Part shown: in pieces, positions 1 to 35,734 of the stretch | Position numbering within the stretch: the first letter of the stretch is position 1 | Layout: every line of letters begins with the position of its first letter | Assembly: GCA_025454775.1 (NCBI GenBank) | Contig: JALONU010000004.1 | Span: forward strand, 1 to 35,734 | Length of the DNA stretch: 35,734 nt | Direction of reading: 5' to 3' | Source: Bacteroidales bacterium | Lineage (GTDB): Bacteria; Bacteroidota; Bacteroidia; Bacteroidales; VadinHA17 | The notes under the pieces: model-generated | The model's database searches: none | The model's input: only the letters and a program-made list of their open reading frames with translations | Told to the model about the DNA's origin: nothing | Made by a program: the position numbers and the translations under genes

Positions 1-905
1 ATATTGTGGCGGTCGATGAAATCAACAAGAGCCATTGCCCCGGTGGTTGTAAGGGTGACTTCGCGAAGAGCTTTTCCCGGTCTTATCCATTCTGTGTTAC
101 CGATGTTGCAAGGATCATTAAGATTTAGGATCAGGTAATTTTTTTCAAGGAGATCTCCGGCATTTTTCCCGAACATGACTATCCTCCACGGCGATCTGAA
201 CGGAAGGGATTTCTTTACCTCACCGTCGAGCCGGGAGCGGATATTGAACTCTCCCGTAGAATCCGGATCGAATTTCATCCTCGCATAGTCAACCTGTCCT
301 GCTTCTGCCAGGGCTATAACGTGAGAGGAATCAATTTCGATCACCAGCGGTCTTTCACAGCCTTTGTCGATCCCTGATAGCGGAACATGCGAATACAGGG
401 CCTGGGCCCTGGGCGCTGACCAGGTGAAATGATCGGATTTGAAACTGTACAGGATATTTTCATCAACTATATGAAGGGAGTCGAGCCCTTGCTGCGGCGG
501 AAATTCATACGCGAAGGCGGCTCCCTCATTGTACACCCTTATGATCAGGTTCAGCCTAATCCCCCCGTTTACAAGAAAGATGGTGGTTTCATTGTAGTTG
601 TCGGGTACCAGGCGCTTTTCTCCGAATTCATTTTCCCAGGTATGGCTTATGCTCCTTGTTTCTGCTTTTATGAACCCGGGATCGTCATAAACAATACGGG
701 ATTTACACGATAATTCCGGAACCGCCCTGAGGATCTCCTTTCCGGCTCCGGTCTCAAGAATGAACTCAGGTTTACCTGACTTCGTTTGAGCATGAAGGAC
801 TATCCGAATCTGCCTGTCGGGAGAGCTTATAACCGTTTTATTGCTTTTACAGCAGGCACATGCAGCTGCTATCACTACAACAGGAAAGATGATCCCGATT
901 TTCAT
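1..905 (-). CDS. Glycoside hydrolase family 97, N-terminal part (cut by window edge)
   Basis: This gene reads leftwards off the window, so only about 301 N-terminal residues are visible. I translated it by hand: it opens with a hydrophobic signal ending in a Cys-rich stretch (AAACACC), suggesting an exported protein and probably a lipoprotein. The visible part is a beta-rich domain with an LNDPCNIGNTEWIRPGKALR segment, followed by VDFIDRH at the edge. The W-x-x-PGKALR signature and the following VDF-x-x-RH match the join between the N-terminal and barrel domains of GH97 enzymes (SusB-like alpha-glucosidases or alpha-galactosidases of Bacteroidetes). The catalytic barrel lies outside the window, so retaining versus inverting type cannot be told. 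It follows the GH3 gene on the same strand after a 102-base gap, so both may be expressed together for periplasmic sugar release. Confidence 0.85.
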   Translation of the reverse strand, partial: MKIGIIFPVVVIAAACACCKSNKTVISSPDRQIRIVLHAQTKSGKPEFILETGAGKEILRAVPELSCKSRIVYDDPGFIKAETRSISHTWENEFGEKRLVPDNYNETTIFLVNGGIRLNLIIRVYNEGAAFAYEFPPQQGLDSLHIVDENILYSFKSDHFTWSAPRAQALYSHVPLSGIDKGCERPLVIEIDSSHVIALAEAGQVDYARMKFDPDSTGEFNIRSRLDGEVKKSLPFRSPWRIVMFGKNAGDLLEKNYLILNLNDPCNIGNTEWIRPGKALREVTLTTTGAMALVDFIDRHN

Positions 906-918
906 TCCGGAGTGTTGT

Positions 919-934
919 CTTTGCGTCCTTTGCG
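919..934. repeat. Tandem CTTTGCG heptamer
   Basis: The heptamer CTTTGCG occurs at 919-925 and again at 928-934, separated by TC. It sits in the 102-base gap between the GH3 and GH97 genes, just upstream of the GH97 start. It could be a short binding site or a fragment of a dispersed repeat; nothing more can be said from one example. Confidence 0.4.
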
Positions 935-1007
935 GTTAAAAACGGTTTCTCAGAAGCCTCAGAAATACACGCAAGGCTTCACCAAGATCCGAAAATTGCC
1001 TGATCTG

Positions 1008-3140
1008 TTACTTATAACTCAGGCCCTCGTCATATTTGAACAGCGCATAGCCTTCGGGTTCAAGATACCCAGGCACATCCTCCTTGTTGCCTTCAACGGC
1101 AGCATCAGATACGGGAGTTGCAAAAGGCATCTTCCCGGCAGGATTGAATTTCCCGGTGATAACATCGAGAAGAGCATCGGGCGTCGTCCCAAAAGTGGCC
1201 AGGACTCCCTTGATATTCTTAACGGTGCTTTCATTGTAGATCTCGTCGATAACCCACGGACTTGTATAGTTGATGACAAGGATGGTTGGTTTATTAGAGG
1301 AAATTTTGTTTATGTATTCAGTATCCACGTTGTTCTTCGACAGCGACATCGAGATCGGCGTTCCGGACGACCCAAAGAGGGCATTTCCGGTTGGTGTTAT
1401 CCACAGTATTGCCATATCGGCCTTTGAAGGTGAATCCACAAACTCCACATCATACTTCCCGTCATTTGCCGTGTAAATGTTCGGAGTTGCTGATTGCGGA
1501 CCTCTGCCGCTTCTCTGAAGTGATTCGAGATATACTTTAGTTTTTGGTTTCAGGGGAAGAGCTTCATTTTCGTTGCGCAGGAGAACTATCGATTTCCTGA
1601 GAGCCAGGGCAGCCCTTTCACGGAAATTATCGTTGTTGACCAGCTTCCCGGCGGCTTCAACATCCACGTACGGGTTTTCGAAAAGTCCCAGATCGAATTT
1701 CTCCTTAAGAAGAAGCAGCACTGAATTGTCGATCAGGCTTATATCGACCAGGCTGGTTTTAACCACATTTATAATCTCTGCCGGGTCCGAAATACCTGAG
1801 AAGATGTTCACCCCGGCCTCGATGGCTTTCTTGTACCTTTCGGGAATTGTCAGGCTTTCAACACCCCAGGGCATCCTGTCTATCGGACCGGTGTCGGAGT
1901 TAATGATCCCCTTGAAACCCATCTGATTTCTCAGAAGTTCGGTAATTACACCCTTGTTATATGCATATCCCACCTCCTCATATTCAGTCCCGGCAGGAAG
2001 GGAATAGTAAGGCATTATAGCTGAGGTACCTGCGTCGATTGCTGCCTGGAAGGGAATGAGATTGTTTTTGAACATTCCCCCGGGATATATCTCTTTCTTA
2101 CCCCAGTCGAAATGAGAATCCTGACCTTTTTCGCCGGAACCTCCTCCGGGGAAGTGTTTGGTTGTCAGTGCAACCGATCCGGGACCAAGTTTTTCACCCT
2201 GGAATCCCAGTACTATCTCCCTTATCATCTTTGCCACCCATTCTGCATCTTCTCCCAAAGTTCCGTTTATCCTCGACCACCTGGGCTCTGTGGCCAGGTC
2301 TGCCATATACATATATCCTTTTCTGAGGCCCACGGAAGCCCATTCCTGTCTTGCAATGTCTGCAAATTCCCTTGTGAGGGCCAGGTCGCGCATGGCCGAC
2401 AGACCCAGTTCACCGGGCCATACTGAAAAGACTGTCGTTCCAACGCTTGATCCCAGCGCGGCATTTGTAGTGATGTGATTACGGGGATTGGAAGAAATGA
2501 TAGCCGGGATACCGAGAGGTTCACTCTCACATAGTTCCTGCAGCTTGTTGGCCCATTCTGCCGTAACCCTCGCGCTTTCACTGGAACGCAGGATGAAATG
2601 CCTCATATGAAATTCCTTCACCATTCTTGACGTGCCTGACGAACGTGTCAGCGAGGCTGCGTAATCTGCAGCCTGACCGCTCTGCCTTTCTCCTCCGCCA
2701 GCCTGTCTTTCCTGCTGGTTACCTTGCGGGCGGGGAGCTCCTTCCCCCTGCATTCTTCCTCCCTGTCCTCTTCCCCCCATGCCGCCGCCGCCTTCATCCA
2801 GGTCACTGGCATTAAGCTTGCCTTCCGACTGCTCAGCCCTTCTTGTCCCAACCATGTTGAGAGAGTTTATTACCATAAAACCGGCCTTTTCTTCCAGCGA
2901 CATCTTCGAGAGAAGATCCAGGCTTCTTTCTTCGGACGTCAGCCGCCAGTCTTCATATTTGTCGAGTTTTCCGTTCCTGTTGAGGTCTTTGAATTTAAGG
3001 TCTTTCTTTTCAATAACCGGCACTGACCTGAAACCAAGATCAGGTTGTGCTTTCGGTTCTCTGGTACTGGTACAGGCTGCCAGGCCTGCCAGGATCACTA
3101 ATGCAAAAAATTGGATGAAGCTTATTGTTCTCATTATCAT
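1008..3140 (-). CDS. Glycoside hydrolase family 3 lipoprotein (beta-glucosidase/xylosidase type)
   Basis: This is a 710-residue GH3 enzyme that hydrolyses beta-glycosides, most likely at the periplasmic side of a membrane. Residues 1-23 are a lipoprotein signal with lipobox LAAC (Cys23). Residues 51-65 hold a Ca-binding-like loop (DLNRNGKLDKYEDW). The N-terminal GH3 barrel has KHFPGGG at 328-334 and DSHFDW at 341-346. The likely nucleophile is Asp416 in INSDTGPID, where most relatives have SDW. The C-terminal alpha/beta domain starts near 505 (RKSIVLLRNE). Between the signal region and the barrel, residues about 117-156 are a low-complexity insert made almost only of Gly, Gln, Arg and Glu. 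Downstream lies GH97, so the two look like a polysaccharide or glycoside degradation pair. Substrate is not determined. Confidence 0.9.
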   Translation of the reverse strand: MIMRTISFIQFFALVILAGLAACTSTREPKAQPDLGFRSVPVIEKKDLKFKDLNRNGKLDKYEDWRLTSEERSLDLLSKMSLEEKAGFMVINSLNMVGTRRAEQSEGKLNASDLDEGGGGMGGRGQGGRMQGEGAPRPQGNQQERQAGGGERQSGQAADYAASLTRSSGTSRMVKEFHMRHFILRSSESARVTAEWANKLQELCESEPLGIPAIISSNPRNHITTNAALGSSVGTTVFSVWPGELGLSAMRDLALTREFADIARQEWASVGLRKGYMYMADLATEPRWSRINGTLGEDAEWVAKMIREIVLGFQGEKLGPGSVALTTKHFPGGGSGEKGQDSHFDWGKKEIYPGGMFKNNLIPFQAAIDAGTSAIMPYYSLPAGTEYEEVGYAYNKGVITELLRNQMGFKGIINSDTGPIDRMPWGVESLTIPERYKKAIEAGVNIFSGISDPAEIINVVKTSLVDISLIDNSVLLLLKEKFDLGLFENPYVDVEAAGKLVNNDNFRERAALALRKSIVLLRNENEALPLKPKTKVYLESLQRSGRGPQSATPNIYTANDGKYDVEFVDSPSKADMAILWITPTGNALFGSSGTPISMSLSKNNVDTEYINKISSNKPTILVINYTSPWVIDEIYNESTVKNIKGVLATFGTTPDALLDVITGKFNPAGKMPFATPVSDAAVEGNKEDVPGYLEPEGYALFKYDEGLSYK

Positions 3141-3461
3141 GGTATTTGGATTTCAGGTTACGATTCTAAAATTATAATAATTTATCTGATACGAGAGGAT
3201 AGTGAGATAAGGTTTAGGAATATTTAACAAAATGTAAGTTCATATACTGCCGGAGTAATTTCTTTTCCACTTCAGTGAAAAGGGGGGGTGACGTGAGAAA
3301 AAAGGATAAAAAACTATAGAAACCCTATAAAAAAGGGGGGTATAAACTGATAAAATAGATAAAAAAGGGAAAAAAGGTATAAAATAATAGGGGGTATGGA
3401 TAAAAATATGAAAATATTATTAAGTTTGTGTCGTTTTTACTTAAGAACCCTTACCACAACG
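3141..3461. other. Divergent spacer with C-poor, A/G-rich tract
   Basis: The spacer separates the GH3 gene (minus) from the Gcw_chp-amtB-PII operon (plus). From about 3281 onwards the plus strand is made of A-rich tracts, TATAAA/GATAAA words and G runs (seven G at 3282-3288, six G at 3335-3340, five G at 3390-3394). Positions 3348-3431 contain no C at all. GGTATAAA occurs twice. I see no RNA gene or open reading frame of note here. Confidence 0.6.
3421..3428 (+). promoter_or_regulatory. -7 element (TAAGTTTG) of the amtB operon
   Basis: TAAGTTTG matches the Bacteroidetes sigma-ABfr -7 consensus TAnnTTTG. No convincing -33 TTTG stands 19-21 bases upstream. If used, transcription would start near 3435, downstream of the first in-frame ATG (3396) and just upstream of the ATG at 3462, which supports the later start. 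Confidence 0.4.
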
Positions 3462-4160
3462 ATGAAAAAAGTTAAGATTTTTCGCATCATTCTTATCCCC
3501 GGGATGATTTTAGTAAATGCGGTTACTGTTAATGCCCAGGCAGAAAAGAAACCTAAGCTTTCAACAGGTGCGGACCTGGTCAGCAGCTATGTATGGAGGG
3601 GGACACGATACGGAACCGGACCTGCCGTACAACCTTCGATAGAAGTTTCATCAGGATTCTTCAGTGCCGGGGCATGGGGATCGTTCGACTTCGGTGGTTA
3701 CCAGGAATCCGATCTGTGGTTTTCGCTCAGTCTCCCCGGTGGGTTATCTGCCGGAATGACTGATTACTACTACCCGGGTCTCGATTACTTTGATTATTCC
3801 GGTAACACAGGCAGCCATGCATTCGAAGTAAATCTCGGCTTTTCAAGATGGGGACTGGATCTGAATGCCGGCTATGTAATTAACAGGGCAGGGAATGCCG
3901 GATCTGCGGGGAATGATAAGTACTTTGAGGCAAAATATTCATTCAGTAATTTTTTCCTCCTGGCCGGTGCCGGTGACGGATGGCATACAACAGACAGCGA
4001 AACAGGACAAAACCGCTTCAGGTTCTGCAACATCGGCATCGGAGTGCTGAAGGAAATAAAAGTTACCGATAGCTTCGGCATTCCGGTCAGTGGTCAGCTT
4101 GTTTTCAATCCCGACCGCAAAACAATGTTTATAGTGGCAGGCCTTTCTCTGCATAATTGA
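3462..4160 (+). CDS. Gcw_chp (TorF-like putative porin) outer-membrane protein
   Basis: The chosen start gives 232 residues and a clean signal peptide ending VNAQA; the in-frame ATG at 3396 would add 22 residues before the signal and lies upstream of the -7 box. The mature part starts with LSTGADLVSSYVWRGTRYG, which resembles the opening of the Gcw_chp family (PF09694, TorF-type putative porins). The rest alternates polar and aromatic residues like a beta-barrel (for example GAWGSFDFGG and GLDLNAGYVINRAG) and ends in VAGLSLHN. It stands 39 bases before amtB on the same strand. From that position I infer it helps ammonium or another small solute cross the outer membrane. Family placement is good; the substrate is a guess. 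Confidence 0.75.
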   Translation: MKKVKIFRIILIPGMILVNAVTVNAQAEKKPKLSTGADLVSSYVWRGTRYGTGPAVQPSIEVSSGFFSAGAWGSFDFGGYQESDLWFSLSLPGGLSAGMTDYYYPGLDYFDYSGNTGSHAFEVNLGFSRWGLDLNAGYVINRAGNAGSAGNDKYFEAKYSFSNFFLLAGAGDGWHTTDSETGQNRFRFCNIGIGVLKEIKVTDSFGIPVSGQLVFNPDRKTMFIVAGLSLHN

Positions 4161-4199
4161 TATCGGTGATCTGACTTTAAAAATGAAAATATCTGAGTT

Positions 4200-5531
4200 A
4201 TGAAATCAAACTGGAAAAGAAATCTGTTGCTGCTGGTATTCCTGGTCGCAGGTACGGCAGGTCTCTATGCTTCTGACGGAAGTGAGATAGATTCAGGAGC
4301 AACAGCATGGATGCTTACTTCAACCGCACTGGTACTTCTCATGATCCCGGGCCTGGCAATGTTTTACGGAGGCCTCGTAAGGTCGAAGAATGTCCTGGGC
4401 ACTGTAATGCACAGCTTCGTGGCGATGGGGATCATAAGCGTTCTCTGGGTGGCTGTCGGCTATTCAATGAGCTTCGGGAAGAACGTACTGGGAGGGCTGG
4501 TAGGCTGGAACCCGGATTATTTCTTTCTTAAGGGGATCGACAGTAACATTCTTGAAGCCGGGATCCCTGAATATGTGTTTTCAATGTTCCAGGGGAAGTT
4601 TGCCATTATAACCCCCGCCCTGATAGCAGGGGCTTTTGCTGAAAGAGTGTCGTTCAGGGCTTACTGTCTGTTTATCGCCCTCTGGAGCCTTCTGGTCTAC
4701 AACCCTCTCTGTCACTGGGTTTGGGCATCCGACGGATTCCTCTATAATCTCGGTGCCAGGGGCGCTATTGATTTTGCCGGAGGAACAGTTGTTCATATTT
4801 CCGCCGGGGTAAGCGGACTTGTGGCCGCATTGTTCCTGGGTTCTCGGAGAGGTTATCCCTACCAGGTGATCAGGCCCAACAACCTTGTGATCACCATGCT
4901 GGGAGCCGGACTTCTCTGGGTGGGATGGTTTGGTTTCAACGCGGGAAGCTCTGTATCGAGCGGACTAAACACCGCACAGGCACTGACCGCAACGCAGGTG
5001 GCCGCAGCAGCGGGAGCACTTAGCTGGATAGTTATAGAATCATTTCACCAGGGAAAGGCAACAGCCCTGGGATTTGCTTCCGGAATCCTGGCAGGGCTGG
5101 TTGCAGTAACGCCTGCTGCCGGAGTGGTTCAGCCTTACGGAGCACTGATTCTGGGGATCCTTGCCTCCGGGATCTGCTATACGGCGATCCAGGTAAAAAA
5201 CAGACTGGGTTATGACGATAGTCTCGATGCTTTCGGGATCCATGGCATCGGCGGCATTGCAGGAGCTCTCTTCCTCTCCTTCTTTATCAGGAAGTCGTGG
5301 ATGGCTGAAGCTGCAGCTGTTTCTGACGGAACATGGTCTGTCTGGAACCAGCTGGGTATACAGGCTCTTGCGATAACCATTGCAGTGGTCTTTGCAGGCG
5401 CAATGACCTGGCTGATAATCTGGGGCATAAACAAGTTCGTGAAATTCAGGTCAACGGAAGATGATGAAATGGCCGGCCTCGACAGATCATACCACGGGGA
5501 AAGAGGTTATGGCATGCTTAATCCCAGTTAA
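4200..5531 (+). CDS. amtB: Ammonium transporter AmtB
   Basis: This 443-residue Amt/MEP/Rh channel conducts ammonium across the inner membrane. It starts with a cleavable-looking signal segment (residues 1-24), followed by about eleven membrane segments from residue 36 on. Family marks seen: LAMFYGGLVRSKN (52-64), the pore histidine pair His172 (CHWVW) and His348 (FGIHGIGG), and the cytoplasmic C-terminal motif DEMAGLDRSYHGERGY, the part that contacts PII proteins. Length is normal. The PII gene begins 27 bases downstream, the usual amtB-glnK pairing, so transport is probably gated by PII according to nitrogen status. A Gcw_chp porin-like gene precedes it. Confidence 0.97.
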   Translation: MKSNWKRNLLLLVFLVAGTAGLYASDGSEIDSGATAWMLTSTALVLLMIPGLAMFYGGLVRSKNVLGTVMHSFVAMGIISVLWVAVGYSMSFGKNVLGGLVGWNPDYFFLKGIDSNILEAGIPEYVFSMFQGKFAIITPALIAGAFAERVSFRAYCLFIALWSLLVYNPLCHWVWASDGFLYNLGARGAIDFAGGTVVHISAGVSGLVAALFLGSRRGYPYQVIRPNNLVITMLGAGLLWVGWFGFNAGSSVSSGLNTAQALTATQVAAAAGALSWIVIESFHQGKATALGFASGILAGLVAVTPAAGVVQPYGALILGILASGICYTAIQVKNRLGYDDSLDAFGIHGIGGIAGALFLSFFIRKSWMAEAAAVSDGTWSVWNQLGIQALAITIAVVFAGAMTWLIIWGINKFVKFRSTEDDEMAGLDRSYHGERGYGMLNPS

Positions 5532-5558
5532 AAATCCATTTATGTAATTTATAATGTC

Positions 5559-5906
5559 ATGAAACTGATAACAGCAATAATCCGGGAAGTACAGCTTGAC
5601 AAGGTCCGCGAAGCGCTGATTGAGGCAGAAATCACCAGGATAACGGTAAGCCGGGTATCGGGCCATGGTCAGCAGAGGATAGAGGAAATGTACAGGGGGC
5701 AGAGAATAGTACCCGACCTTATACCGAAGATTAAAATAGAAATTGCCGTCAACGACGCGTTTGTGGACATTACCGTCAGTACCATCCTGAAAGCGGCAAA
5801 GACTAACGGAACTGAAGGACACGTCGGCGACGGCAAGATCTTCATAACCCCCCTGGAGGAATGTATCCGTATCCGCACAGGGGAAAGGGGAAGCCGGGCT
5901 ATCTAA
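5559..5906 (+). CDS. glnK: Nitrogen regulatory protein PII (GlnK-type)
   Basis: This 115-residue PII trimer subunit senses 2-oxoglutarate and ATP/ADP and binds AmtB through its T-loop. Seen: N-terminal MKLITAIIRE, T-loop with EEMYRGQRIVPDLIPK (42-56), B-loop TEGHVGDGKIF (85-95) and C-terminal RIRTGERGSRAI. Aligned to E. coli GlnB, Tyr45 corresponds to Tyr46, but the uridylylated Tyr51 position is Ile50 here, so regulation by uridylylation is not expected. The stretch before GDGKIF is about three residues longer than in E. coli. The gene directly follows amtB and is probably cotranscribed. Family assignment is firm; loss of uridylylation is inferred from the alignment. Confidence 0.95.
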   Translation: MKLITAIIREVQLDKVREALIEAEITRITVSRVSGHGQQRIEEMYRGQRIVPDLIPKIKIEIAVNDAFVDITVSTILKAAKTNGTEGHVGDGKIFITPLEECIRIRTGERGSRAI

Positions 5907-6414
5907 CCCTTAAGCCTCCTCAGCCTGAAGGTCAGAACATGTATCCCGCCGATACTCCGGAACCTGTATTCTTCCAGGCGAGATCTCGGGGATTCAAAGG
6001 CTTGTAATCAGGATTGATCCTGATGAGTCACAGCTGCGCGTTGAACTGGAAGAACAATCCCACGAAGATCGCAGAACAGAGCCTTAGAGCATGCTATGCC
6101 TGCTGACCGGTAGCAGGATCTTCAGGTTTCTTTTTTTTCCTGTCTTTTCCCTTTTGTTGTCGGCCCATCCTTCCTTTCCGGGTTCTTCCGGTTCTTTTTT
6201 GATTTCTTCTTCCATGATCATTAAAATATTATTAATTGAACATCAGTAATCATATAGAAAACCATATTGATTTTCAAGCGATCCGGGAATTTTAGTATAG
6301 GTGGTTCTGTATTAAGACAGACATAAAATTACTAAAAGATATCTGGTCCGGGAATGATTTTCTTACTAATTTTATAAGATATTAGGTATTTCTAAAGTAT
6401 TAAGCTGCAACTGA
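5907..6414. other. 508-base spacer without a confident gene
   Basis: No convincing gene was found between the PII gene and the DUF4126 gene. The left half may hold minus-strand gene remnants (listed separately). The right half (about 6225-6414) is AT-rich, ending in AT-rich words such as TTTTATAAGATATTAGG before the DUF4126 start, and is the likely promoter region of that gene, but no TAnnTTTG match is present. Confidence 0.5.
5932..6221 (-). pseudogene. Possible small-gene remnants (minus strand)
   Basis: Reading leftwards, a 45-residue frame (6221 to 6084) begins MIMEEEIKKEPEEPGKE and is very charged. It overlaps a 24-residue Lys-rich frame (6168 to 6094) containing GKDRKKKKPEDP. The two meet around a run of eight A, so a frameshift could join them. 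In the same frame as the second, after its stop, come open segments ending FFQFNAQL then a stop (6028-6030), and then 31 codons ending AWKNTGSGVSAGYMF before the stop at 5932. The last segment reads like the C-terminus of an outer-membrane or secreted protein. Any of these may be chance; no family was recognised. Confidence 0.2.
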
Positions 6415-6987
6415 ATGGAAAAAGAGACATTAATGGCTGTTGCTGTCGGGATAGGCCTCGCGGCGAGCTGCGGATTCCGGGTCTTTGTACCCATGCTTGT
6501 CGCAGCGGTCGCTGCAAAGACCGGTTTGCTGCCGCTGAATGAAAGCTTCCAGTGGCTCGGCAGCTGGACAGCCATTGTTGCTCTCGCAACCGCGACCATA
6601 GTTGAAATCACAGCATATTATATTCCTTTTGTTGACAATCTCCTCGACACGCTGACAACACCTCTGGCTATTGGAGCCGGAACGCTTCTGCTTACCTCAG
6701 TCCTCCCAATCGATAATGATCTTATTAAATGGATCACGGGATTTATTGTTGGAGGAGGCACCGCCGCTACTGTCCAGGGAGGAACGGTCCTGACAAGGCT
6801 TGCCTCTTCAAAGCTGACTGCCGGAGTGGGGAATCCGGTTTTGGCAACGGGTGAACATGCTGCAGCATTCGGTTCATCAATACTATCGCTTTTTATCCCT
6901 CTCATAATTGCCGTACTGGTTATCCTTGCTGTAACTTTCATTTTATTGAAATTCGGGGGAAGGTTGTTCAGGAGAAAGAAAAGCTGA
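6415..6987 (+). CDS. DUF4126 family membrane protein
   Basis: This 190-residue integral membrane protein has a small, Ala/Gly/Val-rich composition. The opening ETLMAVAVGIGLAASCGFRV and the later PLAIGAGTLLLTSVLP and GNPVLATGEHAAAFGSSILS segments match the DUF4126 family as I know it. Four or so membrane segments are visible (about 6-30, 43-65, 78-125 broken by polar turns, and 150-178), and the chain ends in a basic RLFRRKKS tail, so the C-terminus is likely cytoplasmic. Function of the family is unknown. It is followed after 9 bases by an outer-membrane barrel gene, and the two are probably cotranscribed. Confidence 0.8.
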   Translation: MEKETLMAVAVGIGLAASCGFRVFVPMLVAAVAAKTGLLPLNESFQWLGSWTAIVALATATIVEITAYYIPFVDNLLDTLTTPLAIGAGTLLLTSVLPIDNDLIKWITGFIVGGGTAATVQGGTVLTRLASSKLTAGVGNPVLATGEHAAAFGSSILSLFIPLIIAVLVILAVTFILLKFGGRLFRRKKS

Positions 6988-6996
6988 TCTCACATT

Positions 6997-7626
6997 ATGT
7001 TAAAGTGCTGGCTCAAATATGCACTGGCAATTATACTGGTCTTTGCTTTTACAGCTGCTTCAGCCCAGATTAAATCGACATATTCCGGCGGATTGCATAT
7101 GTCAACAATGACATTGAAAGGTGAAGACCTGAATTCTGGTCCGGGTAGACCTTTTGGCTTTCATTTCGGGTACCTCTTTGAAATACCTGTAATACAAAAT
7201 CTGACCTTCCGGCCCGGTGTATTGTTTTCAGCCAAAGGGACTGATTACAGACTCGATTCCATTGATCATACAATTTCTCCAGTCTATTTGGAAATTCCTG
7301 TGAATGCAGCTTTAAGTTTTGGGGGTAAAAAGGTTGCTATTTCCCTGGTTGCAGGGCCTTATATTGCTTTTGGGATCGGAGGAACAATCTGGAAATCAGG
7401 CAAATCAGTAAAAGAGCTTAAATATGGCAAGGGTGAAGGCAGTGATCTGAGGTTTTTTGATGCCGGTTTGAATTTTGGGCTCGGGGTTCAGGTAAATAAG
7501 TTTATGGTATCTGCTCAATATGGAATGGGTTTGACAAATATATCAATCAATAATCCAGATATTGTGGAAATGAAGAACCGGGTAATCGGTATTTCATTCA
7601 GCACATCCTTCTCTACCCGGAAGTGA
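6997..7626 (+). CDS. Outer-membrane beta-barrel protein (PorT-like)
   Basis: This 209-residue protein has a signal peptide ending TAASAQ and a mature region of alternating strands and turns typical of the Bacteroidetes outer-membrane beta-barrel domain (PF13568 type). Recognisable pieces are FGFHFGYLFEIPVIQNLTFR, PGVLFSAKGT, LEIPVNAALSFG, VAGPYIAFGIGG and GLNFGLGVQVNKF. It ends in an aromatic-containing strand (VIGISFSTSFSTRK). It follows the DUF4126 gene after 9 bases and converges on the methyltransferase gene with a 13-base gap. Role unknown. Confidence 0.75.
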   Translation: MLKCWLKYALAIILVFAFTAASAQIKSTYSGGLHMSTMTLKGEDLNSGPGRPFGFHFGYLFEIPVIQNLTFRPGVLFSAKGTDYRLDSIDHTISPVYLEIPVNAALSFGGKKVAISLVAGPYIAFGIGGTIWKSGKSVKELKYGKGEGSDLRFFDAGLNFGLGVQVNKFMVSAQYGMGLTNISINNPDIVEMKNRVIGISFSTSFSTRK

Positions 7627-7639
7627 GAAACGAATTAAA

Positions 7640-8593
7640 CTAAACATTCCTGAAAAGAAAATAATTCCGGCTCTTCAGGATATTCCTGCGAAGAGGATCG
7701 AGCAAACCTCTCATGATCCATCTGGGTCCGCCTCTGAAAGATAGATGTTTATACTGCATCCCCAGAGGTATTACTACCTCCTTCATACCAGCTTCTGCAG
7801 CCATATTGAGAAGGGCACTCCTTGTAAAGAAATTCAGGTGTTCCAGCGGAGCGACAGGGTTGAGTGAATTTCTTGTCCCTCTCCCGGCATTCCAGTCCAT
7901 ATTCTTCAGGCGACGCCTGATATTACCGGCTGCAGGGACACTAATTTTAATGATCCCGTCAGGTTTCAAGGCTGACTTCAGGTAGCGCAATGTTTGCAAG
8001 GGTTGCGGCAAATGTTCAAGAACCTGTTCAGTATTAATGAAATCGAAGCTGTGATCTGGGATTTGTTCCCAGCTCAGGATCTTTACCCCGTTAGAACGGG
8101 CATATTTTATTCTTTCTTCCGAGAGTTCAGTTCCATAGCTGTCGCAGCCTGTTCTTTTTGCTTTTATCGCCCAGTCGCCCCAGCCCATTCCAAAATCTAG
8201 AAAACAAAGATCTGAAGGATCTTTTCTGATATATGCAATAATCTTTATAACCTCCTGCTCGAGAAAGAGGTGATAACCGATACTCTCTTTACTGTGCCTC
8301 GACATTGCTTTCCCGGGATCGATCCAGTGTTCATAAAGCCTTTCCATCAACACATCGTCAGGAATATCCCTCTGGAATATCAGCCCGCACTTCAAGCACT
8401 CGCACAGGTGGTATGATGCATCTTTGAGATATTCGAACTCTATCATGCCCTGAGGAAGGTAAAAGCCCAGCAGATAATCCTTTACCGGACTTTCATCATA
8501 CCGGCTATGGTAAACTGTTCTGAAACTTCCGGAAGAGCATGCCGGGCACTCCTTCCTGCTGATAAACCAGGGATTGGTATTTATTTCCTCCAT
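7640..8593 (-). CDS. Zinc-ribbon class I SAM-dependent methyltransferase
   Basis: This 317-residue protein joins an N-terminal zinc ribbon (Cys16-x2-Cys19 and Cys66-x2-Cys69) to a Rossmann-fold methyltransferase domain. The SAM-binding motif is FLDFGMGWGDW (131-141) with the acidic residue ending the second strand in YGTELS (near 156), and a later EQVLEHLPQPL motif (190s), as in the Methyltransf_23 group. Its last 80 residues include a basic region. The zinc-ribbon type often modifies sugar or lipid-linked intermediates in surface polysaccharide synthesis, but nothing in the neighbourhood points to a pathway. It lies 91 bases downstream of the metallo-hydrolase gene on the same strand. Confidence 0.85.
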   Translation of the reverse strand: MEEINTNPWFISRKECPACSSGSFRTVYHSRYDESPVKDYLLGFYLPQGMIEFEYLKDASYHLCECLKCGLIFQRDIPDDVLMERLYEHWIDPGKAMSRHSKESIGYHLFLEQEVIKIIAYIRKDPSDLCFLDFGMGWGDWAIKAKRTGCDSYGTELSEERIKYARSNGVKILSWEQIPDHSFDFINTEQVLEHLPQPLQTLRYLKSALKPDGIIKISVPAAGNIRRRLKNMDWNAGRGTRNSLNPVAPLEHLNFFTRSALLNMAAEAGMKEVVIPLGMQYKHLSFRGGPRWIMRGLLDPLRRNILKSRNYFLFRNV

Positions 8594-8684
8594 ATACTCA
8601 AAGAAGGCAATTTAACATATTTAACTTTCCGGTATATTCTTTAATCGCTTATCTTATTGTTTTTTATTCCATGTCCGGGTAAAC

Positions 8685-9638
8685 TCAGATAACCGGAGCC
8701 GGTATTTTCCCCGAATTCATCATTTGTCTGAAGGAATCCCTGTATTTCTCGAGATAAACGGTATCAAACTGTTCAGTTCCTATTACCAGGGGATTTGGTT
8801 CACCGGGTTTCCGTGAACGGAGGACGGCAAAATCCCTTTCAGATGAATGGAACCAGAGTCCGACGTCGCATCCTGCATCACGGGCAACCGCACTGAAGTA
8901 TTCAACGGATGATTGATAGAGCCTGGCCTCAGTATCGGTAGGCCATACGCCTCTTCCTCCCATAACGCCTGCCATATGCTTTTTTCCGTTGTCGTTAACA
9001 GGAAAAATATATGACATGCAACCCGGACTGTGACCGGGAGTCGCGACAGCCTGGACATACAGGTTGCCGACCCTGATTTTCATCCCGTCGTTGAGGAAGA
9101 TATCCACCGACTCAGGCCTTGAGCCTACGTACACCCATTCGGGAGGCACGCTTTGAAGCAGATTCCACCCGGTAAGGCTCATAGCCACTTTTGCGTCAGG
9201 ACAAACGGTCCTTTTGAGATACCTTACTCCACCGTAATGGTCGAAATGTTCATGGGAGATGAAGATCACCTTGATCTGAGCGGGATCAAGACCCAGTTTC
9301 TTCATGTCATTAACCATCATTTCGGCGTCGGTATCGCCATTTCCCGTATCGAGCATTATCAAACCGTCGCCGGAATCAATTATGAACGCTCCCACAACTG
9401 TGGTGCCGACGAAGTAAAGGTTATCGAACAGCTTCAACGGTTGAATTAACCTGTAGGGGGGACGGTATCCTGCCGGGATTTCAGTCACTTCCCTGGAATA
9501 TTCCGAAAATTTTGCAGCAGCCTCCGGCACTTTAAGCGATTCTATGGCTTGATCGACTGTCAGATATTCAGTGACCTTCCTCGAACAACTCAACGTTAAA
9601 ATAATTATCAGGCTGCCTAAAAGTGTTTTTATTATCAT
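8685..9638 (-). CDS. Metallo-beta-lactamase-fold lipoprotein (subclass B3-like)
   Basis: This 317-residue exported hydrolase has a lipoprotein signal with Cys18 (LTLSC). The zinc site is visible: His129, His131, Asp133 and His134 in SHEHFDHYGG, His203 in TPGHSPG, and a later His264 in WFHSSE that could be the last ligand. The spacing and the absence of a Cys ligand resemble subclass B3 metallo-beta-lactamases, and LYFVGTTVVGAFIIDSGDG matches the usual B3-like strand before the metal site. It may be a true beta-lactamase or another periplasmic metallo-hydrolase; sequence alone does not decide. An unusual stretch is the Gly-rich AGVMGGRGVWP (223-233), beside the substrate-binding area. Confidence 0.85.
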   Translation of the reverse strand: MIIKTLLGSLIIILTLSCSRKVTEYLTVDQAIESLKVPEAAAKFSEYSREVTEIPAGYRPPYRLIQPLKLFDNLYFVGTTVVGAFIIDSGDGLIMLDTGNGDTDAEMMVNDMKKLGLDPAQIKVIFISHEHFDHYGGVRYLKRTVCPDAKVAMSLTGWNLLQSVPPEWVYVGSRPESVDIFLNDGMKIRVGNLYVQAVATPGHSPGCMSYIFPVNDNGKKHMAGVMGGRGVWPTDTEARLYQSSVEYFSAVARDAGCDVGLWFHSSERDFAVLRSRKPGEPNPLVIGTEQFDTVYLEKYRDSFRQMMNSGKIPAPVI

Positions 9639-9874
9639 AATATTTTCATATTAAAGTTCAGGGTTTTAATGTCCGCGGGTCCCGCATGTCAGAGTTTCAC
9701 TTGTTTCAATGTTCTGATAACCAAACAAATGCATTCAGCTGTAAGCTTTACATGTTATTTATATAATCTAAAATTAATGGTTTTATTTTACAGTTATCCG
9801 ATTAATTAATGAGATTCTTGATCTTGTATCATAGGAGCCGCCTGGTATTAATAATTATTATCTGTCAGTATTCC

Positions 9875-9941
9875 GGTGCTCTGCACCTCGATATTTCCTG
9901 CACTGCTTCTTTTCTACAAATATTAATCGGTGCTCTGCACC
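9875..9941 (+). repeat. Hairpin repeat, copies 1 and 2
   Basis: Copy 1 is GGTGC-TCT-GCACC at 9875-9887; copy 2 is the same 13-mer at 9929-9941. Both have a five-base-pair stem and a TCT loop, with CCTGCACTGCTT between them. Copy 2 is preceded by CTACAAATATTAATC, a flank that recurs in altered form on the other strand beside copy 3. Confidence 0.75.
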
Positions 9942-10040
9942 TCTCACCATTTGGTAATTTCCAGACAGGTTCTTCATTGTTTTAGCTGGAATCCTTCTTT
10001 CATTTAGAACGCAATATTTCGAAAACTTCCGGGTATCCCG

Positions 10041-10128
10041 ATGCGGCAGAGCCGCATGATATCTGTAGCATTGGTTTGTAAAAGCAATACCTAAGGTGCA
10101 GAGTACCGAAATATTTCCTGCACTGCTT
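10041..10128 (-). repeat. Hairpin repeat, copies 3 and 4
   Basis: Copy 3 is ATGCGGC-AGA-GCCGCAT at 10041-10057, a seven-base-pair stem. Copy 4 is GGTGC-AGA-GTACC at 10095-10107, with one G-T wobble. Read on the minus strand their loops are TCT, as in copies 1 and 2, so they point the other way. The stem bases differ but pairing is kept. The 18-mer ATATTTCCTGCACTGCTT beside copy 4 (10111-10128) is identical to 9891-9908 beside copy 1. Confidence 0.75.
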
Positions 10129-10150
10129 ATCTCTTTTTCATCTTTCATCT

Positions 10151-10181
10151 TTTGTCTTTTGTCTTGTTTCTTCTATCTTTG
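10151..10181 (+). promoter_or_regulatory. Consensus promoter of yifB
   Basis: TTTG at 10151-10154, a 19-base gap, then TATCTTTG at 10174-10181: a full match to the Bacteroidetes consensus TTTG-N19-TAnnTTTG. Transcription would begin near 10188, about 28 bases before the yifB ATG. Confidence 0.75.
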
Positions 10182-10215
10182 GTATGTGTTTCCAAACGTG
10201 CTAAATAATTGAGAT

Positions 10216-11754
10216 ATGCTTGTCAGAACTTTTGCCAGTGCCGTTACGGGTATTGATGCCGTTACGGTTACAATTGAAGTAAACGTCTCGCGCGGGATAC
10301 GTTTTTTCCTTGTAGGTCTTCCCGACGTGGCAGTAAAGGAGAGCCAGCAGAGAATTGAATCCGCCCTCCGTACATTAGGTCATAAATGGCCCGGTAAACA
10401 GGTGCTGATAAATATGGCTCCTGCTGATATCCGTAAAGAGGGTTCATCTTATGATCTTCCCCTGGCAATGGGGATAATGGCTGCCGATGAAAAAGTCACG
10501 AATGAAGAAATCGGATCATATATAATGATGGGAGAGCTCTCCCTCGACGGAACACTGCAACCCGTAAGAGGAGTCCTTCCCATTGCCCTCAGCGCCCGGG
10601 AGGAGAAATTAAGGGGCGTGATCGTCCCGGTAAAAAATGCACGCGAGGCTGCAGTTGTAAACGGAATCGACGTCTATGGCATGGAAAACCTCAGCGAGGT
10701 TGTCGATTTTTTCAATGGAATAAGGAAGTTTGAACCAGTAAAGGTCGACCTGCTTGAGATTTTCAACAATGAAGCAAATAAATATGAAGTCGATTTCTCC
10801 GATGTAAGGGGACAGGAGAATGTAAAAAGAGCTCTGGAAGTGGCTGCTGCAGGCGGTCATAACATCCTTATGATCGGGCCTCCCGGAGCAGGCAAGACGA
10901 TGCTGGCAAAAAGACTTCCGACGATAATACCACCTCTGACCCTCGAAGAGGCTCTTGAGACCACAAAGATCCATTCTGTGGCAGGCAAGATCGACGATCA
11001 CACAGCCCTTATGACAAGACGACCATTCAGGAGCCCGCACCATACCATCTCCGATGTGGCCCTGGTAGGCGGTGGTACCTTCCCGCAGCCCGGTGAGATC
11101 TCACTCGCACATAACGGAGTACTGTTCCTCGATGAGCTTCCAGAGTTCAAAAGAACCGTCCTGGAGGTAATGAGACAACCGCTCGAAGACAGGGTGATAA
11201 CCATTTCGCGGGCCAAGTCGACTGTTGATTACCCCGCATCCTTTATGCTTGTGGCAAGCATGAACCCCTGCCCCTGCGGATTTCATAACCATCCCGACAA
11301 GGAATGCATGTGCTCACCCGGAATGGTCCAGAAATATCTTAACCGCATTTCAGGGCCTCTTCTCGACAGGATCGACATCCACATCGAGGTAGTGCCGGTG
11401 AAATACGAAAAACTTTCCGACACAGGCAGGGCAGAGAGATCCGAAGCAGTCAGGGAGAGAGTGGTCAGGGCGAGGGAAGTGCAGGCCCGGAGGTTTGCAT
11501 CCATAAAAGGCGTTTACTGCAACGCCCAGATGTCGTCGTCGATGCAGCGCAGATACTGCCAGCTCGACGAGACGGGAGGGAAACTACTCAGAACGGCTAT
11601 GGAACTGAGAGGCCTCTCCGCAAGGGCTTACGACAGGATCCTTAAAGTGGCAAGGACGATTGCCGACCTGGCCGATTCTGAGAATATCAGCTCCGAACAT
11701 ATTTCTGAAGCCATAAACTACAGAAACCTCGACAGGGAAGGCTGGGCCGGGTGA
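10216..11754 (+). CDS. yifB: YifB/ComM family Mg-chelatase-like AAA+ ATPase
   Basis: This 512-residue protein belongs to the YifB/ComM family, whose studied members (ComM of naturally competent bacteria) are hexameric helicases promoting branch migration during DNA uptake and recombination. Domains: N-terminal ChlI/Lon-protease-like fold (1-180), AAA+ core with Walker A GPPGAGKT (221-228) and Walker B VLFLDE (302-307), and a C-terminal helical domain with SARAYDRILKVARTIADL. A Cys-rich loop MNPCPCGFHNHPDKECMC, typical of the family, is present. Length and motifs are normal. It has its own consensus promoter and is followed by the SiaB-like gene. Other recombination or competence genes in the window (comF, ruvC) are about 20 kb away. 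Confidence 0.95.
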   Translation: MLVRTFASAVTGIDAVTVTIEVNVSRGIRFFLVGLPDVAVKESQQRIESALRTLGHKWPGKQVLINMAPADIRKEGSSYDLPLAMGIMAADEKVTNEEIGSYIMMGELSLDGTLQPVRGVLPIALSAREEKLRGVIVPVKNAREAAVVNGIDVYGMENLSEVVDFFNGIRKFEPVKVDLLEIFNNEANKYEVDFSDVRGQENVKRALEVAAAGGHNILMIGPPGAGKTMLAKRLPTIIPPLTLEEALETTKIHSVAGKIDDHTALMTRRPFRSPHHTISDVALVGGGTFPQPGEISLAHNGVLFLDELPEFKRTVLEVMRQPLEDRVITISRAKSTVDYPASFMLVASMNPCPCGFHNHPDKECMCSPGMVQKYLNRISGPLLDRIDIHIEVVPVKYEKLSDTGRAERSEAVRERVVRAREVQARRFASIKGVYCNAQMSSSMQRRYCQLDETGGKLLRTAMELRGLSARAYDRILKVARTIADLADSENISSEHISEAINYRNLDREGWAG

Positions 11755-11765
11755 CCTGAATGAAT

Positions 11766-11796
11766 TTTGCGGACTGGGTTAATTTATATACCTTTA
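11766..11796 (+). promoter_or_regulatory. Probable promoter of the SiaB-like gene
   Basis: TTTG (11766-11769), 19 bases, TACCTTTA (11789-11796), differing from TAnnTTTG only at the last base. The predicted start, near 11803, is about 20 bases before the ATG. A GGTTAA/TTAACC inverted repeat (11778-11783 and 11801-11806) frames the -7 element and could be an operator. Confidence 0.45.
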
Positions 11797-11823
11797 TATG
11801 GTTAACCGCACTGGCAATTTTAC

Positions 11824-12939
11824 ATGGAACTGACAAAAAAAATACGCTCCCTGCTAAGGGAACAACGGCTTATGTTTGTCTACAGGGGAATCGTTACCAC
11901 AGAAAATTCTGTTCCCCTGCTCATGCTCCTCGAGAAGGAGATGGAGACCTCGGAGTTCGGGTTCCTTGGCCGTAAGCGACTCTTCATGTTCGTCCTCGAA
12001 AGCCTCCAGAACGTTTCGAGGCACAGCAACGGCACAAGCCGTTCCGGCATGTCGCTGGTAATTTATTCTAAAATGAGCGGTGGTTATACCGTCACCACGG
12101 CAAACGTCATCTCTGCATCAAACACCGAGGAGCTCCGCAGGCGCCTCGATGAGATAAACAGGCTTCAGCCCGGAGAGGTGAGGAATGTGTACCGCCAGAT
12201 GCTGAGCAATTCGGAGTTCAGCACTAAGGGCGGAGCAGGACTGGGCCTTATCGAAATGGCCAGGAAAACCGGCAATAAGCTCGATTATGACTTCCTGTCC
12301 ATCGACGATGGAAACACCTATTTCATACTCAGCAAAACAGTCAATGCCGAAGGAGTAGGGATCCATTACGGGACTCAGGAAAAACCCTTTGAAGGCAAGG
12401 CTGTCGCACAGCTCGAAAGGATCATGGCTGAAAACAATGTGTACTTCATCTGGTCGGGGCACATATCACCCGACGTGAGCAAGGAGGTAATCTCATTCAC
12501 CGAGACCAAGCTCAGCGAGGATGATATTGAAGCACACCAGCGGAGAAGGGTGTTCAGCATCCTGGTCGAGATCATCGAAAATGTCGCAAAATACAGCCCC
12601 GGGCATGAAGCTGAGCAGAGATTGGGGATGCCCGTGGCCATGATACGTTATGACAATAAAACCTATTCCCTTACAACCGGGAACCTTATACTGAATGAAA
12701 AAATTCCATATCTCCGCGAAAAGCTCGACATGGTCAACAGCTACGACAAGGCAGGGCTTAAGGAGCTTTTCAGGAAGTCTCTCTCAGGCCAGAACACAAG
12801 TACTGAGAGCACCGGGAACATGGGTATAATCGATATCGCAAGAAAATCGGGGAGCAGGCTTGAATATGAATTTGAACAGGTCGACAGCCTGTATTCATAT
12901 TATATGCTTACGGTGAAGGTACAGGGGAACCCTGACTAG
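11824..12939 (+). CDS. Tandem SiaB-like (DUF6272) kinase-fold protein
   Basis: This 371-residue protein consists of two homologous halves (about 1-180 and 190-371), each like the SiaB family/DUF6272, a GHKL ATPase-type fold. In Pseudomonas, SiaB phosphorylates the partner SiaC in a signalling switch. Seen: N-box-like ESLQNVSRHS (Glu59, Asn63) and EIIENVAKYS (Glu249, Asn253); matching YTVTTANVI and YSLTTGNLI strands; and nucleotide-loop-like GGAGLGLIEMARK (136-148) and TGNMGIIDIARKSG (330-343). The second loop has fewer glycines, so that half may bind nucleotide poorly. No SiaC (DUF1987), SiaA phosphatase or SiaD cyclase gene lies nearby, so the partner is unknown. The 3' end overlaps lpxH by four bases. 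Confidence 0.75.
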   Translation: MELTKKIRSLLREQRLMFVYRGIVTTENSVPLLMLLEKEMETSEFGFLGRKRLFMFVLESLQNVSRHSNGTSRSGMSLVIYSKMSGGYTVTTANVISASNTEELRRRLDEINRLQPGEVRNVYRQMLSNSEFSTKGGAGLGLIEMARKTGNKLDYDFLSIDDGNTYFILSKTVNAEGVGIHYGTQEKPFEGKAVAQLERIMAENNVYFIWSGHISPDVSKEVISFTETKLSEDDIEAHQRRRVFSILVEIIENVAKYSPGHEAEQRLGMPVAMIRYDNKTYSLTTGNLILNEKIPYLREKLDMVNSYDKAGLKELFRKSLSGQNTSTESTGNMGIIDIARKSGSRLEYEFEQVDSLYSYYMLTVKVQGNPD

Positions 12940-13682
12940 CTGAACATCTTGAGAACAAGGGACTTCCCGTCCCATTCCGCATAGCTGCTGTGCGTTATCC
13001 AGTCGCCCAGCATTACCAGTTCGCTGCCATCTTCCATGGTAAAGGTCATAGCCAGGTGTCTGTGCCCGAAAACATAGTAATCCATCTTTTCCTTTTCTGC
13101 CACCGACCTTGCGTACCTTATCAGGTCCTCCCTGTCGGCGCCCATGAACTCCGGCGAAATACCTTTTCCCAGTCTTGAATTGAGCGACCACATATGACCG
13201 ATGGCAACGCCGGCAGCAGGGTGAACAGCTGACCAGAGCACTCTCAGGGGCTTGTTACGGAATATCCACAGAAGTATCTTATATCCCGTATGGCGGGATC
13301 CGAGACCTTCACCGTGGGCAAGATGGAATTTCTTCCCGTCCAGCATTACGGTATAGGGACTTGTATGGATCACCATGCCGCACTCCCTGGTAAGATAATC
13401 TCCCACCCACATATCGTGGTTGCCTGTAAAAAAGTGTACGGGAATTCCGGAGTCGGTAACGGAGGCGATTTTTCCGAGGAAACGCGTAAAACCTTTTGGC
13501 ACAACCCGCCTGTATTCCCACCAGAAGTCAAAAATATCCCCCAGGAGGAAGATCTCCCTGGCATCAGGAAGGATAGTGTCGATCCATTTAACGATCTTTT
13601 TCTCCCTCTCGAGGGGAGCTGTTCCTGCCGGAAGTCCCAGGTGAAAATCCGAAGCGAAGTATTTTTTGCCGCGATCTGCCAC
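12936..13682 (-). CDS. lpxH: UDP-2,3-diacylglucosamine diphosphatase (LpxH)
   Basis: This 248-residue calcineurin-like phosphoesterase most likely hydrolyses UDP-2,3-diacylglucosamine to lipid X in lipid A synthesis at the inner face of the cytoplasmic membrane. The metal-site motifs are all present: SDFHLG (Asp12, His14), LLGDIFDFWW (Asp49), GNHD (88-90), LAHGEGLG (His123) and FGHRH (His207, His209). The DFWWEY segment is typical of LpxH-type enzymes. It starts 8 bases after the second TlpA-like gene and appears to be the last gene of that operon. Its stop codon shares the palindrome CTAG (12936-12939) with the stop of the convergent SiaB-like gene. Confidence 0.9.
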   Translation of the reverse strand: MADRGKKYFASDFHLGLPAGTAPLEREKKIVKWIDTILPDAREIFLLGDIFDFWWEYRRVVPKGFTRFLGKIASVTDSGIPVHFFTGNHDMWVGDYLTRECGMVIHTSPYTVMLDGKKFHLAHGEGLGSRHTGYKILLWIFRNKPLRVLWSAVHPAAGVAIGHMWSLNSRLGKGISPEFMGADREDLIRYARSVAEKEKMDYYVFGHRHLAMTFTMEDGSELVMLGDWITHSSYAEWDGKSLVLKMFS

Positions 13683-13690
13683 AGGCTGTT

Positions 13691-14851
13691 TCAGTTGCTG
13701 AATAATTGAGCGAGCTTCAGTTGCAGGGGTTTGCCATGGAGGTTCGAGGCCACAATGTTGCCCTGCGGATCGAAGAGGTAATTTGCCGGGATTGATTTCA
13801 CATTGAAGAGATAGGCATTTCTCTGGTTGGCAGGATCGGGCTCTCTTGTGCTGATCCAGGGAAGCTCGTCGAATTTCACCGCAGCCTTCCAGGCTTCTTC
13901 GCTGCTGTCGAGGCTGATCTGGTAAATTTCAAATCCCTTCCTGTTATAGAGTTTGTAGAACTCCTTAAGCTGGAGGTTCTCTGCAATGCATTCCCTCGAT
14001 TCGGACGACCAGAAGGCGAGAAGGACGTATTTACCCCTAAGCGAGGAGAGGGCAACCTTCCGGCCGTTTATGTCATTCAGCACCGGGTCGAGCTTCGTTT
14101 CGGGCAATTGTTCAACGAGCTGGTTCAGCCTGGCCGCATTCATCCGTCTCATACCTTCCTCGAGAGTGCCGAGGAGAAGTTTTGTATGCCTCGATGCCGG
14201 GTAATGCCGGAGAAGGGAATCAGAAATTATCTTCATATACTGAAGGTCGCGGGTCTCATAGAGAACATATACCTCGTCGTTGATCTTCTGGTATACAGCC
14301 TTCACGGAAGCAAGTGACTTTGTATTGTTGATTATGAACTCAATATTGAATCGCCTCTGTAACTTAACAAGGCTGACGATTTCATCGTAGATCGCATTGA
14401 GTGTGCTGTCGGCAGCCTTCAGCTCCAATGCTTTCTGATAAATGGTGTTCAGTGAGTCGATCATGAACCTTGTCCTGAGAAGCTTGTCATCGAGAATCTT
14501 GATCTGGGAAGAGCCTTCGGATCCCTCCACGGCGTAATCCGTGAAAAGGTTCTTGTCACGGAAACTGATCTGTATCTTCTCCCCCGGTTGTGCGAGGAGG
14601 GTTATAAAATTCGTTGGTGAAACCCCCACTTTGTAAAAATCGGGCTCTTCCGATTTAATCCTGAACCTGAACGATCCATCGCGTCTGATCCTTGAAGAGT
14701 CGATTGCCTCCGTGGTGCTAATGTCCATCCTGCTTACTGTAATGAACTTCCCTGTGCCTGCAGGAAGAGTGCCTTTAACGCTGAAGGAGTTTTTATCCCT
14801 GCACCCGGCAAGAACCAGCAGGGGAATGAAGAATAACAGGATTTTTTTCAT
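13691..14851 (-). CDS. TlpA-like lipoprotein with degenerate active site (DUF4369-thioredoxin)
   Basis: The in-frame ATG at 14860 would give MLP before MKKILL; I prefer the start at 14851, which gives a compact lipoprotein signal (LVLAGC). Counting from 14860, residues 24-130 resemble the DUF4369 beta domain, followed by a helical linker and a thioredoxin-fold domain from about 255. At the place where its neighbour has WCAPC, this protein has SSESREC (285-291): the first, attacking Cys is Ser288, while the second Cys (291) remains. The cis-proline loop (SIPANYLFDPQG) is kept. It therefore probably cannot act as an ordinary disulfide reductase and may bind or assist its neighbour instead. It is a tandem paralogue of the next gene upstream and lies 8 bases before lpxH. 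Confidence 0.85.
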   Translation of the reverse strand: MKKILLFFIPLLVLAGCRDKNSFSVKGTLPAGTGKFITVSRMDISTTEAIDSSRIRRDGSFRFRIKSEEPDFYKVGVSPTNFITLLAQPGEKIQISFRDKNLFTDYAVEGSEGSSQIKILDDKLLRTRFMIDSLNTIYQKALELKAADSTLNAIYDEIVSLVKLQRRFNIEFIINNTKSLASVKAVYQKINDEVYVLYETRDLQYMKIISDSLLRHYPASRHTKLLLGTLEEGMRRMNAARLNQLVEQLPETKLDPVLNDINGRKVALSSLRGKYVLLAFWSSESRECIAENLQLKEFYKLYNRKGFEIYQISLDSSEEAWKAAVKFDELPWISTREPDPANQRNAYLFNVKSIPANYLFDPQGNIVASNLHGKPLQLKLAQLFSN

Positions 14852-14888
14852 CGGCAGCAATAGTATATTGTATCAGTGAATGCAGTCA

Positions 14889-16058
14889 TCAGTTTGCGAA
14901 GATCTCTGCCAGCTTTTTCAGAAGCTGTTCATCCCTGAGGTCTGAGGCTATGATATGTCCTTCCCTGTCGAGGAGGTAGCTTGTCGGAATATGTTCCAGG
15001 TTGTAGAGGCTTACAACCTCCGACTGCCAGTATTTGATGTCGCTCACATGGATCCATCTCCCCAGGCCGTCCTCTTCAATACCTTTGACCCAGGCTTCCC
15101 TGGTCTTGTCGAGAGATACCTGGAAGATCTGAAATCCTTTTGAATGATAAAGGTTGTAGGCTCTTACAAGGTTGGGATTTTCTTTCCTGCAGGGAGCGCA
15201 CCAGGAAGCCCAGAAATCAAGGAGGACTATGTTCCCTCTTGTAGATGAGAGCCTTATTGTGTCGCCTTCGGGATTGGGAAGCGTTATTTCAGGTGCTGCG
15301 ACAAGCTCTCCGGCTATTGGCGACCTTAGCCTCTGCGCCTCGACATCTGACTTCAGCCCTTCAACCTGGCTGTGAAGCGATTTAACTGGTTCATAATCGG
15401 GGTACAGCTTTGAGAGCGACGAATCGACTTTAATGAAATATTCCAGGTCTCTCTCGGGATGGAGTATGTACTCTCCGGGGGCTACCTGCTGGTATAGTGC
15501 AACGAGGCTTACAAGGGAGTTGAGGTTCCTGTCTATATAATCCCTGGTATAGGCATTAAGCTCGTTCAGGTGGACCTGTGCAAGACTGTCGAGCCTGTCC
15601 ATCACCACAGCAAGCTGTTCCGTTCCAAGGTTCTGAACATAAACGTCGTAGAGACTTTTCAGCTTGTCGATCGTTGTAAGGAGCCTCCTGTTGTACTCAT
15701 TCATCAGCTCTGTTCCCTTCGATCCTGTGATCGCGGAAGGGTAATTCAGTGAATCGCGGTATGCCTTTATGAAAATATTCTGCCCGGGTTCAAGGAGCAG
15801 GGTGAGGAAGTTGGTCTCGTCCGTTTTGATGAGATAGAAGGAGGGGAAACCGATCTTCCTCCTGAATGAAAAGGAACCATCCTCGGCAACAGCAGAAGAA
15901 TCAACGGTGATCAATTCATTGGACCTCAGTTCGTCGAGGTAGAGAAATTCACCTCTGCCAGGGGATAAAAGTTTGCCGTTAATCTCAATATTGTTATTTT
16001 TACAGCCTGCAATAATCGACGCAGCCAGTAAAAAGAATGATACCTTTTTAATCATCAA
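14889..16058 (-). CDS. TlpA family thiol-disulfide oxidoreductase lipoprotein (DUF4369-thioredoxin)
   Basis: This 389-residue lipoprotein (lipobox IAGC, Cys19) has an N-terminal DUF4369-like domain (about 20-125), a helical linker rich in Leu and charged residues (115-250) and a C-terminal thioredoxin fold. The active site is FWASWCAPCRKENP with Cys287 and Cys290, and the cis-proline loop is HIPTSYLLDREG. It should reduce or exchange disulfides of periplasmic proteins while anchored to a membrane. It is the first gene of the operon with the degenerate paralogue (37 bases downstream of this stop to the preferred start) and lpxH. The two paralogues have the same overall plan and nearly equal length, which points to a tandem duplication. 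A good promoter lies upstream (16097-16128). Confidence 0.92.
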   Translation of the reverse strand: MMIKKVSFFLLAASIIAGCKNNNIEINGKLLSPGRGEFLYLDELRSNELITVDSSAVAEDGSFSFRRKIGFPSFYLIKTDETNFLTLLLEPGQNIFIKAYRDSLNYPSAITGSKGTELMNEYNRRLLTTIDKLKSLYDVYVQNLGTEQLAVVMDRLDSLAQVHLNELNAYTRDYIDRNLNSLVSLVALYQQVAPGEYILHPERDLEYFIKVDSSLSKLYPDYEPVKSLHSQVEGLKSDVEAQRLRSPIAGELVAAPEITLPNPEGDTIRLSSTRGNIVLLDFWASWCAPCRKENPNLVRAYNLYHSKGFQIFQVSLDKTREAWVKGIEEDGLGRWIHVSDIKYWQSEVVSLYNLEHIPTSYLLDREGHIIASDLRDEQLLKKLAEIFAN

Positions 16059-16096
16059 ACAGCAGATTGATTATTAGTCTTCATATTATTGAACTG

Positions 16097-16128
16097 CAAA
16101 GTTACTTAATTTTTCAACCGGCAGACAA
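16097..16128 (-). promoter_or_regulatory. Promoter of the tlpA-lpxH operon
   Basis: On the minus strand, TTG (16128-16126), 21 bases, then TAACTTTG (16104-16097), matching TTG-N19-21-TAnnTTTG. The start point would be near 16090, about 32 bases before the ATG at 16058. The spacer to the divergent debranching gene (16059-16233) otherwise contains AT-rich sequence; no equally good plus-strand promoter was found. Confidence 0.6.
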
Positions 16129-16233
16129 GGGGGAAAAGTTAATAATTTTCAACGGTTGCCGGAGCATGTTTGCAAGGTTGAATTTTTATTGTTAACTTAA
16201 TAGTCTTTATTATTTAAAGCAAAGCGAAAATTT

Positions 16234-18183
16234 ATGAGTTACATTAAGTTTGAAAAGGGGCAGATTGTGAACCTGGAGTTCTCCCTGGCCAGGGAAATGA
16301 TAAGGACGAACAGGGCAGGGTCCTATGCCTCAACAACTATTGTGGAATGCAACACGCGCAAGTACCATGGTCTGCTTGTCTGCCCCGTCGATGATCTGGG
16401 GGGAGGAAGATACGTGCTGCTCTCCTCGCTTGATGTCACTGTACTGAACAACAATCAAAGCTTCAACATAGGGATCAGGAAATACAAGGGCGATTATTTC
16501 AGCCCCAAGGGTCATAAGTATATCGAGGACTTTTCAACCGAGATCATTCCTTCGAGGATTTACAGGGTGGGCAACGTTCTCCTGAAGATGGAGAGGCTTT
16601 TGGTTCACTACGAGGAACAGCTTCTGGTGAGATATACAATTCTCGATGCCAATGAGAAGATGAAACTCCAGATACGGCCCTTCCTGGCTTTCAGGAGCAT
16701 TCACGAGCTTACCCATGCAAACCTCACGGCCAATACCAAGATAGAGCATATAAAGAACGGGATCAGGTCAAAAATGTACAACGGCTTCCCCTGGCTTAAC
16801 ATGCAGTTCTCCGAAAAGGCGGAATTCGTACATGTTCCCGACTGGTACCTGGGTGTTGAGTATACCGAAGAACAGAAAAGGGGCTATGATTACTCGGAAG
16901 ACCTGTTCACCCCGGGCTTCTTCGAGCTTGAAGCAAAAAAGGGAGATGTCATAGTGTTTTCTGCCTCCACAAGGGAGGAGAAGCCTTCCGGACTTAAACC
17001 CAAATTCACAAAGACCATCTCAGGCAAGATCCCCAGGGATAATTTCACCGACTGCCTCAAAAATGCAGCGCAGCAATTCGTCGAAAAAAGAGGGGACGAC
17101 ACCCTTATCATAGCCGGTTATCCATGGTTCGGTTCATGGGGAAGGGATACATTCATATCACTGCCTGGAATCGCACTTGCACGCCATAAACTGAAACTTT
17201 ACCGCGCCGTGCTTGATACGCAGGTGATAAGGATGGAGAACGGCCTCTTCCCGAATATGGGAACAAAAGGGCATTATGCCTTCAATTCGGTTGATGCACC
17301 GCTCTGGTTCTTCTGGACCCTTCAGCAATATGTCCTTAACGGGGGCAGCGACTGCTGTGAACTTTATGAAGAAGCTGCCAAGTCGATACTCAGGGCTTAC
17401 AGGAACGGAACAGCCTTCAGCATACACATGAGGGAAAACGGACTTGTATATGCCGATGCACCCGGAAAAGCACTCACCTGGATGGATGCTGTGGTAAACG
17501 GCGTGCCGGTGACACAGCGCCGTGGCTATGCCGTAGAGATCAACGCGTTGTGGTACAATGCAATAATGTTCGCCCTCGAGATGGCCAAATCAATCAGGGA
17601 CAGACAGTTCATCAAGGAATTTGAGGATCTCCCGGAACTCATCCGGAAGTCATTCCTTGAACTCTTCTGGGACGAAAAAGCCGGATACCTGGCCGACTAT
17701 GTCAACGATGAGGAGGGAAGGAATTTCTTCAAAAGGCCCAATATGGTCATTGCGGTGTCACTTCCATATTCGATGCTGGATAAGGAGCAGATGAAAAAAG
17801 TGCTCGACGTTGCGGACAAGGAGCTTCTGACACCCAGGGGTCTCCGGACACTTTCCCCGGGCAACAAGTTATATAACGGGATCTACCAGGGTAACCAGGA
17901 GGCGAGGGACAATGCTTACCACCAGGGTACCGTGTGGCCATGGCTCCTTGGACCGTTCTGCGAAGGATGGCTCAGGGTATATGGTAAAAGCGGCGTTCAG
18001 AAAGTCAGGAAACTGATCTTCGGACTTGAAGAATGCATGAGCGAACATGGTGTTACAACACTTTCGGAGATACACGATGGCGACCCGCCACATGCTCCAC
18101 GCGGAGCAATATCACAGGCCTGGAGCGTCGGAGAGGTTCTGAGGATCCTAAATCTGCTTGAGCAGGATTATTCAAACATGTAA
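16234..18183 (+). CDS. Glycogen debranching enzyme (amylo-alpha-1,6-glucosidase type)
   Basis: This 649-residue cytoplasmic enzyme removes branch residues from glycogen after outer chains have been shortened. The N-terminal half (1-270) is a beta-rich domain beginning with FSLAREMIRTNRAGSYAST and TRKYHGLLV, typical of the archaeal/bacterial GDE family. The C-terminal half is the (alpha/alpha)6 amylo-glucosidase (GDE_C) domain with GYPWFGSWGRDTFISLPG (295-312), LTWMDAVVNG, YAVEINALWYNA, HQGTVWPWLLGPF and the final PRGAISQAWSVGEVLR. Length is normal. It is first in the glycogen operon, 12 bases ahead of the GT4 gene. The same order, debranching enzyme then GT4 then GH57, is familiar to me from Bacteroides genomes. 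Confidence 0.93.
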   Translation: MSYIKFEKGQIVNLEFSLAREMIRTNRAGSYASTTIVECNTRKYHGLLVCPVDDLGGGRYVLLSSLDVTVLNNNQSFNIGIRKYKGDYFSPKGHKYIEDFSTEIIPSRIYRVGNVLLKMERLLVHYEEQLLVRYTILDANEKMKLQIRPFLAFRSIHELTHANLTANTKIEHIKNGIRSKMYNGFPWLNMQFSEKAEFVHVPDWYLGVEYTEEQKRGYDYSEDLFTPGFFELEAKKGDVIVFSASTREEKPSGLKPKFTKTISGKIPRDNFTDCLKNAAQQFVEKRGDDTLIIAGYPWFGSWGRDTFISLPGIALARHKLKLYRAVLDTQVIRMENGLFPNMGTKGHYAFNSVDAPLWFFWTLQQYVLNGGSDCCELYEEAAKSILRAYRNGTAFSIHMRENGLVYADAPGKALTWMDAVVNGVPVTQRRGYAVEINALWYNAIMFALEMAKSIRDRQFIKEFEDLPELIRKSFLELFWDEKAGYLADYVNDEEGRNFFKRPNMVIAVSLPYSMLDKEQMKKVLDVADKELLTPRGLRTLSPGNKLYNGIYQGNQEARDNAYHQGTVWPWLLGPFCEGWLRVYGKSGVQKVRKLIFGLEECMSEHGVTTLSEIHDGDPPHAPRGAISQAWSVGEVLRILNLLEQDYSNM

Positions 18184-18195
18184 AAGAGTCAGGAT

Positions 18196-19488
18196 ATGCG
18201 TGTGTTAATGTTTGGCTGGGAATTTCCCCCTCATATATCGGGAGGGCTGGGAACAGCTAGCTATGGACTGACCAAAGGCATGGCAACTCTTGACAACCTG
18301 GAGGTAATCTTCGTTGTCCCAAGGGCATACGGCGACGAGGACCAGAGCGTTGTCCGCCTCATAGGGGCCAACAAGGTGCCGGTAGCCTTCAAAAAGGTAT
18401 TCTACAAGGGAAGCAGGCGTCCGATAGAGAAAATCGAGATATCCTCAAAGATTGTTCCCTACACCGACCCTGAGGAATTCTGGAAGATGACCAGGACCGA
18501 AGAGTATGCCCACAGGCTTATTGTACAGACGAACAGGAAGGGGATGATAGATTTTTCTGGCAGATACGACGGTAACCTGCTCGATGAGATATATAAATAC
18601 TCGGTTGTTGCTTCTGTGATAGCCGAAGAAAATGAGTTCGACATAATTCATGCCCACGACTGGCTTGCCTACCCTGCTGGAATTGCAGCAATGGAGGTCT
18701 CGGGTAAACCGCTGGTGATACATGTTCATGCAACCGACTTCGACAGGAGCGGAGGCAATGTGAACCCCGATGTCTACCGCATAGAAAAAAGCGGGATGGA
18801 TGCAGCCTCCAAGATCATAACGGTGAGCAACCTCACGCGCGACATTGTGATAAACAGGTACGGGATACACCCCGACAAGGTGGAGACGGTCTACAACGCG
18901 GTTGAACCAATTCATCTCACCGAAGATGTCGCGGTTAACAAGGGTTTCGATGAAAAAGTTGTAACCTTTCTGGGAAGGATCACCCTTCAGAAAGGACCTG
19001 AATACTTCATCGAAGCTGCCTATAAGGTACTCAAGGCGATGAACAACGTAAGGTTCGTTATGGCCGGCTCCGGCGATATGATGGAAAGAATGATCAGGCG
19101 GGCAGCATCGCTCAAGATAACCGACCGGTTTCACTTCACCGGGTTCCTGAGGGGCAAGGACGTCTTCACAATGCTCTCTATGAGCGACGTATATATAATG
19201 CCGTCGGTATCAGAACCATTCGGAATTTCACCTCTCGAAGCAATGCAGTCGAATGTTCCTGTTATAATCAGCAAGCAGTCGGGTGTTGCAGAGATACTTA
19301 CACATGCTGTCAAAACCGATTTCTGGGACATTGATGCAATGGCGGATGCAATTTACGGGATCCTGAATTATCCTGCCCTTGCAGGCATGTTCATAAAGAA
19401 CGGAAAGGAAGAGGTCATCAGGCTTAAATGGGATAATTCGGCAAGGCATGTGAGGGACATATATGAAAGAGTCATTTGGCATAAATAA
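18196..19488 (+). CDS. Family GT4 glycosyltransferase of the glycogen operon
   Basis: This 430-residue GT-B retaining glycosyltransferase has the glycogen-synthase-like opening FGWEFPPHISGGLGTASYGL, the central DIIHAHDWLAYPAG and VIHVHATDFDRSGG segments, the nucleotide-sugar domain FLGRITLQKGPEYFIEA, and the E-x7-E motif SEPFGISPLEAMQ (Glu340 and Glu348). It is a soluble cytoplasmic protein. Position between the debranching enzyme (12 bases) and GH57 (8 bases) suggests a role in building or priming alpha-glucan chains, but the donor (ADP-glucose, UDP-glucose or another) cannot be read from the sequence. Because the operon also encodes a GT3-type synthase, this one may start chains or make a different product. 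Confidence 0.85.
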   Translation: MRVLMFGWEFPPHISGGLGTASYGLTKGMATLDNLEVIFVVPRAYGDEDQSVVRLIGANKVPVAFKKVFYKGSRRPIEKIEISSKIVPYTDPEEFWKMTRTEEYAHRLIVQTNRKGMIDFSGRYDGNLLDEIYKYSVVASVIAEENEFDIIHAHDWLAYPAGIAAMEVSGKPLVIHVHATDFDRSGGNVNPDVYRIEKSGMDAASKIITVSNLTRDIVINRYGIHPDKVETVYNAVEPIHLTEDVAVNKGFDEKVVTFLGRITLQKGPEYFIEAAYKVLKAMNNVRFVMAGSGDMMERMIRRAASLKITDRFHFTGFLRGKDVFTMLSMSDVYIMPSVSEPFGISPLEAMQSNVPVIISKQSGVAEILTHAVKTDFWDIDAMADAIYGILNYPALAGMFIKNGKEEVIRLKWDNSARHVRDIYERVIWHK

Positions 19489-19496
19489 ATTATAAC

Positions 19497-21101
19497 ATGA
19501 GTGCAGCAGGCAAAAAGGCTATTTGCCTTTATTTCCAGGTTCATCAGCCCTTCAGGCTCAAGAGATACAGGTTCTTCGACCTGGGGCATGACCATTATTA
19601 CTATGACGATTTTTCTAACGAATCAATACTCAGGAAGGTTGCTGACAAGTGCTACCTGCCGGCGAATAAGATCATCCTCGACCTTATAAACAAGCATAAG
19701 GGCAAGTTCAGGGTTACATTCTCCCTGTCAGGGATAGTAATAAACCAGTTCCGGCTGTATGCACCCGAAGTGCTCGAATCATTCAGGCAGCTTGCAGAGA
19801 CCGGGATGGTTGAATTCCTGGCCGAGACGGATTCACACTCGCTTGCTTCCCTGAAAAGCAGGGAGCACTTTGAATCCCAGATTCAGCTGCACCGTGATAT
19901 GATGAAGAAATATCTCGGGTCAGAACCTACCTCCTTCAGGAACACTGAGCTCATTTATTCCGACCAGATAGGATCGTGGATAGCAGATATGGGATACAAG
20001 TCGATGCTGACCGAAGGTGCCAAGCACGTCCTCGGATGGAAAAGCCCTAACTACCTGTATTGCAACGCCATAAACCCGAGGCTCAAGGTGCTTCTCAGGA
20101 ATTTCGTGCTCAGCGACGATATCGCATTCAGGTTCTCAAACAAGCAGTGGAGTGCATGGCCTCTTACTGCCGACAAGTATGCCTCCTGGCTGGGCAAGCT
20201 TGCACCCAAGAGCGAACTTGTCAATATCTTCCTCGATTATGAAACTTTCGGGGAACACAACTGGAAGGAAACGGGGATCTTCGACTTCCTTCAGCATATG
20301 CCTGCAGCCGTGCTGAAAAAAACTCCATTCAGGTTCATGACCCCTTCCGAAGTTGCCGACACACTGCAGCCTGTATCGGCCATCAGCGTACCCTCACCCA
20401 TATCGTGGGCCGACGAGGAAAGGGATATAACGGCATGGGTTGGTAACGAAATGCAGGTAGCTGCCCTCGACAAGCTGTATGAGCTTTCCGACCGGGTGAA
20501 AAGATGCAACGATGAGCTTATGAACAAGGACTGGGAATACCTCCAGTCGAGCGATCATTTCTACTACATGGCGACAAAGTTCTTTTCCGACGGAGCCGTC
20601 CATGCCTATTTCAATCCTTATGATACTCCCTATGAGGCATTCATGAACTATATGAATGTCCTGAGCGATTTTGAAATAAGACTGAAAAGATGCCTTCCTG
20701 CCACATCGGAACAGGAGCAGATATCAAAACTTGAAACTATCATAGCAGAAAAGGACAGGATCATCGATAAACAGTCTGAGGAGATTGCCCGGCTTACGGG
20801 AAAGGGACCTAAAAAAGCTGCCAGAAGCCGCTCTGCTGCCATAAAGGAAGCGCCGGGCTCACTTAAGGAGCTGGCAGCTAAACTGGCCAAGGCCAGTCTC
20901 AAGAAGAGCGTTGGGAAAAAGATAACCGTAAAGGAAAAAGCAAAGGAGAAAGTGAAGGCAAAAGTCTCGGAAAAAGCAAAGGAAAAACCGGCAGGCAGGA
21001 AAACTACTGTAAAAACATCCACCAGGACCGCTTCCGTAAAGAAAGCAGCTGTAAAGAAGTCAAAAACTGCCCCCAAAACAAAGAAAGCCGTAAAGAAGTA
21101 A
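19497..21101 (+). CDS. GH57 alpha-glucan enzyme with histone-like C-terminal tail
   Basis: Residues 1-400 form a GH57 domain (alpha-amylase or 4-alpha-glucanotransferase type). Seen: motif 1 YFQVHQPFR (12-20), FSLSGIVINQF (75-85), nucleophile motif FRNTELIY (Glu151) and acid motif FLDYETFGEHNW (Asp247). Residues 404-435 look like a short coiled coil (ISKLETIIAEKDRIIDKQ). From about 437 to 534 the chain becomes an extremely Lys/Ala/Thr-rich tail, about one third Lys, with EKAKEKVKAKVSEKAKEK and VKKAAVKKSK, similar in composition to bacterial histone H1-like proteins. GH57 enzymes known to me end near the domain, so the tail is an extra part. It may bind a polyanion or a phosphorylated glycogen surface. 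Gap to the fusion gene is 41 bases. Confidence 0.88.
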   Translation: MSAAGKKAICLYFQVHQPFRLKRYRFFDLGHDHYYYDDFSNESILRKVADKCYLPANKIILDLINKHKGKFRVTFSLSGIVINQFRLYAPEVLESFRQLAETGMVEFLAETDSHSLASLKSREHFESQIQLHRDMMKKYLGSEPTSFRNTELIYSDQIGSWIADMGYKSMLTEGAKHVLGWKSPNYLYCNAINPRLKVLLRNFVLSDDIAFRFSNKQWSAWPLTADKYASWLGKLAPKSELVNIFLDYETFGEHNWKETGIFDFLQHMPAAVLKKTPFRFMTPSEVADTLQPVSAISVPSPISWADEERDITAWVGNEMQVAALDKLYELSDRVKRCNDELMNKDWEYLQSSDHFYYMATKFFSDGAVHAYFNPYDTPYEAFMNYMNVLSDFEIRLKRCLPATSEQEQISKLETIIAEKDRIIDKQSEEIARLTGKGPKKAARSRSAAIKEAPGSLKELAAKLAKASLKKSVGKKITVKEKAKEKVKAKVSEKAKEKPAGRKTTVKTSTRTASVKKAAVKKSKTAPKTKKAVKK

Positions 21102-21142
21102 CGGCACAGAATTAAAATTCCATATTAATATATCCAGAAAAA

Positions 21143-24100
21143 ATGAAGGTTGATTTTTTATTTGAAACCAGCTGGGAAGTCTGCAATAAAGTTGGCGGAA
21201 TACACACGGTCGTTTCAACAAAGGCCCTCAACATCGTGGAGGAACTTGGTGATAATTATATTCTTATCGGCCCCGATGTGTGGAGGGAAGAATCAAAGAA
21301 CCCCGAATTCATTCCCGATGATGGCCTCTTTGCCGAATGGAGAGCAAGGGCATCCTCAGAAGGCATGAGGGTGAAGACAGGCCGGTGGAACATTGCGGGT
21401 AAACCCATTGTGATGCTGATAGACTTCACTCCGTACTTCGGGCAGCAGAATGAGATATTTGCAAAATTCTGGGAGACATATAAGCTCGACAGCATATCCG
21501 GTCAGTGGGATTATGTTGAACCTGCCCTTTTCGGATACGCTGCCGGCAAGCTGATAGAGAGCTTTACATCATTCTATCACGAGCATAATTATATAGTTGC
21601 ACAGTTTCATGAATGGATGACCGGGACAGGGATCCTGTACCTGAAAAAGCATGTTCCGTGGGTAGCCTCTTCCTTTACAACCCATGCCACTGTCCTCGGC
21701 AGATGCATAGCAGGCAACAACAGGCCCCTGTACGGGAAAATGAAGGACTATGTCCCGGCGCAGGTTGCACGTGAATTCAACGTGATAGCCAAGCAGTCTC
21801 TTGAAAGAATATCTGCTGCAGAAGCAGATGTATTCACGACTGTAAGCGGTATAACCTCGAAGGAATGCAGTCATTTCCTGGGCAAGGATGTGGATATTGT
21901 AACACCGAACGGCTTTGAGGATTCTTTTGTACCTCCGCCGGAACTTTTCGGCGAAAAGCGCAAGGCAGCAAGGGAAAAGCTTAAGAAAGTAGCTGAAGCA
22001 GTGCTGGGTTACGGTCTGAAAGACGACTGCCTTTTCATTGCAAACAGCGGGAGATATGAATTCAGGAACAAGGGAGTAGACATTTTCATCGATTCTCTCG
22101 GGGAACTGAACAAAAAGGAAAAGCCAGGGAAGGATTGCATTGCATTCATCATGATGCCGGCTTATCATAAGGGGCCGAGGCAGGATGTTGTGGATATACT
22201 TTACAACAATGGCCCTGCCAACGGGGGAGACCGCTACCTTACACACAGCCTTCATTATCCCTCGTCCGACCCGGTGCTTCAGAGAATTAATGCCAACAAC
22301 CTGCACAACGACGAGAAATCCCAAGTAAAAGTCATATTTGCACCAAGCTACCTTAACGGCAACGACGGCATATTCAATATGCCATACTACGATCTTCTTA
22401 TCGGTTTTGACATTTCAGTATTCCCATCCTACTACGAACCCTGGGGCTACACACCCCTCGAAAGCCTTATGTTCTCAATACCCACTGTTACAACATCCCT
22501 GTCGGGGTTCGGACTCTGGGTGAGGGACTATTTCAAGGATCCGGGGAATGGCGTGGCGGTTATTGAAAGAACTGATGACAACGAAGACAAGGTCGTGACT
22601 GCTATCAGGCACTTCATGGCTGCTTTCTCAAACCTTGGTGAATATGAAGTCGCTGAGGCACGTGCCAAGGCTCATGAAATTTCACGGATAGCAATGTGGG
22701 ACAGCCTGGTGCAGCATTACTTCACCGGGTATGAAACAGCACTGGGAAAGAGCAGCGAAAGGAGGGAAGAACCACGCGAATTCATCGGATTTGTGGAAGC
22801 CCCGGGAGTACCGGTACGAAAACCTCACCAGCTTCCCGTATGGAAAGACATATATGTACAGAGCCATGTTCCCGACAAGCTTGCTTCTCTGAAAGAACTG
22901 GCAAACAACCTGTGGTGGTCGTGGAACTCAGAGGCTGAAAATCTTTTCAAGAGAATGGATCCCTCACTCTGGGAGGAAGTGAAGCATAATCCCAAGGTGC
23001 TCATCGAAAAAATTGATTACAAGAGACTTCTCGTACTTGAAGATGATGAGGACTTTGTAGCCGATCTCGCGACGGTGACGAAAAACTTCCATGAATACAT
23101 CAACCGTCCGGACGACCCGGAACAGCCTGCTGTTGCATATTTCAGCATGGAGTTCGGGATTCATCCCTGTCTCAAGATCTATTCCGGGGGTCTGGGGATC
23201 CTTGCCGGCGATTACCTTAAGGAGGCCAGCGACTCAAACAAGAAACTGATAGGAATAGGACTTCTTTACAGGTACGGCTATTTCAGGCAGAAGCTGGGTC
23301 CAAAGGGTGAACAGCTGGCGATCTATGAAGCCGAAGAATTTTCGCGGCTTCCCATCATGCCTGTTAAGGATGCCAAAGGAAACCATCTTTCAGTAAGCCT
23401 TGTCTGGCCGGGCCGCACGGTAAAAATAAGGGTATGGGAAGCAAAAATCGGTAAGGTAAGCCTTGTATTGCTGGATTCCGACTTTGATGACAATACTCCG
23501 GAAGACCGTACGGTAACCCACCATCTTTACGGAGGTGATCATGAGAACAGGCTCAGGCAGGAGCTTATCCTGGGAATAGGAGGAATAAGAGCTCTCGAAG
23601 CCATGGGATTAAAACCTGATGTTTTTCACAGCAACGAGGGACATTCCGCCTTCATAAGCCTTGAGAGGATGCGGACAATGATAGAGGAACACCATCTTAC
23701 ATTCCATCAGGCAATAGAAGCAGTACGTGCATCAACCCTTTTCACCACACACACTCCGGTTCCTGCCGGGCATGACGCCTTTGATGAAGATCTGATCAGA
23801 AAATACATATCACATTATCACAGCAGGCTTAACATAACCTGGGAAGAGCTTATGGCTCTCGGCCGCTGCGATACCGATATGGAAAGAAAATTCAACATGA
23901 GCTACCTGGCAACAAGAATGTCGCAGGAGCTGAACGGAGTAAGCAAACTCCACGGCGAGGTGAGCCAGGGAATGTTCAACAAGCTGTGGCCCGGGTACCT
24001 CAAGGAGGAATTGTACATCGACTATGTCACAAATGGTGTTCATCATCCTACATGGACAGCCCCTGAATGGAAGGAGGTCTACAGGGAGATCACGGGGAGT

Positions 24101-25366
24101 GAACATTTCGACCAGACCAACAGGGGGCTCTGGGATAAACTATATAATGTCGATGACAGAAGGATCTACGAGATAAAGAAGAAACTCAAGAAAAACCTGT
24201 TCGAGAACATAAGGAAGAGACTGCAGACCGACATGATGGAAAGGCATGTCAGCCCGCGAACGCTGATGAATATCAGCAGCCATCTTGACGAGAAGGCTCT
24301 TACCATAGGCTTTGCCAGGCGTTTTGCCACCTATAAGCGCGCCACTCTCATATTTCGCGACCTCGATCGTCTTGCACGGATCGTGAATAACCCCCAGAGA
24401 CCCGTTCAGTTCATCTTTGCGGGGAAGGCACACCCCCATGACGGAGGCGGACAGGATCTTATCAGGAGAGTCTTTGAAATCTCCCAGCTGCCGCAGTTCG
24501 CAGGCAAGATCATCTTCCTCGAGAACTACGACATTGAACTGGCCAAATACATGGTAAGGGGAGTGGACATCTGGCTCAATACTCCTACCAGGCCGATGGA
24601 AGCTTCGGGTACAAGCGGTGAAAAGGCTGTGATGAACGGCACGATCCATTTCAGCGTTCTCGACGGCTGGTGGGTTGAAGGTTACAGGGCATACGCCGGC
24701 TGGGCTCTTCCGAAAAAGAGAACATTCTCCAACCAGGAACTTCAGGATGACGTAGATGCAGAGACTATCTATAATATGCTCGAGTATGAGATCGTACCTG
24801 CCTACTATTCCTTTAACGACCAGGGCGTACCGGTTGAATGGGTGAGCCTTATCAAGAATACCATGATAAAGATTGCACCTGAATTTACCATGAAGAGGCA
24901 GCTCGACGACTACTACGAGAAGTATTATATGAAGCTGTTCCGGAGGAGCAAGTATCTTATAGCCAACAACTTTGAAAAGGCCAGGGAATTAGCAGGATGG
25001 AAGAAAACCATGGTTGATGAGTGGGATAACATCGAAGTTCTGAATTACAGTTTCGAGAGACCTGGAGAGAACATATACCATTCAGGTCATGATTACAAGG
25101 CTGAGATAGCTTTGAACGTTCATAAGATACCCAAAGAGAATGTAGGTGTGGAGTTCATAATCACCCATATGAGCAAGGATGGGGAACATGAATTTGTGGC
25201 CAGCAACGAATTTGTACTGGTCAACTGCCGGAGCGGCAAATGTCTTTACAGGGCTAACCTTGTTCCTGAAAAGGCAGGCACTTTCTTTTACGGTATCAGG
25301 ATTTACCCCAAGCACAAGGATCTGCCGCACAAGCAGGATTTCTACCTGTTGCGCTGGATCGACTAA
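21143..25366 (+). CDS. Glycogen synthase (GT3) - alpha-glucan phosphorylase (GT35) fusion
   Basis: This 1407-residue chain joins two complete enzymes. Residues 1-545 are a eukaryote-type GT3 glycogen synthase, starting DFLFETSWEVCNKVGGIHT, with the catalytic E-x7-E pair Glu432/Glu440 in YYEPWGYTPLE. A linker (about 546-570) leads to a DUF3417 segment (ELANNLWWSWN, about 584-594) and a bacterial-type alpha-glucan phosphorylase: HSNEGHSAF (829-837), FTTHTPVPAGHDAF, and the pyridoxal-phosphate lysine Lys1161 in EASGTSGEKAVMNG. The C-terminus (about 1290-1407) is beta-rich. GT3 enzymes usually use UDP-glucose, which fits the lack of glgC here. The fusion puts elongation and phosphorolysis of the same polymer in one protein. 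In Bacteroides these are separate genes as far as I recall. The stop overlaps glgB by four bases. Confidence 0.93.
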   Translation: MKVDFLFETSWEVCNKVGGIHTVVSTKALNIVEELGDNYILIGPDVWREESKNPEFIPDDGLFAEWRARASSEGMRVKTGRWNIAGKPIVMLIDFTPYFGQQNEIFAKFWETYKLDSISGQWDYVEPALFGYAAGKLIESFTSFYHEHNYIVAQFHEWMTGTGILYLKKHVPWVASSFTTHATVLGRCIAGNNRPLYGKMKDYVPAQVAREFNVIAKQSLERISAAEADVFTTVSGITSKECSHFLGKDVDIVTPNGFEDSFVPPPELFGEKRKAAREKLKKVAEAVLGYGLKDDCLFIANSGRYEFRNKGVDIFIDSLGELNKKEKPGKDCIAFIMMPAYHKGPRQDVVDILYNNGPANGGDRYLTHSLHYPSSDPVLQRINANNLHNDEKSQVKVIFAPSYLNGNDGIFNMPYYDLLIGFDISVFPSYYEPWGYTPLESLMFSIPTVTTSLSGFGLWVRDYFKDPGNGVAVIERTDDNEDKVVTAIRHFMAAFSNLGEYEVAEARAKAHEISRIAMWDSLVQHYFTGYETALGKSSERREEPREFIGFVEAPGVPVRKPHQLPVWKDIYVQSHVPDKLASLKELANNLWWSWNSEAENLFKRMDPSLWEEVKHNPKVLIEKIDYKRLLVLEDDEDFVADLATVTKNFHEYINRPDDPEQPAVAYFSMEFGIHPCLKIYSGGLGILAGDYLKEASDSNKKLIGIGLLYRYGYFRQKLGPKGEQLAIYEAEEFSRLPIMPVKDAKGNHLSVSLVWPGRTVKIRVWEAKIGKVSLVLLDSDFDDNTPEDRTVTHHLYGGDHENRLRQELILGIGGIRALEAMGLKPDVFHSNEGHSAFISLERMRTMIEEHHLTFHQAIEAVRASTLFTTHTPVPAGHDAFDEDLIRKYISHYHSRLNITWEELMALGRCDTDMERKFNMSYLATRMSQELNGVSKLHGEVSQGMFNKLWPGYLKEELYIDYVTNGVHHPTWTAPEWKEVYREITGSEHFDQTNRGLWDKLYNVDDRRIYEIKKKLKKNLFENIRKRLQTDMMERHVSPRTLMNISSHLDEKALTIGFARRFATYKRATLIFRDLDRLARIVNNPQRPVQFIFAGKAHPHDGGGQDLIRRVFEISQLPQFAGKIIFLENYDIELAKYMVRGVDIWLNTPTRPMEASGTSGEKAVMNGTIHFSVLDGWWVEGYRAYAGWALPKKRTFSNQELQDDVDAETIYNMLEYEIVPAYYSFNDQGVPVEWVSLIKNTMIKIAPEFTMKRQLDDYYEKYYMKLFRRSKYLIANNFEKARELAGWKKTMVDEWDNIEVLNYSFERPGENIYHSGHDYKAEIALNVHKIPKENVGVEFIITHMSKDGEHEFVASNEFVLVNCRSGKCLYRANLVPEKAGTFFYGIRIYPKHKDLPHKQDFYLLRWID

Positions 25367-27396
25367 ATATCGGTTGCCCTCCTTACAGGTTCGCCCTTAA
25401 GGACGACAGCAGTGCGGGATGGCAAATACAGATAAAGCCGGAAGGGCACATTCAGTGTAGCCCTATCGGCTTTTTTTACGGAAGTGTATATGGTCTTTCT
25501 GTCGAAACGGTTAAAGCCTCCGAAGGCAGGGTCGTCGGAATCGATCAGCACCCTGTACTTCCCCTTTACCGGGATCCCGTAGTCGGTAAAAGACTTTACG
25601 GGATGGAAGTTGAATACGAACAGAAGCTGTCCCCTGGTGAACGCGATCACCTTGTCGTGGCTGTTCTCTACGAGCCTTCCAATGTACATTTCGTCGAGAA
25701 CCCTGAACTCAGCCTGAAGTTTCACCATTTCCCTGTCGAAGCCGGCAAGGAAATGATATTTCAGATCCTTGTTCTCAAGCAGCTGCCACTGTCTTCTTGC
25801 ATACTTGTAGCTCCAGTTATTGCCTTCCCTGGGGAAGTCTATCCATTCCGGATGCCCGAACTCGTTTCCCATGAAGTTCAGGTAGCCGCCGCCTGCAGTG
25901 CCGAACGTTAAAAGCCTTATCATTTTGTGCAATGCTATGCCCCTGTCCATGGAAAAACTGTGGTGCCAGATGGTCATGCCGGTGTACATCTCTGCATCGA
26001 GCATCCTGAATATCAGCGTCTTGTCACCTACCAGGGCCTGGTCGTGCGATTCGCAGTACGAGATGATCTTTTCTTCCGGACGATGCTGTGTAAGCTCATG
26101 CATCAGGTGGCCCATATCCCAGTTCTCATCCAGGGTTTCCTTTACCAGCTTGATCCAGAAATCAGGTACTCCCATTGACAGCCTGTAATCAAAACCGTAA
26201 CCGCCTTTTGCCGTGGGTGCAGCCAGTCCGGGCATACCGCTCATCTCCTCGGCGATAGTCAAAGCTGCCGGGTTGAATTCATGGATGAGCTTGTTTGCCA
26301 GGAAGAGGTAAACAAGCGCATCTTCATCCTGCCCTCCGTCAAAGTACTCACTGTATGTTGTAAAATTTTTCCCCAGGCCGTGATCATAATAGATCATGCT
26401 GGTGATCCCGTCGAACCTGAAACCGTCGAATTTGTATTCTTCGAGCCAGTAGCGGCAGTTTGAGAGCAGGAAATGAAGCACATTATCCCTGCCGTAGTCG
26501 AAGCACAGTGAATCCCAGGCTATATGGTTTCTCCTGTCGCTGGTATGAAAGTAGAGCCCCGGGGATCCGTCGAAAAGCCCGAGGCCTTCGTTTATGTTTT
26601 TCACCGAATGGGAATGCACAAGGTCCATTATAACCCTCAGGCCGTTAGCGTGTGCTGTATCAATAAGTTCCCTGAGATCCTCGGGGGTGCCGAAGCGCGA
26701 AGAAGCTGCGAAGAAATTGGCGACGTGATACCCGAATGATCCGTAAAAAGGATGTTCCTGGACAGCCATCAGCTGAATGGTATTGTACCCGGCCCTGACG
26801 ATCAATGGAATTATGTTCTCAGTGAATTCACGGAAGGTTCCTGTTTTTTCAAGCTGCGTGGCCATACCTACGTGGGCTTCATAAATAACCGGCGTGGTGG
26901 CAGTGGATACGAAATTCCCGATCTTCCACCGGTATTCTTCAGGAGGATTCCACACCTGTGCGGAAAAGATCTTGGTTTTTTCATCCTGAACAACCCTGTT
27001 GGCATAGGAGGGTATCCGTTCACCTTTTCCTCCGGGCCAGTGGATGAGAAGCTTATAAAGGTCTCCGTGTTTCAGAGCCTCTGAAGGAAGCGATATCTCC
27101 CAGTCGCCGTATTCGCTGATACGGTTGAGCCTGTATTCCTGCTTCTCCTTCCAGCCGGTAAATGTGCCTGTGATGAAGATTTCATCAGCATTTGGAGCCC
27201 ATTCCCTGAAGATCCATCTGTCTTTTTCCCTGTGGAGGCCGTAATAGAAATAGCCCATCGCAAATTCAGTCAGTTTTCCCCTACCGATCAGCTGCCTTTC
27301 CCTCGAAAGGCACTTCGCAATGCGCCTGTCAATTACCGGACTGAACGGATCGAGCCATGGATCGGCTTCATAAAACTTTCCCGCAGCTTTCTTCAT
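25363..27396 (-). CDS. glgB: 1,4-alpha-glucan branching enzyme (GH13)
   Basis: This 677-residue enzyme makes alpha-1,6 branches in glycogen. It starts with the FYEADPWLDPF region of the eukaryote-like GBE type (GH13 subfamily 8 rather than the GlgB of E. coli), followed by a CBM48 domain (FREWAPNADEIFITGTFTGW, 63-82) and the GH13 barrel. The catalytic triad is seen: nucleophile Asp329 (DGFRFDGIT), acid/base Glu383 (IAEEMSGMP) and Asp452 (ESHDQALVGDK). The C-terminal beta domain ends RTAVVLKGEPVRRATDI. It faces the glycogen operon and its stop overlaps that of the synthase-phosphorylase gene (CTAA at 25363-25366), so it must be transcribed separately. Confidence 0.95.
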   Translation of the reverse strand: MKKAAGKFYEADPWLDPFSPVIDRRIAKCLSRERQLIGRGKLTEFAMGYFYYGLHREKDRWIFREWAPNADEIFITGTFTGWKEKQEYRLNRISEYGDWEISLPSEALKHGDLYKLLIHWPGGKGERIPSYANRVVQDEKTKIFSAQVWNPPEEYRWKIGNFVSTATTPVIYEAHVGMATQLEKTGTFREFTENIIPLIVRAGYNTIQLMAVQEHPFYGSFGYHVANFFAASSRFGTPEDLRELIDTAHANGLRVIMDLVHSHSVKNINEGLGLFDGSPGLYFHTSDRRNHIAWDSLCFDYGRDNVLHFLLSNCRYWLEEYKFDGFRFDGITSMIYYDHGLGKNFTTYSEYFDGGQDEDALVYLFLANKLIHEFNPAALTIAEEMSGMPGLAAPTAKGGYGFDYRLSMGVPDFWIKLVKETLDENWDMGHLMHELTQHRPEEKIISYCESHDQALVGDKTLIFRMLDAEMYTGMTIWHHSFSMDRGIALHKMIRLLTFGTAGGGYLNFMGNEFGHPEWIDFPREGNNWSYKYARRQWQLLENKDLKYHFLAGFDREMVKLQAEFRVLDEMYIGRLVENSHDKVIAFTRGQLLFVFNFHPVKSFTDYGIPVKGKYRVLIDSDDPAFGGFNRFDRKTIYTSVKKADRATLNVPFRLYLYLPSRTAVVLKGEPVRRATDI

Positions 27397-27464
27397 GATT
27401 GGGCTTTCTTCCCATAAAAGTACAAAATCCGGATGATTATCCTCTTCAAATTTCTTTGCTTTGC

Positions 27465-27472
27465 TAATTTTG
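27465..27472 (+). promoter_or_regulatory. -7 element (TAATTTTG) of ribF
   Basis: TAATTTTG fits TAnnTTTG, 18 bases before the ATG at 27491. No clear TTTG is found at the expected distance upstream. The element lies inside the alternative TTG-started reading frame, which argues for the ATG start. Confidence 0.4.
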
Positions 27473-27490
27473 CATGTTCAGGCTGAAGAG

Positions 27491-28423
27491 ATGGAAATAC
27501 ACAACGGATATGAAGGGTTTACCCTCGTGAGACCTGTGGTAACGATCGGCATCTTCGACGGTGTGCACCGGGGGCACAGGATCCTTCTCGATACCCTTGT
27601 AAAGAATGCTTCTTCTGCCGGAGCTGATTCTGTCGTAATTACTTTTGACCCTCACCCCAGGATGGTACTCGAAAAGGGAAGCAGCAACCTTCATTTCCTC
27701 TCCACTCTCGACGAAAAAAAGACTCTCCTGGCAAAAGCACGTGTTGGACACCTGGTAATCATCCCGTTCACGTTGTCTTTCAGCAGGATGAGCGCCTGTG
27801 ATTTTGTCAGCAGCATACTGGCTGAAAAGCTGAAAACCAGGCACCTGATCATGGGGCACGACCATCATTTCGGATCAGGCCGTGAAGGAAACTACAGCAC
27901 CGTCAATCAATGTGCCGCTGCCCTGGGATTCGATGTCGTGCAGCTTAAGGGATTGCGGTCGAGGGAAGGAATAATCAGCTCATCGATGATCAGGGAAGCA
28001 CTCATTAAGGGAGATCTCGACAATGCCAACAAATGGCTCGGCTACGCCTATTCCCTGACCGGAGAGGTTATCGAAGGAAGGAAACTTGGAAGAAAACTCG
28101 GATTCCCGACTGCCAATCTTAAGCCGGTGGACAAATACAAGCTTATCCCCGCGAATGGTGTGTATGCCGTAGAAGTAAAAACAGGAGGGGAAACCTTACC
28201 AGGCATGCTCAGCATAGGTACAAATCCGACGGTTTCAGCGAACCCGGGGAAAAGATCTGTGGAAGTACATATTTTCGATTTTGACAGGGATATTTATGGT
28301 CACCGGGCTGAGGTTCTCTTCAGGTATCGTCTCCGCGATGAGATCAGGTTTGACAATGTCGTAAAACTTACGCAGCAGATGGAACGGGACAGGAAGATTG
28401 CCCTGCGTCTGCTTTCGGAATGA
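27491..28423 (+). CDS. ribF: Bifunctional riboflavin kinase / FAD synthetase
   Basis: The ATG at 27491 gives 310 residues, normal for RibF; an upstream in-frame TTG (27461) is unlikely because it overlaps the -7 element. RibF phosphorylates riboflavin to FMN and adenylylates it to FAD. The N-terminal nucleotidyltransferase domain shows [12 protein letters not shown] (18-29), [10 protein letters not shown] and [13 protein letters not shown]. The C-terminal kinase domain shows [11 protein letters not shown] (200-210), with the PTAN motif, and NGVYAVEV. It is divergent from glgB and 49 bases ahead of ahcY, which has its own -7 box. Confidence 0.95.
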
Positions 28424-28444
28424 ACAGGCAGACATATATTTTGT

Positions 28445-28452
28445 TAAATTTG
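28445..28452 (+). promoter_or_regulatory. -7 element (TAAATTTG) of ahcY
   Basis: TAAATTTG fits TAnnTTTG and lies 20 bases before the chosen ahcY start at 28473. A matching -33 sequence is not evident in the end of ribF. Confidence 0.4.
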
Positions 28453-28472
28453 CAGGCTTAATAAATGAAAAA

Positions 28473-29888
28473 ATGACACTGGTAAAGGAAAAGATGGAAT
28501 ACAAGGTTAAAGATATAGCACTTGCCGGTTTCGGCAGGAAGGAAATAGAGATCGCAGAAAAGGAGATGCCTGGTCTCCTTGCAATCAGGAAGAAATATTC
28601 ATCACAGAAGCCTCTTAAGGGTGCCCGGATAACAGGTTCGCTGCATATGACGATACAAACCGCCGTCCTCATCGAGACGCTGAGGGAGCTCGGCGCCGAC
28701 GTGAGATGGGCAAGCTGCAATATCTTCTCTACGCAGGACCATGCTGCAGCAGCCATAGCCGAGGCGGGTATACCCGTTTTTGCATGGAAGGGAGAGTCAC
28801 TTGAGGAGTACTGGTGGTGCACGGCACAGGCCCTGTCATTTCCTGACGGCAAAGGCCCGAACCTGATCGTTGACGACGGAGGAGATGCTTCTCTGTTCGT
28901 ACACCTGGGGTATAAGGCTGAAAATGATCCGCGTATCCTCGATAGAAAACCTTCGAACAGGGAGGAAGGTATTATCCTTTCGACCCTGAAACAGATACTT
29001 GTTTCGGATCCCGGCAAGTGGCACAGGGCAGTGGCAGAACTCAGGGGCATATCCGAGGAGACCACCACCGGCGTTCACAGGCTTTACCAGATGCTTGAGA
29101 ATAACGAACTTCTTGTGCCGGCGATAAACGTGAATGATTCAGTGACTAAATCCAAATTCGATAACCTTTACGGCTGCCGTGAATCACTTGCCGACGGTAT
29201 CAAAAGGGCAACCGACGTAATGATAGCCGGCAAGGCAGTTGTTGTTTGCGGTTACGGCGACGTGGGAAAGGGAAGCGCCAGGTCGATGAGAGCATACGGG
29301 GCAAGGGTCATCGTCACGGAGATAGATCCCATATGCGCCCTTCAGGCAGCAATGGAAGGCTTTGAGGTGAAGAGGATTGAGGATGCACTTGACGAGGGAA
29401 ATATCTTCGTCACCGCAACAGGCAACCGCGACGTTATCACGGTTGAACACATGAAAAAGATGAAGGACCAGGCTATTGTCTGCAACATCGGCCATTTCGA
29501 CAACGAGATACAGGTTGACGGACTCAATGTCTTAAGCGGAATAAAGAAAACAAACATCAAGCCGCAGGTTGACAAATATATTTTTCCCGACGGCCATGCC
29601 ATCTTCATACTTGCCGAAGGAAGGCTCGTCAACCTGGGTTGCGCCACAGGACATCCTTCTTTTGTGATGAGCAATTCATTCAGCAACCAGACCCTTGCAC
29701 AGATAGATCTCTGGACAAATGATTACAAGATCGGGGTTTACAGGCTTCCGAAGCATCTCGACGAGGAAGTGGCACGGCTTCACCTTGCCCAGCTTGGTGT
29801 CAGGCTTACCGAACTTACGAAGGAACAGGCTGATTACATAGGAGTTCCTAAAGAGGGCCCCTACAAACCGGATCACTACAGGTATTAA
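28473..29888 (+). CDS. ahcY: Adenosylhomocysteinase (S-adenosylhomocysteine hydrolase)
   Basis: The chosen ATG gives 471 residues; an ORF start at 28398 would precede the -7 box and the frame there overlaps ribF. The enzyme splits S-adenosylhomocysteine into adenosine and homocysteine, recycling methylation by-product with bound NAD. Seen: [18 protein letters not shown] at the start, [16 protein letters not shown], the NAD loop GYGDVGKG (260-267), [29 protein letters not shown] and the C-terminal KPDHYRY that reaches the neighbouring subunit. Cytosolic. The stop overlaps that of the convergent Rieske-like gene (TTAA, 29885-29888). Confidence 0.96.
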
Positions 29889-30370
29889 TAGTTCTCAACG
29901 ATAAGGTACCTTCCGTCGAAGGTGGTTCTGTAATTCTTCAGAGGATATTTTCCGGGGCCGGAGATTACGACTCCTCCTGTCGGTAAAGAATAAGAAGTTC
30001 CGCATTCGGGGCATACAGCCTGGATGAAATCCACGTTTACCTTTATGTTTGTGCCGTTAACGGCATAGTCGTGAGGACAGGTCCTGTCGTAGGCATAGAA
30101 CTGGTCATCGGTGGCTCGGTATATAATTATCCCATTCCGCTGATAACCTCCTGCCCGGTCTCCCCAGTTGTTGGTCTGGTAGGTCACTATATAATGATTA
30201 CCGATCGCATTCAGGTCGCGGAAGAGAATGTCACCTGTAATGTCCATTGTGAAACTTGTATATGTATCCGGGATCACGTCATTGTCATTCCTTTCGCACG
30301 ATAATGGAAGGATGACAGACAGGGTTGCAAGCACCAGGGATCCGATTCTTCCGGCTGTTGACATCTTCAT
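29885..30370 (-). CDS. Rieske-like lipoprotein with C-x-H / C-x-x-C cluster motif
   Basis: This 161-residue protein has a lipoprotein signal (VILPLSC, Cys25) and a Rieske-like beta domain. The first cluster motif is RTCPHDY (Cys-x-His, near 96-98), the second is [11 protein letters not shown], which is Cys-x-x-Cys rather than the canonical Cys-x-x-His. That would give three Cys and one His as ligands, unless the site binds a different metal. The final part, [21 protein letters not shown], matches the usual Rieske end (GPxxxPL). It is probably an electron-transfer or metal-binding protein at the periplasmic side. No redox partner is nearby. Confidence 0.75.
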
Positions 30371-30383
30371 GAGTTTGTTAAAA

Positions 30384-30391
30384 CAAAATTA
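30384..30391 (-). promoter_or_regulatory. -7 element (TAATTTTG) of the Rieske-like gene
   Basis: On the minus strand TAATTTTG (30391-30384) stands 13 bases before the ATG at 30370, a full match to TAnnTTTG; the -33 region has no clear TTTG. Confidence 0.4.
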
Positions 30392-30448
30392 GCATAACTG
30401 ACATTAAAGTAACGAAATTCCGTTCGTATTTATTTTAAACATCTGGAA

Positions 30449-30841
30449 ATGAAGTTTCTGTTATCGAGGAAAGCAATTCTCATCCTTACCGGTCTTCTTC
30501 TTGCAGCAGGCATTTGCCAGGCCCAGTCATTTGACAGACCTGCTCCTCCCAGGCAGCAGAAGAGCACTTCAAACAACCGTGTCAGGCAAAAGAATACCAG
30601 GATTCGCGGCCCTAAAGCAGTAGAAAGGGCCAAAAAGAAACAGGAAGCCAATGACAGGAAGCTGAGGAAGGAGTATAAGGATTTCGTGGAAGAGAATAAA
30701 AGACGCTCGCTCGAAATACAGACGCCGGAGGTCAGGGAAAGGATGAAGCAGAACATAAAAAATGTTAATTCCGGGTACAAGGCAAAGAGAAAAAACCAGT
30801 CTGCCGCCACCCGGAGGGCAGCAAGGAAATATAAAAAGTAA
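30449..30841 (+). CDS. Small basic exported protein of unknown function
   Basis: This 130-residue protein has a signal peptide (1-25, ending GICQAQ) and a mature part that is strongly basic and helical, rich in Lys, Arg, Gln and Asn, for example RAKKKQEANDRKLRKEYKDF and the tail RRAARKYKK. No domain was recognised. The composition suggests binding to an acidic polymer or to the inner surface of the outer membrane or peptidoglycan. It is followed by a terminator (30857-30887) that separates it from greA. Confidence 0.65.
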   Translation: MKFLLSRKAILILTGLLLAAGICQAQSFDRPAPPRQQKSTSNNRVRQKNTRIRGPKAVERAKKKQEANDRKLRKEYKDFVEENKRRSLEIQTPEVRERMKQNIKNVNSGYKAKRKNQSAATRRAARKYKK

Positions 30842-30856
30842 GGCAAAAAAAAGAGC

Positions 30857-30887
30857 TTGTAAATATCTTATTTACAGTATTTTTTTT
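30857..30887 (+). terminator. Terminator after the small basic protein gene
   Basis: An eight-base-pair AT-rich stem, TGTAAATA (30858-30865) and TATTTACA (30869-30876) with loop TCT, followed by GTA and eight T. This fits an intrinsic terminator. Its T-run overlaps the TTTG of the greA promoter. Confidence 0.65.
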
Positions 30888-30916
30888 GCATTTTCAGAAA
30901 AGATTTACTATATTTG
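30885..30916 (+). promoter_or_regulatory. Consensus promoter of greA
   Basis: TTTG (30885-30888), 20 bases, TATATTTG (30909-30916): a full match to the Bacteroidetes consensus. Predicted start is about 30923, leaving a leader of about 56 bases before the greA ATG. Confidence 0.75.
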
Positions 30917-30922
30917 TCTTAT

Positions 30923-30960
30923 GAAGAGTTCCGGAAATCCGGGATTCTTCATATTTTTTA
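30923..30960 (+). terminator. Terminator-like hairpin in the greA leader
   Basis: GAAGAGTTCCGG (30923-30934) pairs along all 12 positions (two G-T wobbles) with CCGGGATTCTTC (30939-30950), loop AAAT, followed by ATATTTTTTA. It begins at the predicted transcription start of greA, so it could end transcripts after about 35-38 bases or protect the 5' end of the mRNA. Confidence 0.6.
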
Positions 30961-30978
30961 ATTGTTGTTACAGAAAAA

Positions 30979-31452
30979 ATGCCAGAGGTTATATACAATA
31001 CGGAGGAGGGTCTTCAGAAACTGAAGGATGAGCTCGAACAGCTCAGGACTGTTGAAAGACCTATGATAGCCAGGATGTTATCTGAAGCCAGGGCGCAGGG
31101 CGACCTTACAGAGAATGCAGAATATGCTGCTGCCAAGGAATTGCAGGCTATGCTCGAAACCAAAATAGCCAAGCTCGAAGATGTCATCGCCCGCTCGAGG
31201 ATCATTGATGAATCAAGGATAGACACTTCAACTGTCAGGATACTTAACAGGGTGAAGATCAGGAATAAGGTAAATAATGTGATAATGGAATACCAACTGG
31301 TTCCTGAAAGCGAAGCCAACCTTAAGCTTGGGAAGATTGCAGTAAGCTCGCCAATAGCCCAGGGTCTGATAGGAAGAAAAGTGGGAGAAGTTGTTGAAAT
31401 TAAAGTCCCTTCCGGCACTATCCCTTTCGAAATAGTATCAATTTCATTGTAA
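30979..31452 (+). CDS. greA: Transcription elongation factor GreA
   Basis: This 157-residue factor rescues backtracked RNA polymerase by stimulating cleavage of the nascent RNA. It has the N-terminal coiled coil with the conserved tip GDLTENAEYAAAKE (acidic Asp42 and Glu45 enter the polymerase channel) and the C-terminal FKBP-like domain with SPIAQGLIGRKVGEVVEIKVP. Length is normal. It is the first gene of a likely operon with the HIT protein (18-base gap) and comF (26-base gap). A terminator-like hairpin in its leader may adjust its expression. Confidence 0.96.
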   Translation: MPEVIYNTEEGLQKLKDELEQLRTVERPMIARMLSEARAQGDLTENAEYAAAKELQAMLETKIAKLEDVIARSRIIDESRIDTSTVRILNRVKIRNKVNNVIMEYQLVPESEANLKLGKIAVSSPIAQGLIGRKVGEVVEIKVPSGTIPFEIVSISL

Positions 31453-31470
31453 TAATGCGACAACCCTGAT

Positions 31471-31863
31471 ATGGCATCCATTTTCACAAGGATCATAAAC
31501 GGAGAGATACCCTGTTACAAAGTCGCGGAAGATGATCTTTTCTTCGCATTCCTCGATATCAATCCTCTCAGGGAAGGACACACTCTTGTCGTGCCTAAAA
31601 AGGAGGAGGATTATATCTTCGACCTGGATGATGATACTATAGCCGGAATGATGCTGTTCTCAAAAAAAGTCGCTGTTGCACTAAAGGCAGCCATTCCATG
31701 CGCCAGGATAGGTGTTGCCATTCTGGGCCTTGAAGTTCCTCATGCCCACATTCACCTCGTTCCCATGAACTCAATGGAGGATGTGAACTTCCGGAATCCG
31801 AAACTTAAATTCACCCCGGAAGAATTCAGGGCTACAGCAGAAAAAATCAGCAAAAAGTTATAA
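31471..31863 (+). CDS. HIT family nucleotide hydrolase/transferase
   Basis: This 130-residue histidine-triad protein has the signature HAHIHLVPM (His91, His93, His95), where His93 is the expected nucleophile on the alpha-phosphate of a nucleotide. Other family marks are FTRIINGEIPCYKV at the N-terminus and FLDINPLREGHTLVVPK (27-43). Relatives hydrolyse purine nucleoside phosphoramidates or dinucleoside polyphosphates in the cytosol. The greA-HIT pairing is something I recall from other Bacteroidetes, so the two may be functionally linked or just cotranscribed. Confidence 0.92.
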   Translation: MASIFTRIINGEIPCYKVAEDDLFFAFLDINPLREGHTLVVPKKEEDYIFDLDDDTIAGMMLFSKKVAVALKAAIPCARIGVAILGLEVPHAHIHLVPMNSMEDVNFRNPKLKFTPEEFRATAEKISKKL

Positions 31864-31889
31864 CTTTATAAGATAATTCTGCTCGCTGC

Positions 31890-32591
31890 ATGAGTTATCT
31901 GTATGATGTATGGGATGACTTTATAAGTCTTCTCTTTCCGCGTTTATGTTATGCCTGCGGCAATCACCTGCTCAGGAACGAAAACCTTATATGCACCGAA
32001 TGCTACATTCGTATCCCCCGGACCGCTTATCATCTTCAGGAAGATAATCCTGTCGCAAGGCTATTCTGGGGGAGGTGCAGGATAGAAAGGGCTGCAGCTT
32101 TCTCCTTTTATAACAAGGACAGCAGGATCAGGAAACTGATACACAATCTCAAGTACAGGGGCGTAAGGGAGATAGGTTCCGAACTGGGCAGGATATACGG
32201 CGTTTCACTAAAAGATACAGCCTTCCTGGAGGGTATCAACCTGATCATACCCGTTCCCCTGCATCCTTCAAAGGAAAGAATAAGGGGTTTTAACCAGAGC
32301 AGCATAATAGCAACAGGCTTCTCGGATGTAACAGGAATTCCGGTGAACGGCAGTATCCTCGTCAGGCAGGGATTTTCGGAATCGCAAACCAGGAGATCGA
32401 GATATGAGAGGTGGATGAATGTGGAAGGTATCTTCGGCGTTTCGATGCCTGAGATGGCTGAGGGAAAGCATGTCCTGCTGATAGATGATGTTATCACCAC
32501 CGGATCAACCCTGGAAGCATGTGCAAACGAGCTTCTGAAATGCAGGGATACAAAGGTAAGCGTTGCTGCCCTGGCGGTTGCCGTCGTCTGA
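31890..32591 (+). CDS. comF: ComF family phosphoribosyltransferase-like protein
   Basis: This 233-residue protein has an N-terminal zinc finger (Cys20-x2-Cys23 and Cys35-x2-Cys38) followed by a type I phosphoribosyltransferase fold with IIPVPLHPSKERIRGFNQS and the PRPP loop VLLIDDVITTGST (195-207). In naturally competent bacteria ComF helps handle incoming single-stranded DNA; in others the role is unclear. It ends one base before the convergent ruvC gene. Length is normal. Confidence 0.92.
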   Translation: MSYLYDVWDDFISLLFPRLCYACGNHLLRNENLICTECYIRIPRTAYHLQEDNPVARLFWGRCRIERAAAFSFYNKDSRIRKLIHNLKYRGVREIGSELGRIYGVSLKDTAFLEGINLIIPVPLHPSKERIRGFNQSSIIATGFSDVTGIPVNGSILVRQGFSESQTRRSRYERWMNVEGIFGVSMPEMAEGKHVLLIDDVITTGSTLEACANELLKCRDTKVSVAALAVAVV

Positions 32592-32592
32592 A

Positions 32593-33159
32593 CTACCTGA
32601 CCCTTCCCGGATTCTTTTTCAAGAAATCCTTCCAGCCCGTGTAGGCTTTTTCCGACACCGGACTTCCGGTCTGGAAATAATGGCACAATGCTGCAGCAAG
32701 GCCGTCGGTGGCATCGAGCTTCATCTCCGACTTCCTGAATTTCAGGATATTCATCAGCATGGCTGCCACCTGCTCCTTCGATGCAGCACCCTGCCCGGTG
32801 ATGGACATTTTTATTTTCCTGGGAGCATATTCGAATATCGGGATGGAACGAGTGAGGGCTGCGGCAATAGCCGCCCCCTGTGCCCTTCCAAGCTTGAGCA
32901 TCGACTGGACATTTTTCCCGTAGAACGGTGCCTCTATCGCCAGCTCGTCGGGATGATATTCATCGATGATGGCGAGTGTCCGGTCGAAGATCTGCTTAAG
33001 CTTTATGTAATGGTCACCCGACCGGGAGAGGTCAATAAGTCCTATTCCAAGGAGTACGGGAGAGTTTCCTGAGACCCTTATTATGCCATAACCGGTGATG
33101 TTGGAACCGGGATCGATCCCAAGTATTATCCTCTCTCTGGGTTTAGTCTTCAGAGCCAC
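32593..33159 (-). CDS. ruvC: Holliday junction resolvase RuvC
   Basis: This 188-residue nuclease cuts Holliday junctions made in recombination and repair, together with RuvAB (not in the window). Catalytic acidic residues are visible: Asp16 in [12 protein letters not shown], Glu76 in [11 protein letters not shown], and Asp149 and Asp152 in [11 protein letters not shown]. Length is slightly above the E. coli protein, with a short tail ending KNPGRVR. It stands 18 bases downstream of the S41 peptidase gene on the same strand and may be cotranscribed with it. Confidence 0.95.
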
Positions 33160-33177
33160 CTGGTTGAGATCCTCGTA

Positions 33178-34470
33178 TTATTTAACCGTAAAGGCATTAT
33201 TCATCCATTCAGGTCTTTCGGACCATACAGGGGTTTTATGGAATTCACCTTTACCCTTGCCGGAGAAAGACCCGGTCTGAAGATAAAGGATGGCTTCGCT
33301 CAGGCATGCCTCGCGACGGTCATCATAATCATGTGTAATATCGTCGACAGCTAGCTGATCGGGTATGAGGCCATCAAAATAATCGCCCTGGCCAAGTGAA
33401 TTGACAAGCTTGAAGGTTATCGGCGAGAATAAATACTTTTCACCGACTACAAAACCATCCATGCCGACGCACTTGCCTTCGGTGGTGTCTCCTACCGTCA
33501 CAACCTCCATATGCGGGGATAGGCCGTTAATTATTGCTTCGCTTGCAGAAGCCGTTGCACGTGAGGTTATTACCACAAGCCTGGGAATTGTCAGGGAGTA
33601 AGACGAAGAGAGGAACCTGTAGGTATTGTTCAGCGACTGCAGCTTATTATTATAGGATAGCGTGGCAAATACCTTGCCCGACAGAGAGTTCCCTCCAATG
33701 TAGCTTGCAAGCTGCTGGGTCACGTTGAGGTAACCTCCCGGATTGTACCTCAGGTCAATTATCAGGTCTGTGACGCTATTGGCCTTGAAGAACGAAAAAG
33801 CAGTCTGGAGCTCCTGGGAGGAAGGAATTATGAAATAATCGAAAACAAGATGACCGGCTTTTTTTGTACCGGCGGCATCGAGCCAGATCGTATCATAGAG
33901 AATGACCGTGTTGATGGTGAACTTTGTTTTTGTCGATGCAACGGAATAGGGTGAACCATCAGGTTTTTCGAAGACAAAATTGTTTGTTACACCCTCTGTT
34001 TTTGGTCCAAAGGCCGCATCATAAGCTTCATTGTCTCCATCCAGGAAAATCTGTGCCATATTGTATCCGTTGACGGTCTTTAATATCCATCCCCGCCTTA
34101 CACCATTAGCATAAAGAGGAGCATTTTTATATATCTGGGCGATCCTTACCGTGTTATCCTGGCTGAGTGCGACCATTATCCCGTGGCCTACAAAATCACC
34201 CTCCATCTGGGCCAGGAACTTTTCATAGTCTGCAACAAAGCTCCATTTATCCAGTTCCTTATATCTCATGGCGTTAAGCAGATCGTAGGGATTGGAATAA
34301 GCATTCCTGTCAACTGCCGGCATAAGATTATACCAGTAGTAGTAGATATTCATTATATAATAGAGAGAGTCTTTGGCCATTTCCGGAGTGATTTCCGCGG
34401 GTTCGTCGTCCTTTTTACAGGAGCCCATTATCATTATTGCAATCGTGATCAGGATAGAGAGCTTTTTCAT
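33178..34470 (-). CDS. S41 family C-terminal processing peptidase-like lipoprotein
   Basis: This 430-residue lipoprotein (lipobox MGSC, Cys18) contains an N-terminal helical part (28-75, with many Tyr), a PDZ-like domain (about 90-175) and the S41 protease core. Seen: DLIIDLRYNPGGYLN (235-249), the catalytic Ser308 in TASASEAIING and, 25 residues later, Lys333 in TTEGKCVGM, matching the Ser-Lys dyad spacing of the Tsp/CtpA proteases. It should cleave periplasmic or surface protein tails. A TAnnTTTG element sits upstream of it; the DMT transporter gene lies upstream. Confidence 0.9.
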   Translation of the reverse strand: MKKLSILITIAIMIMGSCKKDDEPAEITPEMAKDSLYYIMNIYYYWYNLMPAVDRNAYSNPYDLLNAMRYKELDKWSFVADYEKFLAQMEGDFVGHGIMVALSQDNTVRIAQIYKNAPLYANGVRRGWILKTVNGYNMAQIFLDGDNEAYDAAFGPKTEGVTNNFVFEKPDGSPYSVASTKTKFTINTVILYDTIWLDAAGTKKAGHLVFDYFIIPSSQELQTAFSFFKANSVTDLIIDLRYNPGGYLNVTQQLASYIGGNSLSGKVFATLSYNNKLQSLNNTYRFLSSSYSLTIPRLVVITSRATASASEAIINGLSPHMEVVTVGDTTEGKCVGMDGFVVGEKYLFSPITFKLVNSLGQGDYFDGLIPDQLAVDDITHDYDDRREACLSEAILYLQTGSFSGKGKGEFHKTPVWSERPEWMNNAFTVK

Positions 34471-34506
34471 TGGAATATAGTTTGATAGATCCCTCAGTAT
34501 GTGTTA

Positions 34507-34514
34507 CAAAGATA
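34507..34514 (-). promoter_or_regulatory. -7 element (TATCTTTG) of the S41 peptidase gene
   Basis: On the minus strand TATCTTTG (34514-34507) matches TAnnTTTG and lies 36 bases before the ATG at 34470, in the 50-base gap after the DMT transporter stop. No good -33 TTTG is present. Confidence 0.4.
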
Positions 34515-34520
34515 ACAATT

Positions 34521-35411
34521 TTATGCCCCCGATGGTTTACGGTTCTGGAGCCAGATGCCCGATATTATCAGAACCAGCCCTATGGGGGTTGTATAATAAA
34601 CGGGTTCGTGAAGGATAAAGTGTACAAAAACAAGAGAAAGAAAAGGTGCCAGATATACAAGGTTGCTGACCTTGTCGGTCGTTTCAGCCATCTGCAGCGC
34701 CTTGAGCCAGAACAGGAAAGTAATTCCCATTTCGAAAACACCGACGTAGGCAGCGGCAAGAATGCCTTTTACTGCGAATTCCGAAATCTGCCATTTTCTC
34801 GTAATTAACAGTGCTGCAATTATATACAGGTAACCGAACAGAAAATTCAGGAATAATTTCACCGATTCGTCACGCTTGTCCTTTACGTTCAGGATGAAAT
34901 AAAGAGCCCAGAAAACAGAACTTCCTGTCGCAAAAAGCACACCATTCAGGTTTGTTTTTCCCGGAGAGAACAGGTGACCCTGGGATGAGATCACGTATAC
35001 CCCTATAAAGCTGATGAAGAGGGCAGCGAAACTTCTGCTTTTAATCTTCTGGCCGAGTATCGGCACGGAAAGGAATACCAGGATAATGGGCCAGATCTGG
35101 TTGAGGGGCTGGGCTATCTGCGCCGGCAGCAGCTTGTATCCGTTAAGCAGAAGAATATAGTAAACAAACGGGTTCACAAGGCCTAGCAGCGCCGATTGGA
35201 GCAGCTGAGCGGGTGAATTTCTGAATAGAAGCGGTGTCTTTTTTTCGAAGATGATCACTGCAAGGAGTATGCATGCTGATGTTCCTGTAGCGATAGCCAG
35301 CATCGGGAGTATGTCGAGCTCCCCAAGGCTGATCTTGAACACTGTAGGGACTGTCGACCAGAAAAAGACCGCCAGAAGGGCGTAGATATATGATTTACGT
35401 GTTGTGTTCAT
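34521..35411 (-). CDS. DMT superfamily (EamA) transporter
   Basis: This 296-residue inner-membrane protein shows about ten hydrophobic segments arranged as two EamA repeats (roughly 5-135 and 150-290). Family marks include the opening YALLAVFFWSTVPTVFKISL and, in the second repeat, GVLFATGSSVFWALYFIL, AAYVGVFEMGITFLFWLKAL and LAPFLSLVFVHFILHEPVYY. Drug/metabolite transporters export amino acids or other small molecules; the substrate cannot be assigned. The gene follows serS after a spacer full of palindromic G/C repeats. Confidence 0.9.
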   Translation of the reverse strand: MNTTRKSYIYALLAVFFWSTVPTVFKISLGELDILPMLAIATGTSACILLAVIIFEKKTPLLFRNSPAQLLQSALLGLVNPFVYYILLLNGYKLLPAQIAQPLNQIWPIILVFLSVPILGQKIKSRSFAALFISFIGVYVISSQGHLFSPGKTNLNGVLFATGSSVFWALYFILNVKDKRDESVKLFLNFLFGYLYIIAALLITRKWQISEFAVKGILAAAYVGVFEMGITFLFWLKALQMAETTDKVSNLVYLAPFLSLVFVHFILHEPVYYTTPIGLVLIISGIWLQNRKPSGA

Positions 35412-35429
35412 AATTTAAAGGCCCCACAA

Positions 35430-35544
35430 CCCCCCTAAAGGGGGGCTATAAACCCATCAGGCAGTGGGTTTCACCCCCCTCTTCAGGGGGGGCAGGGGGG
35501 GTAATCCTCACTTTATTTCAGCCCCCTTCAGGGGGGTTGGGGGG
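35430..35544. repeat. G/C palindromic repeats between serS and the DMT gene
   Basis: Three inverted repeats with C and G runs: CCCCCC-TAAA-GGGGGG (35430-35445), CCCCCC-TCTTCA-GGGGGGG (35474-35492), and CCCCC-TTCA-GGGGGG (35522-35536), plus further G runs at 35495-35501 and 35539-35544. The two G7 runs at 35486-35501, separated by CA, could form a G-quadruplex on the plus strand. No T-run follows in either direction, so this is not a typical intrinsic terminator. Confidence 0.8.
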
Positions 35545-35734
35545 TCAGTTTATAATATCAAATCCAGTATAAGGAACAAGAACCTCAGGCACTTTAATTC
35601 CTTTTTCTGTCTGGTTATTCTCAAGTATGGCTGCAACTATCCGTGGCAGTGCCAGTGCACTTCCGTTAAGCGTATGGACCAGCCTCGTCTGCTTGCTTCC
35701 TTTTTCCCTGAAGCGGCACTTCAGCCTGTTCGAC
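35545..35734 (-). CDS. serS: Serine-tRNA ligase, C-terminal end (cut by window edge)
   Basis: Only the last 62 residues are in the window; the gene continues to the right. I translated them by hand: they contain [40 protein letters not shown] and end FDIIN. These are the motif 3 region and C-terminus of class II seryl-tRNA synthetase, which charges tRNA-Ser with serine. The frame is open to the edge and ends at TGA (35547-35545). No transcription terminator is obvious downstream, so read-through to the DMT transporter gene is possible. Confidence 0.93.

Follow-up and report, generated by a model that had tools for sequence, protein, structure and literature searches.

The window analysed here, a stretch of Bacteroidales DNA 35,734 nucleotides in length, carries a glycogen synthase of family GT3 and an α-glucan phosphorylase of family GT35 within a single gene. 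The features of the locus are as follows.

16234–18183, + strand: GH133-type glycogen debranching enzyme (GDE_N and GDE_C)
18196–19488, + strand: GT4-like glycosyltransferase of unassigned role
19497–21101, + strand: GH57 enzyme
21143–25366, + strand: GT3–GT35 fusion gene, 1407 codons plus stop, also fused in close relatives
21143–22783, + strand: GT3 glycogen synthase half, residues 1–547 (PF05693; His181, Arg187, Arg304, Lys310, Glu432, Glu440)
22784–22855, + strand: flexible linker of ∼24 residues, about 548–571, with low pLDDT and poor conservation
22838–25363, + strand: complete α-glucan phosphorylase half, residues about 566–1407 (DUF3417 at 576–677, PLP lysine Lys1161, C-terminal region; TIGR02094)
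25363–27396, − strand: GlgB-like GH13 enzyme whose gene converges on the fusion gene, overlapping its end by 4 bases, and which scores under the curated GlgB cut-offs

The locus thus reads as a GH133–GT4–GH57–fusion array facing the GlgB-like gene. Among the best 80 fusion-like loci, the debranching gene lies upstream on the same strand in 48 of the 49 with enough flank, the GT4-like gene in 51 of 56 and the GH57 gene in 56 of 67, while a GlgB-like gene is found on the downstream side, on either strand, in 28 of the 65 with enough flank.

The first-pass annotation had described an uninterrupted frame of 1407 codons encoding two enzymes of opposite direction, and the open frame and the completeness of both families bear this out at the sequence level. 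The nearest upstream in-frame stop is at 21113 and none occurs within 22700–22960; between codons 536 and 610 the only in-frame starts are a GTG at 551 and an ATG at 605. Pfam profiles matched Glycogen_syn (PF05693; 328.7 bits against a cut-off of 27), DUF3417 (115.5 bits, residues 576–677) and Phosphorylase (113.2 bits, residues 827–1179), and the NCBIfam model TIGR02094 scored 847.4 bits over residues 664–1264 (cut-off 191.7). Glu432, Glu440 and Lys1161, the catalytic residues that had been named, are all present.

The predicted fold of the GT3 half matches the worm, human and yeast glycogen synthases (Foldseek, best E value 3.4e-44), with a sequence identity of 26–29% over the 39 best structural matches, and this match indicates a GT-B fold. 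Arg187, Arg304, Lys310, Glu432 and Glu440 align with identical residues of human GYS1, the two glutamates being eight residues apart; we take these arginines, the lysine and the glutamate pair to have the catalytic roles usually given to them. Family, fold and two-glutamate active-site motif are therefore common to the window's GT3 half and eukaryotic synthases such as GYS1 and yeast Gsy2, but only the former is joined to a phosphorylase. The resemblance does not extend to regulation. In the GYS1 alignment four of the six arginines that sense Glc6P or phosphate are replaced (R579, R580, R582 and R591 become E, Y, V and E), R586 is kept and R588 is a lysine, and the tetramerization-helix stretch of 72 residues in GYS1 (372–443) is shortened to 24; the numbering and the roles of the arginine cluster and the tetramerization helices follow the portions of PMC9287172 that deal with them. 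As the eukaryotic regulatory features are largely gone, any control of this synthase must be of a different kind.

Between the halves, pLDDT in the predicted structure falls below 50 at residues 548–560, 563–565 and 567–571. The stretch across the linker is 57–63 residues long in 117 of 121 fused proteins, and its sequence is poorly conserved. DUF3417 had been regarded as a segment lying between the two enzymes, but a spacer role is ruled out by the alignment of residues 564–1406, the DUF3417 region included, with nearly the full length of a stand-alone phosphorylase of solved structure (PDB code 9l6i; 852 residues), which identifies DUF3417 as the N-terminal domain of this type of phosphorylase. 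The same domain order in stand-alone proteins appears in a table of PMC6355812. The DUF3417/TIGR02094 phosphorylases (PDB code 9l6i; the Thermococcus type) differ from the window protein in having no N-terminal glycogen synthase. His870, Arg1059, Arg1060, Tyr1064, Lys1065, Arg1066, Glu1153 and Lys1161, which presumably form the phosphate site and PLP attachment by analogy with the rabbit enzyme, are all present.

The nearest named relative, L002, is also fused (84% identity), as are both genomes of the same genus and the single genome of the same family in our survey of the order. Seven distinct pairs of close relatives gave dN/dS values of 0.015–0.21 across both halves (the window's own pairs are dS-saturated), so that purifying selection acts on both halves. 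Fused relatives and purifying selection together confirm, by sequence comparison, a real fusion that is neither a chance product nor a misassembly. A search of relatives for proteins with both domains, as the first-pass annotation had proposed, covered 295 genomes of the order and gave a GT3 match in 266. The match lies in a frame of at least 1,100 residues in 198 of them, in a frame of 747–787 residues in three and in a separate gene in 59, with six unclassified. Most GT3-bearing genomes in the order therefore have the fusion, and fusions occur in further orders of the same class, so that the arrangement is widespread among one group of bacteria from the gut and the environment. One fused locus, L044, comes from the culturable Dysgonomonas lineage. 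Separate genes, which had been named in advance as grounds for doubt, are thus seen in relatives, but not among the window's near relatives. They include three f122 genomes, whose GT3 is of a more distant type (31–34% identity), and four f136 genomes (35–40%). Elsewhere, as in families f2 and f3 and others of the order, the split loci encode the same two proteins in the same order and on the same strand as two polypeptides, with the phosphorylase directly downstream of GT3 in nine of nine and 16 of 20 loci in two locus sets. Separate and mostly adjacent genes are what one would expect if the fusion were an artefact, produced from two neighbours by misassembly or a frameshift; however, the fusion is read at the locus level in 206 genomes and 79 of the 80 best loci span the whole or nearly the whole query, the 80th (L018) being cut by the contig end, and on these comparative data we reject an artefact as having next to no chance of being correct.

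One genome, G337, can be read as having an open phosphorylase frame of 1449 residues, but two other readings give separate GT3 and GT35 frames and are preferred. An apparent archaeal instance (L033, labelled Heimdallarchaeota) lies on a 6.7 kb contig and pairs at 100* with a Bacteroidota MAG (L030; path length 0.039); given this pairing and the small contig, it is probably misbinned and was set aside.

In quick trees built from GT35, from GT3 and from both jointly, the split rows group into a single clade. The exceptions are the distant f122 type and L086, a phosphorylase from another order that has no GT3 next to it. Distant f122 and f13 types, set beforehand, served as outgroup for the GT3 tree. 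When the GT35 tree was given outgroups belonging to other classes, a single clade of all fused proteins was rejected (p-AU 0.0015), owing only to two deep fused lineages (f214 and f199) that fall outside it; with both rows removed, p rises to 0.333. With the joint tree rooted on f214, a single clade of the remaining 28 fused rows was not rejected and scored slightly better (p 0.825). These trees are consistent with a single fusion plus a single fission, or with at least two separate fusions.

The Escherichia coli GlgA/GlgP/GlgC pathway stores and uses glycogen by broadly the same chemistry, but it relies on a GT5 synthase, separate genes and ADP-glucose, whereas here the synthase is GT3 and fused. 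Full-length GlgA was over cut-off in none of 25 genomes and GlgC in none of 11, the window's own genome (94.8% complete) being included in both searches and seven of 14 controls being over cut-off in each, so that the ADP-glucose GlgC–GlgA (GT5) pathway was not recovered in the window's genome. The GT3 half is therefore the leading candidate synthase. This fits a passage of one review in which Bacteroidetes are described as being without GlgC and as perhaps using an enzyme nearer to the human type (PMC10395257) and part of another that places GT3 sequences in Bacteroidetes (PMC11046441). In the search for a source of UDP-glucose, GalU matches were under cut-off in all 11 genomes searched (five of 14 controls were over it), which counts against a UDP-glucose-dependent synthase here, and PF01704 gave no match in the genomes or in the controls, so that its silence carries no weight.

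Given the single frame, the two complete families with conserved active sites, the selection on both halves, the neighbouring glucan genes and the wide occurrence, we consider it probable that the protein is a two-headed enzyme, with one head lengthening the storage glucan that the other phosphorolyses; both activities, the donor, the work on one particle and the mode of control are what we infer. The N-terminal half would add glucose to chain ends, taking it from a nucleotide sugar that is probably UDP-glucose, while the C-terminal PLP-dependent half would release chain-end glucose with phosphate as glucose 1-phosphate, and the ∼24-residue linker may let both act on one glucan particle. Direction would be set by the levels of phosphate, glucose 1-phosphate and nucleotide sugar rather than by Glc6P and phosphorylation as in eukaryotes. 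The occurrence of separate GT3 genes in 59 of 266 genomes means that the link is not essential, and two opposing activities on one chain would carry the risk of a futile cycle; both points count against this explanation.

All 14 active-site positions were scored in 178 fused frames, of which 170 are intact, six have a changed GT3 site and two end early; the eight GT35 positions are never substituted in fused genomes (intact in 176 of the 178, the other two being those that end early). The six GT3 sites are all preserved in 198 of the 206 fused genomes and changed or deleted in eight, from five families (in G418, for example, Glu432 is replaced). Eight species of the genus g208 keep a fused protein without the second domain of the synthase: the GT3 match ends at 243–290 and restarts at 517–549, and the same frame also encodes a full phosphorylase (three of the eight were read as sequence). 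Three half-synthase rows that were tested need two changes on an open fork and are compatible with a single origin. Judged from these comparisons, the building half has decayed in a few lineages and the cutting half has not. Both the changed sites and the g208 forms speak against a two-headed enzyme and favour a different division of labour, in which phosphorolysis is the constant job and the GT3 half acts partly, and in some lineages only, as a structural or glucan-docking domain by which the phosphorylase is kept on its polymer. The higher dN/dS of GT3 than of GT35 in all seven distinct close pairs and its lower identity in five of them point the same way, as does the L252 remnant, which is predicted to be still folded (block pLDDT of at least 75 in 22 of the first 26 blocks), although its model leans on the alignment of intact relatives. 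However, the synthase site is intact in the great majority of fused genomes and in the window, whose genome has no GlgA over cut-off, and a decaying domain may persist merely since in-frame deletion is hard; we regard docking as an unlikely account. It is doubtful, too, that the synthase is repeatedly turning, by wear in separate lineages, into a noncatalytic targeting or regulatory domain beside a phosphorylase of fixed function, as might be suggested by the g208 half-synthase, kept across several species on a phosphorylase with all of its active-site residues.

A dual-donor polymerase, with both halves mainly synthetic and the phosphorylase running in reverse from glucose 1-phosphate, would accord with the presence of a GlgB-like gene in six of the eight genomes with changed GT3, where some glucan synthesis may continue without GT3; the gene is also present in 12 of 14 other genomes and so does not separate the groups. 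Phosphate is usually in cellular excess, favouring phosphorolysis, and the nearly constant upstream debranching gene fits breakdown. Such phosphorylases are described as reversible in a portion of PMC11046441, but given these opposing points we think a mainly synthetic role very improbable.

Textbooks present glycogen synthase and phosphorylase as enzymes that oppose each other, as a rule on separate polypeptides and under reciprocal control; here one polypeptide carries both in most GT3-bearing genomes sampled from the order. Searches of open-access papers turned up no description of a GT3–GT35 fusion. Bacteroidota commonly have long proteins with a phosphorylase annotation, and a protein named for its phosphorylase half may conceal a fused synthase. 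The fused, split and worn-synthase versions within one order provide a natural series on what linkage does for storage-glucan turnover, and the same series bears on how the cell escapes a futile cycle when control of the eukaryotic type is missing.

The joining of a GT3 glycogen synthase and a GT35 α-glucan phosphorylase in one protein, proposed in the first-pass annotation, is real and widespread and combines two known families; no description of it was found in the open-access literature searched. The frame (21143-25366, + strand) comprises 1407 open codons, is preceded by an in-frame stop at 21113 and was the sole match of its kind found in the window's own genome. The following profile matches are found along it.

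Residues 8-341 and a second stretch: Glycogen_syn (GT3)
Residues 576-677: DUF3417
Residues 664-1264: TIGR02094 (847.4 bits)
Residues 827-1179: Phosphorylase

Residues 10-851 (of 852) of a solved stand-alone phosphorylase (PDB code 9l6i) align to fusion residues 564-1406, indicating a complete enzyme in the C-terminal part, with DUF3417 as one of its own domains. An AlphaFold2 model of residues 1-700 shows the GT3 portion (1-547) at high confidence and a folded DUF3417 between two stretches of low confidence, one covering nearly all of 548-571 and the other (665-689) close to the cut end of the model. Its top PDB matches are the worm, human and yeast glycogen synthases (E values from 3.4e-44 onward).

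The fusion spans the whole or nearly the whole query in 79 of 80 relatives, the remaining one being cut by its contig, but these were the best 80 of 586 by score, a choice biased toward fusions. A tally free of this bias comes from a search of the order Bacteroidales (295 genomes, each at least 90% complete), in which 266 genomes have a GT3 match: an open frame of at least 1,100 residues in 198, a frame of 747-787 residues in three, a separate GT3 of 530-656 residues in 59 and GT3 fragments of 100-460 residues in six. Reading at the locus level confirmed the fusion in 190 fused genomes of the order; among the 101 families so read, 80 are fused only, 19 separate only and two were labelled both. 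Family f73 truly holds both forms, while the label of f86 stems solely from the cut contig of one genome (G659). In other orders of the class, fusions occur in 16 genomes (families f175, f186, f199, f212, f213 and f214); in other classes of the phylum (392 genomes) the matches listed were phosphorylases without GT3. Beyond the phylum, sampling consisted of the relatives search (best 80 of 586). Locus L033, on a contig labelled Candidatus Heimdallarchaeota, is closely related to a fusion from Bacteroidota and is probably misbinned. At locus L249 (3-5147, + strand), GT3 of the fused frame is preceded by ∼300 further open residues that have no Pfam match.

Where the genes are split, the phosphorylase lies directly 3' of GT3 on the same strand in all nine loci of the first set read and in 16/20 of the second; at L281, L283, L285 and L286 no phosphorylase was found within the stretch of locus examined. 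Split rows form a single clade with support of 100* in both the GT3 and the GT35 trees. A metagenome-assembled contig labelled Bacteroides fragilis (L043) has the fused form, is placed apart from this clade and is probably mislabelled.

Six GT3 positions (His181, Arg187, Arg304, Lys310, Glu432 and Glu440) are all present in 198/206 fused genomes. All eight GT35 positions, which include the PLP lysine Lys1161, are intact in 176 of the 178 fused frames in which all eight were scored; the other two are cases of early termination rather than substitution (G605 at a contig end, G433 within a contig). Both sets are intact in 170/178. Changed GT3 sites occur in eight fused genomes of five families (G538, G472, G520, G419, G418, G519, G505 and G400), including Glu432 to Lys with other changes in G418. 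The six with all GT35 positions read are intact there; in G505 and G400 just one GT35 position was covered. In the proteins read, GT35 sites are never substituted, whereas the synthase half decays in some. Separate GT3 genes have intact sites in 47/48, the exception being the cut contig of G659; the resulting comparison, 8/206 altered in fused against 0/47 in separate genes, is not taken to mean that fusion causes decay. Locus L261 (1057-4575, - strand) has a fused frame of 1173 residues whose phosphorylase match lacks the DUF3417 start and the C-terminal end; another genome of its family (G802) has a frame of 1149 residues.

G520 and G419 lack the second of the GT3 Rossmann domains. That this shortened form is an assembly fault is unlikely; a family search of 47 genomes found it in eight species of one genus (g208), in frames of 1155-1228 residues, and sequence was read for three of the eight. 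The phosphorylase match is whole in all eight (L252, L253, L474, G926, G928, G931, G933 and G934), and 27/27 full-length members of the same family have every site intact. Values of dN/dS from seven distinct close pairs range from 0.022 to 0.21 in GT3 and from 0.015 to 0.12 in GT35, with GT3 the higher in every pair; both halves are therefore constrained, GT3 slightly less so.

The genes flanking the fusion in the window are as follows.

5' of the fusion, same strand, short gaps: GH133-type, GT4-like and GH57 genes
3' of the fusion, tail to tail, 4-base overlap: GlgB-like gene

Among loci with enough flank from the best 80 of 586 relatives, GH57 (56/67), GT4 (51/56) and GH133 (48/49) lie upstream, and 28/65 have a GlgB-like gene on the downstream side; in at least 12 other loci of this set it is instead ∼4.4-4.7 kb upstream. 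The GT4-like glycosyltransferase (18196-19488, + strand) scores under the cut-off of the GlgA_Coryne model. Farther away (13691-16058, - strand) is a tandem pair of 389-residue frames, each combining DUF4369 with a thioredoxin-like domain and each with TTG as the listed start.

Comparison with human glycogen synthase (GYS1) bears on control. Arg579, Arg580, Arg582 and Arg591 of its arginine cluster, whose numbering and role follow PMC9287172, align with Glu, Tyr, Val and Glu in the GT3 half, while Arg586 aligns with Arg and Arg588 with Lys. GYS1 residues 372-443, within which the same paper assigns 429-430 to a tetramerization helix, have a counterpart of 24 residues. As judged from these alignments, the arginine replacements and the short tetramerization-region counterpart would make eukaryotic-type control of the fusion unlikely.

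GlgA was found over the cut-off in none of 25 genomes, the window's own included, and GlgC in none of 11. A frame of 265-306 residues matching just the N-terminal part of GlgA is present in 24/25 (including loci L287-L296), and in the window's genome the partial match is split in two pieces on contigs C209 and C210. These frames fit the statement in PMC11046441 that Bacteroidetes retain a GlgA-GT5 fragment; in the same paper, the GT3 sequences of Bacteroidetes fall inside those of DPANN, and a transfer of the gene is suggested. The negative GlgC result agrees with what PMC10395257 says of Bacteroidetes. Taken with these reviews, the negative GlgA and GlgC results point to the GT3 half as the leading glycogen synthase candidate, for which UDP-glucose would, by analogy with its family, be the expected donor.
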